The notes under the pieces were generated by a model, which saw only the letters and a program-made list of their open reading frames with translations, ran no database searches and was not told the origin of the DNA. From Terasakiella sp. SH-1 (GTDB lineage: Bacteria > Pseudomonadota > Alphaproteobacteria > Rhodospirillales > Terasakiellaceae), in the NCBI RefSeq assembly GCF_004564135.1, contig NZ_CP038255.1:2901501-2965500 (forward strand): a stretch of 64,000 nt of DNA, given 5' to 3'. The translations under genes were made by a program, and so were the position numbers. The stretch's first letter is position 1, and the number at the start of each line of letters is the position of its first letter. Below are positions 1 to 64,000 of the stretch, piece by piece.

Positions 1-1418
1 TGAATGAAACACTGAATACCCTGCAACGTGCCTTCTTACTGCGTCCCTGTTCAGACAATATTTTTGCTGCACGCACCCGCCCCTGCCTGCAATATCAGAT
101 CAAGCGCTGCTCCGCCCCTTGTGTAGAACGCATCAGCAAAGATGACTATGCCAAACTAGTGGGCGAAGCCGAACGGTTCTTGCGCGGCGACAGCAAAGCC
201 TTACAGGCGGAACTGGCCGAACGTATGGCCGCAGCCAGTGAAGAGCTGGAATTTGAAGAAGCCGCAATCTATCGCGATCGTATTTCGGCCATGACGCGTA
301 TTCAGCAAAAACAGGACATTAACATTCCAGGACTGGAAGAAGCCGATGTGATTGCAGGTTTTCAAGATGGCGGGCAAACCTGCATTCAGGTCTTTTTCTT
401 TCGTGCAGGTGCCAACTATGGCAACCGGGCCTATTACCCCAGCCATGGATCAAAAGACGAGTTGCCCGATATTATCGAAGCTTTCATGGGGCAGTTTTAC
501 GCCGATAAATTCCCGCCCAAACAAATCATCGCCAGCCATGACCTCCCCGGTCAGGCCATTTTGGAAGAAGCCCTGTCTGTGCGTGCGGAACGTAAAGTCA
601 CTATCCAATGCCCCAAAAGGGGGGATAAGACCAAGCTGATCGCCCATGCCATGAATAATGCACGTGAAGCCTTGGGACGGCGTATGGCGCAAAGTGCCTC
701 GCAACGTAAACTGTTGATCGAAACCCAGCGCATCATGCAGATGGAGGCCATGCCCGAACGTATTGAAGTTTATGACAACTCCCACACCCAAGGGACCAAT
801 TCAGTTGGCGCCATGATTGCAGCGGGGCCAGAGGGCTTTATCAAAAATGCCTATCGCAAATTCAACATCAAACAGGCCCAGGGCGATGATGATTACGCCA
901 TGATGCGCGAAGTCCTCACCCGACGATTTTCGCGTGCCCTTAAAGAAGATCCGGACCGAGAAAAAGGCCAATGGCCCGATTTGGTCATTATTGATGGCGG
1001 TAAGGGCCAGCTTAATATCGCTGTTGAAGTCTTCGAAGAACTCGGCATTGATGATGTGACACTGGCAGGTATTTCAAAGGGGCCGGATCGCAATGCTGGC
1101 TATGATAAAATCGTCATTCCAGACAAGGAGCCGTTTCAGTTGGGCCACACCGACCCGGTTAACCATTTCATCCAGCGCTTGCGTGATGAAGCGCATCGTT
1201 TTGCCATTGGCACCCATCGCGCCAAACGCAATAAGGCCACGGTTCAATCGGTATTGGATGAGATTGACGGCATCGGGGCCAAACGTAAAAAAGCCCTGTT
1301 GCATCATTTTGGTTCTGCCAAGGCTGTGGCGCAAGCGGGGCTAAGTGACCTGGGAAAAGTGGATGGCATCAGCACATCCATCGCCAAAACCATCTATGAC
1401 CATTTTCATGAAAACTAG
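1..1418 (+). CDS. uvrC: UvrABC excinuclease subunit C (3' part)
   Basis: Nucleotide-excision-repair endonuclease subunit, cytoplasmic; with UvrB it cuts damaged DNA on both sides of the lesion. The reading frame is open from base 3 to the edge of the window, so the N-terminal GIY-YIG domain lies upstream and is not seen. Visible in order: a UVR motif (LEFEEAAIYRDRI) that contacts UvrB, the RNase-H-like 5' nuclease domain (VYDNSHTQGTNSVGAMI and IIDGGKGQLN), and a C-terminal helix-hairpin-helix pair (IDGIGAKRKKALLHHFG). It ends in TAG, and a 22-bp copy of a repeat found again at 6.2-6.4 kb starts at that stop codon. The gene downstream is convergent. Confidence 0.97.
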   Translation, partial: NETLNTLQRAFLLRPCSDNIFAARTRPCLQYQIKRCSAPCVERISKDDYAKLVGEAERFLRGDSKALQAELAERMAAASEELEFEEAAIYRDRISAMTRIQQKQDINIPGLEEADVIAGFQDGGQTCIQVFFFRAGANYGNRAYYPSHGSKDELPDIIEAFMGQFYADKFPPKQIIASHDLPGQAILEEALSVRAERKVTIQCPKRGDKTKLIAHAMNNAREALGRRMAQSASQRKLLIETQRIMQMEAMPERIEVYDNSHTQGTNSVGAMIAAGPEGFIKNAYRKFNIKQAQGDDDYAMMREVLTRRFSRALKEDPDREKGQWPDLVIIDGGKGQLNIAVEVFEELGIDDVTLAGISKGPDRNAGYDKIVIPDKEPFQLGHTDPVNHFIQRLRDEAHRFAIGTHRAKRNKATVQSVLDEIDGIGAKRKKALLHHFGSAKAVAQAGLSDLGKVDGISTSIAKTIYDHFHEN

Positions 1419-1437
1419 GGTCAGGACCTATTAATTT
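1416..1437. repeat. Solo copy of a MITE-type terminal repeat
   Basis: The sequence tagggtcaggacctatta and the next four bases match, with about four differences, the terminal inverted repeat of the small element at 6179-6448. It includes the short palindrome GGTCAGGACC. It bridges the uvrC stop and the stop codon of the convergent gene, so it may act as a bidirectional hairpin or be a relic left after excision. Role is inferred. Confidence 0.5.
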
Positions 1438-2192
1438 TTGGCCTTTTGTTGATATTTCTCATACAAATTGACCGTTCCCATATTGGAAATGGATAAGGCT
1501 GGCAATTTTTTGATCGTACGTACAAGGTTGAAGTCCTGTTTGGATTCCCAAGACCAATAAAGCCATAAGCCTCGTGGTTCGACCTCTAAAGGGCGGGCAA
1601 TTTCATCATAAGATAATCCAAACTTTTCAATCGCATCCAGAACCCGAAAATCAGCTGTTAACAAGGCATCAATACGGCCAACTTTTAACAAACGCACCCC
1701 ATCTTCATGATTATTGAAATAGTGATATTTCAGATTTGGAACCGCTGTCAGGCTTTTAACGTCTGTGCCTCCACGAATACGCCCAAGCACCTTACCGTCA
1801 AGTTCTGTTAAATTTGTAATCGGCTTATCTTTTAAACTGACCACAACAAAAATTGCATCGCCTAATTTCACAATTGGCATGGCCATTTTGTTACGTTTTG
1901 GGCTTTCCATAAAAACGCCAAAATCAGATTCACCTTCTTTGGTCATCACCACTGCACGTTTGAACGGTACAAAGCGCAGTTGAAAGTGAACACCTGCTTG
2001 TTGTTCCACAGACTTCAGTACATCAATTAACGGACCGGACCACTGTCTGGAACTTTCATCTTTTTTCACAAGCTGCGCAATAATCGGAACGGCTACAACC
2101 GGGCCATTACTGTTTGCTTGCGACGAAAAAGACAACGCCAAAAACATCAAGGTGAGAAGAAGGAAAGAAAAAGAACGTGTCATGGGATTCAT
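1431..2192 (-). CDS. Family 3 periplasmic solute-binding protein
   Basis: A 253-residue protein with a signal peptide (MTRSFSFLLLTLMFLALSFS, then SQAN) followed by a periplasmic binding-protein fold of the extracellular solute-binding family 3 kind (PF00497-like): phrases such as GPLIDVLKSVEQQAG, ESDFGVFME, TNLTELDGKVLGRIRGG and GRIDALLTADFRV are laid out as in the polar-amino-acid binding proteins. No permease or ATPase gene is next to it, which is common for orphan members of this family in Rhodospirillales; ligand unknown. Two start codons are possible (2192 or 2183); neither has a clear ribosome-binding site. Convergent with uvrC. Confidence 0.75.
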   Translation of the reverse strand: MNPMTRSFSFLLLTLMFLALSFSSQANSNGPVVAVPIIAQLVKKDESSRQWSGPLIDVLKSVEQQAGVHFQLRFVPFKRAVVMTKEGESDFGVFMESPKRNKMAMPIVKLGDAIFVVVSLKDKPITNLTELDGKVLGRIRGGTDVKSLTAVPNLKYHYFNNHEDGVRLLKVGRIDALLTADFRVLDAIEKFGLSYDEIARPLEVEPRGLWLYWSWESKQDFNLVRTIKKLPALSISNMGTVNLYEKYQQKAKN

Positions 2193-2386
2193 GCATACTG
2201 GAATTATTAAAGCGGATCATAGTCTGATACGTCACCTTATTCAATACGCTAAGAACGGGACTTTAGCATGAACCCAAAAGAAGTAGTGATTTTTATACGA
2301 TTCAGAAAAAGAAGCCTATAGCCTATTTTAATTTTCCAGCCTAATATGCCTCTTGCCTAATCCATTTAGAATAAAGATGACCTGAC

Positions 2387-2947
2387 ATGCTCTGGAACCT
2401 ACCCAACATACTAACAGCCTCTCGTATCATGATCATTCCGATCCTGGTGGGCCTGTATATGGTGGGCGAACCTGCGGGTAACTGGATGGCCTTTTCGCTG
2501 TATGTTTATGCCTGTGTTACCGATTTCTTCGATGGCTGGCTGGCACGTAAAATGAACCAGCAATCTGCCTTGGGCCGCTTTATGGACCCGATTGCCGACA
2601 AGCTTTTGATTTCCACCCTGATTGTCATGCTTATTGGCTTTGGCCCGATTGACGGCATTCATGTACTCGCTGCCGGAATTATTCTGGTGCGTGAAGTCCT
2701 GGTCTCGGGCCTGCGCGAATTTTTGGCACAAACCAAAGTCAGTGTGCCTGTTACCTTGTTGGCAAAATGGAAAACCACCATTCAAATGCTGGCCCTTGGC
2801 TTTTTGATTGTCGGCAACGCCGGGCCATATCTGTGGATTGCGGAAACAGTCACCGTTGGTTACGTCGGTTTATGGCTGGCTGCACTTTTGACATTGATTA
2901 CAGGCTATGACTATCTGCGTACTGGCCTGAAACATATGGTCGATTAA
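2387..2947 (+). CDS. pgsA: CDP-diacylglycerol-glycerol-3-phosphate phosphatidyltransferase
   Basis: Integral membrane enzyme making phosphatidylglycerol phosphate from CDP-diacylglycerol and glycerol-3-phosphate, the committed step to acidic phospholipids. The CDP-alcohol phosphotransferase signature DGxxARxxxxxxxxGxxxDxxxD is complete (DGWLARKMNQQSALGRFMDP, then IAD). The 186-residue length and several hydrophobic helices fit the family. It is the first gene of a tight run with mobB, whose ATG follows the pgsA stop directly, so the two are almost surely cotranscribed. In many alphaproteobacteria pgsA follows uvrC; here a convergent gene lies between. Confidence 0.95.
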   Translation: MLWNLPNILTASRIMIIPILVGLYMVGEPAGNWMAFSLYVYACVTDFFDGWLARKMNQQSALGRFMDPIADKLLISTLIVMLIGFGPIDGIHVLAAGIILVREVLVSGLREFLAQTKVSVPVTLLAKWKTTIQMLALGFLIVGNAGPYLWIAETVTVGYVGLWLAALLTLITGYDYLRTGLKHMVD

Positions 2948-3454
2948 ATGAAAGTTTTCGGCATTGTCGGCAAAAGTGGCAGTGGCAAAACCACGCTGTT
3001 GGAAAAATTGATCCCCGCGATTAAACAGCAGGGAATTTCCGTTTCCACCATCAAACATACCCATCATCAGTTTGACATGGATAAACCCGGCAAGGATTCA
3101 TATCGCCAACGCGAAGCAGGGGCTTCTGAAGTCTTGCTAGCCTCAAGCAGCCGCTGGGCCTTACTGCACGAATTGCGCAATGAAAAAGAGCCTGAAGTCG
3201 AAGAACTCCTGCCCCATATGACTAAAGTCGATCTTGTTCTGGTGGAAGGTTTCAAGTTTCATGACCACCCCAAACTTGAGGTCCATCGCCCCGCCCACGG
3301 ACGTGAGCCCCTCTGGCCCGGTGACGAGGGTATTCTCGCCATTGCCAGTGATGAAAAGCTGGCCTGTGACGGGCGGGTATTGATTGACCTCAATGACGCA
3401 GAGGCGATTGCTGATTTTATTATCGAACACTTGCAACTTCGGACAGAAAAATAA
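2948..3454 (+). CDS. mobB: Molybdopterin-guanine dinucleotide adaptor MobB
   Basis: GTP-binding accessory protein that helps MobA attach GMP to molybdopterin. The Walker A loop is at the N terminus (GKSGSGKTTLLEKL) and the family phrases STIKHTHHQFDMDKPGKDS and VDLVLVEGFK are present; 168 residues is normal. Its start codon touches the pgsA stop and its own stop overlaps the moeA start by one base (TAATG), the pattern of translationally coupled genes. No mobA is seen in the window. Confidence 0.94.
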   Translation: MKVFGIVGKSGSGKTTLLEKLIPAIKQQGISVSTIKHTHHQFDMDKPGKDSYRQREAGASEVLLASSSRWALLHELRNEKEPEVEELLPHMTKVDLVLVEGFKFHDHPKLEVHRPAHGREPLWPGDEGILAIASDEKLACDGRVLIDLNDAEAIADFIIEHLQLRTEK

Positions 3455-4713
3455 TGACGAGCGTTTTTGACAGCTGTTTTGCCACCCCCGGTGCGATGAT
3501 GCCCTTAGATGAGGCACGCCAATGTATGGCTGAAAAAATTAAACCAATGGCCGATACAACCACCCTGCCCTTGCGCCAATGCGTCGGCAAAATTTTAGCT
3601 GAAAATGTAGTGGCCCAACAAAATGTCCCCCCTCACAATAATTCCGCCATGGATGGCTATGCGGTTAAATTTGAGGACCTCAATCCTGATGGCGAGACAA
3701 AATTGCCCGTCACAGCCCGTATTGCCGCAGGTCATCCCTTGGGCCGCGATGCCCAATCCGGCGAAGCCTTGCGCATCTTCACAGGTGCCCCAATCCCGAA
3801 CGAGGCAGATACCATCGTCATGCAGGAAAATGCGACAGAAGCCGATGGTTTTGTTACTTTCCCCAAAGGAGCAGCCCCCAAGAAAGGGGCCAATTTCAGA
3901 AAGCTGGGCGAAGATATCAAGATCGGGGATACCATCCTTGAAAAAGGGCGCAAATTACGTGCCGCCGACATCGGTGTGTGTGCCTCCGTCGGGCTGACGG
4001 AAATTCAGGTCTATAAACCACTAAAAATCGCCGTCTTTTCCACAGGCGATGAAATTACAGATGCAGGCGAGCCCTTGGGCGAAGGCTGTGTTTATGACAT
4101 CAACCGCTATACCGTCCTGTCCATGCTGGAATCTATGGGCTGCGAAGTGACTGATCTTGGCATTCTGCCCGATGATTTGGACCTCATCACCTCCTCCTTA
4201 AAAGAAGCTGCCGCTGATCATGACGTCCTCTTTACCTCCGGCGGGGTCTCCCTTGGTGAAGAAGATCATGTCAAAACAGCCGTCAGCCAGCTGGGACAGA
4301 TTAATTTTTGGCGCATAGCCATCAAACCGGGTCGTCCTATTGCCTTGGGAGAAGTGGGCGACACACCCTTTATCGGTCTGCCCGGCAACCCGGTGGCAAC
4401 CCTTGTGACCTTCATGATGATCGCACGCCCCATGATCGCAGGTTTTAGCGGACGCCGTGATATTGCCACGCGCAGCTATAAAATCCCGGCGGCCTTTGAC
4501 ATGAAACATAAGGGCGGGCGGTATGAATGGCAGCGTGCCTATCTGAAAGAAACCCCTTACGGCCCGGTTGTTGAATTGTTCCATACCACAGGTTCCGGCA
4601 TTTTGACCTCTATGGTGAAAACAGACGGGCTGGTGGAAATTCCAGATCATGCCCATGAGATTGAAGCCGGGGATCTGGTTGATTTCATCCCCTATAGCGA
4701 GGTGAGCCAATAA
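3454..4713 (+). CDS. moeA: Molybdopterin molybdenumtransferase MoeA
   Basis: Inserts molybdate into adenylated molybdopterin, the last step of Moco synthesis. The 419-residue protein has the MoeA N-terminal region (PPHNNSAMDGYAV), a middle MoCF-binding domain (FSTGDEITDAGEPLGEGCVYDINRY is split across the family motif; then FTSGGVSLGEEDHVK), and the substrate-binding loop IALGEVGDTPFIGLPGNPVA. The C-terminal beta-barrel domain is complete. One-base stop/start overlaps join it to mobB before and moaD after. Confidence 0.96.
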   Translation: MTSVFDSCFATPGAMMPLDEARQCMAEKIKPMADTTTLPLRQCVGKILAENVVAQQNVPPHNNSAMDGYAVKFEDLNPDGETKLPVTARIAAGHPLGRDAQSGEALRIFTGAPIPNEADTIVMQENATEADGFVTFPKGAAPKKGANFRKLGEDIKIGDTILEKGRKLRAADIGVCASVGLTEIQVYKPLKIAVFSTGDEITDAGEPLGEGCVYDINRYTVLSMLESMGCEVTDLGILPDDLDLITSSLKEAAADHDVLFTSGGVSLGEEDHVKTAVSQLGQINFWRIAIKPGRPIALGEVGDTPFIGLPGNPVATLVTFMMIARPMIAGFSGRRDIATRSYKIPAAFDMKHKGGRYEWQRAYLKETPYGPVVELFHTTGSGILTSMVKTDGLVEIPDHAHEIEAGDLVDFIPYSEVSQ

Positions 4714-4964
4714 TGAAAGTTCTGTATTTTGCTTGGTTGCGCACCAAAATTGGTTGTGCAGAAGAAGAAATTGACCTGCCCAAAGACGTCAATACAGTCG
4801 CTGGTGTGCTGGATCATTTACGCAGCCGAGGCGATGCTTATGCCGAGGCTCTCAGTGCCGATAAAGTCATTCGCGTGGCCGTCAATCAGGATTATGCTCA
4901 GGAAGTCGATATAGTGCGCAACGAAGATGAATTTGCCATTTTCCCCCCTGTGACCGGAGGCTGA
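4713..4964 (+). CDS. moaD: Molybdopterin synthase sulfur carrier subunit MoaD
   Basis: Small ubiquitin-like sulfur carrier; its C-terminal glycine is thiocarboxylated and passes sulfur to cyclic pyranopterin in the MoaD-MoaE complex. The 83-residue protein ends in the required Gly-Gly (IFPPVTGG), and starts with the beta-grasp strand VLYFAWLRTKIG. Its start overlaps the moeA stop by one base, and moaE begins three bases after its stop. Confidence 0.95.
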   Translation: MKVLYFAWLRTKIGCAEEEIDLPKDVNTVAGVLDHLRSRGDAYAEALSADKVIRVAVNQDYAQEVDIVRNEDEFAIFPPVTGG

Positions 4965-4967
4965 TCC

Positions 4968-5459
4968 ATGATCCGGGTACAGGCAGAAAATTTCGATGTG
5001 GGTGCAGAAATCAACGCGCTAAGCAAAGGCAACACAGCCATTGGCGGGATTTGTTCCTTCGTGGGACTGGTACGCGATTTCCAACATACCAAAGAAGATG
5101 AAGTACGTGTTTCCGCCATGACGCTGGAACATTATCCGGGCATGACGGAAAAGAAGCTGGAAGAGATTGAAGCCATTGCGCAAGACCGCTGGCCCTTGGA
5201 AGATGTCTTGATCATTCACCGTTATGGCCGCATGGAACCAGGAGAAAACATTGTCTTGGTCGTCACCGCATCAGCCCACCGCAAGGCGGCGTTTGAAGCC
5301 GCTGAATTCCTAATGGATTTCCTGAAAACAAAGGCCCCCTTCTGGAAATTGGAAGAAGACCAGGACGGGGCGGGCAGCTGGGTTGATGCCCGCGAAGCTG
5401 ATGACGCCGCAGCAAATCGCTGGGAAATAAAAAATGGGGCTGAAGTAGCTAAGGGTTAA
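4968..5459 (+). CDS. moaE: Molybdopterin synthase catalytic subunit MoaE, tail altered by an IS
   Basis: Large subunit of molybdopterin synthase. Family motifs are intact: GGICSFVGLVRD, LEHYPGMTEKKL, HRYGRMEPGENIVLVVTASAHRKAAFEA and FWKLEE. The ribosome-binding site GGAGG lies just before the start. The original stop was removed by an IS1595-type insertion: the 8-bp target duplication taaaaaat ends exactly at a codon boundary, and without the IS the next codon is TAA (now at 6164-6166), giving a 156-residue protein ending in WEIKN. With the IS the frame runs seven more codons (GAEVAKG) inside the element's terminal repeat. The extra tail is past the conserved fold, so activity is probably kept. 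Confidence 0.95.
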   Translation: MIRVQAENFDVGAEINALSKGNTAIGGICSFVGLVRDFQHTKEDEVRVSAMTLEHYPGMTEKKLEEIEAIAQDRWPLEDVLIIHRYGRMEPGENIVLVVTASAHRKAAFEAAEFLMDFLKTKAPFWKLEEDQDGAGSWVDAREADDAAANRWEIKNGAEVAKG

Positions 5460-6155
5460 TGTTTAGCCTGTTTATACCATATTTTCAGCTGCTTTAGGAG
5501 GTCTGCGTGGTTGCCTCCATTGAAACGCCATTCACACTCCTTGAGAAACCAGTAGAAATGGTCAGGTTTGATACCATTGAATCTTCGCATATGCCGCTTT
5601 GCCTGATTCCAGAAATTCTCAATGCCATTGATGTGATTTTGTTTGTCTGCAAAGAGTTTGGAATGGTTGATGCGACGGTGATGGAAGTCTGAAACATCCA
5701 GTGCGTTGTAGGCACCGAACGTATCGGTATAGACGATACTGTCAGGCTCGACCTTCTCCTGAATAATCGGTAACAGCGTCTCTGTCTTTGCATTGGGAAT
5801 GATTGCCGTATAGACCTTGCCACCCCGCTTTAAAAGGCCAAACACAGCCACTTTGCCGCCAGCACCACGACCTCGTTTTCCTTTACGGACACCGCCAAAA
5901 TAACTTTCATCAGCTTCAATCTCGCCTTGCAAACGATAGCTCGGCAACTTGCTGGCAATCAATTGGCGAAGCCGCATGAAGAAGCGGATCGCCATGTTCG
6001 CCTGCACGCCAACAATCTCAGCAGTCGCTCGGGCAGTGCTGCCTGCGACAAAATGCTCAATAAGCTTGCTTTGCTGACGTGATGTCAGGCGACTTTTTCG
6101 AGTGTACATCGTAGCCATTATAGAACCTCTTTCAGTTCTTAGCTACTTCAGCCCC
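5436..6155 (-). mobile_element. IS1595-family insertion sequence (720 bp)
   Basis: Complete element with perfect 18-bp terminal inverted repeats (ggggctgaagtagctaag at 5436-5453 and its complement at 6138-6155) and an 8-bp target duplication taaaaaat on both sides (5428-5435 and 6156-6163). An 8-bp duplication and GGG ends fit the IS1595 group. It holds one transposase gene on the minus strand. Because both repeats and both target copies are exact, the insertion looks recent. Confidence 0.93.
5456..6118 (-). CDS. IS1595-family transposase
   Basis: A 220-residue ISXO2-like (DDE) transposase. An N-terminal helix-turn-helix region (ATAEIVGVQANMAIRFFMRL) precedes the catalytic core: first aspartate in EADESYFGGVRKGKRGRG, second in SIVYTDTFGAYNAL, and the His/Asn-Glu part in NHINGIENFWNQAKRHMRRF, as in the IS1016/ISSod11-like members. 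Its stop codon and that of moaE overlap on opposite strands inside the left terminal region. It appears intact and therefore possibly active. Confidence 0.93.
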   Translation of the reverse strand: MATMYTRKSRLTSRQQSKLIEHFVAGSTARATAEIVGVQANMAIRFFMRLRQLIASKLPSYRLQGEIEADESYFGGVRKGKRGRGAGGKVAVFGLLKRGGKVYTAIIPNAKTETLLPIIQEKVEPDSIVYTDTFGAYNALDVSDFHHRRINHSKLFADKQNHINGIENFWNQAKRHMRRFNGIKPDHFYWFLKECEWRFNGGNHADLLKQLKIWYKQAKH

Positions 6156-6178
6156 TAAAAAATTAAGTTGCTAATTCC

Positions 6179-6448
6179 TTAGGGTCAGAACCTATGAATT
6201 TACTGAGTTTGGCGGCGCTAAAAATAAAGGTGGATTAGGCATGAAACTTGCCGCAGTGCCTTCCACTGCAAGAGTTTTATAACGCGAGCCAGCTTTATTT
6301 TTAGCCCGTCCCTTCGGGATTTGTAGAAAATGACGCAAAGACCACGTCAATGACTTTTGAAAGAGAATACTCTTCCTGCAAGTCATTTCCTTGCCTTGCG
6401 ACATTTTTTACAAACCAAACGCAATAAATTCATAGGTTCTGACCCTAA
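6179..6448. mobile_element. MITE-like non-autonomous element with 35-bp inverted repeats
   Basis: About 270 bp bounded by inverted repeats that begin ttagggtcagaacctatgaa and stay matched, with two differences, for about 35 bp at each end (6179-6213 and 6414-6448). The TA at each outer edge could be a TA target duplication, as made by IS630/mariner-type transposases; that is inference. An inner inverted repeat (gctaaaaataaag against its complement near 6293-6309) makes the interior foldable. No credible protein is encoded; a 70-codon open frame on the minus strand looks accidental. It lies 24 bp from the IS1595 copy. Confidence 0.7.
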
Positions 6449-6493
6449 CAATCCCAATATATTATGGAATGAAGAATAAAAAAGAGGTTTCCC

Positions 6494-7321
6494 ATGGTCG
6501 ACTCCCCCTATCCCCCGGTTCAAGCTTACCTGAACACCCATTTCATTGAAGGGCGTGAAGGGCGTGCCTTACGCATCCTGTCTGAATATATCGAACCGGA
6601 TGCCCGTTTTGAGGCCAACAACGTTGAAGATACCATCATCTTTTTCGGCTCCGCCCGCACTCTTCCCCGCGATGTGGCAGAAGAACAACTCGCAGAAGCC
6701 AAGAAAAGCAATGGCGATGTAGCACGTGCTGAAATGGACCTTCATATGTCGCGCTATTATGAAGATGCTCGCGAACTGGGACGACGTTTGACCGAATGGT
6801 CCAAGGCACTGGAAGGCAGCAAAAAACGCTTTGTGCTTTGTACGGGTGGCGGACCGGGCATTATGGAAGCCGGAAACCGTGGTGCCTCAGAAGCCAAGGG
6901 GCTGAATATGGGCTTTAACATCACCCTACCCTTTGAACAAGGTCAAAACCCTTATATTACCCGCCAGCTTGCCTTTGAATTTCGCTATTTCTTCATGCGT
7001 AAATTCTGGTTCATGTATCTGGCAAAAGCCATGGTCGCTTTCCCCGGTGGTTTTGGTACCATGGATGAATTGTTTGAAGCCCTGACCTTGATTCAAACTG
7101 ATAAAGTCAGCAAAAAACTACCCATTGTCCTTTATGGAAAAGAATTCTGGGATGACGTGGTTAATCTGGATGCTCTAGTCAAATACGGCACCATCAGCGC
7201 GGAAGATTTGGAGCTTATCCGTTTCTGCGATGATGTGGATGAGGCTTATGACTATCTCACCCGTTTTCTGGAAGAACACGCCATTGCCGAAATGGCCCGC
7301 AGCCATTCAAAAGCACCTTGA
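6494..7321 (+). CDS. LOG-family (TIGR00730-type) Rossmann-fold protein
   Basis: Carries both signature loops of the lysine-decarboxylase-like/LOG family: GGGPGIMEAGNRGASE and PGGFGTMDELFEALTLIQ (the PGGxGTxxE motif). Members include cytokinin-activating phosphoribohydrolases (nucleoside 5'-monophosphate to base) and nucleosidases such as PpnN. At 275 residues it is one of the longer versions, with an N-terminal extension of about 60 residues before the first Rossmann strand (TIIFFGSAR). GAGGT lies upstream of the ATG. The true substrate in this organism is unknown. Confidence 0.88.
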   Translation: MVDSPYPPVQAYLNTHFIEGREGRALRILSEYIEPDARFEANNVEDTIIFFGSARTLPRDVAEEQLAEAKKSNGDVARAEMDLHMSRYYEDARELGRRLTEWSKALEGSKKRFVLCTGGGPGIMEAGNRGASEAKGLNMGFNITLPFEQGQNPYITRQLAFEFRYFFMRKFWFMYLAKAMVAFPGGFGTMDELFEALTLIQTDKVSKKLPIVLYGKEFWDDVVNLDALVKYGTISAEDLELIRFCDDVDEAYDYLTRFLEEHAIAEMARSHSKAP

Positions 7322-7342
7322 AAATAAGCTTAGACCCGCTTT

Positions 7343-7924
7343 CTAAGACAAGTATCCAAACAATGACCAGGCTGAAAATGCAGACATTGTGAGGAAGAGA
7401 ACACCTGCACAGCGATGAAGCCAGATCAAGGGCAAATATCGTAGAACCTTTTTACCCGCAATCACACCTAGAACAGAGGTCAAAGCAAGCGCAACGGTTG
7501 CCCCCAACCAGACAAACAGGATCGGATAAAGCCCGGCCAGACCCGCAACTGCGATTTGCGTTTTATCCCCAAGTTCAGCCAGAAAAATCATCAAGAAAGT
7601 GGTGACAAAAAGACTATGAGCCTTTGTTTCCACAGTGTCTTCTTCCTCTTCATCAGCTGAAGCAAACAAGGAATGTAAGCCAAAGCCCGCAAAGAGTACG
7701 GTGACAACACCTAAAATCCATTCCTGTGGTAACCAATCTGCCAAGGCCCCGCCAAAGACCACCGCCAAGGCATTCAAGATGGCAAACGCGCTGATTGCAC
7801 CGAATAAAACCGGCCTGACCCGCCCATGTTTTGCGGCCAGCGCCATGCAAACCAATTGGCTTTTATCACCAATTTCGGCCAAACCAATAATGGCAAGGGT
7901 TGTTCCAGCTGTTTGCCACCACAT
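7343..7924 (-). CDS. TMEM165/GDT1 family cation (manganese) exporter
   Basis: Small inner-membrane transporter of the UPF0016/GDT1 family, which exports Mn2+ or Ca2+ in characterised members. The two repeated family motifs E-x-G-D-K-[ST]-Q are present: AEIGDKSQL in the first half and AELGDKTQIAVAGLAG in the second, each in a hydrophobic three-helix repeat, with an acidic linker (ADEEEEDTVE) between. The start at 7924 (MWWQTAGTT) is chosen because GAGG lies six bases upstream; an in-frame ATG at 7936 lacks that spacing. No yybP-ykoY manganese riboswitch was recognised in the short upstream region. Confidence 0.88.
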   Translation of the reverse strand: MWWQTAGTTLAIIGLAEIGDKSQLVCMALAAKHGRVRPVLFGAISAFAILNALAVVFGGALADWLPQEWILGVVTVLFAGFGLHSLFASADEEEEDTVETKAHSLFVTTFLMIFLAELGDKTQIAVAGLAGLYPILFVWLGATVALALTSVLGVIAGKKVLRYLPLIWLHRCAGVLFLTMSAFSAWSLFGYLS

Positions 7925-8028
7925 ATGCATCCTCATTTAAGGCGTAAAATCACAAAATAGGCGAATACCCATATATGATTTCACACGAGGCGGCAAGCTT
8001 TCAAAACATACGATTGCAACCGTTGTCG

Positions 8029-8547
8029 CTATTTTGATATTTTGTCGATGATGGACCTGTAAATTGCATGTTCAACAGACGTATGCGGACTGAACGCACT
8101 TTCTTCCTGAGACCCAATGTTACAATTTTGATCCAACGTGACTTTTTCACCCGCCTGAATGCACCCACGACATTTCATCTCTTCAATCAGGATTTGCTTG
8201 CTCCACCAGTAAGACAAGAATTCCATTAATTCCAGCGCAAACTCGCTTTCCTGCTTTTCAATTCGAGAAGCCAGACTGGATAATTCTTCCAAATAGCGCC
8301 AATGAAGCTTGGAATGGTTCATCAGTGCAATACATCCGATATCTTTCAACAAGTTTTCCTTGTAAGAGAGATAATCGGCTGAATATTCCATCAATTCACC
8401 AATCACATTGGCCCGATAATCCGCATCTTCCAGAAGTTCTGGATTATGAAGACAGAGATTAATAATATCGGCGACACGCTGATTCTGCCGATTTAAAGCA
8501 TCATCACCAATGTCATATTTTTTTCCGTTCCACACGATCTTTTTCAC
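8029..8547 (-). CDS. Degenerate bacteriohemerythrin-like protein
   Basis: A 172-residue protein that follows the bacteriohemerythrin layout: start I-x-W-x(3)-Y-x-x-G, then helix A, a helix with the YSADYLSYKE pattern, a helix with HSKLH, and a WWSKQILIEE helix. Real hemerythrins bind two irons through D-x-Q-H, H-F-x-x-E-E, H-x3-H and H-I-x3-D. Here the first is NRQN, the second DYLSYKE without the histidine and glutamate in register, and the last QILIEE; only H-x3-H survives. It therefore probably keeps the four-helix fold without a di-iron site. A C-terminal extension has two CxxC-like cysteines (MKCRGC). Function unknown; alignment is by eye. Confidence 0.6.
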   Translation of the reverse strand: MKKIVWNGKKYDIGDDALNRQNQRVADIINLCLHNPELLEDADYRANVIGELMEYSADYLSYKENLLKDIGCIALMNHSKLHWRYLEELSSLASRIEKQESEFALELMEFLSYWWSKQILIEEMKCRGCIQAGEKVTLDQNCNIGSQEESAFSPHTSVEHAIYRSIIDKISK

Positions 8548-8622
8548 GGTCCGCGCCCTTCCTACTCACACGTACCCAACGTATTTTTCGTGTAAATTAA
8601 GAGGAAACAGGCCATACGTATA

Positions 8623-8636
8623 TCCCCATATGGGGA
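8623..8636. promoter_or_regulatory. Perfect palindrome between divergent genes
   Basis: TCCCCATATGGGGA is a 14-bp perfect inverted repeat in the 247-bp gap between the hemerythrin-like gene (minus) and the small secreted protein gene (plus). Its position suits an operator for a dimeric regulator; this is inference from symmetry and place only. Confidence 0.35.
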
Positions 8637-8794
8637 CTACTCTAGGCAAATCGCCAAAAGCTTTATTCAACTATACCATTCCATCACGATTGTGTTGACT
8701 CTCTTTTCTGTGAAATAGACAAAGCTTATTGGTTTAAGATATGATTACGAACAAAGACTTATGTAACTCTGATAACAACAGACAGAGGTGCGAT

Positions 8795-9121
8795 ATGAAA
8801 AAGTTCGTTTTATATCTGGTGGCCATCACATTCAGCTTTCCTGCCTTTGGCAAAGGAGAAACACTGGAAGGATGCATTGCCGCTCATGACCGCTGCATTC
8901 AAGACTGTCGTAACCTGGAAAGTACGCCAGCCAAGGCAACTTGCATTGCCCAATGTGCAGGTGGTGAAGCCCAATGCGTTGGCCGGGTTGGCATTGGAGA
9001 AAGTAAACCCTATATCCGCAAAAAAGCCGACCAGCTGGAAAAGTTACTGGATGACTTTTTTGGTGATATCCTTCCTTTACCCAAAGAAGAAATACCAAAA
9101 GATAGCCCTACAGATACATAA
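8795..9121 (+). CDS. Small secreted cysteine-rich protein
   Basis: Not recognised. Starts at MKKFVLYLVAITFSFPAFG, a clear signal peptide, preceded by GAGG at good spacing; longer upstream in-frame starts would spoil the signal. The mature part of about 88 residues has six cysteines in a compact block (GCIAAHDRCIQDC, then ATCIAQCAGGEAQC), probably disulfide-bonded in the periplasm, then an acidic tail. The spacing C-x6-C-x3-C...C-x3-C-x6-C is symmetric, suggesting a helical hairpin of the CHCH-like sort. Confidence 0.6.
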   Translation: MKKFVLYLVAITFSFPAFGKGETLEGCIAAHDRCIQDCRNLESTPAKATCIAQCAGGEAQCVGRVGIGESKPYIRKKADQLEKLLDDFFGDILPLPKEEIPKDSPTDT

Positions 9122-9192
9122 GAACGCCCCCTCACCCATTTGAGTGATGCCTGCACACGTCATAATTTATTACTGTTCTAAAAAATAAACTT

Positions 9193-9519
9193 ATGATTCG
9201 AATTACGGCTAAGATGTACCAATCTCAGGAATATCTGGAAATTGCAGGCAAGCTTATTATCTGCCCTTATCAGGAAGACCAAAGCCTGTATGGCGTCAAC
9301 CTGCACGATCTTGTCTGTCAGCTTCATTCCAGCGGTGCCAGCACAATCGACGAATTTCAATCTGTTATTCTGGGGGCCATTGGAAGTTCCAGTCAATTAA
9401 CAGATATGGACAAGGCGGTTGATATCTTCAAACAAGTCATGATGGACCTCAATAAACTTGGCGTATTACCTGTGCACTCCATTGGTTTACCATCTGCTAC
9501 TTTTGCCAGCAGGTCTTGA
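9193..9519 (+). CDS. Hypothetical 108-residue protein (weak PqqD-like pattern)
   Basis: Not firmly recognised. The layout of a short beta region (GKLIICPYQEDQSLYGVN), a Leu-rich helix, a stretch of acidic/polar residues and an amphipathic helix ending in LNKLGVLPV resembles PqqD-type peptide-binding domains (ending D-x3-F-L-x2-L-x3-G-L), but the likeness is weak and no PQQ or RiPP genes are nearby. The start has no clear ribosome-binding site. Codon use is like its neighbours. Confidence 0.45.
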   Translation: MIRITAKMYQSQEYLEIAGKLIICPYQEDQSLYGVNLHDLVCQLHSSGASTIDEFQSVILGAIGSSSQLTDMDKAVDIFKQVMMDLNKLGVLPVHSIGLPSATFASRS

Positions 9520-9575
9520 TAACGTAGAAAACACCCGAATTTGTTCCAGCCCCAAAGACTTTCCAAGCATAGGCA

Positions 9576-10802
9576 TTAACGCGCAATTTCATAAAACTCA
9601 TCCAGATGAGTGCGCAAGATATCCATCAACTCCGGGTCAAAAGCTCCTTTGGCGGTGTCCTGATTCATAATTTCCATGACTTTGGCCGGGGGGAGGCTGT
9701 CACGATAAGGGCGGCATTGCACCAGAGCCTGAAATTCATCACAAAGCGCCAAAATTTGTGCCTCGCGGTCCAGTTGGTCCTTTTTCAAACTGTAAGGATA
9801 ACCGGACCCATCCCAGCGTTCATGGTGCATGGCAACCCAATTGGTAATCCGGCTGTTTGGAATCAAATTATGTAACACCATGGCTGAATCAAAACTGTGT
9901 CGACGGATAACGGCGCGTTCCTGTGCATTCAAGGGGCCGGGCTTATCCAGAATTTCATCGGGTACGCGCAATTTGCCTGCATCATGTAATAATCCAGCAA
10001 TTTCAAGGTCGGCCAAATCGGCTTCACTTAAACCACATATGCTGCCCATCCGTCGTGACAAACGGGCAACCTTGACAGAATGGTCTTGAGTGAAGGCACT
10101 TTTGGCATCAATAATCCGCCCAACCAGACGGGCAAAGCTCCGGACCTCATCACCACTGACTTCCATTTCATCATCCACATGGTCAAAGTCATCCAACAGA
10201 TTTTGCATCACCTCCGGGCTACAGGAAAACCAGAAGGCATCGGTTTGTCCCACATCCAGAAACAGCTCAACCAACTCCGGATCAAACAACGTCCCACTGA
10301 ACTTTTTAATCTGGTTAAAGATACCTGACTTTAACAGGATCAACGGATTGTGCAGCGGGTCCCGGCGACGTTCCTGCGCAGCCAATACATCAATGCGATC
10401 TGCCATAAAGATCAGATTGGCCAAACGTTTATCACGATCAGAAATATCCACATCCTGCAATTCTTCCCAACGATCATGATGATACAGCACAGGAACTGCA
10501 AATTGTTCCAGCAAGCTTGACTGACCAAGGTATTCAGCGCCGCGCGCACAATGTTCCTTGGCTCGCGACCATTCCATTTCCATGGTCAGGTTGCCATGTT
10601 CCTGTGAAGATGACACACCGCAATCATGCAACATGCCCAAATGTGCGGCACCAAGACATTCAAGGTCTGACCAACCCAGTTTTTTGACAAGCTGCATCGC
10701 CATGGCCCCAACACGGTGCCCATGATAGAGGTCATCCACCCCCACATAATCCAAGGCATCAGCCAGTGCGCAAATGGCTTTATTCTTATTGAGTTTCAGC
10801 AT
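9576..10802 (-). CDS. Tandem HD / HD-GYP domain protein (likely cyclic-di-GMP phosphodiesterase)
   Basis: Two HD-superfamily domains. The first has HGHRVGAMAMQL, HDCG and VLYHHDRWEEL; the second is a full HD-GYP domain with HSVKVARL, LLHDAGKLRVPDEIL, HSFDS and the diagnostic HHERWDGSGYP, ending in GAFDPELM. HD-GYP enzymes hydrolyse cyclic di-GMP. No receiver domain or membrane helix is visible, so sensing may lie in the first HD domain. The start at 10802 is preferred because a GGGGGG run lies six bases upstream; an upstream in-frame start at 10865 would add 21 residues. Confidence 0.85.
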   Translation of the reverse strand: MLKLNKNKAICALADALDYVGVDDLYHGHRVGAMAMQLVKKLGWSDLECLGAAHLGMLHDCGVSSSQEHGNLTMEMEWSRAKEHCARGAEYLGQSSLLEQFAVPVLYHHDRWEELQDVDISDRDKRLANLIFMADRIDVLAAQERRRDPLHNPLILLKSGIFNQIKKFSGTLFDPELVELFLDVGQTDAFWFSCSPEVMQNLLDDFDHVDDEMEVSGDEVRSFARLVGRIIDAKSAFTQDHSVKVARLSRRMGSICGLSEADLADLEIAGLLHDAGKLRVPDEILDKPGPLNAQERAVIRRHSFDSAMVLHNLIPNSRITNWVAMHHERWDGSGYPYSLKKDQLDREAQILALCDEFQALVQCRPYRDSLPPAKVMEIMNQDTAKGAFDPELMDILRTHLDEFYEIAR

Positions 10803-10943
10803 CTCATACCCCCCATGTAGAAACGCGCCCTCTTTTTTTACTCTTCTGGACTTGAAAACCGACAAGATCAGTCGGATTTAACTGGTAATCAGCCTTTAAT
10901 CTCGTTAGAAGACAACACTGACTATATACAGCTATGTAAGATC

Positions 10944-13016
10944 ATGCAGTCCCCATATAAGAACACAGCCAAAGAGCTGACAAGTTATCGTAAATATTGG
11001 GCCCACCGCTTTGGTGTGGCACCGTTTCTGCCCATGTCACGTGCGGAAATGGATGAATTGGGCTGGGACAGCTGCGATATTATTTTGGTCACAGGCGATG
11101 CCTATGTAGATCATCCCAGCTTTGGCATGGCCGTGATTGGCCGCACGCTAGAGGCACAAGGTTTTCGCGTCGGCATCATTGCCCAGCCGGACTGGCAAAC
11201 CACCGACCCATTTAAGGTACTGGGCAAGCCAAATCTGTTTTTCGGCGTCACCTCCGGCAATATGGACAGTATGGTCAATCGCTATACAGCAGATCGTCGC
11301 ATTCGTTCCAATGACAGCTACACCCCGGATGATGAGGGGGGCAAACGCCCGGACCGTGCCGTTGTGGTCTATTCCCAGCGCTGTCGTGAAGCTTATAAGA
11401 ATGTGCCTATTATCATTGGCGGGATTGAAGCCTCCTTGCGGCGTATCGCCCATTTTGATTATTGGTCCGATAAGGTACGTCGGTCCATCTTGATGGATAG
11501 TAAGGCAGACCTCTTGCTTTATGGCAATGCTGAACGTGCCCTGATTGACGTTGCCCATCGCATTGCCAAGGATGAAGATCCGAAAACATTTTTCGATCTT
11601 CGCGGCTGCGCCTTGATGCGTGATGCTTCACAGGATGACTGGACAGAAATGGACCAATCTTCCATTGATGAAGCCCTTGTGCGCGATACACATAACAATG
11701 AAAAAATTGTCGTGCGCATTCCCTCTTATGAAACCGTGCGCGATGATAAAGAGCTTTATGCCCAAGCCTCGCGTGTCTTGCATTTAGAAAGCAATCCCGG
11801 CAACGCACGACCCATCATACAAGCCCATGGCAAGCGCGATGTTTGGATCACCCCACCGCCCCTGCCACTGTCGACAAAAGAAATGGATTGGGTCTTTGGG
11901 CATCCTTATGCACGCAAACCCCACCCCTCTTATGGCGAAGCCCGCATTCCAGCCTGGGATATGATTAAATTTTCCATCAATATTATGCGCGGCTGTTTTG
12001 GTGGCTGTTCATTCTGTTCCATCACAGAACATGAAGGACGCATCATCCAAAACCGCAGCCATGAGTCAGTCTTGCATGAAATTGAAGACATGCGTGACAA
12101 GGTTGATGGGTTTAAGGGGCAAATTTCTGATCTGGGTGGCCCGACAGCCAATATGTATCGTCTGGCCTGTAAAGATGAGAAAATCCAGAATACCTGTCGT
12201 CGCCTGTCTTGTGTCTTTCCCTCAATCTGCAAGAACCTGAATACCAGTCATGAAAGCCTGATTGAACTTTATCGAAAAGCGCGGGCTGTACCCGGTGTCA
12301 AAAAAATCTCCATTGGCTCCGGTCTTCGTTATGATTTGGCAGTGAAAAGCCCGACCTATATCAAAGAACTCGTCACCCATCATGTGGGCGGCTATCTAAA
12401 AATTGCCCCGGAACATACCGAGGATGCACCGCTTTCAAAAATGATGAAACCGGGCATTGGCTCTTATGATAAATTCAAACAGATGTTTGATGCAGCCGCG
12501 AAAAAAGCGGGCAAGGAATATTACCTCATCCCCTATTTTATTGCGGCCCATCCCGGCTGTTCAGATGAAGACATGATGAATTTGGCGCTTTGGCTGAAAC
12601 GTCATAATTATCGTGCAGATCAGGTGCAAGCCTTTACGCCGACCCCCATGTCCATCGCCACGGCCATGTATTATTCTGAACGCAACCCGATCAAGCCCGT
12701 GCGCCGTCGCGGATCTGAGTTTGTTTCGACAGCCAAAGGACTGAAACAACGCCGCCTACATAAAGCGTTCTTGCGCTATCATGATGCCGAAAACTGGCCG
12801 CTTTTACGTGAGGCCCTGAAAAAAATGGGCCGTGCAGACCTAATTGGTAACAGTAAAAAGCATCTTGTCCCCAGCTGGCAACCAAAAGGGACCGGCGGCA
12901 AAGGGGGGGAAGGTTCACGCACTGGTCGCAAACATAAAAAACAGGAATTCCTCACCACCCATGCCGGAAAAGGCCGACGCAATTTTAAAGGCAAAAAAGG
13001 GGCCCAAAAACGCTAG
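10944..13016 (+). CDS. ygiQ: YgiQ family radical SAM protein
   Basis: Large (690-residue) radical S-adenosylmethionine protein of the YgiQ/UPF0313 family. The iron-sulfur motif CxxxCxxC is present in [19 protein letters not shown] at about residue 350, after a cobalamin-like N-terminal Rossmann region ([17 protein letters not shown]) that is standard in the family. The C terminus is a basic Gly/Lys-rich tail ([19 protein letters not shown]), possibly nucleic-acid binding. The reaction is not known for the family. Convergent with gph. Confidence 0.92.
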
Positions 13017-13027
13017 GCTTACAGGAC

Positions 13028-13690
13028 CTATTGTGCCTCAATAATCGCAACAATATCGCTGATGTGGTCCACGACATGGTCCGCGCCCAAGTCTTCAACC
13101 GGGACTTTGCGATAGCCATAAGACACGGCGATATTGCGCATGTTGGCGTTTTTCGCCGCTTCAATATCATTGGAGCTGTCACCAATCATGATCGCGTCTC
13201 CTGCCTCAAGCCCCATTTCGTTTAAAACAAAATGGATCATTTGCGGATCAGGTTTCTTGCGTTCCAGCTCATCACCACCAACGACCAGTTCGAAATGATC
13301 CGCAATCTTTAGATCACCCAGCAAGTTCAACGTCGGCTGTTTGGGCTTATTGGTACATAACGCCAGTCGATACCCTTTATTTTGCAAGCTTGCCAGCGTC
13401 TCTTCGCCGCCCTCATAAAGGCAGGTCTCGTCAGCCTCATGACCATCGTAAAACTGCAAAAATTCCTGTGTCAGCTTTGGAATATCTTCCGATGTTGCTT
13501 CTGTACCTGTGGCACGAAAAGCCCGTTCAATCAGTTTAGGGGCCCCATTGCCAACAAACGTCATGGTTTCATCAATCGAAATCAAACGACGCCCATATTG
13601 GGTCAACAGTTTATTACAGGCTGTGCGCAAGTCCGGGGCACTATCAATCAATGTCCCGTCCAAATCAAAAATAATGGCTTTGGGCTTCAT
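13028..13690 (-). CDS. gph: HAD family phosphoglycolate phosphatase
   Basis: Haloacid-dehalogenase hydrolase that clears 2-phosphoglycolate. Motif I is IFDLDGTLIDSAPDL, motif II is ALCTNKPKQPT, and motifs III/IV are RKKPDPQMI and AIMIGDSSNDIEAAKNA. The cap domain and length (220 residues) match Gph. HAD phosphatases can be promiscuous, so the substrate is assigned by family. It ends 11 bases from the ygiQ stop on the opposite strand, where the sequence acaggacctatt partly recalls the repeat at 1416-1437. Confidence 0.85.
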   Translation of the reverse strand: MKPKAIIFDLDGTLIDSAPDLRTACNKLLTQYGRRLISIDETMTFVGNGAPKLIERAFRATGTEATSEDIPKLTQEFLQFYDGHEADETCLYEGGEETLASLQNKGYRLALCTNKPKQPTLNLLGDLKIADHFELVVGGDELERKKPDPQMIHFVLNEMGLEAGDAIMIGDSSNDIEAAKNANMRNIAVSYGYRKVPVEDLGADHVVDHISDIVAIIEAQ

Positions 13691-13798
13691 GGTATCCTAT
13701 CGTTTCAGCTCATATACAAATCGTTCAAAATCGCGTAGAATTCACAATATATTCAAATAATAAGAACAATACATACAAAAACTCTAGGGAGGTGCGCT

Positions 13799-14959
13799 AT
13801 GGGGAATATCCAAGAGCTGCGCAAATTTGTTGCCCCTGAATTTATTGTCGGTATTGGCGCGCGAAAACTGGCCCCGCGCTATGTCCATAATTTTGCAGGC
13901 ACCAAAGCACTGGTTGTAACCGACCCCGGCGTTATTGAAGCCGGATGGGTTGGCGATGTGGTCAATGAATTGATTGCTGAAAATATCGACCATATTGTTT
14001 TTGATCAAGTCACCCCAAATCCACGTAACACAGAAGTCATGGCAGGCGCACAGGTGTATCAACAACATGGCTGTGACGTGATTATCGCCATTGGCGGGGG
14101 CAGTCCCATGGATTGTGCCAAGGGGATTGGCATTGCTGTCACCAATGAAACCCATGTGGATACATTCGAAGGGGTTGATCAGGTTAATATTCCCGGTCCA
14201 CCCCTAATCTGTATTCCAACCACCAGCGGCACAGCAGCCGATGTCTCGCAATTTTCCATCATCACCAATATGGCAGAATATCGTAAATACGCGATCATCA
14301 GTAAAACCGTGGTCCCCGATGTTTCTTTGATTGATCCGGAAACCAGCCTGACCATGGATGCGCATCTGACAGCCTGCACCGGGATGGATTCACTGGTCCA
14401 TGCCATTGAAGCGTATTTTTCCCGCGCCAATTCCTCTATGACGGACATGCATGCCTTACAAGGGATGGACTTCTTGCTGGATGCGTTACCCAAAGTCATG
14501 GAAAACCCCAATGATCTTGAAGCCCGCTCCAGCGTAACCATGGGCTGCTTGCATGCCGGACTGGCCTTTTCCAACGCAAGCCTGGGTGCTGTTCATGCCA
14601 TGGCCCATAGTCTGGGCGGTTTGCTTGACCTTCCCCATGGGGAATGTAATGCGATTTTATTGCGCCACGTGGTAGAATTTAATGCCCGCGAGGTCCCGGA
14701 ACGCCTTGACATTGTGGGGCACAAGTTCGGCCTGCAACTTGATGGTATGCTGACCGGGCAAAAGACCAAACGGGTCTTGCAGGCAATTGAAGATTTATCA
14801 AGCCTTGTTGGGATTAAAGACAAGCTTGCAGCAAAAGGAGTCAAAATTTCAGATATTCCTGACCTGGCTGAAAATGCGCTGATTGACCCCTGTATGATTA
14901 CCAATCCGCGCACCCCGAACAGACGTGATATTGAGTGTGTTTATGAAGAGGCACTCTGA
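13799..14959 (+). CDS. ercA: ErcA-like iron-containing alcohol dehydrogenase
   Basis: Group III iron-dependent alcohol dehydrogenase fold (386 residues): NAD-binding [14 protein letters not shown] and [12 protein letters not shown], and metal-site histidines in the segments [22 protein letters not shown] and LPHGECNAI. It matches ErcA, the putative regulatory dehydrogenase of the Pseudomonas ethanol-oxidation network, and the pairing with an ErcS-like kinase overlapping by 17 bp supports that name. A strong AGGGAGGTG site precedes the start. Role in sensing or oxidising an alcohol/aldehyde is inferred. Confidence 0.8.
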
Positions 14960-16685
14960 TCATTCCCGCCCTCTCCAAAATGATCAGCTCGCCCAAATTG
15001 TTGGTCTGGGCGAACGTTCTGCACGCAAAAACTATTACCCCCAACTGCGTGCCCATGTCAGTGAGCTTGAACGTTTTCAAAAGATCATTGATTTGGCCTC
15101 CAATGCCTTCCTCATTCTGGATGGGCAAACTTATGAAATTGTTGATTCAAATCAAAAAGCCAAAGAGCTGTTTTCCCTTAACCACGAAGACACGCGCAAA
15201 CTGGAAGATGGCAACAGCCACCTTGCCCCGCAAATCTGGCAAAATATCGAAAATTGCGCAGATGAATCCCGCCTGTTTGAAGCCTTTGATTATGAGAGCG
15301 AAAACTATTACCTCATCGACTTTAAGTGGGTAGAAATCGAACATATTCGCTATGGCATTTTGGAGGCACGCGATATTTCTGAGCGCAAGCGCGCTGAAAA
15401 AGCCCTAAAAGAAGCCCGTGACCATTTAGAAGAACGGGTTCAAGAACGCACCGTTAATTTGGAACGCGAAATCGAAGAACGCCGCCAGGTCGAAAACGCC
15501 TTGCGCAAAAGTGAAAAAAAGCTCAAACACGCCAAAGAAGAAGCCGAAATGGCCAATCAAGCCAAATCCGATTTCCTTTCCCATATGAGCCATGAATTAC
15601 GCACCCCTCTAAACGGGATTTTGGGATTTGCCCAGCTCTTTAGCTTTCCTTCTGACCCGCCTCTTAATGCCAATCAAAAAGATTACATCAGCCAGATTAT
15701 CAAAAGCGGTAAGCACCTCCTGGAACTGATCAATGATATTTTGGATTTGGCAAAAATTGAGGCTGGGAAAGTCAGCCTGCAACTTGAAGATTTCCGCATT
15801 GGGCCTGTGGTCGATGATACAATGAGTCTGATCAGCCCTGTCATGAACAGTTATGGCATTCATTTTGATGTCCCCCACAATATCATGGAACGGCGACAAA
15901 CAGTCCATGCTGACCCGGTCCGCCTGAAACAGGTTCTGGTCAATCTACTTTCCAATGCCGCCAAATATAATAAAAAGGACGGACGTGCCTTTCTGGAAAT
16001 GAGCACACAGGGACGCTATATGCGTTTTGATATCAAAGATACCGGCAAAGGCATTTCTCCGGAAGGTTTGCGCTGTCTGTACAAACCATTCAGCCGACTG
16101 AAAGAAGAAAATAGCGAAATTGAAGGCACTGGCATCGGTCTAACCATTACGAAAAACCTTGTGGAACTCATGCATGGGAAAATTGAAGTTGAAAGCCGTC
16201 TGGGAGAAGGCAGTTGTTTCAGTGTCTTCATCCCGTTGGCAGAAAGGTTAATCAATCAGGATGAACTGCCCCCCCTTGAAGAAGTCAATGCATCTCCCCC
16301 GATTATGGAAAATGAAAAGCGTTCACGCATTCTCTATATCGAGGACAACGCGGCTAATCGCCTTGTTTTACAAGAACTGGTCAAACAAATCCCCCATGTT
16401 GAAATGACCTGTGCACCAAACGGGGAAGAAGGCATTGCCATTGCTCAGAATGTGAAGTTTGACCTCATCCTGATTGATATCAACCTGCCCGGCATTAACG
16501 GCTATGGTGTGTTTGAGAAATTAAAAAACACACAACCCTGCCCCAAATTTGCCTTAAGCGCCAACGCTATGGAAAGTGACTTTGCACGCGGAAAAGCTGC
16601 TGGCTTTGATGAATATCTCACCAAGCCGCTGGACCTTCCCCTCACCCTTGAAAAAATTACAAATGCCCTGTTTGACAGGAAATAA
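14943..16685 (+). CDS. ErcS-like hybrid sensor histidine kinase with receiver domain
   Basis: Cytoplasmic hybrid kinase. In order: a conserved N-terminal phrase [15 protein letters not shown], a PAS domain ([14 protein letters not shown] onward), a long coiled coil (about residues 155-205), HisKA with the H box [16 protein letters not shown], an HATPase domain ([30 protein letters not shown]), and a C-terminal receiver domain (YIEDNAANR, aspartate in [10 protein letters not shown], lysine in EYLTKPL). No membrane helices. ATG 14943 is taken; a GTG at 14925 is in frame. Start lies inside ercA, so the two are coupled, as with ErcA/ErcS in pseudomonads. Confidence 0.87.
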
Positions 16686-16787
16686 CACCCCTGTTGCAAA
16701 TCGTAACAATCTTTGAATTTGCGCTTTGGTCATTTTCAGCTTAAAAAGACAGTCAATTTACTGCAATCAACTAAGTTTTTTCATTCG

Positions 16788-18134
16788 ATGACCTCTTCTA
16801 AATCAGCTGCGATTGTTCTTGCTGCGGGCCTTGGCACCCGTATGAAATCCACCAAGCCCAAAGTGATGCACCCTCTGGCAGGGCGTCCCATGGTCAACCA
16901 TGTGATTGCCAACTTGCAAACGGCAGGCGTGGAAGAAATTATTGCGGTTATTGGCCCAGACATGCCCGCCCTTGAACGCGCGGTTGCCCCGCATAAAACA
17001 GCCGTGCAAGTTGACCGTTTGGGCACAGGCCATGCCGTACTGGCGGCTAAAGAGGTCGTAGCTGGGGATGAAGAGCATGTGTTGATTGCTTTTGGCGATA
17101 CGCCATTGATCTCCCCGAATACTTTTGCCCGCATGATTGAGGCCCGCACCCATGCTGATGTGGTGGTTTTGGGGTTTCGACCCGCCCCCCCCGGTGCCTA
17201 TGGTCGCTTGGTCACAGATGAGAGCAATGCCCTGCAAGCCATTGTTGAATTCAAAGATGCCAACGAGGAAGAACGCGCCATCCCCCTGTGTAATTCCGGA
17301 GTCATGTGTGTGAATGGGCAAAAGCTCTTTTCTCTGCTGGATCGCATCACCAATGACAATGCAGCCGGTGAATATTACCTGACCGATATTGTCGCCCTGG
17401 CACGCGAAGACAATCTCAATTGCGCTGTTGTAGAGGGTAATGAAGATGAGTTGTTAGGCGTTAATTCCCGCGTGGAACTGGCCCGTGCCGAAGCCCTTAT
17501 CCAAGACCAGCTGCGCCATCAGGCAATGGTCAATGGCGCAACCTTGCTTGATCCGTCCTCGACTCATTTCAGTTTTGATACGAAACTGGGCAAGGATGTG
17601 GTGGTTGAACCCAATGTTTTCTTCGGCCCTAATGTGAAGGTTGATGATTTTGTCACCATCAAAGCCTTTTCCCATCTGGAAGACTGCCGGGTTGGACGTG
17701 GTGTCACCATGGGACCTTATGCCCGTCTGCGCCCCGGTGCTGATTTAAAAGACGGGGTGAAAGTCGGCAATTTTGTTGAGATTAAAAAAGCCCTGATCGA
17801 AGAAGGTGCTAAGGTCAATCATCTAAGCTATATCGGTGATGCCCGTGTGGGGCCTGGTGCCAACATCGGGGCAGGTACGATCACCTGTAACTATGATGGC
17901 TATTTCAAATATCACACCGATATCGGGGCTGAGGCTTTCATTGGTTCCAACACTGCCCTTGTCGCCCCTGTTCATATTGGGGATGGGGTCAATATTGGCG
18001 CAGGTAGCACCATATCCAAAGATGTGAAGACAGGGGATTTAAGCCTGACGCGTGCGCCGCAAAAGAACTTTGATGGTTGGGCAACAAAGTTTCGCAGCAA
18101 ACAAGAAGCTGAAAAAGCAAAACAGAAGAAATAA
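16788..18134 (+). CDS. glmU: Bifunctional UDP-GlcNAc pyrophosphorylase / GlcN-1-P acetyltransferase
   Basis: Makes UDP-N-acetylglucosamine for peptidoglycan and lipopolysaccharide. N-terminal nucleotidyltransferase domain begins AAIVLAAGLGTRMKSTKPKV, with DRLGTGHAVLAAKE and AFGDTPLI; the C-terminal left-handed beta-helix acetyltransferase has hexapeptide repeats and the NHLSYIGDARVGPGANIGAG segment. Start at 16788 fits the family N terminus; 25 upstream in-frame codons are not conserved-looking. Followed 12 bases later by glmS, so the two steps of amino-sugar synthesis form one transcription unit. Confidence 0.96.
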   Translation: MTSSKSAAIVLAAGLGTRMKSTKPKVMHPLAGRPMVNHVIANLQTAGVEEIIAVIGPDMPALERAVAPHKTAVQVDRLGTGHAVLAAKEVVAGDEEHVLIAFGDTPLISPNTFARMIEARTHADVVVLGFRPAPPGAYGRLVTDESNALQAIVEFKDANEEERAIPLCNSGVMCVNGQKLFSLLDRITNDNAAGEYYLTDIVALAREDNLNCAVVEGNEDELLGVNSRVELARAEALIQDQLRHQAMVNGATLLDPSSTHFSFDTKLGKDVVVEPNVFFGPNVKVDDFVTIKAFSHLEDCRVGRGVTMGPYARLRPGADLKDGVKVGNFVEIKKALIEEGAKVNHLSYIGDARVGPGANIGAGTITCNYDGYFKYHTDIGAEAFIGSNTALVAPVHIGDGVNIGAGSTISKDVKTGDLSLTRAPQKNFDGWATKFRSKQEAEKAKQKK

Positions 18135-18146
18135 GTGAGATAACTC

Positions 18147-19970
18147 ATGTGTGGCATTGTTGGTTTTATCGGTCAAAAAGAAGCAGCCCCCTTACTGGTG
18201 GAAGGGCTGAAACGTCTGGAATATCGCGGTTATGATTCTGCAGGCATCGCCACCTTGCCCAATGGTCATATAGAACGCCGCCGCGCTGAAGGCAAAATCG
18301 TCAATCTTGAAAAAGTCCTTGGTGAACAGCCCGTCACAGGTACCATCGGCATTGGCCATACCCGCTGGGCCACCCATGGCATTCCCAATAAAACCAATGC
18401 CCACCCCCATGCCACAGGCCGTGTTGCCGTGGTACATAACGGCATTATTGAAAATTTTCAGGAACTGCGTGCCGAGCTGATTGAAAAAGGATTTTCCTTT
18501 TATTCAGAAACCGATAGCGAAGTTGTTCCGACCCTAATTACCAGCTACCTCAACGATGGCCTTTCCCCTGTTGAAGCCGTAAAAACCACGCTCAAACGAC
18601 TGGAAGGTGCGTTTGCCTTGGGGATTATTTTTGCCGGCGAAGATAATCTTTTAATCGGGGCACGTCGCGGTAGCCCCTTGGCTGTTGGCTTTGGCGAAGG
18701 TGAAATGTATCTCGGCTCCGATGCCATGGCTCTGGCTCCACTTACCAAGAAAATCGCCTATCTGGATGAGGGCGACTGGGTGGTTCTCGGTCGTGACAAC
18801 GTAACCTTTTATGATGAAAATGATACCGAAGTCAGCCGCGACATTCGTGAAACCGCCATGTCTGGAGCACTGATTGGCAAGGGTGAACATCGTCATTACA
18901 TGCTCAAGGAAATTTTCGAGCAGCCTCAGGTCATTGGCGACACACTGGCAGGTTTCTTCAACCCCACCAACCAGACTATTTCCATGCCGGATTTCCCGTT
19001 TGAACTGGCCCATATCTCGCGCATTACCATCGTTGCCTGCGGCACGTCCTTTTATGCTGGACTGGTTGCCAAATATTGGATCGAACAATATGCCCGCATC
19101 GGGGTAGAAATTGATGTGGCCTCAGAATTTCGTTACCGTGAAGCCCCCATGCCTGAAGGTGGCCTGGCCTTATTTATTTCCCAATCCGGGGAAACCGCCG
19201 ATACTCTGGCTGCCCTTCGTTATGCCAAATCACAAGACCAACATATTCTTTCCATTGTCAATGTGCCCGAAAGTTCCATGGAACGGGAGTCTCATGCGGT
19301 TTTACGCACCCACGCCGGGCCTGAAATCGGCGTGGCCTCAACCAAAGCCTTCACAACACAACTAACCGTATTGGCCTGCCTTGCCATTTCACTGGCCAAG
19401 GCCAAGGGTACGCTTCAGGCAGATACAGAAGCCAGCCTGTGTAAAGCCATTGCCGAAGTCCCCGCCCGTGTCACCGAAATTCTCACCCATGACAAAGCCT
19501 TGCGCGATATCGCCCAAAATGTCGCAGAAGCTCGCGATGTGCTTTATCTGGGACGTGGCGCAGCCTTTCCTATTGCTATGGAAGGGGCATTGAAACTGAA
19601 GGAAATTTCCTATATTCATGCCGAAGGCTATGCCGCAGGAGAAATGAAACACGGCCCGATCGCCCTGATTGACGAAAGCGTCCCCGTGATCGTTTTGGCC
19701 CCCAGTGACAGCAATTTTGAAAAAACAGCCTCCAACACCCAAGAAGTTGTTGCCCGTGGGGGACGCGTCATCTTTATGGCCGACCAAACAGGCTGCTCAA
19801 AAATGGCCGACCATTCCATGGCCTCAGTCCCCATGCCTGTCGTTCATTCCTTTGTCGCCCCAATCCTCTATTCCATCCCGGTCCAACTCCTAGCCTATCA
19901 CGTCGCCGTCCACAAAGGCACAGATGTGGATCAACCGAGGAATCTAGCGAAATCGGTGACTGTTGAATGA
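18147..19970 (+). CDS. glmS: Glucosamine-fructose-6-phosphate aminotransferase
   Basis: Converts fructose-6-phosphate and glutamine to glucosamine-6-phosphate. N-terminal cysteine nucleophile of the glutaminase domain (MCGIVGFIG), two SIS isomerase domains (VACGTSFYAGL, SQSGETADTLAALR, and GRGAAFPIAMEGALKLKEIS), and the conserved C-terminal tail KGTDVDQPRNLAKSVTVE. The last two codons and the stop (gttgaatga) are also the outer end of a 100-bp inverted repeat of the downstream island, so the 3' end of glmS is a junction. The 3' end of glmS is a known integration hot spot (attTn7), though no Tn7 genes are seen. Confidence 0.97.
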   Translation: MCGIVGFIGQKEAAPLLVEGLKRLEYRGYDSAGIATLPNGHIERRRAEGKIVNLEKVLGEQPVTGTIGIGHTRWATHGIPNKTNAHPHATGRVAVVHNGIIENFQELRAELIEKGFSFYSETDSEVVPTLITSYLNDGLSPVEAVKTTLKRLEGAFALGIIFAGEDNLLIGARRGSPLAVGFGEGEMYLGSDAMALAPLTKKIAYLDEGDWVVLGRDNVTFYDENDTEVSRDIRETAMSGALIGKGEHRHYMLKEIFEQPQVIGDTLAGFFNPTNQTISMPDFPFELAHISRITIVACGTSFYAGLVAKYWIEQYARIGVEIDVASEFRYREAPMPEGGLALFISQSGETADTLAALRYAKSQDQHILSIVNVPESSMERESHAVLRTHAGPEIGVASTKAFTTQLTVLACLAISLAKAKGTLQADTEASLCKAIAEVPARVTEILTHDKALRDIAQNVAEARDVLYLGRGAAFPIAMEGALKLKEISYIHAEGYAAGEMKHGPIALIDESVPVIVLAPSDSNFEKTASNTQEVVARGGRVIFMADQTGCSKMADHSMASVPMPVVHSFVAPILYSIPVQLLAYHVAVHKGTDVDQPRNLAKSVTVE

Positions 19971-20268
19971 TTTGATCGGTGCCGATAGCGTTCTTCAACC
20001 GTAATTCCAAGTTCATCATCGGTGTACAAAGGTACCTTTAACGCAATAGAAACAACGTGTTCCTTGTCTTCGGGAAGGTGCTGAACGTCGATACGTTCAA
20101 CGACCTGTGACAGCCATTTTTGTTTTTTACGTTTGTTGAAGGCGTTTAAATGGTCAAAATCAACCACCAACACGTTGTTTCTATTGCGTTAAAGGTACCT
20201 TTGTACACCGATGATGAACTTGGAATTACGGTTGAAGAACATTATCGGCACCGATCAAATCATTCCAC
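19962..20268. repeat. Large inverted repeat, 100-bp arms, at the glmS end
   Basis: Arms 19962-20061 and 20169-20268 are reverse complements with three mismatches in 100 bp, separated by 107 bp. The outer end of the left arm is the final nine bases of glmS. A third, diverged copy of part of the arm lies at about 25700-25809 (reverse orientation). Differences between copies are mostly at third codon positions of one reading frame, so the repeated unit is protein-coding in origin. Confidence 0.85.
19971..20173 (-). pseudogene. Fragment of a recombinase-like C-terminal region
   Basis: The minus-strand frame reads FDHLNAFNKRKKQKWLSQVV, then ERIDVQHLPEDKEHVVSIAL, then KVPLYTDDELGI. A helix followed by L-x-x-V-V-E-R-I-D-V and a beta strand is the usual C-terminal segment of long serine recombinases. 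It runs into the glmS 3' end without a proper stop of its own and has no N-terminal part here, so it is a fragment. The same peptide recurs at 20169-20268 (plus) and 25700-25809 (minus). Family assignment is tentative. Confidence 0.45.
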
Positions 20269-20695
20269 GGTGGAACATGACGCTACATCGGCATCGTTAA
20301 TGACCCACTTTTCAGATGATGCCACCGTGTCTAAAAACGGCGATTTACACGACAATTTGAATGGCAACATTAATGGTAATTCCAGCATCAAAGTCTGCAT
20401 TAAGTTCGACCTTATAATTCGTTCAACAGCATTCTGGGTTTCAAACTATAGCGAGTATCAGCAGTTTTTATCCAATAAGATTGCAGAGTTCCGTGACGAC
20501 GGCAGAACATTCAAATGGATCGCACGTTGGTTCAACGACAACAATCACCTGACACCACGCGGGAAGACATTCTCGGATCGGCACGTCCACGGCATTCTTA
20601 AAAAACGACAGATCAGGGATGCCCGTTTCTTACGACCGCCCGTGATTAGTATTTCTAATGTTGATTTATTTTACCAACCATACGAACGTGGTTGA
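20150..20695 (+). CDS. Recombinase-associated hypothetical protein with HTH-like C terminus
   Basis: Open frame of 181 codons whose first third is the repeated module (HVVSIALKVPLYTDDELGI) and whose last third reads SEYQQFLSNKIAEFRDDGRT, FKWIARWFNDNNHLTPRGKT, then F, with HVHGILKKRQIRD. The pattern IA-x-x-F/L-N-x2-G/N-x2-T-P-R-G-K and a following helix is the recombinase/helix-turn-helix element found in large serine recombinases. No catalytic serine domain is attached, so it is either the C-terminal remnant of such an enzyme or a stand-alone accessory protein. The start is uncertain: no ribosome-binding site is evident at 20150, and ATG 20300 is an alternative. Confidence 0.5.
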   Translation: MVKINHQHVVSIALKVPLYTDDELGITVEEHYRHRSNHSTVEHDATSASLMTHFSDDATVSKNGDLHDNLNGNINGNSSIKVCIKFDLIIRSTAFWVSNYSEYQQFLSNKIAEFRDDGRTFKWIARWFNDNNHLTPRGKTFSDRHVHGILKKRQIRDARFLRPPVISISNVDLFYQPYERG

Positions 20696-20750
20696 TCAAT
20701 CACGCTGGACCGATTAAGAAGCCCGTCCATTTTATTTGAAGGATATTGAT

Positions 20751-21026
20751 ATGAACAAAAACGATCTTGTGGCTGCTGTGGCAACCGCTTCCGACCTTAC
20801 CAAAGCCGACGCTACGGCTGCGACTGATGCTGTATTCGATGCCATTTCAGGCGCACTTAAAGGCGGCGATACAGTCACATTGGTTGGGTTCGGTTCTTTT
20901 GCTGTTTCAGAACGTGCAGCCCGTGAAGGTCGTAACCCGCGCACAGGTGAGACTATCCAGATTGCAGCAGCCAAGCAGCCTAAGTTCAAGGCTGGCAAAG
21001 GTCTTAAAGACGCTGTGAATGCGTAA
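20751..21026 (+). CDS. HU-family DNA-binding protein
   Basis: A 91-residue histone-like protein. It starts [20 protein letters not shown], continues with [20 protein letters not shown], and has the DNA-binding arm motif [12 protein letters not shown] and the C-terminal [16 protein letters not shown], all typical of HU-beta. GAAGGA precedes the ATG at 20751. It is island-borne, so it may be an element-encoded extra copy that tunes recombination or silencing; that role is inference. Confidence 0.93.
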
Positions 21027-21056
21027 TTGATGATGGGGACGGTTATTCGTCCCCAT

Positions 21057-21485
21057 TCACGCCTTCTCGCGACGTTTGGCTTTTTCTTTCAACACGGCGA
21101 TCTGATCGTCGAGATCACCATTCTCGACCATATCCAACAGATGTTCCAAAACGGTGATCACGTCTTCTTGGCTGTCGCCGCATTCAACTGATGGACAACC
21201 CGGTTCGATTTCCAGAACGTATGACGACCCGTATCTGACTTCGACATACCACTTCCCATCGACTTCGAAGAACCATTTACGGGGTGCCGATTTGACGGGA
21301 CGTTTACGGCGAACGGGTTCACCATCTTCCTGTTCCGTGACGTAGCGATAACGCTCCACTTTATATGACGGATCGCGCAGCAAACCCAATTGATGAATGA
21401 TGCCGTTGCTGACCACCTGACGCGGCGTGGGTCTTCTTGTAACGACAGCCAGTGGTTTGCGTTTCTTGGAGAGTTTCAGTTCCAT
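21057..21485 (-). CDS. Hypothetical protein, DUF6641-like
   Basis: A 142-residue soluble basic protein. N terminus LKLSKKRKPLAVVTRRPTPR, then a central KWFFEVDGKWYVEVRYGSSY beta region and a C-terminal helix (VITVLEHLLDMVENGDLDDQ). This arrangement (basic start, G-x-W-Y-V-x-V-R-Y-G centre, G-D/E-L-D-x-x-I end) recalls the DUF6641 family, found mostly in proteobacterial mobile elements; function unknown. It lies between HU and a resolvase gene that reads the same way. Confidence 0.6.
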   Translation of the reverse strand: MELKLSKKRKPLAVVTRRPTPRQVVSNGIIHQLGLLRDPSYKVERYRYVTEQEDGEPVRRKRPVKSAPRKWFFEVDGKWYVEVRYGSSYVLEIEPGCPSVECGDSQEDVITVLEHLLDMVENGDLDDQIAVLKEKAKRREKA

Positions 21486-21558
21486 ACCGTTTCCTTATTG
21501 ATGTGTTATTCCGTTTTTGTTAATAGTGATATTAGATCAATACATTGGGCAAATTTTT

Positions 21559-22149
21559 TTAAGCGGCTTCGTCAGCAGCCATCTGCTTCTTGATGCGTGA
21601 TACCGTTGCGGGAAATACGTTCGCCATCTTTGCCACAGCGCGAACACCATGACCTTCACGTAACTGCTTCTTCACCCGATTAATCTTCCAATCACCCACA
21701 GATGGTCTGCCGATCTTCTTATCAGTTCTGGCAAGCCCAGCCTTCACGCGCTCACTGATCATGGATTTTTCAAATTCTGAGAATACTCCAAGCAGTTGAA
21801 ATAGCATGCGCCCTGCGATGGTGCTGGTATCCAGCCCTTGCTTATGAAGATAGAGGTCAATACCGCGATCATTGATGTCAGAAAGAAAGCTCACGAGGTC
21901 ATTTAAAGACCGACCGAGGCGGCAGACGCTCCAACTGGCGACGAGATCAAACTTCTTTTGGGCAACACCGATCATCATTTGATCGAAGCCCGGTCGCTCA
22001 CTGCGCCCTTTAGCACCACTGATGCCTTCATCGGCGTAAACGGCAACCACCTCCCAACCTAACCTGCCAGCGACTTCATCAAGGTCACGGCGTTGGTTCT
22101 CGATGGTCTGATCGTCGGTGGATACACGGAGGTATAGGGCGACGCGCAT
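21559..22149 (-). CDS. Serine recombinase (resolvase/invertase family)
   Basis: A complete 196-residue small serine recombinase. The catalytic serine lies in MRVALYLRVSTDDQTIENQR, with later active-site parts in DLVASWSVCRLGRSLNDLV and the E helix GVFSEFEKSMISERVKAGL. The C-terminal helix-turn-helix reads GHGVRAVAKMANVFPATVSR. The usual D-R-L-G-R motif is C-R-L-G-R here, a small change. Start at 22149 is set by CAGGAG eight bases upstream. Likely role: resolution or inversion within the mobile element. Confidence 0.9.
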   Translation of the reverse strand: MRVALYLRVSTDDQTIENQRRDLDEVAGRLGWEVVAVYADEGISGAKGRSERPGFDQMMIGVAQKKFDLVASWSVCRLGRSLNDLVSFLSDINDRGIDLYLHKQGLDTSTIAGRMLFQLLGVFSEFEKSMISERVKAGLARTDKKIGRPSVGDWKINRVKKQLREGHGVRAVAKMANVFPATVSRIKKQMAADEAA

Positions 22150-22537
22150 GGTGATCTCCTGTTTCAATATCAGTGCGTTTTGAAACACCCAAAATCAGGG
22201 AGGTCGCATTGGCAGATAAATGCGATTTTAATGGACCTCGTGATGATGAGGGTTTTGAAACAGGATCATGGTATGCCGGAAAAAAGACCGGAACAAGCCG
22301 GATTCCGGCAGGTTATGGATGAAGAACTTGTCGGGCGGTATGGTCGACTTCGCCTGTCACCCTTCTTGTTCTTCCTTCAAAACAAACACAGAAGAACTAA
22401 CCAGATCAGAAATCCCCCCTTATCTACCCCCTACTAATATAACCTTAGACCACCCCCGATAGGGGGGATTTTACCCGACACAGTTTTTATCCAACCTCGC
22501 CCGATGGAAACGTGGAGGTGTTAGTGGACGAGGGTGT
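22150..22537. other. Gene-poor stretch with a G/C-run hairpin
   Basis: No convincing protein gene; short open frames here have no ribosome-binding sites or recognisable sequence. It contains an inverted repeat at 22409-22472 (aaatccccccttatc against gataggggggattt) with a loop of about 34 bases. The hairpin is not followed by a T run on either strand, so it is not a standard terminator; it could be an element end or a protein-binding site. Confidence 0.4.
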
Positions 22538-23113
22538 TCATTCATCGAAAAAGAACAGAAATAAAAATGAAACGGCACCTATAATCAAAATTAAACCTTC
22601 ACCAATTACACCTAAATGCAATGAATTCGATGAAAGCGCGTACTTGTTAATAAGCATTAGCAATATAATTAAGTTTGCAATACCAAAGCCATATGAAGGA
22701 AATCTCAGATACTCAGCATTTGCCATATAAATTGAAACAATACCTGTTATGCCGCTAACTGCGAATAGAAAAGCAATTGCCAGAAAACTTTTTAGATTTA
22801 ACTCTTCACCTATTTGTAAATAGCCCCAACGAAAATAAATAATGAGAGCAAATGCGATATAAACCCCGCCTAATGCGAGAACCGGGAGAGTAGGAGTTTC
22901 ACCAAAAGCATAAGAAAGGAAAAAAATACCAATGGCATACAGTATCGTTATAAAAAATATTGAAATTATCCAAGAAAACGACCAGAATTCACCTGAAATA
23001 TTATATGAACTATGTAAAAAGTTATTCTTATCAATAAATTGAAGAATAGTTATAGCGTCAGCAATTAATGCAATGATTCCTATTCCGGTTGCGAATATTT
23101 TTTTGTCATTCAT
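22538..23113 (-). CDS. Hypothetical membrane protein
   Basis: A 191-residue very hydrophobic protein with five to six predicted membrane helices by eye: near residues 5-27, 45-72, 75-95, 107-127, 135-155 and 165-187. It begins MNDKKIFATGIGIIALIADA and ends in FLFLFFFDE. No catalytic or transport motif is recognised. Its AT-rich codon use differs from core genes and suggests transfer. Isolated; no obvious partner in the same direction. Confidence 0.6.
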   Translation of the reverse strand: MNDKKIFATGIGIIALIADAITILQFIDKNNFLHSSYNISGEFWSFSWIISIFFITILYAIGIFFLSYAFGETPTLPVLALGGVYIAFALIIYFRWGYLQIGEELNLKSFLAIAFLFAVSGITGIVSIYMANAEYLRFPSYGFGIANLIILLMLINKYALSSNSLHLGVIGEGLILIIGAVSFLFLFFFDE

Positions 23114-23321
23114 TTTTAATTCCTACATATACAAGCATTGAATTGACTACTGAACTGTGTTTGACCACTTCCTTTGTATTGATAATTACACCATCTACGG
23201 ATAGTGGAAATAAAACAACAATTAACCACATAAGACGGCACCTATTCAACCTATTAAAATAAAAATGTTCTTTTTTTGTTCTTAACTTCTACATCCAGTT
23301 AGGCTACATTCTTCATCAGTC

Positions 23322-23408
23322 AACGGGATAAGTGTGACCGAAAGGTTCCTTGTCCCGTTTTCTATTTTGAGCAAGCCGTTCTCCGCATCTGTGGAGGGCG
23401 GCTTTTTT
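23322..23408 (+). ncRNA. Candidate structured RNA with GAAA tetraloop hairpin and terminator
   Basis: Two hairpins in a row on the plus strand. The first (23323-23359) pairs acgggataag with cttgtcccgt over ten pairs including one G-U, and carries an inner gacc-gaaa-ggtt stem capped by a GNRA-type GAAA loop. Twelve to fourteen bases later comes a terminator hairpin (23373-23408). Together they look like a small RNA or a leader for the gene at 23433. No known riboswitch was recognised. Confidence 0.5.
23373..23408 (+). terminator. Rho-independent terminator
   Basis: aagccgttctccgcatctgt pairs back with ggagggcggctt: stem AGCCG-tt-CTCC / GGAG-gg-CGGCT, followed by TTTTTT. It lies 25 bases before the start codon of the next gene, so it either ends the RNA above or attenuates that gene. 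Confidence 0.75.
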
Positions 23409-23432
23409 CATTTTTAACAACAGGAGTTTTCC

Positions 23433-24239
23433 ATGAGTGGAAATTCATTTTGGGGCAGCCTGACATCGGGTCTGTCCAATTTCGCTAATGGCGTTGGTGA
23501 TTTATTCAACGTTGGCAGCACCGTCAGCACATCAAGCAACATCAAACCTGATGACGTTCTCAAAACCAAAACCGCGCTTAATGCCGTGGGAAGTTACGAT
23601 GTGCCAGACTTCGGCATCACGGAAATTCCCGATACGGGAATGATTGATGGACTAAAGAACTTTCAAGCCAACAATGGATTGAAGGTTGATGGCGTAATGA
23701 AGCCGGGCGGTCCCACGGAAAATGCGTTGGGTCAGACTTTGGCAAATCAGGGCATTTCAACCACGGACATACTGGAAAAGGTGAAGACACCGCCCGTCAC
23801 ACCAATGCCAGATATGCCAAAGCCAGTTTCACCGCCCCAAACATCATGGTCGGCATCTGCACCGCTTAGTGAAGTTCCAAAGCCTTCGAGACCAAAACTG
23901 CCAAAGAACGACCCGATGACAGGTTTGGAAGACCCGTTGGCATCTGCCCCGAAAGGGAAAATGCCAACGAAAAAACAATGGGACGAAGTCGCAAAAATGC
24001 AGCAACAGAAGGCGAAGACAGCGATCATCCCGCAGGGCGACACAGTGGATCAGCGTATTCGTTCGATGATGTCAGACAAACGTTATGGCGACAAACAAGA
24101 CACTCGCCTTACCAAATTGGTTGGACGGAAGATGGGGAAGAGTATGAAATTGATGACGGTGTTCGTATTGAAATGTATCCGTCTCCCATATACCGCCCTG
24201 CTCCCAATTGGATGCACAAGCTCAGTGATGATGTGTTGA
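23433..24239 (+). pseudogene. Peptidoglycan-binding-domain protein, 3' end replaced
   Basis: Starts MSGNSFWGSLTSGLSNFANG after CAGGAG. A peptidoglycan-binding type 1 repeat reads DTGMIDGLKNFQANNGLKVD followed by GVMKPGGPTENAL, then a long proline-rich linker (KTPPVTPMPDMPKPVSPPQT), the layout of some phage and island proteins with a lysin-like or virion role. Past about residue 225 (near 24110) the frame loses sense (KLVGRKMGKSMKLMTVFVLK) while another frame begins to encode a DUF4145 domain. So the gene is fused out of frame to a different gene; its own 3' end is lost. Confidence 0.65.
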
Positions 24240-24715
24240 AAAACATTCTCTCCGAAACTTACTCCGCCTTAAGCATCAACTCAAATTACTTGGTAGTTTT
24301 CGGGGTTCGTACTGCACTGGACAGAACATTCAACCTTATCGTAGGTGATAAGGGAAATTTTAAAGATACATTAAAAGCTATGAAAGATGGCAAACATATC
24401 TCCCAACAACATGCGGATATTATTGACCCTTTAATTGAAGCTGGTCACGCTTCTGCTCACAGAGGATGGGTTCCGTCCAATCGGGTCGTGAACAAGATTT
24501 TAGATGCGATGGAATACATCATTGAAGACTTGATGCGCACCAACATTAAAGCAGGTAAACGCCGAAGGCTACACAACTATAGATGCATAAACAGCAAAAC
24601 TCAAAGAAGAGTTGCCATTAGTTGCCAGTTGTCATTTAAAAACTCGGAGAGTTTTCCTAGTTGCCTTATTTCCAATGGCAACTCTTCCTTTCTGTCATGT
24701 TTTCCAGTTAGTTAA
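24113..24715 (+). pseudogene. DUF4145-domain fragment lacking its N terminus
   Basis: In the third frame the sequence reads GWTEDGEEYEIDDGVRIEMY, then a DUF4145-like region: HKLSDDVLKNILSETYSALS, FGVRTALDRTFNLIVGD, KHISQQHADIIDPLIEAGHA, SAHRGWVPS. DUF4145 domains occur in restriction and other defence proteins. No start codon with a ribosome-binding site is visible, and the usual N-terminal zinc-finger part is missing. The last 50 codons run into the GTTGCC repeat array, suggesting the original C terminus was also changed. Confidence 0.6.
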
Positions 24716-24943
24716 AGCGGGAAAAGACCAAACGAGTTGCCATAGTTGCTAGAATGATAAGTAAAATGGCTTTTTATATATAAGAATGATCTTTTATATA
24801 AAAATTTTTTCCCTGATTATGTGAAAAAAGGCAACTATGGCAACTCTTGAACAGATAAGTCAAAGGTCACAAGGACTTAAGCGATTTGCCTTTCGAGTTG
24901 CCATTTTTTTTCACCCATTTCGCATGGCAACTCAATGACAACT
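24611..24943. repeat. Array of GTTGCCA repeats in AT-rich DNA (candidate origin or binding array)
   Basis: About ten copies of GTTGCC(A/T) or its complement occur in 333 bp: plus copies begin at 24611, 24621, 24660, 24736 and 24897, a variant at 24745; complement copies (TGGCAAC or GGCAACT) lie at 24676, 24830, 24838 and 24925. Many share the extended form gAGTTGCCAt. Some are arranged as back-to-back pairs (ggcaactatggcaact). Spacing is irregular and the DNA between is AT-rich, with a run of tatataaaaa near 24800. The look is that of initiator-binding iterons or a regulator array. No replication initiator is next to it. Confidence 0.6.
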
Positions 24944-24957
24944 AATAATAAGAAAAA

Positions 24958-25700
24958 TTATTCTGCCACTTTTCTAAACAGCCATGACACAAGGAATTGT
25001 CTACAAAGTTCATTAAGATAGTCAAGATACCCTCGCTCTCTATGCGAAGCCGGATTTAGACCAAATGAACGTTGAGCAATCTCAGAACCTTTGTGAGAAA
25101 TTTCACTTCTCAATGAGTACAAGGTGCCTAAGACCTTTGCAAAGTCATTCGTCCAATGCTCTCCAATGACCTCTTGAATGTAGCTTTTGAACTTCTGGTT
25201 CACCCCATAGCTATCCTGACCACATGCGTCACAATTTTTAGTCTCTTTTGGTAGAAATACTTCAAGCATAATGATCATCAACAAGAAGCGTTCAGTTGAT
25301 GATCGTGCTGTTATTGCTTTATTGAACCATTCTCATCCAAGTAAGAACATTTCTTTGTCCTCGGCTGATAATGTCTCGTAAGTGGAGTAACCTTGAGAGA
25401 GATCCATTGAGCCTAACCAGTATGGGTCCAACGATTTAGCTGGTAGTTGAGTGAGGCTTGGATTTTCGTATTCGTACCATTTATCTCGGCAAAAATCTGT
25501 TTTGAAAAAGTAGCCAATTTGAGAAAACTTACTTTCAAAATCGTTTTCACCTTGAGCTAACGTCCATTCATAGTGACTACTGTTGCCCAATTCGCATTCA
25601 ATAGATGTCGTACACCATTGTCTAAGCAATGGGATTAGTGGAAGGAAACGTGCTTTAAATAATTGGTTGGTTCGATAAGTATCCAGCCATACAAGTCCGG
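24958..25700 (-). pseudogene. HEPN-like gene with internal TGA stop and lost 5' end
   Basis: One minus-strand frame codes through from about 25712 to 24958 with a single TGA at 25333-25335. Before it: TGLVWLDTYRTNQLFKARFL, GNSSHYEWTLAQGENDFESK, KSLDPYWLGSMDLSQGYSTY, DKEMFLLG. After it: EWFNKAITARSSTERFLLMI, IMLEVFLP, NCDACG, and LGTLYSLRSEISHKG. The R-x4-H in RSEISH, after a helix with ERFLLMIIMLE, is the pattern of HEPN nuclease domains as in ApeA-like abortive-infection proteins. The 5' end is cut off where a recombinase-like fragment begins. Broken defence gene is the best reading; HEPN identity is by motif only. Confidence 0.6.
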
Positions 25701-25809
25701 TGTTAGGATACCGAGGTCATCATCGGTGTACAAAGGTACCTTTAACCCAATAGAAACAACATGCTCCTTGTCTTCGGGAAAGTGCTGAACGTCGATGCGT
25801 TCAACGACC
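25700..25809 (-). pseudogene. Third copy of the recombinase-like module, cut by an IS
   Basis: Reads VQVVERIDVQHFPEDKEHVV then SIGLKVPLYTDDDLGI, nearly the same protein as the two arms at the glmS end; DNA differences are few and mainly silent. Its upstream side is interrupted by the IS3-family copy starting at 25810, and its downstream side is fused to the HEPN-like gene. The catalytic N-terminal fragment at 29750-29888 on the same strand could be the other end of the same old gene; that link is inference. Confidence 0.5.
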
Positions 25810-27060
25810 TGGACCTGTACGGAAAAAGTGGAGTGCGTCTCACTCACTTAGACAGCCCGTTTTTCAAATTTAATCGGACTGAGGCCATTCAGATATGAAT
25901 GGCGTCTCTTTGCGTTATAAAATCCATTTATATATTTGAACAACTCCTTTTTAGCATGGTCGCGTGTCTGGAAGGCGATTTTCCAGACCATTTCCGCTTT
26001 CAAGGTCTTAAAGAATGTCTCCACAGCGGCATTATCGTAGCAGTTCCCCTTGCCGGACATTGACTGTTCGAACTTGTACTTTGCCAGCAGTTTACGGAAT
26101 TTATTTGAACAATATTGTGAACCGCGATCTGAATGAAAAATCACACCAGCAGGTGGCTTGCGAAGGGCAATTGCCTTGTTTAGGGCATCCATCACCAAAT
26201 CCTTTTTCATACGTCGACTTGCAGACCAACCAATCACGCGACGGGAGTAAAGGTCGATGACAACCGCCAAGTAAAGCCAGCCTTCACCCGTCCACAGGTA
26301 GGTAATATCACCCGCCCATTTTTGATCCGGTGCTGTCGCGGCAAAGTCACCATCCAACAGATTAGGCGAAATATTATGTTTGTGATCGCTGTCAGTGGTG
26401 CGTTTGAATTTCTGACTTCGCACGATCCGCAAATTGTTTTGCTTCATAATACGGGCAACGCGGTGTTCACCGACACAAATTCCCTCTTCCTGCAATTCAT
26501 CTTTCATACGGCCTCGCCCATAGGATTGGTAATTGGCATAATGGATGGACTTGATATGGGCCAGCAGTACCATATCTTCTCGTTGGCGTTTGCTGGTAGG
26601 ACGATTACGCCAAGCAAAATAGCCACTCTCAGAAACGCTCATCGCACGACACAGACCAGCAATGCTATGGTTCTCACGTGCAGGTGGACAAACTGGAACT
26701 TCACGGCTTTTGGCTCGCAAAGTAACGAGCCGCCTTTTTTAGAATGTGCCGTTCCGTCCGCTTCGCGAGCCCTCTCCTCCCGCAGTTCTCGTACTTCACG
26801 GCGAAGACGGGCTAACTCCTTTTGAGCATCATCGTTAGGGGATGAACCTTCTCGTTCACGATATTGGGAAACCCAACGGTTCAAACTGCCGACACTGACA
26901 CCAAAATCGGCGGCGACCACTTTACGCGGCTGATTACTGCTTAAAGCAACACGGGCGGCTTCTTCTCTAAATTCTGGGGTACGTTTGCGACTCATCATAT
27001 TCTCCTGTAGTCAGCATAGTTAACTCAGGAGACACACTCCACTTTTTCCGTACAGGTCCA
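25810..27060 (-). mobile_element. IS3-family insertion sequence, copy 1 (defective)
   Basis: 1251 bp, ends TGGACCTGTACGG and complement, with about 25 bp of matching terminal sequence (tggacctgtacggaaaaagt then ggagtg). It is the inverted, near-identical partner of the copy at 28498-29749 and lacks one base inside the transposase gene. No direct target duplication could be found, so flanks may have been rearranged by recombination. Confidence 0.9.
25848..26998 (-). pseudogene. IS3-family transposase with one-base frameshift
   Basis: Same protein as the intact copy at 28563-29711, but where that copy has ctgcaacgtgag this one has ctgcacgtgag (near 26679), so the frame breaks between the orfA-like part (ending FVHLHVRT) and the orfB-like part (NHSIAGLCRAMSVSESGYFA). 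The catalytic DDE residues in the second part are intact (GDITYLW, HSDRGSQYCS, CYDNAAVETFF). The element may still be moved by the enzyme from the other copy. Confidence 0.88.
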
Positions 27061-27400
27061 GTCCTATCAACCCGAAGAAACACAGATATGGATTGAGAAT
27101 TATCCCATCCATGAAACAGGTAGTAATATCATAACCGACTGTTTGGGTGGAAAAGATGGTTACGTTGTTCGATGTGATTGCTTTGGGTTTTACCCGATGG
27201 TGATCATGCCGCCAAGAGATTTCAAAACCGTGGAATTAAAATGCCGGGCTTTAGCACCTGAACTGGTGACAGAACGTGACCGCTACAAAATCCCGGGTGC
27301 CGAGATCATTCTTGGATCATGTAATGTGGTTGATTTCGATAACCGCTGTTCCATGACATTGATCAGAAGTGCTGATGGAGGCGAGAATGCGAATGTATGA
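27061..27400 (+). pseudogene. Hypothetical gene missing its 5' end at the IS edge
   Basis: The frame is open from the IS boundary: SYQPEETQIWIENYPIHETG, SNIITDCLGGKDGYVVRCDC, then FGFYPMVIMPPRDFKTVELK and on to a stop at 27398-27400. No start codon with a ribosome-binding site is seen, and good codons extend right up to the IS, so the first part of the gene was removed. Not recognised. The next gene overlaps its 3' end. Confidence 0.5.
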
Positions 27401-27785
27401 GTTTCTTCCCGAAGTAGCGTCAACATTTATCTATACGATTGAGTATTGCGAAGTCCCCGTGGATTTATCAAATATTGATGATGAAGAATGGCCTGTCGCA
27501 AAAGTGAATGGTTCTGAAACCGTCACCATCAGTAAAAAGATTGACCGCAAACAACCTCACGGCTTTATGGTTAGGGTATGCACATTTGGAGATGATGTTT
27601 CAGAAATCCAAAAACACATACGTGCATCAGAGGTGCGATGGGGTAATCAGCATTACGATGGATGGCGTTGCAATCCAACCCTTGTTTCAGACGTAATGGA
27701 AGTTAAGAGGATGGACCCGCATCGCACGGAAGTCATTTACCATGACCTTCGCAGGATGATGGAAGAGGTTATTGAGCGGATGTAG
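27387..27785 (+). CDS. Hypothetical 132-residue protein
   Basis: Start at 27387 (MRMYEFLPEVAS) follows a strong GGAGG, inside the 3' end of the previous frame. The soluble protein has YTIEYCEVPVDLSNIDDEEW and ends in MMEEVIERM. Overlap with the truncated gene before it suggests they were a coupled pair. No family recognised. Its stop is adjacent to the higA stop on the other strand. Confidence 0.55.
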   Translation: MRMYEFLPEVASTFIYTIEYCEVPVDLSNIDDEEWPVAKVNGSETVTISKKIDRKQPHGFMVRVCTFGDDVSEIQKHIRASEVRWGNQHYDGWRCNPTLVSDVMEVKRMDPHRTEVIYHDLRRMMEEVIERM

Positions 27786-28094
27786 TTATTGCACCCGTGT
27801 TTCACTATCTTGCAAGCATTCCAGCATATGAATATTCTCGAAATTGTTTTGAGAACGCGCCACTGAAAGCTCGTAAGCAGATTGCAAATTCATCCAGAAA
27901 TCTGGTGAAGTTCCGAACAGCTTACTTAAACGTAATGCTGTATCGGCACTGACACCTTTTTGTTCCCGTGAAATCTTCTCAATCCGGTCACGTGGGACAT
28001 CAATGGCTTTGGCAATCTTGCCAGCAGTGAGTTCAAGAGGTTCCATGAATTCTTCACGTAGAACCTCACCGGGGTGTGTTTTAATTCGTGACAT
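27786..28094 (-). CDS. higA: HigA-family antitoxin (XRE regulator)
   Basis: 102-residue antitoxin with the VapI/HigA-type opening IKTHPGEVLREEFMEPLELT followed by a helix-turn-helix (AGKIAKAIDVPRDRIEKISR) and TALRLSKLFGTSPDFWMNLQ. It lies eight bases after the toxin gene in the same direction, the toxin-first order of higBA. It is expected to bind HigB and to repress the operon through the palindrome upstream of higB. Confidence 0.93.
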   Translation of the reverse strand: MSRIKTHPGEVLREEFMEPLELTAGKIAKAIDVPRDRIEKISREQKGVSADTALRLSKLFGTSPDFWMNLQSAYELSVARSQNNFENIHMLECLQDSETRVQ

Positions 28095-28102
28095 GATGCC
28101 TC

Positions 28103-28384
28103 CTAATGGTAATCAACGATTTTAACATCGTATGGTCCATCGTTTTTCCACAGAAAAATGATACGCCATTGTTTGTTAATTCGAACACTGTGAAAGCCTG
28201 ACAAATCACCAGATAGACTTTCTAAACGGTTTGCTGGTGGAACACGCAAGTCCTCCAATACACTTGCAGCATCAATCATGTCCAGTTTACGCATCGCAAC
28301 CTTTAAGATGGTACTGGGTAGTTTGCGGCTTTTTCCGGTATGGAAGAATGACTCGGTTTCTTTATTGCCAAAGCTCTTAATCAT
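28103..28384 (-). CDS. higB: HigB-family toxin (RelE-like mRNA interferase)
   Basis: 93-residue RelE-superfamily toxin, starting MIKSFGNKETESFFHTGKSR and with the conserved LSGFHSVRINKQWRIIFLW and a final VKIVDYH. HigB cleaves translated mRNA on the ribosome. It is first in the operon with higA. The pair sits between two inverted copies of one IS3 element, so it can move as a unit in principle. Confidence 0.94.
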   Translation of the reverse strand: MIKSFGNKETESFFHTGKSRKLPSTILKVAMRKLDMIDAASVLEDLRVPPANRLESLSGDLSGFHSVRINKQWRIIFLWKNDGPYDVKIVDYH

Positions 28385-28393
28385 ACACCTAAC

Positions 28394-28412
28394 TGTATCC
28401 TATATGGATACA
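28394..28412. promoter_or_regulatory. Palindromic operator upstream of higBA
   Basis: tgtatcctatatggataca is a perfect 19-bp inverted repeat (seven-base arms around TATAT) beginning ten bases before the higB start codon. Antitoxins of this family repress from such sites, so this is the likely HigA operator. A possible -35 (TTGATG) lies just upstream on the minus strand. Confidence 0.75.
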
Positions 28413-28497
28413 TACATCAAGTATATTTGTATTCTTTTTAGATACGTCTGTGCATTCCATAAGATCAGTCATATTCAACAAATGATACGTTGGCGTG

Positions 28498-29749
28498 TGG
28501 ACCTGTACGGAAAAAGTGGAGTGTGTCTCCTGAGTTAACTATGCTGACTACAGGAGAATATGATGAGTCGCAAACGTACCCCAGAATTTAGAGAAGAAGC
28601 CGCCCGTGTTGCTTTAAGCAGTAATCAGCCGCGTAAAGTGGTCGCCGCCGATTTTGGTGTCAGTGTCGGCAGTTTGAACCGTTGGGTTTCCCAATATCGT
28701 GAACGAGAAGGTTCATCCCCTAACGATGATGCTCAAAAGGAGTTAGCCCGTCTTCGCCGTGAAGTACGAGAACTGCGGGAGGAGAGGGCTCGCGAAGCGG
28801 ACGGAACGGCACATTCTAAAAAAGGCGGCTCGTTACTTTGCGAGCCAAAAGCCGTGAAGTTCCAGTTTGTCCACCTGCAACGTGAGAACCATAGCATTGC
28901 TGGTCTGTGTCGTGCGATGAGCGTTTCTGAGAGTGGCTATTTTGCTTGGCGTAATCGTCCTACCAGCAAACGCCAACGAGAAGATATGGTACTGCTGGCC
29001 CATATCAAGTCCATCCATTATGCCAATTACCAATCCTATGGGCGAGGCCGTATGAAAGATGAATTGCAGGAAGAGGGAATTTGTGTCGGTGAACACCGCG
29101 TTGCCCGTATTATGAAGCAAAACAATTTGCGGATCGTGCGAAGTCAGAAATTCAAACGCACCACTGACAGCGATCACAAACATAATATTTCGCCTAATCT
29201 GTTGGATGGTGACTTTGCCGCGACAGCACCGGATCAAAAATGGGCGGGTGATATTACCTACCTGTGGACGGGTGAAGGCTGGCTTTACTTGGCGGTTGTC
29301 ATCGACCTTTACTCCCGTCGCGTGATTGGTTGGTCTGCAAGTCGACGTATGAAAAAGGATTTGGTGATGGATGCCCTAAACAAGGCAATTGCCCTTCGCA
29401 AGCCACCTGCTGGTGTGATTTTTCATTCAGATCGCGGTTCACAATATTGTTCAAATAAATTCCGTAAACTGCTGGCAAAGTACAAGTTCGAACAGTCAAT
29501 GTCCGGCAAGGGGAACTGCTACGATAATGCCGCTGTGGAGACATTCTTTAAGACCTTGAAAGCGGAAATGGTCTGGAAAATCGCCTTCCAGACACGCGAC
29601 CATGCTAAAAAGGAGTTGTTCAAATATATAAATGGATTTTATAACGCAAAGAGACGCCATTCATATCTGAATGGCCTCAGTCCGATTAAATTTGAAAAAC
29701 GGGCTGTCTAAGTGAGTGAGACGCACTCCACTTTTTCCGTACAGGTCCA
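28498..29749 (+). mobile_element. IS3-family insertion sequence, copy 2 (intact)
   Basis: 1252 bp with the same ends as copy 1 (TGGACCTGTACGG...CCGTACAGGTCCA). Outside the ends, cgtgtgg and ccacacg continue the inverted symmetry for a few bases, which may be chance. It interrupts a serine recombinase gene whose N-terminal part lies at 29750-29888. Confidence 0.92.
28563..29711 (+). CDS. IS3-family transposase, orfA and orfB in one frame
   Basis: 382 residues. N-terminal helix-turn-helix (RTPEFREEAARVALSSNQPR, VVAADFGVSVGSLNRWVSQY) and leucine-zipper region, then the rve/DDE integrase domain: GDITYLWTGEGWLYLAVVID, HSDRGSQYCSNKFRKLLAKY, GKGNCYDNAAVETFFKTLKA. In most IS3 elements orfA and orfB are in different frames joined by -1 slippage at A6G. 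Here the slippery run is present (cattctaaaaaaggcgg) and the alternate frame across it still reads ERHILKKAARYFASQKP then stop, the usual orfA ending. So an upstream one-base change has put orfA into the orfB frame. Confidence 0.92.
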   Translation: MSRKRTPEFREEAARVALSSNQPRKVVAADFGVSVGSLNRWVSQYREREGSSPNDDAQKELARLRREVRELREERAREADGTAHSKKGGSLLCEPKAVKFQFVHLQRENHSIAGLCRAMSVSESGYFAWRNRPTSKRQREDMVLLAHIKSIHYANYQSYGRGRMKDELQEEGICVGEHRVARIMKQNNLRIVRSQKFKRTTDSDHKHNISPNLLDGDFAATAPDQKWAGDITYLWTGEGWLYLAVVIDLYSRRVIGWSASRRMKKDLVMDALNKAIALRKPPAGVIFHSDRGSQYCSNKFRKLLAKYKFEQSMSGKGNCYDNAAVETFFKTLKAEMVWKIAFQTRDHAKKELFKYINGFYNAKRRHSYLNGLSPIKFEKRAV

Positions 29750-29888
29750 CACGATTACGGATTGAACCGGACTTCTGCTCACAGTAAATATCGCGTTCAT
29801 CACAGCCATACTTCAACAAGGCATCCAGTTGTAAAGACCAATCTTGGCTCGATGAGCTAATTCTTGAATACCCAAACATCCGACTCAT
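29750..29888 (-). pseudogene. N-terminal fragment of a serine recombinase
   Basis: Reads MSRMFGYSRISSSSQDWSLQ, LDALLKYGCDERDIYCEQKS, GSIRNR and then runs into the IS3 end. Y-S-R-I-S-S-S-S-Q-D with the leading catalytic serine, and an EQKSG segment, are the resolvase N-terminal domain. The rest was removed by, or displaced with, IS copy 2. Confidence 0.8.
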
Positions 29889-30249
29889 AACGCCACCTCA
29901 TTCCAAAATATGTTTCCAAAAATCAAAATTGCCTCTGACTTTTTGGACTAACTATATGGATATGATTGCTCCAGTTTTAGCTGAAGTCCAGGGGTGTCCA
30001 GGAAGTGTTCATTTTTTGGAAGCTGGATTTATCGGTACAAGGGGGCTGTCTCTATAAAAAGATTGTGTTGTTTTAAATGACAGAGTTGGAAAGCTTTTGT
30101 CCCATAAAAGGACATCACTAATAGAAGCTCACGCAGATGAATGGGGGCATTGGTATCTGTCAGAACAAAACCGTTACGTTATTCCTTTATTATAGTATTT
30201 TCATAACACATTAGACAATCCGAATATATCGACGTGATTTCCTAACCAG
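29889..30249. other. Stretch without an intact gene; one small coding relic
   Basis: Most of this has no supported feature. A plus-strand frame at about 30060-30196 reads DCVVLNDRVGKLLSHKRTSL, IEAHADEWGHWYLSEQNRYV, IPLL then stop, with codon-like composition but with a stop just upstream and no start, so it looks like the 3' end of a lost gene. Confidence 0.35.
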
Positions 30250-30513
30250 CTACGCCTTCATTTCAAGTGATAGCCGATCTAAAGCTTTCATTATCCATAA
30301 ATGACTTCGATCTGATTGATAGCTATCCCAAATCGCATCACATATCAGTGGGAATGATTCCGCAGTGATTTCCACGGGTGATGTCACCACCTCTCGTTCT
30401 TCGCCATATCTGATCACAAGAAGCAACGGACAATCATCAATTGGAATGACCGGGACTTCTGCTGTGATGACCAGATCAAGATATTCTTGGTGGAACTTTA
30501 CTTGCGGAAACAT
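30250..30513 (-). CDS. Hypothetical 87-residue protein
   Basis: Small soluble protein, MFPQVKFHQEYLDLVITAEV at the start and KALDRLSLEMKA at the end. The centre (PIDDCPLLLVIRYGEEREVV) suggests a beta-rich fold. Not recognised; a weak purine-rich stretch (gagaccggatgaaaa) precedes the ATG. Confidence 0.4.
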   Translation of the reverse strand: MFPQVKFHQEYLDLVITAEVPVIPIDDCPLLLVIRYGEEREVVTSPVEITAESFPLICDAIWDSYQSDRSHLWIMKALDRLSLEMKA

Positions 30514-30652
30514 TTTTCATCCGGTCTCTATTTGAAAGACGTATTTAGGATGATTTTTTTTGAGATCACTGTGGCACGAAAAAAGAACAAATTTGGCAAT
30601 TTTTGCCATGAGTGATATTATTCAAGAAATGGATTTTATGAAGGATACACTT

Positions 30653-30886
30653 ATGGCAACAATGAACGTGTCATTACCAGATACCATGCGCGAATGGGTC
30701 GATGGACAGGTCGAAACTGGTGTTTATGCCAATGCCAGCGAGTATGTCCGTGACCTGATCCGCAAAGACCAACGTCAACGTGAACTTATCAATATTGCCT
30801 TGATGGAAGGCGAACAGAGCGGTGTCAGCAAGCGTAAGGTTGGTGATATTGTGAAAGCGGCGAAGGCGCAGTTAAACGGTGCGTGA
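30653..30886 (+). CDS. parD: ParD-like antitoxin (ribbon-helix-helix)
   Basis: 77-residue CopG/ParD-type antitoxin: MATMNVSLPDTMREWVDGQV, ETGVYANASEYVRDLIRKDQ. The beta strand MNVSLPD and the S-E-Y-V-R-D-L helix are the DNA-binding ribbon-helix-helix; the C-terminal part binds the toxin. Start at 30653 has GAAGGA eight bases before it. Its stop overlaps the toxin start by eight bases, the normal antitoxin-first order of parDE. Confidence 0.92.
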   Translation: MATMNVSLPDTMREWVDGQVETGVYANASEYVRDLIRKDQRQRELINIALMEGEQSGVSKRKVGDIVKAAKAQLNGA

Positions 30887-31169
30887 TTATCGCCTTTCTG
30901 AAAAGGCTGACCAAGACCTCCACGATATTTACGTTTACACTTATCGTCACTTCGGTGAGAAACAGGCTGACCTTTATCTGTCAGACTTGGAAAACTGTTT
31001 CTTACAATTGGTTGAACATCCGAATTTGGGTCGAGATATTGGGTATATCCGTGATGGTTATATTCGGTTTGAACACCAACACCATTCGGTTTTCTATCAG
31101 ATCGAAAGCGATGGAATTTATATTGCGCGGGCTCTCCACAGCACCCGTGACATTGAGGCTGCTTTATAA
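30879..31169 (+). CDS. parE: ParE-family toxin
   Basis: 96-residue RelE/ParE-superfamily toxin starting at GTG: RDYRLSEKADQDLHDIYVYT, FGEKQADLYLSDLENCFLQL, HPNLGRDIGYIRDGYIRFEH and HHSVFYQIESDGIYIARALH. ParE toxins poison DNA gyrase. It is coupled to parD, and the following DUF6933-type gene starts at its stop codon, making a three-gene unit. Confidence 0.92.
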   Translation: MRDYRLSEKADQDLHDIYVYTYRHFGEKQADLYLSDLENCFLQLVEHPNLGRDIGYIRDGYIRFEHQHHSVFYQIESDGIYIARALHSTRDIEAAL

Positions 31170-31696
31170 TGCTCTACATTCACTCCACCGCCAAACTTGC
31201 CAAAGCTTTGAAGCTCAAGCTGCCACCAGCCCCTAATGCTGATGAGATTGACTGGTTGGATAATTGGTATGCGAACGTGTTGGATATTGGGCTACCGTTA
31301 AAGATATTGCTCTTCACCAACGCAGATACACACTACTGTCTGGTTCATCCATTTGATGCCAGAGATGACCTTGATTACATGGTTGAAATCTTCCGTATGC
31401 GCCTTCAAGAACACACGGGCCGTGATTTATCAGAGCAACATGCCCAATATCAATTCTGCAAAACCAATTCACGTAAGGTTCTCGGCTGTATGAACGATCT
31501 GGCAATGATGCTGAAACATTGCGCCCGTGACATGTGGGAAAGCGGTGAAGGTGTTGATCTTGAAAAAGTTGAATCGCACCTCAATCGAGGGATCGTGGCT
31601 GGAAAGTTTATTCAGGATGAATTTGATAAAATGCTGGGTCGGGAAAAGACGCGCCTTAAACCGACTCATGTTCCGCATTTGAAGGTAGTGGAGTAG
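31169..31696 (+). CDS. DUF6933-like protein
   Basis: 175-residue cytoplasmic protein beginning MLYIHSTAKLAKALKLKLPP. W-x-A-N-V-L (NWYANVLDIGL), LLFTNADTHYCLVHPF and KTNSRKVLGCMNDLAMML agree with the DUF6933 family, where a conserved K-T-x-N/D-R-S/K-V-L-G-x-M-N-D stretch follows a beta-rich half. No function is known. Its ATG overlaps the parE stop, so it may be a third component of the module or simply ride on its transcript. Confidence 0.65.
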   Translation: MLYIHSTAKLAKALKLKLPPAPNADEIDWLDNWYANVLDIGLPLKILLFTNADTHYCLVHPFDARDDLDYMVEIFRMRLQEHTGRDLSEQHAQYQFCKTNSRKVLGCMNDLAMMLKHCARDMWESGEGVDLEKVESHLNRGIVAGKFIQDEFDKMLGREKTRLKPTHVPHLKVVE

Positions 31697-31701
31697 GAAT
31701 G

Positions 31702-32403
31702 TTATGAGCTTTCCATTGTTTTATATGCCTTTTTCAATTCTTCATCTTTGTGAATTAGGCGTTTAATAGTTTCTCCGTGCCATTTTGAGTTTTTCGAGAA
31801 TGTAGGAATTACCTGCTCCCTTTTACCATTGGCATTTTCAAGGTTAAATACATCAGCAATTTTTGAATACGATAAATTCCCTTTGGAAATTTCTTGCATT
31901 AAGAAAGGCTTAATAAGGTCTCGATGACGCGCTTCCTTATCTGCACGGTCTTGCCGAGCGGCAACTTCTTTTTCTGTTCTTTTGCGACGCAAACCCATTT
32001 TCTTTTCAAATGATGAATATAGGCTCCTATGGGCTTTCAAAGCTTCTTGCACCAAAGCATTTGGTTCAATATGACGGTCTTCATCTTTAAATTGGTCAAT
32101 CGGCACCACTGCAATAGAGTTCTGGATAATCGCTTGTAAAATATGCGTATCACATTTGACATGATCTAACGTGGGAACCACGAAAATACATCCGTTTGGG
32201 TTTGAAGCGTTCGGGCGGTACTGTTCAATCAGATCAGTGAAATCATCAAAAGCATAAGCTTCATCAGAAAGAATCACATCTATACCGCGACTGCCAAGAC
32301 GATAACGGCAGAAATCTTCAAGCATTCTACATTGATGCTTAACATCCCAACTCTCAAACAAGTTTTCAAGCAAAAATCCAACGGCCTTAAAATCGTTCTT
32401 CAT
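31702..32403 (-). CDS. Hypothetical protein with resolvase-like architecture
   Basis: Not firmly recognised. The first 110 residues look like a Rossmann-type resolvase fold (GSRGIDVILSDEAYAFDDFT, GCIFVVPTLDHV) but no catalytic serine in a Y-x-R-x-S context is seen. A charged helix (KKMGLRRKRTEKEVAARQDR) leads to a C-terminal segment SYSKIADVFNLENANGKREQ and SKWHGETIKRLIH, which resembles the I-A-x2-L/F-N...W...T-I/V-x-R-L-I helix-turn-helix of serine recombinases. It could be a catalytically dead recombinase relative or a DNA-binding regulator. Faces the ParDE unit tail to tail, five bases apart. Confidence 0.45.
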   Translation of the reverse strand: MKNDFKAVGFLLENLFESWDVKHQCRMLEDFCRYRLGSRGIDVILSDEAYAFDDFTDLIEQYRPNASNPNGCIFVVPTLDHVKCDTHILQAIIQNSIAVVPIDQFKDEDRHIEPNALVQEALKAHRSLYSSFEKKMGLRRKRTEKEVAARQDRADKEARHRDLIKPFLMQEISKGNLSYSKIADVFNLENANGKREQVIPTFSKNSKWHGETIKRLIHKDEELKKAYKTMESS

Positions 32404-32533
32404 TGAGCATCACTTCACAGTTGAAGGGTTCTTGCCCGTGTGAAGCTGGTTCAACCCTTTGTTTTAAAACAATATTTCATGTATGCATAATAACAGCACT
32501 ATGGTTACAGATTGACCTTGTGCTGAAAATATT

Positions 32534-32731
32534 ATGGAGAACGATCATGAAATATGGAAAGCACAATGTCTACACTTTGAACGTGAAAAACTCAAATCTT
32601 TTGCAGGTGTGAAGCAAGGCGACACCCGTTCGGTCACACGCATCACCACTTCTCGTCATATTCCCAAAGCAGCTAACGACAACCGTCAACCGACCAAGCA
32701 GCCGCCCTGTGCGGTAGCTATGGCTGCCTAA
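32534..32731 (+). CDS. Possible small basic protein
   Basis: 65 codons: MENDHEIWKAQCLHFEREKL, KSFAGVKQGDTRSVTRITTS, RHIPKAANDNRQPTKQPPCA. The charged N-terminal helix and proline-rich end resemble small island proteins, and it is followed 35 bases on by another gene in the same direction. No ribosome-binding site is clear, and a second frame overlaps. Weak support. Confidence 0.3.
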   Translation: MENDHEIWKAQCLHFEREKLKSFAGVKQGDTRSVTRITTSRHIPKAANDNRQPTKQPPCAVAMAA

Positions 32732-32772
32732 TCCCCGAGTTCATTAAACAATTTTTAGAGAGGAATATGATC

Positions 32773-33033
32773 ATGATTAATATTAACGAAATGCTAAACA
32801 AAGCCGGGGAACTGGTCGATAACTACATCAACGCTTATAATGCGTCACGCATTGCATTGCGCGAAATCATGGGGGAAGCTGCGCTTATTCTGCACCATGC
32901 GCGTCAAGACCCTGATGGCTTCATCAAAGCGTGTGCCGCCCGTGGTGTGACTGTTTCTGACCGCGCATATGACGAACTGGCTTTGCTGGTAATCAAAACC
33001 CTGTTTCATCGCCAAGGCGAAGATCAGCGTTAA
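32773..33033 (+). CDS. Hypothetical 86-residue helical protein
   Basis: Starts MININEMLNKAGELVDNYIN (ATG 32773; AGAGAGGA lies upstream, ATG 32767 also possible). Nearly all helix: ASRIALREIMGEAALILHHA and a second helix RAYDELALLVIKTLFHRQGE. Not recognised. Followed by a relic of a phage methyltransferase, so the neighbourhood is phage-derived. Confidence 0.5.
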   Translation: MININEMLNKAGELVDNYINAYNASRIALREIMGEAALILHHARQDPDGFIKACAARGVTVSDRAYDELALLVIKTLFHRQGEDQR

Positions 33034-33104
33034 CGTTTTAACATCCGTGCGTTGGTTCTGTCTCCCGCGTTGAAAGAGTACGAAGGCAATCTCGCAACCA
33101 TCCA

Positions 33105-33305
33105 CTGTGTGAAACAGTTGTGGCCTTGCTTCCTGCTCGAACTCATACACGTTGGTGGGAAAAATATGTTCTGGATCATGCCCGTGTCTTCTTTATCTCC
33201 GGAAAGCTGAAGTTTCGGACAGGTATTCATGGAAATTACCAAGAAGCAAAATCGGCATTTCCTGAAGGATTATACAGTACCAAAGTTATTTTCACCAAAG
33301 GTCGA
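33105..33305 (+). pseudogene. C-terminal relic of a phage-type DNA N6-adenine methyltransferase
   Basis: One frame reads VALLPARTHTRWWEKYVLDH, ARVFFISGKLKFRTG. In phage Dam-like methyltransferases (phage_N6A_Met) the region after the N-P-P-Y catalytic loop contains the same block, V-x-L-L-P-A-R-T-x-T-x-W-[WF]...G-R/K-L-K-F. The catalytic half is missing; stop codons lie upstream in this frame. The 3' part overlaps the start of the next gene. Confidence 0.65.
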
Positions 33306-33669
33306 GTTGGGCGGTCACAGTATCTTGGTGTCTACGTTGGAAACAGACACCCTGTTTGATGATATCTACCAAATCAAAGTCACCGGACGACTTATAGTTC
33401 CCCACGATCTTGATTGCTGCAATATTGAAGAGATTGAAGAAATTAGCAGTGGAAGTTGCTTTGACAACGGCGTTACAGCACAAATTTGGAATGTGAAAAC
33501 AAAGGTCGATGCTGGTAATATCATCACCATTGACCTTGATGCCCTTCAAAACGCCCTCCATGGCTCACAGGAAAAATCAAAGGATTGCGATTATAGATGC
33601 AGGTCCTATTCAGACCTTGATCTGGCTCATCTTGAGAGCTTGGTCCAATTACTTGCGGGAGAAAATTGA
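33229..33669 (+). CDS. Hypothetical 146-residue protein
   Basis: Start ATG follows ACAGG. The protein, MEITKKQNRHFLKDYTVPKL onward, is beta-rich with acidic stretches (EEIEEISSGSCFDNGVTAQI) and ends with a helix LAHLESLVQLLAGEN. No family recognised. It lies tail to tail with the DUF6516-type toxin-antitoxin pair. Confidence 0.45.
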   Translation: MEITKKQNRHFLKDYTVPKLFSPKVELGGHSILVSTLETDTLFDDIYQIKVTGRLIVPHDLDCCNIEEIEEISSGSCFDNGVTAQIWNVKTKVDAGNIITIDLDALQNALHGSQEKSKDCDYRCRSYSDLDLAHLESLVQLLAGEN

Positions 33670-33692
33670 GAGGCCCCTTTGGATGAAAAAGG

Positions 33693-34031
33693 TTAGAGTG
33701 CGATTTCCGTGGAAATGGTGTCGCACTCAACACGCAGACCTTCTTGCGAGATCAAACCGGCACCACGTAAAATCTGGACATCTTCATGGACGCGACGGTA
33801 ATCGCGTTGGATATGTTCGGCCAAGGATTTAATTGATTTTTCCTGATGGGTGCGTAGATACTTCAACATCTCTATACGCTTCGCTGAAAGAACGCTTTGC
33901 ATGGTTTCCCAGCTTTCGAACGAGTGATGGCGTTCAACGAAATCCTCACCTTTCTCGGCACGTTTCCAAGCATCAATAAAACGCTGACCGAAGTCTTCGA
34001 CGGTTTCGACATGAAATTGCGTTTTAGTCAT
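33693..34031 (-). CDS. HVO_A0114-type DNA-binding protein (putative antitoxin)
   Basis: 112-residue winged-helix protein: SFESWETMQSVLSAKRIEML, KYLRTHQEKSIKSLAEHIQR, DYRRVHEDVQILRGAGLISQ. This is the COG4190/HVO_A0114 family, often paired with DUF6516 proteins as a type II toxin-antitoxin system. Its start overlaps the end of the DUF6516-like gene by eight bases. Likely autoregulator of the pair. Confidence 0.85.
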   Translation of the reverse strand: MTKTQFHVETVEDFGQRFIDAWKRAEKGEDFVERHHSFESWETMQSVLSAKRIEMLKYLRTHQEKSIKSLAEHIQRDYRRVHEDVQILRGAGLISQEGLRVECDTISTEIAL

Positions 34032-34311
34032 TTCTTTGCTCCTCTACATCTGCCAAAAAATCTTGGACCAGCTTTTCTACGCTTTCGAATTGATATGGGT
34101 ATTCGACTTCGTTGATGTGTTTGTGATCGCCTTTGCCACGCTCGTTATCATAACAAACAATGCGTTGGCCTTTTCGCCCATAAAACAGGCTGTATTTGAA
34201 AGAATGCTCTGATGGCGGTACCGGCGTTGGCACTTCCCATATAACAGCCTGCATAAAGGCCCCGTCTTGGAAGTCGTACCTGTTTCGGTAAATTTCTTTC
34301 GCTTTTGCCAT
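34024..34311 (-). CDS. DUF6516-family putative toxin
   Basis: 95-residue protein, MAKAKEIYRNRYDFQDGAFM, QAVIWEVPTPVPPSEHSFKY, then the diagnostic RIVCYDNERGKGDHKHI and YPYQFESVEKLVQDFLADVE. This is the toxin_DUF6516 family, predicted partner of HVO_A0114-type regulators. Function is predicted from the pairing; no biochemistry can be read from the sequence. Confidence 0.85.
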   Translation of the reverse strand: MAKAKEIYRNRYDFQDGAFMQAVIWEVPTPVPPSEHSFKYSLFYGRKGQRIVCYDNERGKGDHKHINEVEYPYQFESVEKLVQDFLADVEEQRND

Positions 34312-34343
34312 GGATGGATTATGTCATCAGGTGACATATGTTG

Positions 34344-35348
34344 TCAATCGACATTGTTCTGCACTAACCGCACCCGGTACCGACTATTCATTTCAATCGA
34401 TATTCCGATCTCACGCCAGAGACGCTTTGACATGATGGCCTGTGTTGTGATGTTGGGGTTATGGCGAAAGCCCAAGCTACGGCCTGATGTCTGATTAAAC
34501 TGATCCAGATGAAAGAGCTTCACCATATCCTTGGTGCCGAACACAGCATTCTCAATCAACAACTGTTCATATTGGTTGGGTGACAGCATGTGGTAAATGG
34601 CTGTGACGCTCTTGATGCCATCCTGATTGAAGGAATTGGACCCCTTGGCAGTGTCATGGGTTGTAGCATCGTCATCATCAGACATATTGGTGATGATCGC
34701 ACCATTCGGGTGTTTCTCTTTCATGTCCGCGACCAGTTCATCCGTTTTCTCACGGTTGGCCCGATTATCCAGAATGAGGTTGAGTGTAATTTCATTCCGG
34801 TCAAACAGGTCAGGTCTGTCGAAGTTCAAAACCAGAGGTCCGTTGGGCATATTCTCCATGGCCCGGATAATACGATATTCAGTGGTCAGGAAAGTGATCC
34901 GGGTCTTTTCTTCCTTCCTCCACCAATCTTGGAACTTCACATAATACTTGTTGCCATTAATTGCCCGGTATGGGCTATCATCGGTGTTGTTGACACCATA
35001 GCCTTCACGGGAAGTATCAACTGTTTTGAGATGTTTCTCCGTGAATTTCAGGTTGCCGATCTTTCTGGCTTCATCAAACGTCATATGTTCAGGAGCAACG
35101 GAATTATATGCCTGTAGCTGCTCTGACGGTGAGAGTTTGGCAAACCTCTTGCTCATCTTTCGAACCAGTTTGACCTGACCGGCAGGATATCGGTGCATCA
35201 GGTCTTCCGTCTTGACCTCATCATAAATGATCCATTGAGCACGCATCGCAGCGGCCAGAGCTTTCATGTTCGGCTGGTCTTTTTGACGCTCCTCAGCATA
35301 ATCAGGGTGCATCCATAAACTTCCATGCCTATTCCGTCGTGGCACCAT
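34344..35348 (-). CDS. Unrecognised 334-residue island protein
   Basis: Begins MVPRRNRHGSLWMHPDYAEE at an ATG that has an in-frame stop just upstream, so this is the longest possible start. Highly charged and soluble: KLVRKMSKRFAKLSPSEQLQ, KYYVKFQDWWRKEEKTRITF, RPDLFDRNEITLNLILDNRA, and an Asp-rich turn MSDDDDATTHDTAKGSNSF. No catalytic motif is recognised. It follows a VirD4 fragment in the same direction, so it may be a conjugation-related gene, but the join between them is a rearrangement point, which weakens that link. Confidence 0.5.
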   Translation of the reverse strand: MVPRRNRHGSLWMHPDYAEERQKDQPNMKALAAAMRAQWIIYDEVKTEDLMHRYPAGQVKLVRKMSKRFAKLSPSEQLQAYNSVAPEHMTFDEARKIGNLKFTEKHLKTVDTSREGYGVNNTDDSPYRAINGNKYYVKFQDWWRKEEKTRITFLTTEYRIIRAMENMPNGPLVLNFDRPDLFDRNEITLNLILDNRANREKTDELVADMKEKHPNGAIITNMSDDDDATTHDTAKGSNSFNQDGIKSVTAIYHMLSPNQYEQLLIENAVFGTKDMVKLFHLDQFNQTSGRSLGFRHNPNITTQAIMSKRLWREIGISIEMNSRYRVRLVQNNVD

Positions 35349-35466
35349 ATGGCATTATCGCCGCCGTGTACCGTCATCAATACGATCACAAATCGGCCTG
35401 ACGGAAATCACCAAGTCATTGCATACTGCGGATTACAGCACCGCACTGGATCGCTATTTCCGCGCC
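35312..35466 (+). pseudogene. N-terminal fragment of a tyrosine recombinase
   Basis: Plus-strand frame reads LPCLFRRGTIWHYRRRVPSS, IRSQIGLTEITKSLHTADYS, TALDRYFRAVV and then runs into the reverse strand of the VirD4 fragment. R-R-G-x-x-W-x-Y-R-R-R-V-P followed by E-I-x-K-S-L-x-T is the N-terminal region (DUF6538-like) of phage-type integrases, the same family as the intact integrase at 42677. No arm or catalytic domain follows. Confidence 0.7.
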
Positions 35467-36242
35467 GTTGTCGGAAAGGTTTGGAAGCCCGGAATCGTCA
35501 GGTGTCCGAATTCATCCAACATCAGATACACGGGCAAGCGGCCTCTCACTTCCGTCAACAGGGCGTTGCACAGTTCCGTATAGAAAAGGGACAGGAGAAA
35601 TGAGAAGGTTCCCATATCCTGCTGCCTGACCATCACATAGAGTGCTATTTTCCTATCCTTCATCGCTTGAAAGTCAAAATCCTGATGACAACACAATCGG
35701 GAAAGATCTGGATTGCCAATCAGCGACAAAGCGGTCGCAGCAGTCGAAACGAAAGACAACATCATATTTTCCGGTGCGGTTTTGGTGAAGCCCTTGTAGT
35801 CTTCAAACGTAGCCCTGTCTTCTTGCGTATTCTCAATAACAAAGTCATCCAACGCGCCGCCACGGCTATGGGCATCGAAATTATTGAGCCAATAAACTAC
35901 ATCCGAAAGTGTTGCTACCTCACCTTTCGCATTTTTGACGGCTTGGGTCAGAATGCGGATTAAGCGTTTTGCGCCATCATCCCATATCGGCTCGGAAGTA
36001 TGTCCACCCGCGGCATTCACAATAATATGGGCAATGTGTTCTGCATCCATCGCGTTTTTTACATGGGCAAGCGGGTTGTATCGAAAACCATAAGAAGGGT
36101 TGATCAGGTTGAGGGCTTGCACCTCATAGCCCTGTGATTTTAAATAGCCGGACGTTTGCTGAAATAGCTCGCCAGATGTATCAGTGATGACAAGCGAGCA
36201 ATCCTCTGCCGTTAAAATGTTGGGGATAATCAGGTTATCCAA
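35454..36242 (-). pseudogene. VirD4/TraG type IV coupling protein, internal fragment
   Basis: Middle of a conjugative coupling ATPase: NLIIPNILTAEDCSLVITDT, SGELFQQTSGYLKSQGYEVQ, FRYNPLAHV, HTSEPIWDDGAKRLIRILTQ, and Walker B VYLMLDEFGHLTIPGFQTFP. The preceding P-loop (G-x-x-x-S-G-K-T just before N-L-I-I-P-N) is missing: a stop lies a few codons upstream. The C-terminal third after TTARK is missing too and is replaced by an integrase fragment. Evidence that the island once had a conjugative element. Confidence 0.85.
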
Positions 36243-36440
36243 AGGGGCGTTCCCCTTGGCAAGTTTCAGGGATTGTAGTCACAAAGTCATTGCCTTCACA
36301 ATGCTCTGTGCAGAATCCCAAACTTGCACCCTCACAGATCATCGCTAAACCTCACCGCTCTTTTGCTCATTGCTCTCCCAAGAAAATTAGCGGTGAAGGA
36401 AAAAGAAAGGTTGCTACACTGGCCTGATACGGAGGTCAGC

Positions 36441-36722
36441 ATGTTTGCAGGAAAAGCCTATCAGGAAGGACTGGATTGTGGGGATCGGGATGCCCGCGCA
36501 GGGAAAGAACAACGCCGGCGTCCGTCTTTCTGGAAAGCTCTGTTGGGCGGGTCGGCCTATACCACCAACTTCATTCGCGGATATAACGATGGCTACCGCT
36601 CCGGTTGCCGGGGTAAAAAGATTGAAGAACACAGAGCGGAGGAATGGGCTTCACGGACGGAACGGTATGCGCAGCTAGGCCGTGGGCGGATGCCGGGGCG
36701 TGTGGATGAGCGGGAACATTAA
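36441..36722 (+). CDS. Hypothetical 93-residue basic protein
   Basis: Start at 36441 (MFAGKAYQEGLDCGDRDARA) has a good GGAGG six bases upstream; longer in-frame starts lack one. Sequence is rich in Arg and Gly (SGCRGKKIEEHRAEEWASRT, ERYAQLGRGRMPGR) with a repeated pattern G-x-x-D/N-G at YQEGLDCG and FIRGYNDGYRSG. Likely nucleic-acid binding; family unknown. Convergent with the next gene, overlapping by four bases. Confidence 0.55.
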   Translation: MFAGKAYQEGLDCGDRDARAGKEQRRRPSFWKALLGGSAYTTNFIRGYNDGYRSGCRGKKIEEHRAEEWASRTERYAQLGRGRMPGRVDEREH

Positions 36723-37186
36723 CCTGCACAACCACTATTTTTAAGCCGGAGCAGTAACTTTAAATCTTTTTCTTTCCCTCCTTGCTCTAGGACACTCCTA
36801 AGCTGGTGATAACCAATACCAAATCCAGCTAACTTATCCTTAATGCGACTTGGTACATTTCCTGAGTCTAAATTTGGGCAAGTAGTCTTGTTTATGCTTC
36901 CAAAGCCGAAACACAGAATTCCGTTTGGCACGGGCTGGTTTTTTGCATCTTCAATATAGCCATATATAGACTTCAAAATAGAATCTTTTTCCGAAACAAA
37001 GCGAATAAAATATTCCTCCTTTCCTTCAATTAGCAACCAATTTACAGGAATTATTTTTGGGTCAATCCAGCTTCTTTTAGGGTCTTCGCAATATACTGCT
37101 GAATCTTTAACATGGATGTCTTGAGCATTAACCTTGTCTGTACATAGAGAAATCGTCAGTAGTAAAATAAAAAGCCATTTGCCCAT
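36719..37186 (-). CDS. Secreted hypothetical protein
   Basis: 155 residues with signal peptide MGKWLFILLLTISLCTDKVN then AQD. The mature protein has four cysteines (YCEDPKRSW, LCFGFGSINKTTC, SGCAG) and an AT-rich coding sequence. Follows one base after the membrane-protein gene at 37188-37622 in the same direction, so the two were probably cotranscribed and may act together in the envelope. No family recognised. Confidence 0.55.
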   Translation of the reverse strand: MGKWLFILLLTISLCTDKVNAQDIHVKDSAVYCEDPKRSWIDPKIIPVNWLLIEGKEEYFIRFVSEKDSILKSIYGYIEDAKNQPVPNGILCFGFGSINKTTCPNLDSGNVPSRIKDKLAGFGIGYHQLRSVLEQGGKEKDLKLLLRLKNSGCAG

Positions 37187-37187
37187 C

Positions 37188-37622
37188 TTAATCTTCCTTT
37201 ACGTTTTTATCTTCTATCATTGACTGAAAAACCATTTGCTGGGATTTAAAGGTTTTCTCTGAATAATCCTTAACTTGATCCAAGGTTTTGCTGTGAAGCC
37301 AGAAAATTGTAGCACTTAAGAACTGTGAGACCACACCAGCTATCCCAGCAATCCATGCAGTGTTTTTATCCCCTGTTACCATGGAATAAATGATGGCAAA
37401 AAGAATTAGCCCAAATCCGGCATAACTTGCTCTCTGAGCAAGAGTGAAGGAGCGCTCAAGGTGCTCTTTGCTTTGCTCAACAAATTCATTGAATACTGAT
37501 AGGTAATAAATGTGTGTTTTCTGTACCGCGTCTTCATCATCAGCAATATCTATAAGATGAATTTTGATATCTGAGTTTCTTGTCGCCTAAGACTCTTTCA
37601 AATCATCGTCAGAAATATCCAT
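37188..37622 (-). pseudogene. TRADD-N-associated-membrane-domain-like gene with amber codon 12
   Basis: A perfect AAGGAGG lies seven bases before ATG 37622, and one frame codes MDISDDDLKES, TAG (37587-37589), then ATRNSDIKIHLIDIADDEDA, FNEFVEQSKEHLERSFTLAQ, RASYAGFGLILFAIIYSMVT, GIAGVVSQFLSATIFWLHSK, TLDQVKDYSEKTFKSQQMVF to a stop. Two membrane helices framed by amphipathic helices, with HxxHLxxS-like start and a W-L-H-x-K-T end, match the membrane domain found beside TRADD-N domains in bacterial conflict systems. The TAG would stop synthesis at residue 11; the only later ATG (37382) would give 64 residues with one helix. Confidence 0.6.
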
Positions 37623-37758
37623 TAACGCCTCCTTTTGTACTAAACTTAAAATTTAAATATGTATACTTTTACAATTTTTAACTAAATAATATGCACAAAC
37701 CTGAAGACTTCCTGCATGTGCAGTTCGGCACTTAAACATTCCGGTCTATGGTGCTTCC

Positions 37759-38853
37759 ATGACTAAAAAACGCTTCTTTCATCCAGACGAACTTTCCGCC
37801 ATTCGTAATCAATGCGATTGGCGCAGCCTCTTGGATGATTTGGGTGTCCGCGCGGATGTGAAAAAATGTACGGCGATAGAATTCTGGGGTTACTCACCTT
37901 TTTCTCCTGATGAGAAAACTGCCAGTTTCCATATGAAAGACCCCGGCGTGTGGTACTGCTGGTCATCCCACGCTGCCGCACCGGGGCGTGATACACCGGG
38001 CGGAGGGGTGATTGAACTCGTCCAAGCCATCCATGCCACGCGCAGGCAGGTGATGAAACTGAACGAAGCAGCCGCGTGGATTGTCGATCAGGGCTATTCT
38101 CAGGGGCAAAATCCTGCGCCCAAGAAAGCGGTGAAAAAGGAAGATGGTTCCAAGGTCAATAAACCCATTGAAACCGATTTGTTTCCGAAGCTCACCCTGC
38201 CCATCCTGCCTTAATGGAGCGTGGAATCAGCGAGGAAACATGCCGCTATTTGAGATGCGGATTCTTCGATGCAAAACGTGGCGCACTGGCAAAACGCCTT
38301 GTCTTTCAAATCGCTGGACCGTCTCCGAATTTAAAAGAGCGCACACTGCTCTCCCACATGGGACGGGCGACAACTGAAAAACAGGAGGGTCAAAAGAAAA
38401 TGGCATTTTTACAAAGGGTTCAATCCGTCGCTCGAACTCTACAACATCGACAATCTCGTACTGGATGAGGCGGCACAAAACCAATTGAAGGCTACCGGAC
38501 GAGTGGTTTTGGTCGAAGGTGCATTCGATGTCGCCAAGTGTGTGGAAGTCGATATCAAAAACATCCTCGCCACCTTCGGCGCTCGGCTCTATGAAGCCCA
38601 AGTAGCAAAACTAAAAGCTCTTGGCATCAAGCGGGCATTACTTTTCTATGACCGAGATAAAGCCGGGTTCGAAGGCTCAGGCCAAGCCGCCGAGCTTCTA
38701 GCAGAGCAAGGCATAGAGGCAGACATATTTGATTGGTCGCAGGAGTTTCAAAACTCAGTTGGAGAAACACGCCCTATCCCAGAAAGTATCACCGACCCGT
38801 GTGAGTTCAGTGTTGAGCAACTTAAATGGTTGCGAGCGAAGGGGGTAGTTTAA
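37759..38853 (+). pseudogene. CHC2/Toprim DNA primase-like gene with two frameshifts
   Basis: Three pieces in order. 37759-38214: ELSAIRNQCDWRSLLDDLGV, FWGYSPFSPDEKTASFHMKD, YCWSSHAA, the zinc-finger region of a phage/plasmid primase. 38214-38390 in another frame: MERGISEETCRYLRCGFFDA, LAKRLVFQIAGP. From about 38398 back in the first frame: WHFYKGFNPSLELYNIDNLV, LDEAAQNQLKATGRVVLVEG, AFDVAKCVEV and YDRDKAGFEGSGQAAELLAE, a Toprim domain with E and D-x-D. Joined, they make one protein of about 365 residues, so the gene is disabled by indels near 38205 and 38393. Confidence 0.78.
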
Positions 38854-39143
38854 GAAAACTCTATCCGACGTATGTCGCGGCTGCCATGCCAGACACGCAA
38901 AATCATCACACCACCATCAATCACTTCATAAAAGATGACGTATTTCTTTGCAGGGAAACTGCGAATCGTTTTGCCGAACTCGTCACGTTCCCGTCCCATT
39001 CCCGGCGTGTCTGCTATTTGCTCAAACGCATCAGTTAGGCCAGCTAAAACATCCTCGGCAGCGGGTGTATTTTCTTCTGAAATATATTGGTAAATACTGG
39101 CAATGTCTGCCAGTGCCAGATCGGCGTAGCGAAGAGTAGCCAT
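38850..39143 (-). CDS. RelE/ParE-family toxin (second pair)
   Basis: 97-residue toxin: MATLRYADLALADIASIYQY, LTDAFEQIADTPGMGRERDE, then SFPAKKYVIFYEVIDGGVMI and LRVWHGSRDI. The ending R-V-x-H-G-x-R-D-I is standard for ParE proteins. Its start codon overlaps the antitoxin stop by one base. It differs enough from the ParE at 30879 to be a separate lineage. Confidence 0.92.
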   Translation of the reverse strand: MATLRYADLALADIASIYQYISEENTPAAEDVLAGLTDAFEQIADTPGMGRERDEFGKTIRSFPAKKYVIFYEVIDGGVMILRVWHGSRDIRRIEFS

Positions 39144-39391
39144 TAACTGTTTTTAGCGGCCTGTTTACGGACTCTTTGCATAAAATCGTCCCGATCATAC
39201 TCGGAATATTGCCCTGCCTTCACTTGGTCTTGAGCCGCTTGTAAACCTTCTTGCAAGGCTTTGAATTTACCTTCTTCTGTATTCAGCAAATCAAGACCAG
39301 CCAGCACTACAGCATCCACCGACGGGTAGGCACCCGTGGCGACTTTCTCTTGAACCTGTTTCTCCGTTTCCGGCTTCAATGTAATGGGCAT
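39143..39391 (-). CDS. ParD-like antitoxin (second pair)
   Basis: 82-residue ribbon-helix-helix antitoxin: MPITLKPETEKQVQEKVATG, AYPSVDAVVLAGLDLLNTEE, with an acidic C-terminal toxin-binding tail (QYSEYDRDDFMQRVRKQ). Start at 39391 chosen from AAAGGA at normal spacing. Antitoxin-first, overlapping the toxin. Confidence 0.9.
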   Translation of the reverse strand: MPITLKPETEKQVQEKVATGAYPSVDAVVLAGLDLLNTEEGKFKALQEGLQAAQDQVKAGQYSEYDRDDFMQRVRKQAAKNS

Positions 39392-39667
39392 GGTAATTCC
39401 TTTCATGTCTCTATTCTAACAGATTGCCGATCAGAGCAAAGTGGAATCTACATGGGTATTTTCCCCATGCATCCGAGGTTTCACCCACCTTTCACCCACC
39501 TATGTTTAGGTGTGCCGCCAATGCTGGACGTTTTCCAGCTTTGCCTACGTTAATTGCACGGGGCTTTTTACACTGGCGCACGGCGCATCGCAGGACTGAA
39601 GGGTTCCTCGGTGCGCTACAAGAAAAAATGCAGACTTCCCCTAAGCTATGGATGCGAAGGTGAGCTT

Positions 39668-39980
39668 ATGAAGGCATCGCCAGAATTATCACGATTGCTG
39701 GATCGAGTGCTTGATGGCCTACCAGATCGTGAGCAACGCCTGTACCGGTTCAATACCAAACAGGGCGAACTAACCGAAATCGAAATATCACCCTTCAGCC
39801 TTTGTCGTGTCTTCAATCAGAATGAAACCTTCGATGCTCCACAGGTGCAATCAGTTGCACGCATTCAAGGTCGGATAGGACGAAAGCCTGTGCTGGCGTT
39901 ATTGCAGGTATACCGATCAACTCAAGATTACCGCGATATCACCAGTATCGAATGGCATATAGACAGCGAACAAGCCATCT
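39668..39980 (+). pseudogene. Truncated hypothetical gene fused to an integrase relic
   Basis: A good GAAGGTGAG precedes ATG 39668. The protein MKASPELSRLLDRVLDGLPD, REQRLYRFNTKQGELTEIEI, SLCRVFNQNETFDAPQVQSV, RIQGRIGRKPVLALLQVYRS looks real, but after about residue 103 (near 39980) the frame simply reads the complement of a tyrosine recombinase gene until a stop at 40214-40216. So the 3' part was lost in a rearrangement. Family unknown. Confidence 0.5.
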
Positions 39981-39982
39981 GG

Positions 39983-40390
39983 AATAGCTTGTTCAGGTCA
40001 GCATTGCTCCAGACCTTACGCTTCTGGGCTTTGCGTCCATTCAGTTCAACATCTTCCAGAATAGCCATATTGAGAGCAGTTTCACGCGACCCAGCCCTAA
40101 ATCTCCTTGAAGTGCTTGTCCAGCGTTGTGATGGACATTCTATCACCATCAATAGCAAAAACCTCTTCCAAGGTCATGGTCTTGTACTTGGGGCTTTTGC
40201 CATAGATAGAAGGTAGTTGCTCCAGCTTGTCGATATAATCAAGAATATCATGGCGGGTGTATTGATTGATGGGCTTGTCTTCAACAGCACGTAGGAAGAA
40301 TCCCATGCGTGTCTTCATCTGATTGACAGAGTGCTCCTTGCTCTTCTTGGTTTTCGATGAGCCCCCTAAAGTTAATTCCCAACTTGCGTG
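39983..40390 (-). pseudogene. Tyrosine recombinase core-binding-domain relic
   Basis: Minus-strand reading: TKKSKEHSVNQMKTRMGFFL, RAVEDKPINQYTRHDILDYI, DKLEQLPSIYGKSPKYKTMT, ITTLDKHFKEI, then after a frameshift near 40100 ETALNMAILEDVELNGRKAQ, KRKVWSNADLNKLFQ. This is parallel to residues 230-345 of the intact integrase (YEREDIVEYIRVLEHFPNTY, TWSIQQLNELFQ-like). The catalytic domain is gone. It is the second integrase relic in the island and probably marks an earlier insertion. Confidence 0.72.
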
Positions 40391-40667
40391 CTCTTTTTGG
40401 GCACGCTGTTCCCATATTCAATCTAGCTATATCCTTGGTTTTCGGGGTTTACACTAAAAGAAAGAAGCAATCAAAAGATGGGAGGAATTTTGGGATTCCT
40501 CCCTTTTTGCTGGGTGGGGTTTTGCTAAAAGAAAGATGCACTCCTCAGCTCAATATTGTCTCTTTTAACAATTGGTAATTTTAACATTCCATTTTTGATT
40601 GTTGCTCACTGTGCGTTTTGCTACCCTCTCTTTAAATTGTAGGACACAATATAAAGCAACCTTAAAA
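40391..40667. other. Non-coding stretch with two hairpins
   Basis: No gene supported. It holds a gcgtgc/gcacgc hairpin at about 40388-40413 with a T-rich loop and a strong terminator at 40480-40508. The rest is AT-rich and featureless to the start of the small membrane protein gene. Confidence 0.4.
40480..40508 (+). terminator. Rho-independent terminator
   Basis: gggaggaat and attcctccc form a perfect nine-pair stem around tttggg, followed by TTTTT on the plus strand. What it ends is unclear: the plus-strand unit upstream is the chimeric gene near 39.7-40.2 kb. Confidence 0.75.
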
Positions 40668-41039
40668 ATGAGTAAGAAAAAACAAGTAAAAGCCCCTGTT
40701 GCAGATGGGAAAGAGGTCGAATTCTATTCCGTATTTCTTAACGGTTGGATTACCAACCGAATGGAGATGGACAAGAGCTTATTGACTCTTTCCACTGCTG
40801 GAATTGGTGCGTTAATGCTATTAAAAGACAGCTTCAAAGACCAATTCGCATTTCATATATGGGTTGCGGCTGGATTAGCATTTTTAGCCTGTATAGGCGT
40901 TCTGTGTTCCGCAAGGCTTCAAATGAATATCAAATTCTTGAACATCAAATGTCTTCTGAATTTGATTACTGAATCCCATCAATTGCTTTTCAATTGTCTG
41001 GCGTTTTTGTTCATCCAACTGCTTGGCGATTTCAAGTGA
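40668..41039 (+). pseudogene. Small membrane protein gene, 3' end replaced
   Basis: Starts MSKKKQVKAPVADGKEVEFY, with EMDKSLLTLSTAGIGALMLL and HIWVAAGLAFLACIGVLCSA as two membrane helices; M-D-K-S-L-L-T-L-S-T-A-G-I is typical of a family of small two-helix proteins in bacteria. From about 40910 on, the frame reads the reverse complement of the next gene (on the minus strand), so the original C terminus is lost. The junction lies in both genes at once. Confidence 0.55.
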
Positions 41040-41432
41040 GAAATTCACTTTCTTTTTCACCATCATACTGAATGAATTATTCACAACGAAATAATGACGT
41101 TCAGGAGAGCGTACAGTGTATTGAAACTGGAATTGACGCTTGCCACGGTTCACACCCTGACAGCGATTACGTTGACCAGCGTTATAGCGTCTTAAATCGG
41201 TTTCAGAGCAGATATAGGCATCCACATCGTCATAGACCTTATTGTAGACATAAACGGTTGCTCGAAGCTGGTCCCCTTGACCTACAGGAATAGGCTTCCA
41301 CCACGTATTCCCCGCCGTTACCTCTACATATTCAGAAATCGGTGCAAAGGCAACCACAGGAGCCACATAAGCGGCTGCAAATGCCTGTGAACTCGCAAAC
41401 AATGTTACTAAGAACGTCAATAAAATCCGCAT
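40884..41432 (-). pseudogene. Periplasmic protein with DUF4344-like segment, 3' truncated
   Basis: Signal peptide MRILLTFLVTLFASSQAFAA, a beta-rich domain with two cysteines (ICSETDLRRYNAGQRNRCQG), and a helix (SLEIAKQLDEQKRQTIEKQL) followed by DIHLKPCGTQNAYTG, then a stop. L-K-P-C-G-x-x-N-A is the opening of the DUF4344-type metallopeptidase-like domain, which would continue with an H-E-x-x-H helix. That part is missing because the gene is joined tail to tail with the small membrane protein gene near 40900. Possibly still secreted, but not enzymatic. Confidence 0.55.
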
Positions 41433-41539
41433 AAAAAATCTCTTTAATCAACACCTTAGTCAAGGTAATCTAAAGTTGTTTAAATAAGCAACAATCTTTT
41501 TCAAAGTTTATTATTCTTACAATTGAGGGAAATAAATCT

Positions 41540-42142
41540 ATGAAGTCAATGAATGATGTATGTGGCTATGACATTATTAAAATGAGAGATATATTCAGAA
41601 ATTTCAGAGACATACCCATAGAGCATAAATACATAGATGGAAAATTCGAACTGGATAAAAAGCAATTTGATAGAGATTTTTTGATTGCTCAGTTATCCAT
41701 TTCCTCAAATGAGGCAACTCATCTTTTAGACGCCCTGGTTAAAGATGGCTGGTTAGAAGTTGAGACCTTAACTCCAACTACCCAAGGAATGGCTCTAATT
41801 AATTTCGAGGACAGACCTAGATTATCACGTAAAGATGCTCAGAAAATTATGAGTGAGATTCTTGAATGGGCAGAAAAGACGAATAATGTAAAGGATGCAC
41901 GAATCAAAATTAAATCTATAGATTTATTTGGAAGTTATCTCAGTTCTTCACCCGATTTAGGAGACATTGATTTAATACTAGAGTTTAACACATTAGATTT
42001 ACCAGACCTTGAACCTGAAGATGAGGATTTAGAAGAGCAGCTAGTAAGCGAAGTTATGAATATTTCTGAATACATCAGCCTTCATTCTGCGTATGAAAAA
42101 CTCTCTCTCGTAGATGCTACTTTTGAGAAAATCTTTCCTTAA
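41540..42142 (+). CDS. Predicted nucleotidyltransferase with winged-helix N terminus
   Basis: 200 residues. The first half is a winged-helix-like region (DRDFLIAQLSISSNEATHLL, DALVKDGWLEVETLTPTTQG); the second has the minimal nucleotidyltransferase signature SIDLFGSYLSSSPDLGDIDL (G-S followed by D-x-D), as in MNT-type antitoxins, AbiEii-like and DNA polymerase beta-fold enzymes. The third catalytic carboxylate may lie in the acidic segment DLPDLEPEDEDLEEQ. AT-rich, next to the island integrase, and its 3' end overlaps the convergent DUF2321 gene by four bases. Could be a defence or conflict enzyme; substrate unknown. Confidence 0.7.
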   Translation: MKSMNDVCGYDIIKMRDIFRNFRDIPIEHKYIDGKFELDKKQFDRDFLIAQLSISSNEATHLLDALVKDGWLEVETLTPTTQGMALINFEDRPRLSRKDAQKIMSEILEWAEKTNNVKDARIKIKSIDLFGSYLSSSPDLGDIDLILEFNTLDLPDLEPEDEDLEEQLVSEVMNISEYISLHSAYEKLSLVDATFEKIFP

Positions 42143-42618
42143 CCCAAAAGCATTTTCTTAGCTGTCTCGCTCGCAACACTGACCACGATGTCTTTCATTA
42201 CAGAACCAGCACCACCGCTAACTTTCTTCAAAATCTTGTTGAACCGATGGGCAGCAACTTCTGTTTTTGGAGTGTCTCGAACCAAATCGTCCAGTGCCCC
42301 TTTGAGTTTATCTTTCTCCTCTGAATCAAGTTCGTCAAATTCTTCGGTTAACTCAATCGCCGCTTCTAATTTAGCTTTTGTCCAGGGAAACGCTTCTCCG
42401 CAAGAATGGCAGAAATTAGGAGGGGTATATCCACAAATACTAATCACACCTTCAACGTGATAGCTTCCTCGTATTGAGCTATTACAGCTAGGGCATTGAG
42501 TAATTGTTTCCGTTCCACAATCGCCACAGAATTTACTCATCAATTCACGAGAACCAGCAGTGTCACTCGTAGTCGAGTGACCATTCAAGCACACTTGAGC
42601 ATTCTTATAGCAACCCAT
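42139..42618 (-). CDS. DUF2321-like zinc-ribbon protein
   Basis: 159 residues: MGCYKNAQVCLNGHSTTSDT, SKFCGDCGTETITQCPSCNS, SIRGSYHVEGVISICGYTPP, NFCHSCGEAFPWTKAKLEAA. Three CxxC/CxxC pairs form a zinc-ribbon tandem, followed by a helical region with D-E-L-D-S-E-E-K-D-K-L. This is the DUF2321 family, of unknown function, often island-borne. Tail-to-tail with the nucleotidyltransferase gene. Confidence 0.8.
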   Translation of the reverse strand: MGCYKNAQVCLNGHSTTSDTAGSRELMSKFCGDCGTETITQCPSCNSSIRGSYHVEGVISICGYTPPNFCHSCGEAFPWTKAKLEAAIELTEEFDELDSEEKDKLKGALDDLVRDTPKTEVAAHRFNKILKKVSGGAGSVMKDIVVSVASETAKKMLLG

Positions 42619-42676
42619 TCCATACCTCCATATTATCTGTATTGGTTAGCATAATACACGGAAATATAGAATCAGT

Positions 42677-44329
42677 TTATTTCATCAAATGGTCAATTTT
42701 GAGGCCAAGCTTCTTATAATTCAGCTTAGAGAGCTCCTTATACAAATCATCAATATCGTAATCTGTGTAAGCTTCGGTCTGAATTTCAGCAATTGCTAGT
42801 TCTCTATCGTGACCAGCAATCGCAGCAACCTTAAGGAAATCCATATTTGTTTTATTTCTGACGAACGTAATGAAAGTTCTTCTTAAACTATGGAAATCCC
42901 TCCAGCGTTCATATATGCCGCACTGGCGGCGATATGTGGTGAAGTGGCCTGAATATGTTTCTCCATACTTTTTAAGCCTCCCTGTGGGCGTTAAATCACC
43001 AAATATCTTTCCTTTTTTCTTCTTTTTGAAAAGTTTCAAGAAATCCAATTCAATTAAGTCAGGATGAACAGGTACTTGCCGTTTAGATTTTGGAGTTTTT
43101 ACACGTCTTTCACCTTCGTCGTGAACAAGAAGATATGCTGTACCATCTTCTGTAAACTTCAAATCATCGTGTTCCAGTTGGGCGAGTTCTTCAAGCCTTG
43201 CTCCTGTGTAAAGGGCCATAACAGGAAGCCACCAATAAGAATCCCTTATTATCTCTTTACCCTCTAGGTATCTCTTGTTTTGATTTTGTGAAGAAGTACC
43301 CGTCCACTGAGGCGTTTGAAACAATTCGTTCAGTTGTTGAATTGACCATTTTGTACGTGTTTTCCCACCAGGAACAAAGCTGGAGTAATCAACGTCATCA
43401 AACAAATCGTCAATGTCATCTTTAGAAGCAAATTTCTTGGACTTACGAGCAGCCATAAAAACACTTTTGACGTGAGAGATATGTTTATCAATTGTAGGTG
43501 ACGACATTGTTGGCGTATCGTTCTCTTTTGCCAGTTTAAGAACTTCCTGAGCAGTTCTTTCCTTGTCGTATTTGGATTTACCATATGTGTTTGGGAAATG
43601 CTCCAAAACACGAATATATTCAACGATATCCTCACGCTCATATTTATCGAGCTTTTTATCTCCCAAGATTTTGATGAAGACATCCACATAATTAATCTTA
43701 TGGCGTTTGTTGTCATCCTGGAGATTTTTCTCACGCATATACTGATTGTAAAAATACTCACTAAGAGTGGGATAACGTTTACCAGTATCACTTTTTTCAC
43801 TGACTGATTTCTTTAGGTCATCAATAACCTTATTGCTTTCTCGTCTCTCGACATCAACCTCTTTGATATACTTCTTGTGAACCAGGTCTTGCTTAAGACC
43901 AGCTATCTCCTTGTCATATCCCTTTTGAAGTTGCTGTGCGGCCCTGTCACGGAGTTCTTGATACATTTTGCGTTGTTCATCAAGCTTGCGTGTAAGTTTA
44001 AGCAAATCCTGTACACGCTCATTGATATAGCCAACAGCTTCCTGCTCAACTTCTTTCATTTCTTCTTCGTGAACGGTCTCCATCAGCTTGATTTGCTCTT
44101 CATAAAACTGAATTGCTGCATCAGTATTTTTGAACTTAACCAATTCCCTTACCCCCTCAATGATAAAACAGAATATTGAATAGCATTGACTGGCTTTTTT
44201 CTTAGCAGTCTTGCGGCAAGATGTCTTGAGAGTTTTCACAACCTCCTTTTTAGGGAGGATTTCAACGAGGTCGGTAGGGATTCGACATCGGAAGTAATAC
44301 GTCTTATGTCTGAGCAGCGTATAGTACAT
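42677..44329 (-). CDS. int: Tyrosine recombinase (island integrase)
   Basis: 550 residues from ATG 44329. N-terminal DUF6538-like region (MYYTLLRHKTYYFRCRIPTD), a long coiled coil (about residues 75-190), a core-binding SAM-like domain (YEREDIVEYIRVLEHFPNTY), and the catalytic domain with Arg in TGARLEELAQLEHDDL, Lys in the KTPKSKRQVPVHPDL hairpin, H-x-x-R in FHSLRRTF, a second His in IAGHDRELAI and the Tyr nucleophile in AYTDYD. All catalytic residues are present, so it looks active. It lies 98 bases from the 3' end of tRNA-Gln, the normal place for an integrase using that tRNA as attB. Confidence 0.93.
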   Translation of the reverse strand: MYYTLLRHKTYYFRCRIPTDLVEILPKKEVVKTLKTSCRKTAKKKASQCYSIFCFIIEGVRELVKFKNTDAAIQFYEEQIKLMETVHEEEMKEVEQEAVGYINERVQDLLKLTRKLDEQRKMYQELRDRAAQQLQKGYDKEIAGLKQDLVHKKYIKEVDVERRESNKVIDDLKKSVSEKSDTGKRYPTLSEYFYNQYMREKNLQDDNKRHKINYVDVFIKILGDKKLDKYEREDIVEYIRVLEHFPNTYGKSKYDKERTAQEVLKLAKENDTPTMSSPTIDKHISHVKSVFMAARKSKKFASKDDIDDLFDDVDYSSFVPGGKTRTKWSIQQLNELFQTPQWTGTSSQNQNKRYLEGKEIIRDSYWWLPVMALYTGARLEELAQLEHDDLKFTEDGTAYLLVHDEGERRVKTPKSKRQVPVHPDLIELDFLKLFKKKKKGKIFGDLTPTGRLKKYGETYSGHFTTYRRQCGIYERWRDFHSLRRTFITFVRNKTNMDFLKVAAIAGHDRELAIAEIQTEAYTDYDIDDLYKELSKLNYKKLGLKIDHLMK

Positions 44330-44427
44330 AAAAGAAAAACCTTGATACACGTTCCTGTAACACAGGTTTGCATATCAAGGTTTATCTAAAACTCGTAAGT
44401 TTCTGAAAAGTCAGAAAACTCACTTTT

Positions 44428-44502
44428 TGGCTGGGGCACCAGGATTCGAACCTGGGGATGACGATACCAAAAACCGTTGCCTTACCGCTTGGCGATGCCC
44501 CA
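44428..44502 (-). tRNA. tRNA-Gln (UUG)
   Basis: The minus strand folds as a cloverleaf: acceptor TGGGGCA/TGCCCCA, D arm with GCCAAGCGGTAAGGC, anticodon loop TTTTGGT giving anticodon TTG, T arm CCCAGGTTCGAATCCTGGT-like, discriminator G and encoded CCA. It closely resembles E. coli tRNA-Gln(UUG). Its 3' end faces the island integrase. Confidence 0.96.
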
Positions 44503-44568
44503 TCAATGTGGTGGCGCGGAACATACGACCAAAATTTTAAAAGCGCAAGAGGATATTTCAAAAAAAAA

Positions 44569-45423
44569 TCAAATTATTTTTCCAATAGAAATCCACCATT
44601 CAGGATAAGCTGATTTCAAGCCTTTTTGCGCCTGTTGTGCCTGTCTTTCCGTATCAAACAAGGCAAAGCATGTCGCCCCACTGCCTGACATGCGGGCTAA
44701 GCGACATTCTTCTTGCCCCTCAAGGGCAACCAAGACATCCTGAATTTGCGGAGCAATCGTAATAGCAGGCGCCATCAAATCGTTATGACGTTCTGCCAGC
44801 CCTTTATAGAAGCCTTTCAAGTCATACTCCCCAACCATAGGAGACGATGGACTAAAGCCACCTGTACGCGCCTTAAAAACAGCTGGGGTCGAAACAGCCA
44901 CCATTGGGTTTACAAGGACCATCCAGCATTCCGGCAACGGAGGCAAAGGTGTGATCTTCTCTCCGATTCCCGCCACATGATTGGCATGGGCTTTCATGCA
45001 GATCGGAACATCCGCCCCCAAAGATAAAGCCAGTTCTTCCATTCCTACAGGATCAGGAAACACATTCCATAATTGACACAAACCTTTCAAGGCTGTGGCC
45101 GCATCCCCTGAGCCCCCACCAATACCGGCTGCGACAGGTAAACGTTTATCCAACGTAATTTTGGCACCGGCTTCAATCTTACACAGTTTTTGTAATCCCT
45201 GTGCTGCACGCATCACCAGATTATCATCCTGGCCCCCGTCCAGATAAGGAGCCATTTCCCCGGTGATGGACAAGGATAAAGTATCAGCAGGTTCAAAGGT
45301 CAGCACATCACCGGTTTGCGCAAAGGCAATGAGGCTATCGAGTTCATGATAACCATTGGATCTTTTACCCGTTACATGCAGGTAAAGATTGACCTTGGCA
45401 TAAGCCGTCAGGGTGATGGTCAT
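44569..45423 (-). CDS. ispE: 4-(cytidine 5'-diphospho)-2-C-methyl-D-erythritol kinase
   Basis: GHMP kinase of the MEP isoprenoid pathway; phosphorylates CDP-methylerythritol. ATP-binding loop PVAAGIGGGSGDAATALKGL, N-terminal AYAKVNLYLHVTGKRSNGYH, and C-terminal RMSGSGATCFALFD are all typical; 284 residues. Its ATG overlaps the stop of the upstream TPR gene (ATGA), a pairing common in Rhodospirillales. Confidence 0.96.
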   Translation of the reverse strand: MTITLTAYAKVNLYLHVTGKRSNGYHELDSLIAFAQTGDVLTFEPADTLSLSITGEMAPYLDGGQDDNLVMRAAQGLQKLCKIEAGAKITLDKRLPVAAGIGGGSGDAATALKGLCQLWNVFPDPVGMEELALSLGADVPICMKAHANHVAGIGEKITPLPPLPECWMVLVNPMVAVSTPAVFKARTGGFSPSSPMVGEYDLKGFYKGLAERHNDLMAPAITIAPQIQDVLVALEGQEECRLARMSGSGATCFALFDTERQAQQAQKGLKSAYPEWWISIGKII

Positions 45424-47126
45424 TCTTCAACCAGGCCGCTTTTAATTTTCTGTTCAATGATCACAAGGATATCGTCATCCGGGTTCAAACTCTTGGCCCG
45501 ATACCATTGGAAACGCGCTTCACGATTACGCCCGACTTTCCAATAAGCATCCCCCAGATGGTCATTAATCACCGGATCAGACGGTTGCAATTCCACAGCG
45601 CGTTCCAGATGGGGAACGGCCCTTTCATAGTCCCCGATACGATAAAGCACCCAGCCCAGACTATCCACGATATAACCATCACGCGGGCGTTGGGCGACAG
45701 CCTCTTCAATCATTTTTTGCGCTTTTTCCATATTGCGCCCAATTTCAATCCAGGAATATCCCAGATAGTTCAAGACGAAGGGCTGCTTGGGTTCCAGCTC
45801 CAATGCCTTAAGGAACAAAGGTTCGGCCTCATCCCAGCGCTTCAAGCGTTCCAGAGTAATGCCGCGAGAATAAAACAAATTCCAATGGTGTTTGCCAACA
45901 TTATCCCCGATCAAGGCAATCGCCTTGGCATAAACGGCTTGAGCCTTTTCAAAATAATCACGATGGCGCAACACATCGCCCAAAGTCACCAATGCTTCCA
46001 GACGTTCGGGATGCTGTTTGACCATCTCTTCCAAAATCTGGATTGCATCATCGGTTTGGCCGATATCATCCAAGTTTAATGCCATACGCAAACGTGCCGA
46101 CCAGGAAAAAGGGTTTGTCTTGGGGATCAAGGCATAGACTACATTGGCATCCTTGTAGCGTTCATCACTTTCAAGAATTTCAGCAACCAGAATTTGCGCA
46201 AGGGGAAAATCCGGTTTCACCCGCAGGGCCAGGCGTCCCATAATAAGTCCGGCCTGGCGGGTACTGTGCGAACGCAACGACGAAGACAAACCAAACAAGG
46301 TTTCAGCCAAACCGTCCTGCACCGAAATGGCCGGACGATCTTTCAAAACACCACTGTTGAGGTCATCCAGTACCGCCTGAATATAAAGCGAGTCGGGATG
46401 AGCATTGAAATAGGCTTGATAAACCGCCAGTGCCTCTTCCATCCGGTCTTGCTTCACCAACATCGTACCGTAAAGTTCTGCCAAACGCAGGGACATGCCA
46501 TTGGGGCCTTCAGCCGCTTTTTTATAATGGGTTTCTGCCGCTGTCAGCTGACCGCCAAATTGATTGAGCAATCCGGCATGTAAGTGATAAAGCGCTTCCA
46601 GCCCTTCTTGTTTTTTAAAGCCATCCAAAGATTTCAGTGCGGCATCCGCCCCCTTGTTGGCCGCAATCAACCAGGCATGGATCAAGGGCTTGATATAAGC
46701 ACCTAGCCCCTTGTCAGACAGCTCGTCTGCCCCTTTCAGGGCCTGTGCCATATCCCCGCTAACAACGTCTTCAACAATCAAGACCACACGGGCCATGAGA
46801 TGATCTGTAGTCAGTTTCTGCGCAATGTCAGCCGCTTCATCCAAACGACCTTCCCCTGCAAGAATCGTAAAGAGCTGCCGGTTCAAGTTTTGCCCCAACT
46901 GTTCAGGGAGATCAGGCGTGGTTTTTGCCGACGACAAAAAATCAGCCGCCTCTTTCATCTGACGGTGGCGCACGGCATACTGGCCAACCAGATAATCTGA
47001 AAAAGAAGAAGCCCCCGGTTTTAAAGGAGGGGCGCTTGGCTCCCCTGCCGTTGTACACCCGGTTACTAATAACGGGGCACATATGAGTGTGCTCATCAGA
47101 AAGTTCTTAAAGCGCAAAGACGACAC
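45420..47126 (-). CDS. Tetratricopeptide-repeat lipoprotein
   Basis: 568 residues from GTG 47126, chosen because AAAGG lies seven bases upstream and it gives a lipoprotein signal (SLRFKNFLMSTLICAPLLVT then G-C, lipobox VTGC). The rest is about ten TPR helix pairs, for example HLHAGLLNQFGGQLTAAETH, EALVTLGDVLRHRDYFEKAQ, FVLNYLGYSWIEIGRNMEKA, YIVDSLGWVLYRIGDYERAV. Proteins of this kind tether assembly complexes at the outer membrane; no exact partner can be named. Coupled to ispE downstream. Confidence 0.85.
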   Translation of the reverse strand: MSSLRFKNFLMSTLICAPLLVTGCTTAGEPSAPPLKPGASSFSDYLVGQYAVRHRQMKEAADFLSSAKTTPDLPEQLGQNLNRQLFTILAGEGRLDEAADIAQKLTTDHLMARVVLIVEDVVSGDMAQALKGADELSDKGLGAYIKPLIHAWLIAANKGADAALKSLDGFKKQEGLEALYHLHAGLLNQFGGQLTAAETHYKKAAEGPNGMSLRLAELYGTMLVKQDRMEEALAVYQAYFNAHPDSLYIQAVLDDLNSGVLKDRPAISVQDGLAETLFGLSSSLRSHSTRQAGLIMGRLALRVKPDFPLAQILVAEILESDERYKDANVVYALIPKTNPFSWSARLRMALNLDDIGQTDDAIQILEEMVKQHPERLEALVTLGDVLRHRDYFEKAQAVYAKAIALIGDNVGKHHWNLFYSRGITLERLKRWDEAEPLFLKALELEPKQPFVLNYLGYSWIEIGRNMEKAQKMIEEAVAQRPRDGYIVDSLGWVLYRIGDYERAVPHLERAVELQPSDPVINDHLGDAYWKVGRNREARFQWYRAKSLNPDDDILVIIEQKIKSGLVEE

Positions 47127-47248
47127 GGGGATACCTTTAGTTTTTTTAGTTTCTCCACAGCAGTGTAGCCGAGCGATGAGCCATGGTGCAAACTCATAAA
47201 TAGTTTTTTTATAATTATTACGGTATCTTGCATAAAAAAAGATGTTGA

Positions 47249-49075
47249 ATGGATAAAATGGATCAATTTTCTGAAATCGCATTAGACCACTGGTTTGAAA
47301 CCAGTCCTGATCTCTTGTGCGTTCTTGATAAAAATCTGAATTTCAGAAAACCGACCCCATCCTGGCACATGGCAACCGGGTGGGATCTTGATGAATTATG
47401 TCACACATCGCTTTTTGACCTGATCCATCCAGAAGACCATGACGTTCTGCGACAAAAACTGACCTTTTTGCTCAACAGCACCATGCCTGTGCGCTTTGAA
47501 TGCCGACTGGTTAAAAAGGATGGAAACCTGCTCTGGCTGGATTGGTCCATCGCCCTGAAAGAGCCCTATCTTTTTGCCACTGCGCGCAATATCAATGCGA
47601 CAAAACAGAAAGAAACGCTTGCCCAAAACGACATTCGCCTTTTGGAACTGGCTGAACAAACCGCACGGGTTGGTCATTGGCGACTGGACACAGCAACCGG
47701 CCTGCTGGACTGGTCTACAGAAGTTTTTAACATTTTTGGTCGCCGTCCCAATAAATCACAAATCACACTGGATGATTTTATTGATGCTTTTTCTGGAACC
47801 CATCAAAAAAATATGTGGAACCAGATTCAGCAAGCCATGCATAATGCCACTGAGATCAATACCGAACTGGTGATCAAACGCGATGATGCACAACGTCGAA
47901 CCGTGGCTATACGCGCCGTTTGTGAAACCGATGACACTAATCTGGTCAGCGGCATATTCGGCATTATTCAGGATGTAACCGAAGAACGGCTTCATCAGGA
48001 AAAGATGCGTAAAAAAGAAGAGCTTCTTTCTCTGGCTTTTCGCGCCACATCCGACGGCATTTGGGACTGGGATTTACAAAGCGATCAAGTGTGGTTTTCC
48101 CCACAATGGAAAGCCCAGCTTGGTTATGACGATGATGAAATCAGCAATCATTTTGACAGTTGGGCCAATCTGATCTTTGAAGAAGACCGCCTTAAGGCGA
48201 TGGAAGAACTGGACGCCCATTTCCGTGGGGAAACAGACCGTTTTGAAATGATCCAGCGTTTTCGCCATAAAAAAGGCCATACAGCCTTTATTCTGGTACG
48301 CGGTTATGCCTTGCGCGATGAACAAGGCGCTGCGGTACGTATGATTGGGGCACATACCGATATTACAGAACTAAAAAAACTGGAACAGGCCAAATCTGAA
48401 TTCAGCGCCATTGTCTCCCATGAATTGCGCACCCCCTTAACCGCACTGCGCGGCGCTATTGGTTTGATGAACACCCATTACAGTGATCAAATTCCAGACA
48501 AACTGCAAAAACTGGTTTCTTTAGCCAATAGCAATTGCGAACGCCTGACTTTACTGGTCAATGATATTCTCGATATTGACAAGCTGCAATCAGGGCGGAT
48601 GGATTTTGATATTCAGCCCATCACGCTTGCCCCCTTCATTACAGAAGTCGGGGAAAGCCATACTTTGTATGCCAAACAATATGATGTCTTGCTGGATTGG
48701 GAAACAAGCAACGAAAGCCTTTGCATTCTTGCCGATTGTGATCGCCTGATGCAGGTCATGGCAAACTTGGTCTCCAATGCCATTAAATTTTCAAACAAAG
48801 GCGATACGGTTAAGCTGCGCAGCTATATCCAAAATGAGAAAGTTGCCCTTTGCGTTATTGATACAGGAGCGGGAATCCCTCGTGACATGCGCCATAAGAT
48901 TTTTGACAAATTCATTCAGGCTGACAGTTCTGACCAACGCCATAAAGGGGGCACGGGACTCGGCCTGACCATTGCCAAGGCTATGGTTGAAAAAATGAAC
49001 GGCGATATATCCGTAATTTCCAAAGAAGGCGAGGGCTCAACCTTTACCGTCCTTTTACCGCTTGTTGAGGGGTAA
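47249..49075 (+). CDS. PAS-domain sensor histidine kinase
   Basis: 608 residues, no membrane helices. Three PAS/PAC units (about residues 10-125, 130-255 and 265-380; HPEDHDVLRQKL, VTEERLHQEKM, GAHTDITELKKLEQAKSEFS), then HisKA with H box [18 protein letters not shown], and HATPase with NLVSNAIKFSNKGD, CVIDTGAGIPRDMRHKIFDK and GGTGLGLTIAKAMVEKMNGD. No response regulator is adjacent; the gene after it may be functionally linked. Shares 34 codons of overlap with the unlikely longer reading of the divergent TPR gene, none with the chosen start. Confidence 0.9.
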   Translation: MDKMDQFSEIALDHWFETSPDLLCVLDKNLNFRKPTPSWHMATGWDLDELCHTSLFDLIHPEDHDVLRQKLTFLLNSTMPVRFECRLVKKDGNLLWLDWSIALKEPYLFATARNINATKQKETLAQNDIRLLELAEQTARVGHWRLDTATGLLDWSTEVFNIFGRRPNKSQITLDDFIDAFSGTHQKNMWNQIQQAMHNATEINTELVIKRDDAQRRTVAIRAVCETDDTNLVSGIFGIIQDVTEERLHQEKMRKKEELLSLAFRATSDGIWDWDLQSDQVWFSPQWKAQLGYDDDEISNHFDSWANLIFEEDRLKAMEELDAHFRGETDRFEMIQRFRHKKGHTAFILVRGYALRDEQGAAVRMIGAHTDITELKKLEQAKSEFSAIVSHELRTPLTALRGAIGLMNTHYSDQIPDKLQKLVSLANSNCERLTLLVNDILDIDKLQSGRMDFDIQPITLAPFITEVGESHTLYAKQYDVLLDWETSNESLCILADCDRLMQVMANLVSNAIKFSNKGDTVKLRSYIQNEKVALCVIDTGAGIPRDMRHKIFDKFIQADSSDQRHKGGTGLGLTIAKAMVEKMNGDISVISKEGEGSTFTVLLPLVEG

Positions 49076-49146
49076 TCCCTTTTAAAATCGGCTTTTTCCT
49101 GCAATACTATACTGACGTATAAGGATAAATGCATCAGAGTCGCCCC

Positions 49147-50838
49147 ATGACAAGCTTTTTCCAATCTCTTCTTGATCGTCTATTCGGTCAAAGTGAACCC
49201 GAAGAAGAATTGCCCGATGACGGCGGTCTGGCGGAATTTGCCAAACAATATGCCAAACAACTGGCCGATGAAGCCAAATACGGCAAACAAGACGCCGTGC
49301 GGGCCGAGGATGTTTTGCACGTCCAGCAAGGCCGTCATGGCAGTCGAGCCTATTTGCTGGATACCACAGATTTCATTAATGCCATTGTGAAAGAGCTTCG
49401 TCTCAGCGTTGCACCAATCACCGAAGGGATCCTCAAAACCCGCTGTGGTGACAAGGGCACAGGCTATATGCATGTCGGCGCATTTTATGCCTTTCATATT
49501 CCCCCCAGCAACCCGTTGGATGAATATAATCATGCCATCACCATTATTGACGAGATTGGGCGTAACCTTTTAGGGGACCGTTACCTAACAGGGGAAAAAC
49601 GCATCAATGTTCCCGTCGCAAAAATCCCGCCACAGGATATATTGAATAAAGACGGTAGCTTTAATATCAAAAAAGCCAAGAAAGTTATGAAACTGGTACG
49701 GGCAACAAAAACGCACGGCCCCGCAGATGTGAACATTAAAAAGAACGAAGTGCTTGCCAGCGAAGGCTCCCCCCAATGGCAACCCAATAAACTTGTCAAA
49801 ATGAATAAAGATCTGGGCGACTGGCAAAAGCAGGAACTTGACCACCCCCAAGAAGAAGCCAAAGAATGGGAAAACATCACGCCGAATGAAAAACAGGATC
49901 AAGAGTTAGGCGATTGGGAAACCATTGAACATACGGCCCCCGACACAGAACAGAAAGACGGGTCCCCCCTTGAGCGCACACGACAAGAAGCCAAGACAGA
50001 ACAAAGCTGGAATGTTATCGAGCCACAGCAGCCCCCTGCCCCACCACCAACCCTGCCAAAAAATAAGAAGATAAAGAGCGATGATACAACGGTTCGCCCC
50101 ACCAGTTTGCGGCAACTCGGCACCATTGCCTTGGCCTTTCGCCCCACCTGGGATTCAAAACAACAGGCCATTAATAGCTATGCTGGCTATATCTATCGCC
50201 AGAATGAGGGGTCGGTTTTTCAAGGTGACGACATCTATCCCCAAGATGGCAATGAAAAGGCCATTCACCGCATTGACAAGGCCATTACCAAACAAGCTGC
50301 ACAACATTTAAAACTAGCCGGGCAAGTTGATCAAAAGCACATAATCCTTCCCCTGCATCTAAAAAGCTTGATCGCCAAGGGCAGTCGTTCCCCCTTAAAA
50401 CCGTTGCGGGATTTGGATCTGGCACACCGTCGGGCCTTGTGGGTTGAAATTGTCGGCATTGATGAAACAACCTCAATAGATGAAATCAGCCATGCATTGG
50501 AACAGCACCAAAACAGTTTTGCAAAAATGGGCTTGCGCTTGAACCTGTTGGCCTTAAACCCCTTTTTAATTCAAGGATCACAGCTTGATTTTCTCAGTTG
50601 TACCTTGGGGGCGATCAATATACCGACCCTGAATATGGGAGAAGAACTTGCCCGTTTATCCGTAACAGCCAAACAAAATAAACAGCTTTTATGCTGCTGG
50701 GGCCTGCGCAGTCATACGGATATCGAAGTGGCTTTACGTGCAAGAAGCCGCCTGATCAACGGTAACGCACTTGCCAAAGATATTCCCAAACCAGGCAAGG
50801 TCCTGCCCTTGCCCTTAAAAAAGATTATGGCACGATAA
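49147..50838 (+). CDS. Unrecognised two-part protein, possible degenerate EAL domain
   Basis: 563 residues from MTSFFQSLLDRLFGQSEPEE. N-terminal half (about 1-185) has a mixed alpha/beta layout ending NHAITIIDEIGRNLLGDRYL, a low-complexity acidic and proline-rich middle (LGDWQKQELDHPQEEAKEWE, EPQQPPAPPPTLPKNKKIKS), and a C-terminal 240-residue domain starting LRQLGTIALAFRPTWDSKQQ, AINSYAGYIYRQ and with QLLCCWGLRSHTDIEVALRA, GNALAKDIPKPG. That domain resembles an EAL fold (F-x-P-x-W-D...G-Y-x-x-x-x-R...G...I-x-G...A-K-P), but the catalytic E-x-L-x-R is absent. Sits 71 bases after the PAS kinase, probably in its operon. Confidence 0.45.
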   Translation: MTSFFQSLLDRLFGQSEPEEELPDDGGLAEFAKQYAKQLADEAKYGKQDAVRAEDVLHVQQGRHGSRAYLLDTTDFINAIVKELRLSVAPITEGILKTRCGDKGTGYMHVGAFYAFHIPPSNPLDEYNHAITIIDEIGRNLLGDRYLTGEKRINVPVAKIPPQDILNKDGSFNIKKAKKVMKLVRATKTHGPADVNIKKNEVLASEGSPQWQPNKLVKMNKDLGDWQKQELDHPQEEAKEWENITPNEKQDQELGDWETIEHTAPDTEQKDGSPLERTRQEAKTEQSWNVIEPQQPPAPPPTLPKNKKIKSDDTTVRPTSLRQLGTIALAFRPTWDSKQQAINSYAGYIYRQNEGSVFQGDDIYPQDGNEKAIHRIDKAITKQAAQHLKLAGQVDQKHIILPLHLKSLIAKGSRSPLKPLRDLDLAHRRALWVEIVGIDETTSIDEISHALEQHQNSFAKMGLRLNLLALNPFLIQGSQLDFLSCTLGAINIPTLNMGEELARLSVTAKQNKQLLCCWGLRSHTDIEVALRARSRLINGNALAKDIPKPGKVLPLPLKKIMAR

Positions 50839-50897
50839 GTTTAAAGCGTGTCGCGAAAGCGGAAATCTCCCAGACCAAGGCCCGGGATGATACTTCC

Positions 50898-52073
50898 TTA
50901 AAGTTCCTCATGTTCGCCTTTACGCGAGATCGTAACGTCACGATGAACTGAAACACTCAACAAAAGACCAAAGCTGAACAGGATAGAAATCATCACCGTC
51001 CCACCATAAGAAATCAACGGCAGCGGTACACCCACAACCGGCAGCAACCCCATGACCATGCCGATATTGATGAAGATATAAAGGAAAAAGGTCGTTGTCA
51101 TCCCCAAGGCCACCAAGCGGCCATAGATATTGCGTGACCGCATGGCGATGGCATAGCCATAGATCAATAACAGCAGGTAAAGCCCCATCACAGCCAAACC
51201 ACCAATCAAGCCGTGTTCTTCTGCCAACATAGTGAAAATAAAGTCCGTCTGTTTTTCCGGCAGAAAGTTCAAGTGACTTTGCGATCCTTGCCCAAAACCT
51301 TTGCCTGTCATCCCGCCTGAGCCAAAGGCGATCTTGGATTGCATAATGTGATAGCCCGCCCCCAACGGATCATTTTCCGGATTAAGGAAGGTCAACACCC
51401 TTTTCTTTTGGTAGGTATGCAGGAACTGCCAAGCCACAGGGATCGCCGCCAGTGCCGATATACCGACAAGGGCAAATTTCCACAGCCGGACCCCGGCCAG
51501 GAAAAAGATCACGCCACTGCCCAGAATCAACATCAAGGTTGTGCCCAAATCCGGCTGACGCAAGATTAAAACCGATGGCGCAGCAACCATAAACAACGGG
51601 ACAAACAGGTAGGGAATGCTTTGAATTTCTTCAAGTGATCGACCATGGAAATACCGCGCCAAGGCCAGCACCAGCGTAATTTTCATCAGCTCAGAAGGTT
51701 GTAACTGGAAAAAGCCCAAGCTGATCCAGCGTTGTGCGCCCATCCCGATGGAGCCTTTGACTTCCACACCGATCAGCAGACCAAGGGCAATAAAATAAAG
51801 CACATAGGAATAGCGCAGCCACAGCCGAATATCGGTCAAGGCCACCACAAACATAATGACAAGCCCCCCACCAAAACGGATCAACTGACGCTTGGCCCAT
51901 GGGTCCCAGCTCCCGACAGAACCCGGCACATTCGGATCAGCAGGTGCTGCAGAATACAGCATGGCAAAACCGACGCTTGCCGTACAGATCAAGAGAAAGA
52001 CAAAACCCCAATTGAGTTCCAGAATTTTACGACCCAATGTCAGCTTGTCATGGCCGAGGCGATAACGCATCAT
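50898..52073 (-). CDS. rodA: Peptidoglycan glycosyltransferase RodA
   Basis: SEDS-family polymerase with about ten membrane helices; builds side-wall peptidoglycan with PBP2 under MreB control. Family motifs include KRQLIRFGGGLVIMFVVALT, QPSELMKITLVLALARYFHG, RQPDLGTTLMLILGSGVIFF, GSQSHLNFLPEKQTDFIFTM (with the catalytic Asp region before it) and VVGVPLPLISYGGTVMISIL. It begins ten bases after the mrdA stop on the same strand and closes the mre cluster. Confidence 0.95.
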   Translation of the reverse strand: MMRYRLGHDKLTLGRKILELNWGFVFLLICTASVGFAMLYSAAPADPNVPGSVGSWDPWAKRQLIRFGGGLVIMFVVALTDIRLWLRYSYVLYFIALGLLIGVEVKGSIGMGAQRWISLGFFQLQPSELMKITLVLALARYFHGRSLEEIQSIPYLFVPLFMVAAPSVLILRQPDLGTTLMLILGSGVIFFLAGVRLWKFALVGISALAAIPVAWQFLHTYQKKRVLTFLNPENDPLGAGYHIMQSKIAFGSGGMTGKGFGQGSQSHLNFLPEKQTDFIFTMLAEEHGLIGGLAVMGLYLLLLIYGYAIAMRSRNIYGRLVALGMTTTFFLYIFINIGMVMGLLPVVGVPLPLISYGGTVMISILFSFGLLLSVSVHRDVTISRKGEHEEL

Positions 52074-52082
52074 GATGTAACC

Positions 52083-53963
52083 TTATGCCTCCTTCTCATC
52101 TTTTTTCGGGGCAACCACAGGCTCACCGCGTGATGATTCACGACGTTGGGCCTCCAGCAAAATATCACGCACCACCGGGGCAGCTGCTTTGGAGCCTGAC
52201 CCACCGTGGGCCACAACCACAGATGCGGCATAACGTGGATTGTCATAAGGGGCAAACCCGACAAAAAGGGCGTGGTCGCGCAGCTCCCACGGCAATTCAC
52301 TGTTTTTCAAAACACGTGTGTCCCGTTCCGCCTTGGAAATCCGGCGAACCTGTGCTGTGCCTGTTTTTCCCGCCATGCGAAATTCATGTTCTTTAATGCG
52401 CGCCCGAAAGGCCGTCCCCCCCGGCACATTGGTCACGGCATTCATACCGCGCTGAATAATTTTCAGGTGATGTGGTGAAATGCCCAATGGCTCAAATTCT
52501 TTACGGACAGGAACTTCTATACCTTCGCTGGTGGTAATCTTGCGGGTTAAATGAGGTATCACTTTCTTACCACTGACCAGACGTGCAGTCATGACCGCCA
52601 ATTGCAGCGGGGTGGCTAGAACATAGCCCTGACCAATCCCGGTAATCAGCGTCTCCCCCCCTTGCCATGGTGCGCCAATGGTTGCCAGTTTCCAGTCTCG
52701 CGACGGCATCAGGCCACTACGTTCACCCGGCAAATCCAATCCGGTTTTTTCCCCAACTCCCAAACGTTTCGCCATATCATGAATACGGTTAATGCCGATA
52801 CGTTTGGCAATTTCATAGAAATAGATATCGCAGGAATGCATATGGGCCTGCACCATATCCATCGGACCATGCCCACCTTTTTTCCAGCAGTGAAAACGCG
52901 CCGTGCCCAAATCCATATGGCCTGTACACATAATTTTTTGCGAGGGTGTAATCACCCCTTTTTCCAAAGCTGCCAAGGCCACCACCATTTTAAAGGTGGA
53001 CCCCGGTGCATATTGCCCGGCAATCGCCTTATTGGTCAATGGGCCACGCGGGTTGGTAATCAACCCTTGCCATTCCTTATGGGACAGTCCCCGGTTAAAA
53101 GCATTGGGGTCAAAGCTGGGGTTTGATGCCATGGACAACACTTCACCTGTATGAATATCCATGACCACAGCGGCGGCGGCTTCATTGCCCAAACGTTCTG
53201 CCGTCATTTCCTGCAAGCCGGCATCCAGCGTCAGCATAATCTCTGCACCGGGCTGACCTTCTTGACGTTCCACTTCCTGAATGACCCGGCCCAAGGCATT
53301 CACTTCTACCTGTGAAGTTCCACCCGTACCGCGCAATTTCAAATCATGAAGGCGTTCCACCCCGGATTTACCAATGCGAAACCCCGGTAATTCCAACAGC
53401 GGATCACCCTTGGCATCTTTTTCCGTCACCGCCGCCACATAGCCCAACACATGGGCCGAATAATGGCCCTTGGGGTAATGACGCGTCTGGCCGACATCAA
53501 TCTCAGTCCCCGGCAGGTCTGGCGTATTGACCTCGATCTGAGCAACCTCTTCCCATGAGAGGTTTTCGCGTACTGTTACAGGGACAAAGCTGCGTTTGCG
53601 CTTAATCTCTTTAAGGATTTTTTTCTTTTCTTTTTCACTGATTTCAATGACTTGCCCCAGTGTATCGAGCGTCCCCTTGGGGTTGCCATTGGTATCTTCT
53701 GCAGTGATAATAACCCGGTAGTTTTGCTCATTGGCCGCCATTTCTTCGCCAAAGCGATCCACGATGCGCCCACGTGGTGGGGGCAACAAACGAATGGAAA
53801 TGCGGTTTTCTTCGGCCATGGTTTTAAAGCGCGGCGCTTCAACCACCTGCAAATAATACATCCGACCAACCAGTGCAGACAACAAAACCAGCTTGCCGCC
53901 ACCAAGAACGGCCGCGCGCCTGCTAAATAGTTTTGATCTGTCTGATCCGCGTTGCATATTCAC
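52083..53963 (-). CDS. mrdA: Penicillin-binding protein 2
   Basis: Class B transpeptidase of the elongasome. One N-terminal membrane helix (AAVLGGGKLVLLSALVGRMY), a dimerisation domain, and a transpeptidase domain with S-x-x-K in QYAPGSTFKMVVALAALEKG, S-C-D (the S-x-N/D motif) in AHMHSCDIYFYEIAKRIG, and K-T-G in RMAGKTGTAQVRR. 626 residues, usual for PBP2. Lies between mreD and rodA in a single minus-strand unit. Confidence 0.96.
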   Translation of the reverse strand: MNMQRGSDRSKLFSRRAAVLGGGKLVLLSALVGRMYYLQVVEAPRFKTMAEENRISIRLLPPPRGRIVDRFGEEMAANEQNYRVIITAEDTNGNPKGTLDTLGQVIEISEKEKKKILKEIKRKRSFVPVTVRENLSWEEVAQIEVNTPDLPGTEIDVGQTRHYPKGHYSAHVLGYVAAVTEKDAKGDPLLELPGFRIGKSGVERLHDLKLRGTGGTSQVEVNALGRVIQEVERQEGQPGAEIMLTLDAGLQEMTAERLGNEAAAAVVMDIHTGEVLSMASNPSFDPNAFNRGLSHKEWQGLITNPRGPLTNKAIAGQYAPGSTFKMVVALAALEKGVITPSQKIMCTGHMDLGTARFHCWKKGGHGPMDMVQAHMHSCDIYFYEIAKRIGINRIHDMAKRLGVGEKTGLDLPGERSGLMPSRDWKLATIGAPWQGGETLITGIGQGYVLATPLQLAVMTARLVSGKKVIPHLTRKITTSEGIEVPVRKEFEPLGISPHHLKIIQRGMNAVTNVPGGTAFRARIKEHEFRMAGKTGTAQVRRISKAERDTRVLKNSELPWELRDHALFVGFAPYDNPRYAASVVVAHGGSGSKAAAPVVRDILLEAQRRESSRGEPVVAPKKDEKEA

Positions 53964-53966
53964 CCT

Positions 53967-54476
53967 TTATCGCAAAACAGAGCGCTGCCAACGCCCCATC
54001 ACCCATGCCATCGGCGGATATAGCCCCATGGTCATGAAATACTGGAAAAAGACCGGCCCTGGTGCCATCAGATGCACGTGATAAGCCGATAATAACAACC
54101 AGGCTTGCACAGCTGCCCCGGCGGCAATGATGCTAAAACCAAGCCATTCCACCAGAAAGGTTTTCCCCAAAAAGAAACGCCGTTGCCCCAGAACTACACC
54201 GAACACGGTCAAATAGACAATCGTATTAAGCCCCATGGGCGCGCCACTTAAGGCATCTTGTAAAATACCAATGCTGAATACCGCCAAAATCGGAAATAAA
54301 TCCGGGCGAAAGACCGTCCAATGAAAAACGCCCATTAAAGCCAGTTGTGGCACAATGGAACCATAGCCGGGAATATGTGTGGGAATGACACTGAGCAAAA
54401 TCAAGACAACCGACAATCCCACAGGAGAAATATTGCGCGCCCAAAGGTCAAGACGCTGCCAAAAGGCCGGTTTCAT
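53967..54476 (-). CDS. mreD: Rod shape-determining protein MreD
   Basis: 169-residue integral membrane protein with five hydrophobic helices (LSVVLILLSVIPTHIPGYGS, PILAVFSIGILQDALSGAPM with the conserved G-L/I-L-Q-D-A-L-S-G-x-P-x-G, then GLNTIVYLTVFGVVLG). Links MreC and MreB to the cell-wall enzymes. Its start overlaps the mreC stop by four bases and mrdA follows three bases after its stop. Confidence 0.93.
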   Translation of the reverse strand: MKPAFWQRLDLWARNISPVGLSVVLILLSVIPTHIPGYGSIVPQLALMGVFHWTVFRPDLFPILAVFSIGILQDALSGAPMGLNTIVYLTVFGVVLGQRRFFLGKTFLVEWLGFSIIAAGAAVQAWLLLSAYHVHLMAPGPVFFQYFMTMGLYPPMAWVMGRWQRSVLR

Positions 54477-55450
54477 GGCTCTGACGGTCTCCTCTCTGTC
54501 CCCGGTTTGGGCACAACGGTTTTCATTTCAGGTGTTGGTGCTTTGACAGCAGGGGGCGTTTTCACCGGAATATCGTTTTTCGGCAAATCCGTCTTTAAAC
54601 GGTTGCGATCCAAAATCCCTTCCAGCCCATAATCAATGATACGCACAATTTCCAAACGCGACGTATCGACATAAAGCGTCACTTCGACAGAGACATCATC
54701 AACCGCAGAAATCTGGCCAACCGGAATACCTTGCGGGAAAGCCCCACCATGACCGGACGTCACAATACGATCCCCCGGCGATACAATCGTGCCCGGTGGC
54801 AATTTTGTCAAAATTGGCTTATCTTCATTACGTCCAGCCATAATCCCACGTGCACGGGAACTTTCAATCATCACCGGAATGCGGCTGTTTAAGTCCGACA
54901 ACAACAACACACGGGCAGAACGGTGCGCCACACCGGCAATCCGGCCCACCAGCCCCTCGCCAGTGACCACAGCTTGGCCGTTTTGCACCCCTTCACGGTT
55001 GCCCGCATAGACCAGCATACTCTCAGAAAAAGTACCCCCGTCATCAGAAATCACGCGTGCAGCCTGATAGCTTGCTTCAGGTCCAATATTGAAATTCAGC
55101 AATTCACGCAGGTTTTCGTTTTCTGCCTGCACCTTGCGGGCCACCGTCTGCCATTGTAACAAACGCTGGTTTTCAGCCTTTAACCGGACATTCTCATCAT
55201 GAATGGAAAGAAACTGGCGTCCTTCATCCAAATAAGCACGCACGGTTTCCGCAGGTTCTGCAACGGCTTCAAGGATCGGGGCAAAGGCATCATTGATGCG
55301 CGCACGAGCCTCTTCAACGATGATGGTTTCCGCTTTCCCCAGCATCATCAGGCCAAACGCCGCCAAGATCAGCCCGAGATATGCAAATCTCTGCAGCAGA
55401 TGACGGATGACATCAACCCGTGTCGGTGCGCCTGGTCCGGTTTTCACCAA
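54473..55450 (-). CDS. mreC: Rod shape-determining protein MreC
   Basis: 325 residues: one N-terminal membrane helix (FAYLGLILAAFGLMMLG), a coiled coil (about 65-105), and two beta-barrel domains with ARVISDDGGTFSESMLVYAG, VVTGEGLVGRIAGVAHRSAR, VLLLSDLNSRIPVMI and IVSPGDRIVTSGHGGAFPQG. The C-terminal tail is proline-rich. Forms the periplasmic scaffold that activates PBP2-RodA. Separated from mreB by a hairpin that may partly end mreB transcripts. Confidence 0.95.
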   Translation of the reverse strand: MVKTGPGAPTRVDVIRHLLQRFAYLGLILAAFGLMMLGKAETIIVEEARARINDAFAPILEAVAEPAETVRAYLDEGRQFLSIHDENVRLKAENQRLLQWQTVARKVQAENENLRELLNFNIGPEASYQAARVISDDGGTFSESMLVYAGNREGVQNGQAVVTGEGLVGRIAGVAHRSARVLLLSDLNSRIPVMIESSRARGIMAGRNEDKPILTKLPPGTIVSPGDRIVTSGHGGAFPQGIPVGQISAVDDVSVEVTLYVDTSRLEIVRIIDYGLEGILDRNRLKTDLPKNDIPVKTPPAVKAPTPEMKTVVPKPGTERRPSEP

Positions 55451-55476
55451 GAGAAAGTTCCCCTTATCCTCAAGTC

Positions 55477-55508
55477 AAAAGCGCCTCAACTTATGTGAAG
55501 CGCTTTTT
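55477..55508. terminator. Hairpin between mreB and mreC
   Basis: aaaagcgc and gcgctttt form an eight-pair stem around ctcaacttatgtgaa, with TTTTTT following on the plus strand and only a short T run on the minus strand. On the minus strand it could give partial termination after mreB, letting mreB be made in excess over mreC and mreD, as is needed; that is inference. Confidence 0.55.
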
Positions 55509-55514
55509 TCGTTA

Positions 55515-56561
<1,047 letters not shown>

Positions 56562-56773
56562 TCAACTCTTGTTTTACAGGCCAAGCCCAAATAACCCAAA
56601 TAGCCCTTCGAATACGTATTTCGAAAAACCGATTAACCTTTATAAGAAGTCATGTTGCGCAATGCTAGTCCTTATAACGAGTCGCCTGCATTTTTTTTGC
56701 ATTTTTTGCGTCCATTTCAGACTTCTTAACTCATGCATGATGGAACAAGAAGGTTAACAAATCATGATGATCA

Positions 56774-56816
56774 CAAAAAAAGAGACTGAAATATAAATTC
56801 CAGTCTCTTTTTTTTC
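56774..56816. terminator. Bidirectional terminator after leuA
   Basis: agagactg and cagtctct form an eight-pair stem with A7 on one side and T8 on the other, so it can stop transcription on both strands. It lies 20 bases past the leuA stop and upstream of mreB on the same strand, insulating the two units. Confidence 0.85.
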
Positions 56817-56835
56817 TTTCAGACAGCGCTCTTAA

Positions 56836-58395
56836 TCAAATAGAGCCAACATCTTCCGGCTTGCCTTTTTCACGTTTAACCAACAACTTGTTAACCGCAT
56901 TTAAATAGGCATTTACAGAGGCCACCATCGTATCGGTATGTGCCCCCCGGCCATTAACTGTTTTGCCTTTTTCTTCCAGACGTACCGTCACTTCGGCTTG
57001 GGCATCTGTACCTTGGGTTACAGCATGCACCTGATACAGCTCCAAATGAGCATCTGGCAGGGGCACAATTTCCTTAATCGCCTTAAAGGCTGCATCCACC
57101 GGGCCGTCGCCCTCTGAAATGGTCTTGCGCTCTTCCCCATCAATTTCGATGGACAGGGCTGCAATCTGGCTTTTCACATGCGTGCCACATGTCACCTGAA
57201 AATGCGTCAGTTTCACACGTTCATTCACCCGCATGACTTCATCATCAACCAGAGCAATAATATCGTCATCAAAGACATCTTTTTTCTGATCGGCCAAATC
57301 CTTGAAACGTTTAAACGCATCATTCAAGGCATTATCGCCCAGCTCATAGCCCAAGGCAGACAGCTTGTCTTTAAAAGCATGACGACCAGAATGTTTACCC
57401 AAAACGATCTTGTTGGCATTATCCAGCCCAACGCTTTCAGGCGTCATGATCTCATATGTGCCTGCATGTTTTAACATGCCATCCTGATGGATACCGGACT
57501 CATGGGCAAAGGCGTTTTTACCAACAATCGCCTTGTTGGGTTGAACGCTAAAGCCTGTAATGCCAGACACCATGCGTGATGCACGCGTAATCAGCTCTGT
57601 CTTGATACCTGTTGTATAAGGCATGTAGTCATTACGCGTACGCAAGCCCATCACGACCTCTTCCAAAGCCGCATTACCGGCGCGTTCGCCCAAGCCATTG
57701 ATGGTACATTCCACCTGACGCGCCCCTGCCTGAACCGCTGACAAGGAGTTGGCAACCGCCAAGCCCAAATCATTATGACAGTGGGTTGAAATAATCGCCT
57801 GATCAATGTTGGGCACACGGTTCATCAACATGTCGATCATCTTGTAATATTCTTCCGGTACAGTGTAGCCTACCGTATCGGGAATATTAATGGTACGAGC
57901 GCCTGCCGCAATGGCTGTTTCCACACAACGGCACAGAAAATCAGCCTCTGTACGGGTGCCGTCTTCGGCAGACCATTCCACATCCTCCACCAAGGAGCGA
58001 GCAAAGGTTACAGATTTTTTGATTTTTTCTACAACCGCATCAGGTTCCATCTGCAATTTATATTTCATATGCAGGGGCGAGGTGGAAATAAAGGTATGGA
58101 TACGGTGTTTCGGCGCATGTTTAATCGCATCAAAACAACGCTGGATGTCGCCTTCTGAAGCCCGTGACAGGCCACAGATCGAAGAACTTTCAGCCCGTTT
58201 GGCAATTTCGCTAACAGATTCAAAATCACCTTCTGAGGCAATTGGGAAACCAGCTTCAATAACATCCACACCCATTTCTTCCAGGGTTTCGGCAATACGC
58301 AACTTTTCTTCCAAATTCATGGAAGCGCCGGGGCTTTGTTCGCCATCACGCAAAGTGGTGTCAAAAATAATTACGCGGTTTGAATCGGTTGTCAT
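56836..58395 (-). CDS. leuA: 2-isopropylmalate synthase
   Basis: First enzyme of leucine synthesis: condenses acetyl-CoA with 2-oxoisovalerate. The HMGL-like barrel has VIIFDTTLRDGEQSPGASMN and the metal-binding ISTHCHNDLGLAVANSLSAV, with GERAGNAALEEVVMGL; the C-terminal leucine-binding LeuA regulatory domain is present (FKAIKEIVPLPDAHLELYQV, GAHTDTMVASVNAYLNAVNK). 519 residues from ATG 58395, chosen since AGGA lies eight bases upstream. A leucine-rich leader ORF and alternative hairpins precede it. Confidence 0.96.
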   Translation of the reverse strand: MTTDSNRVIIFDTTLRDGEQSPGASMNLEEKLRIAETLEEMGVDVIEAGFPIASEGDFESVSEIAKRAESSSICGLSRASEGDIQRCFDAIKHAPKHRIHTFISTSPLHMKYKLQMEPDAVVEKIKKSVTFARSLVEDVEWSAEDGTRTEADFLCRCVETAIAAGARTINIPDTVGYTVPEEYYKMIDMLMNRVPNIDQAIISTHCHNDLGLAVANSLSAVQAGARQVECTINGLGERAGNAALEEVVMGLRTRNDYMPYTTGIKTELITRASRMVSGITGFSVQPNKAIVGKNAFAHESGIHQDGMLKHAGTYEIMTPESVGLDNANKIVLGKHSGRHAFKDKLSALGYELGDNALNDAFKRFKDLADQKKDVFDDDIIALVDDEVMRVNERVKLTHFQVTCGTHVKSQIAALSIEIDGEERKTISEGDGPVDAAFKAIKEIVPLPDAHLELYQVHAVTQGTDAQAEVTVRLEEKGKTVNGRGAHTDTMVASVNAYLNAVNKLLVKREKGKPEDVGSI

Positions 58396-58465
58396 CAGTC
58401 TCATCCTGAAAAATATATTTGCACATTAAGTAATGAAACGGCCTGGAAAATGCAACAAGCCTTGT

Positions 58466-58530
58466 CCCCTGAACGTTACTTCAGGTCACTTTTTCTTAAC
58501 ATTGGACGTGAAGTAAGCTTCGCTCAGGGG
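58466..58530 (-). promoter_or_regulatory. leuA leader with two mutually exclusive hairpins
   Basis: On the leuA transcript, CCCCTGA (58530-58524) and TTACTTCA (58516-58509) can pair with TCAGGGG (58472-58466) and TGAAGTAA (58483-58476), forming a long interrupted stem. The distal half can instead fold alone as CCTGAA/TTCAGG (58485-58468). The first arm includes the stop codon of the leader ORF, so a translating ribosome would decide which fold forms. This is the logic of ribosome-mediated attenuation; a strong U run for termination was not found. Confidence 0.5.
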
Positions 58531-58646
58531 CGAGTAAGTCGTGCAAGAAGGAGAGCAAGTCGTTTTTGACCGTAAACACGCATAGCAACCACCCCGCTTA
58601 AAGAAGCGGCGATCAAAGTTGCAGCGCTGATTTCAATCATGGTCAT
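58524..58646 (-). CDS. Leucine-rich leader peptide upstream of leuA
   Basis: 40 codons, MTMIEISAATLIAASLSGVV, AMRVYGQKRLALLLARLTRP. The last dozen codons include five leucines (ctt, ctc, ctt, ctt, ctt) right before a stop that lies in an attenuator-like stem, 128 bases upstream of leuA. Such an ORF fits a leucine-sensing leader peptide. The hydrophobic middle could instead make it a tiny single-helix membrane protein. The ribosome-binding site is weak. Confidence 0.5.
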   Translation of the reverse strand: MTMIEISAATLIAASLSGVVAMRVYGQKRLALLLARLTRP

Positions 58647-58799
58647 GGCAGACAAGAACCTTGGGAATAATGAATACTCTTTTATAAAAGGGGATTTATT
58701 TCTCAGTGTCAAACAGTTTTTCATCGTATTTTCACAACAAACGGAAAAAATTAAACCTTTTAAAAGTCCGAAAGTATGATATATTCAGACTACATATCA

Positions 58800-58945
58800 T
58801 ACCTAAGGGCCATTATCGCCAGTTTAAATGGCCCTTAAGAGACGTGTTGAAATGTTTGCTCTCCGAAGGCTTCATTGCCAGACAAGCATTTCGATAATGT
58901 CACCCCGAAGCCCCGCATCTTACCCCTTTGCGGGGCTTTTCCTTT
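58800..58945 (+). ncRNA. Candidate small RNA with three hairpins and terminator
   Basis: The gap between leuA leader and ilvC carries, on the plus strand: a perfect 11-pair hairpin (taagggccatt at 58804-58814 with aatggccctta at 58827-58837), a nine-pair stem aaatgtttg/caagcattt (58850-58858 with 58883-58891, one G-U) enclosing a loop with its own small pairing, and a ten-pair terminator (58908-58938). A TATGAT box lies at 58775-58780. No ORF with a ribosome-binding site exists inside. I do not recognise it as 6S, SRP, tmRNA or RNase P RNA. Confidence 0.55.
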
Positions 58946-58946
58946 T
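58908..58946 (+). terminator. Rho-independent terminator
   Basis: aagccccgca and tgcggggctt make a perfect ten-pair stem around a loop of eleven bases, followed by TTccTTTTT. It ends the candidate small RNA and protects the convergent ilvC from read-through. Confidence 0.85.
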
Positions 58947-59075
58947 TCAGCTTTAGACAAAAGGGCTGTATCCCTACCCCATAAACAAAAAGGGAAGCCC
59001 CAATTGGGACTTCCCTTCTGTGCAGTGCGTGCAGACTCCTTAAAACATCAGAGCCACGCATATCTAATCCGAAGA

Positions 59076-60122
<1,047 letters not shown>

Positions 60123-60145
60123 TTAAAAAGTTATAGACGTTTCCC

Positions 60146-60664
60146 TTAGAGCCCTTCGGCCCCGCGAGAAATGGCCACGACACCGGTACGTGAAACGTCA
60201 ACCAGCCCCAATGGCTCCATTAGTTTTATAAATGCATCGACTTTACCGGCCTTACCAAAGACCTCAAAGACGAAGGAAGTGTTCGAGCTGTCGATAACGC
60301 GTGCGCGGAAAATATCGGCAATGCGCAAAGCTTCTACACGATGTTCCCCCTCGCCTGCAACCTTTACCAACGCCATTTCGCGTTCAACACTCGGGCCATC
60401 GACCGTCAGATCAACAACTTTGCGTACTGGAACAAGGCGATCCAGTTGCGCTTTGATCTGTTCAATCACCTGACGTGTACCGCTGGTAACGATTGTAATC
60501 TTTGACAAATTCTCAACATGATCGACTTCTGATACCGTCAAACTGTCGATGTTATAGCCACGACCGGAAAACAGGCCAACCACACGGGCCAGAACACCAG
60601 ATTCGTTATCAACCAGAACTGAAACCGTGTGGCTCAGGAGGTCATCTTTATCATTATTTGTCAT
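60146..60664 (-). CDS. ilvN: Acetolactate synthase small (regulatory) subunit
   Basis: 172 residues with an N-terminal ACT domain (NESGVLARVVGLFSGRGYNI, DSLTVSEVDHVENLSKITIV) that binds valine for feedback control and a C-terminal ALS_ss domain (VERKMALVKV-like EREMALVKVAGEGEHRVEAL, FRARVIDSSNTSFVFEVFGK). Name may be ilvH or ilvN by genome custom. It follows ilvB by 17 bases. Confidence 0.95.
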   Translation of the reverse strand: MTNNDKDDLLSHTVSVLVDNESGVLARVVGLFSGRGYNIDSLTVSEVDHVENLSKITIVTSGTRQVIEQIKAQLDRLVPVRKVVDLTVDGPSVEREMALVKVAGEGEHRVEALRIADIFRARVIDSSNTSFVFEVFGKAGKVDAFIKLMEPLGLVDVSRTGVVAISRGAEGL

Positions 60665-60681
60665 TTTTTCTCTCCTTCACC

Positions 60682-62463
60682 TTATACCAGCACACCGGAT
60701 TCGACACTGCCGCCATCTTCAGAAGCTTCTGTCTCTTCCGGGCCGAGGATAATTTCGTTATGCGCTGCACCAGACGGGATCATCGGGAAAACGCATTCTT
60801 CTGCATCAACCGAAATATCCACAATTGTTGGCAGATCAGAAGCAAAAGCTTCCTTGATCACATCATCCAGTTCTCCCGGTGTCGTCGCGCGCAGGCCCGT
60901 TGCACCGTAAGCTTCTGCCAGTTTGACGAAATCAGGCTGAGTTTCGATATGGCTTTCAGAATAACGCTCACCATGGAACATTTCCTGCCACTGGCGAACC
61001 ATACCCAAGAACTTGTTGTTCAGGATGAAACATTTCACCGGCAGACGGTACTGCATCAATGTCGCAATTTCTTGCAAGTTCATCTGGAAAGACCCATCAC
61101 CGGCGATGGCAATCACCAGCCCATCGGGATGTGCTGTTTGAACCCCCATGGCAGACGGGAAACCATAGCCCATAGTGCCCAGACCGCCAGATGTCATCCA
61201 ACGTTTTGGCTTGTCAAAACACAGGTGTTGCGCCGCCCACATCTGGTGCTGGCCCACTTCTGTTGTATAGAAGGTGTCTTTGCCTGTTTCTTTTGCCAAA
61301 TCACGGATACGTTCCAGCGCATATTGCGGCTTGATCACTTTATTGGACTTGGAATATTTCAGGCTATCAACCTTGCGCCATTCATTGATCTGGTTCCACC
61401 AGGCGTCCAGCGCCTTACCATCAACTTGTGCCTGATCGGCTTTCCAGTGTTTGATGAATTCTTCCAGAACATGGGCGACATCACCAATGATCGGCACATC
61501 CACAACAATGTTCTTGTTGATAGAGGACGGGTCGATATCCACGTGAATTTTCTTGGAATCCGGTGAAAATTTATCCAGCGCCCCGGTCACACGGTCATCA
61601 AAGCGTGCACCGATGTTGATCATCACATCACAATCATGCATCGCAAGGTTAGCTTCATAGGTGCCGTGCATCCCCATCATGCCGAGGAACTGATCATCAG
61701 AACCGGGGAACGCGCCCAGCCCCATCAGGGTCAAGGAACACGGGATACCTGTCATTTTCACCAGCTGGCTGAACAGGGTGCACGCCGCATCGCCAGAATT
61801 CACAATACCGCCACCGCCGTAGAACAACGGGCGCTTGGCATTTTTGATCAGCTCAATGGCTTCTTTAATATGGGCGGTTTCGCCTTTGGTCTGCGGCTTG
61901 TAAGACTTGTGTTCCACTTGCGCATTTTTCGCAGGCGTCGTGTAAGAGCCCAGTGCGAGTAGAACGTCTTTCGGCACATCAACCAGAACCGGGCCCGGAC
62001 GCCCAGAACGTGCGATATAATAAGCTTCGTGCAGGACACGCCCCAGCTCGTTAACGTCTTTTACCAAATAGTTATGTTTTGTAATGCCGCGCGTGATGCC
62101 TGTGATATCGGCTTCCTGAAAGGCATCATTACCGATCAAGGAGCTGGGAACCTGACCTGTCAAACAAACAAGCGGAACAGAATCCATCATGGCATCAACA
62201 AGACCTGTGACCGCGTTGGTCGCACCCGGACCGGATGTGACGAGCACAGTCCCCACTTTTCCGGTAGAGCGTGCATACCCTTCCGCAGCGTGGACAGCGG
62301 CCTGTTCGTGCTTCACCAGAATGTGGCGAAGGCCATTTTGTTTGAACAGCGCGTCATACAGCGGAAGAAGCACGCCACCCGGTAGCCCGAACATCACATC
62401 CACGCCTTGATCTTTCAAAGCTTGAATGATGATTTCAGAACCGGTCATTTCTTTCGTGGACAT
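60682..62463 (-). CDS. ilvB: Acetolactate synthase large subunit
   Basis: Thiamine-diphosphate enzyme, 593 residues, that makes acetolactate and acetohydroxybutyrate. N-terminal TPP domain with FGLPGGVLLPLYDALFKQNG and the catalytic glutamate in KHEQAAVHAAEGYARSTGKV; central domain with RFDDRVTGALDKF; C-terminal TPP-binding IAGDGSFQMNLQEIATLMQY. GGAGGA precedes the ATG. First gene of the ilvBNC unit. Named ilvI in some genomes. Confidence 0.96.
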   Translation of the reverse strand: MSTKEMTGSEIIIQALKDQGVDVMFGLPGGVLLPLYDALFKQNGLRHILVKHEQAAVHAAEGYARSTGKVGTVLVTSGPGATNAVTGLVDAMMDSVPLVCLTGQVPSSLIGNDAFQEADITGITRGITKHNYLVKDVNELGRVLHEAYYIARSGRPGPVLVDVPKDVLLALGSYTTPAKNAQVEHKSYKPQTKGETAHIKEAIELIKNAKRPLFYGGGGIVNSGDAACTLFSQLVKMTGIPCSLTLMGLGAFPGSDDQFLGMMGMHGTYEANLAMHDCDVMINIGARFDDRVTGALDKFSPDSKKIHVDIDPSSINKNIVVDVPIIGDVAHVLEEFIKHWKADQAQVDGKALDAWWNQINEWRKVDSLKYSKSNKVIKPQYALERIRDLAKETGKDTFYTTEVGQHQMWAAQHLCFDKPKRWMTSGGLGTMGYGFPSAMGVQTAHPDGLVIAIAGDGSFQMNLQEIATLMQYRLPVKCFILNNKFLGMVRQWQEMFHGERYSESHIETQPDFVKLAEAYGATGLRATTPGELDDVIKEAFASDLPTIVDISVDAEECVFPMIPSGAAHNEIILGPEETEASEDGGSVESGVLV

Positions 62464-62577
62464 GCAATTTTCCTCCGTCTCAACGAATTCTTTTCTTAAC
62501 GCTCAAATCGAGCATAGCAAAAGACGCCCGCGCAACTGCGCAGACTTCGAGCTGCGCAACCTAATCGCTCGCGCCCC

Positions 62578-63525
62578 CTAGGTCAACAAAAATTGACGAA
62601 TTTTATTATAAATTTCATCACGCAAACTTTCCGAATATTGCGCAGAATGGATTTTAGGGTTCGAAATCTGATTTCTGAACCATGTACATTGTCGTTTTGC
62701 AAACCGTCGCGTCTGCATTTGGGCTGTCTCACGCGCCTCTTCAAGGTTAATTTCACCACGTACATAAGAAAGAAGTTCCGGCACGCCCAACGCCTTCATC
62801 GCCGGGAGTTTAGGATCAAGTTTTTGTTCATTAAGCCAACGTACTTCTTCCACCGCGCCTTGTTCCAACATGATATTGAAACGGCGATCACAGCGCTCAT
62901 AAAGGATATCACGCGGCGGCATGATCACATGGGTGTCATAATCAGCTTTGAGCACAGGTTCCGGTTTAATTTCACGTTGCAGTAGCGCCAAAGACTTGCC
63001 TGTGGTTTCCAAAACCTCCAAGGCACGACAGATTCGTTGCATATCACGCGGTTTGAGTCGCCCCGCCATTTCTGGGTCTTTTTGCTGCAATTCTTCATAT
63101 AGCACCTCAACCCCTTCCATATCGCCGCGGCGGCGCACCTCATTACGAATCTCATCAGGGATGGCAGGCAGTTGAGAGATCCCTTGCACCAATGTCTTTA
63201 TATAAAGGCCCGTGCCCCCCGTCACCACAGGCAGTTTTCCTCCTGCCCAAGCCTTCTTGATCTCTTCAATACACATTTTTTCCCACAGACCTGCCGAACA
63301 GGTCTCAGACGGGTCCATCACCTGATAAAGGCGATGAGGCACGCGGGCTTCATCTTCTGGGCGGGGGCAGGCCGTGACAATGGGCAGGCCGCGATAGATT
63401 TGCATGGAATCGGCGTTGATAATCACCCCGTCAAATTCCAGGGCTACATCCATGGCCGTGGCGGACTTGCCACTGGCGGTGGGGCCACCAATGACCACCA
63501 CCTTATTTTTCGCGCTCTCAGGCAT
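62578..63525 (-). CDS. miaA: tRNA dimethylallyltransferase
   Basis: Adds the isopentenyl group to A37 of tRNAs reading UNN codons. P-loop VVIGGPTASGKSATAMDVAL, substrate-site NADSMQIYRGLPIVTACPRP, VTGGTGLYIKTLVQGISQLP and C-terminal QTRRFAKRQCTWFRNQ all match; 315 residues. It reads toward ilvB, whose start is 114 bases past the miaA stop; that gap has a TGCGCAG/CTGCGCA hairpin that may be a weak terminator or leader element. Confidence 0.95.
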   Translation of the reverse strand: MPESAKNKVVVIGGPTASGKSATAMDVALEFDGVIINADSMQIYRGLPIVTACPRPEDEARVPHRLYQVMDPSETCSAGLWEKMCIEEIKKAWAGGKLPVVTGGTGLYIKTLVQGISQLPAIPDEIRNEVRRRGDMEGVEVLYEELQQKDPEMAGRLKPRDMQRICRALEVLETTGKSLALLQREIKPEPVLKADYDTHVIMPPRDILYERCDRRFNIMLEQGAVEEVRWLNEQKLDPKLPAMKALGVPELLSYVRGEINLEEARETAQMQTRRFAKRQCTWFRNQISNPKIHSAQYSESLRDEIYNKIRQFLLT

Positions 63526-63591
63526 AGACTTTATCGCCTTCCTCTGGCATAAACTTTCGCATCTGCAAAATTAACAAGTACACTTAAATTA

Positions 63592-64000
63592 ATGTCCTAC
63601 GTTCTGACCCTTATTGCAAACCCTGACAAGCAACAAATCACCATTGATGATATTTGCGCCCATATTGACGGGGCCCAACCGGTCTGCTTGTCTGAAAACG
63701 AGGCTTATGACGTTCCGATTACCGAGGTCATTAACTTAACCGCTCTGCAAGAGACCCTGCCCCATTGTGACCTGATTTTCCAAAAGGCAGAAGGGCGACA
63801 GAAAACCCTGCTCATCGCCGATATGGATTCCACCATCGTCACAGGTGAAACGCTGGATGATCTGGCAGAATATGCTGGCCTGAAAGAAAAAGTGGCTGAG
63901 ATTACCACCCGTGCCATGAACGGTGAAATCCCGTTTCGTGATGCCTTGAAAGAACGCGTTGCCATGCTTAAGGGCTTGTCTGAGGATTTCCTGTCCAAAG
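63592..64000 (+). CDS. serB: Phosphoserine phosphatase (5' part)
   Basis: Last step of serine synthesis. N-terminal part is the small domain before the HAD core (MSYVLTLIANPDKQQITIDD), followed by HAD motif I in IADMDSTIVTGETLDDLAEY, with the cap region TRAMNGEIPFRDALKERVAM. The frame is still open at the window end. Divergent from miaA, with 66 bases between start codons, an order seen widely in Rhodospirillales. Confidence 0.95.
   Translation, partial: MSYVLTLIANPDKQQITIDDICAHIDGAQPVCLSENEAYDVPITEVINLTALQETLPHCDLIFQKAEGRQKTLLIADMDSTIVTGETLDDLAEYAGLKEKVAEITTRAMNGEIPFRDALKERVAMLKGLSEDFLSK

Follow-up and report, generated by a model that had tools for sequence, protein, structure and literature searches.

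A candidate small RNA gene of restricted distribution between leuA and ilvC in Terasakiella sp. SH-1

The analysed stretch of Terasakiella sp. SH-1 DNA (64,000 nucleotides, hereafter the window) contains leuA and ilvC, both encoded on the minus strand and separated by a gap (58405-59075) in which no gene was found on the plus strand. This gap harbours a plus-strand element composed of three consecutive stem-loops (SL1 to SL3) and a terminal T-tract, which is divergent from leuA and convergent with ilvC (Table 1). For the comparisons given below we used six Terasakiella genomes (the window genome, G000, and G001-G005, where G003 is T. brassicae), as well as 248 relatives that were searched with a covariance model. 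Separate from the candidate small RNA, the gap also holds a leuA leader peptide (MTMIEISAATLIAASLSGVVAMRVYGQKRLALLLARLTRP; 58524-58646, minus strand, ending in LALLLARLTRP), which is accompanied by attenuator-like stems (58466-58530) and is conserved in other Terasakiella (G001 and G004); leader and stems together probably constitute a leucine attenuator.

Table 1. Features of the leuA-ilvC region, with positions and strands as in the window.
Feature	Position	Strand	Description
leuA	56836-58404	-	
Inverted repeat AAGTATGA-N17-TCATACCT	58772-58804	+	Candidate operator, 33 bp
-10-like TATGAT	58775-58780	+	Inside the inverted repeat; predicted RNA start about 58786-58789
Proposed small RNA transcript	58787-58947	+	About 160 nt; predicted from the -10-like element and the terminator
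SL1	58804-58837	+	TAAGGGCCATT / AATGGCCCTTA, 11 perfect pairs
SL1 loop	58815-58826	+	Inside the conserved TTATCGCCAGT-TTAAA stretch
SL2	58841-58901	+	Middle stem, 24 pairs, many G-U
SL3	58907-58939	+	AAGCCCCGCA / TGCGGGGCTT, 10 perfect pairs and one G-U
SL3 loop	within 58907-58939	+	About AUCUUACCCCUUU, 11 nt
T-tract TTTTCCTTTTT, 3' of SL3	to 58947	+	With SL3, a predicted intrinsic terminator
ilvC	59076-60101	-	

A preliminary description of the locus had pointed to three consecutive stems (one perfect over 11 pairs, another ending in a perfect 10-pair terminator with a T run) in a non-coding gap, on the strand opposite to the neighbouring genes, and had deemed that much structure unlikely to arise by chance. 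We recovered all three stems at 58804-58939, in the orientation described, and the folding statistics agree with its judgement. As plus-strand RNA the element folded at -61.7 kcal/mol, as compared to -33.5 kcal/mol (s.d. 3.7) for dinucleotide shuffles (z = -7.7), and none of the 200 shuffles was as stable. The minus-strand fold was much weaker (z = -3.5), because SL2 owes many of its pairs to G-U and is therefore stable only as plus-strand RNA. Ranked by fold among all 160-nt segments of the 64 kb (3192, both strands, GC-corrected), the element came fifth, which makes it unusual, but not unique, within the window. A generic terminator scan did not pick up SL3, since its 11-nt loop exceeds the limit of that scan (8).

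Elsewhere in the window, the strongest fold of all (z = -8.0) lies on the plus strand at 23318-23418, where a long hairpin is followed by a terminator-like stem with a T-run, just upstream of an open reading frame (23433-24239); this stretch is a candidate for a cis-regulatory element or a second small RNA. At the 3' end of glmS (18147-19970) we observed a 120-nt inverted repeat (19942-20288; arms 90% complementary, 107 nt apart), which resembles the boundary of an element integrated next to this gene; a serine-recombinase-like open reading frame is found nearby (21559-22188).

The inverted repeat at the 5' side of the element is perfect in T. brassicae (AAGTATGA-N17-TCATACTT, with the same 17-bp spacing); in the form common to both species, AAGTATGA-N17-TCATACYT, the repeat has one mismatch in the window and none in T. 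brassicae, and its arms are invariant between the two rather than covarying. The TATGAT inside it is conserved in T. brassicae, lacks a -35 consensus and had no match in the promoter scan; it is a plausible -10 of a putative promoter. A putative DNA-binding regulator seated on the repeat would control transcription, and a repressor is the simplest guess, because a protein bound there would overlap both the -10 and the start. If transcription starts upstream of the repeat, the latter could form a further RNA hairpin. Across the genus, operator-like inverted repeats elsewhere occurred at overall counts near background, and a promoter-motif scan of the genome collection returned 85 matches, among which T. 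brassicae was the sole Terasakiella record.

Control by Fur (in a RyhB-like manner), an idea prompted by a chance-level second model match (G000:C1:88123) upstream of a TRAP transporter gene, was rejected, as the repeat is unlike the E. coli Fur consensus and, by eye, unlike an AT-rich stretch, itself a candidate site, that precedes feoAB in the window genome. The promoter region of this TRAP transporter substrate-binding gene carries two close palindromes (AGAATGAGATATTCATTCT and AACAATAATCATTATTGTC, at G000:C1:88123-88193; L186 1501-1571) in a double operator-like arrangement.

By BLAST, the 186-bp element has one good relative, found in T. brassicae upstream of leuA and on the strand opposite to it, as in the window. 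This homologue folds into three stems (z = -6.1), the last of them a long terminator. When the two gaps were compared, BLAST aligned a 72-nt island (the inverted repeat and SL1, 81% conserved) and the leuA leader, and outside these only a 19-nt piece. All 11 pairs of SL1 are kept in T. brassicae, with five of them changed (one on both sides, four on one side); the loop TTATCGCCAGT is identical and the loop region differs by one inserted A. If SL1 received six substitutions at random, all of its pairs would survive with a probability of 0.001-0.04, depending on transition bias. A middle stem is also present in T. brassicae, in sequence that is unalignable with SL2, and the terminator stem is longer there and encloses a C-rich loop (UACCCCCCCCUCC). 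The aligned part of SL3 keeps 10 of 10 pairs with two two-sided changes, an alignment that is less certain because the unalignable SL2 lies between it and SL1.

An alignment of the gap in relatives had been proposed in the preliminary description as a check on the structure; here it shows the pairing kept in T. brassicae, with SL1 and SL3 together preserving 21 of the 21 compared pairs through three two-sided and five one-sided (G-U type) changes. No two-sided changes appeared in any of the slid structures of a slid-partner control, and in a covariation column shuffle (two sequences only) the score was reached by 63 of 500 shuffles. The covariation is thin because there are only two homologues, and as far as a comparison of their sequences can tell, the conservation of pairing appears good but not overwhelming.

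Within the genus, the element was present in two of the six species (the window species and T. brassicae), with no recognisable homologue in G001, G002, G004 and G005, and the covariance model of the island gave no credible match beyond these two genomes among the 248 relatives. We discarded a model match in G158 (E = 0.09), which by eye had neither the conserved loop nor the palindrome, and two viral contigs (L181 and L182), in which the loop is present without the full stem. In the leuA tree G001 is the sister of the window species; its genome keeps leuA, ilvC and the gap size, and the RNA is absent from it. The position of T. brassicae at the base of the genus in this tree (with modest support) suggests either two or more losses of an ancestral gene or a single transfer, and the ilvC tree does not resolve between loss and transfer.

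We reason that the plus-strand stretch 58787-58947 is probably the gene of an Hfq-aided, trans-acting small regulatory RNA, with a regulated promoter and a genus-restricted distribution. The notion of a new small RNA, already put forward in the preliminary description, gains support from the structured homologue in T. brassicae, in which the pairing, the loop and the promoter-proximal inverted repeat are conserved, and from the want of an Rfam match (see below). Transcription would start at the TATGAT inside the inverted repeat, and the RNA would end at its own intrinsic terminator, formed by SL3 and the T-tract. The transcript would then act in trans by base pairing, presumably helped by Hfq, whose gene is encoded in all six Terasakiella genomes. 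The exposed and invariant SL1 loop, UUAUCGCCAGU, is proposed as the main seed, while the C-rich terminator loop possibly pairs with Shine-Dalgarno-like sequences. Exact complements of the 11-nt loop, sought in G000 and G003, were not located at shared genes. A broader view, namely a Terasakiella small RNA family in which operator and seed loop are invariant and the scaffold (middle stem and terminator) has a fast turnover, with a putative regulator and regulon, is offered here only tentatively, as a possibility that we doubt more than we favour.

That the element is instead a structured stretch devoid of regulatory function (just a strong terminator, with hairpins that are the remains of a mobile element or of a gene since lost) seems unlikely to us. 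Its patchy occurrence within the genus and the strong differences in SL2 and terminator between the two species are in line with such a relic, but the loop is conserved and the stem maintained in a gap that is otherwise mostly unalignable. Moreover, there is no remnant plus-strand gene, and the element is single-copy in its own genome (therefore not a repeat family) and had no match in the plasmid and phage collections.

We attach very little probability to the idea that what is conserved serves mainly as a DNA operator or promoter, the transcript carrying a short peptide or insulating leuA from ilvC. Consistent with it, no piece is better conserved than the inverted repeat, and a 34-codon ATG frame, read by eye, begins at 58853; this frame, however, is without a good ribosome site by eye and its start is absent from the aligned T. 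brassicae sequence, no promising or supported reading frame was found in the element, and the pattern of changes in the SL1 loop and stem fits a constraint on RNA.

The preliminary description had also entertained, from the placement between two such loci, a regulator of branched-chain amino acid genes, and this part found no support. A dedicated small RNA regulator of the adjacent leuA and ilvC, or co-regulation with leuA via a shared divergent promoter region, is highly improbable, even though in each of the two species with the element it points away from leuA. When the pairing of the SL1 loop with the start regions of the 63 window genes was ranked, leuA came 50th and ilvC 59th, leaving position as the single link to amino acid metabolism. 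This position next to ilvC is itself not conserved: ilvC lies about 2 kb from leuA in T. brassicae (2.1 kb off, behind two further genes), 23 kb away in G002 and on another contig in G005. Furthermore, G001 retains both genes and their spacing without the RNA, and leuA already seems to be served by an attenuator of its own, provided by the leader. Present evidence gives no cause to revise how branched-chain amino acid control is viewed. Between leuA and ilvC, T. brassicae and G004 carry a methyltransferase-like gene (L090 390-1376) and a 65-aa gene (L090 1397-1594; by eye YjfB-like), both missing there from the window genome. A cis-acting leader (attenuator or riboswitch) is ruled out, since no plus-strand gene lies downstream of the element and the next gene, ilvC, runs on the opposite strand.

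With both homologues as queries, no Rfam family was reached at the gathering threshold, and relaxed thresholds yielded weak matches only, none common to the two; no family match thus explains the element, a point that the preliminary description had left to be checked. In the literature searched, no paper mentioned both Terasakiella and small RNA. GcvB (RF00022), which is trans-acting, resembles the element in having multiple stems and an amino-acid-related gene adjacent to it; it scored 16 bits on the element, against a gathering score of 42, and was not seen in the homologue. Alphaproteobacterial C-rich-loop small RNAs are built of several stem-loops with exposed, C-rich, anti-Shine-Dalgarno loops. 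The element is like them in its C-rich terminator loop (UACCCC in the window, CCCCCCCUCC in T. brassicae) and unlike them in that its invariant part is the SL1 loop, which is not C-rich, and in the lack of an Rfam match. RusT of Caulobacter crescentus is an Hfq-bound, iron-responsive small RNA controlled by NtrYX, and the conserved hairpin loop of its second stem-loop takes part in target recognition (PMC11005374). Both RusT and the element are alphaproteobacterial and have a conserved hairpin loop, although their lineages differ and the likeness drawn here is one of description. The element is thus a new example of a common kind that matches no Rfam family. If expressed, it would be a narrowly distributed small RNA with an altered scaffold but an unaltered loop and promoter element, and such a case helps to ask which parts of a small RNA are under selection.
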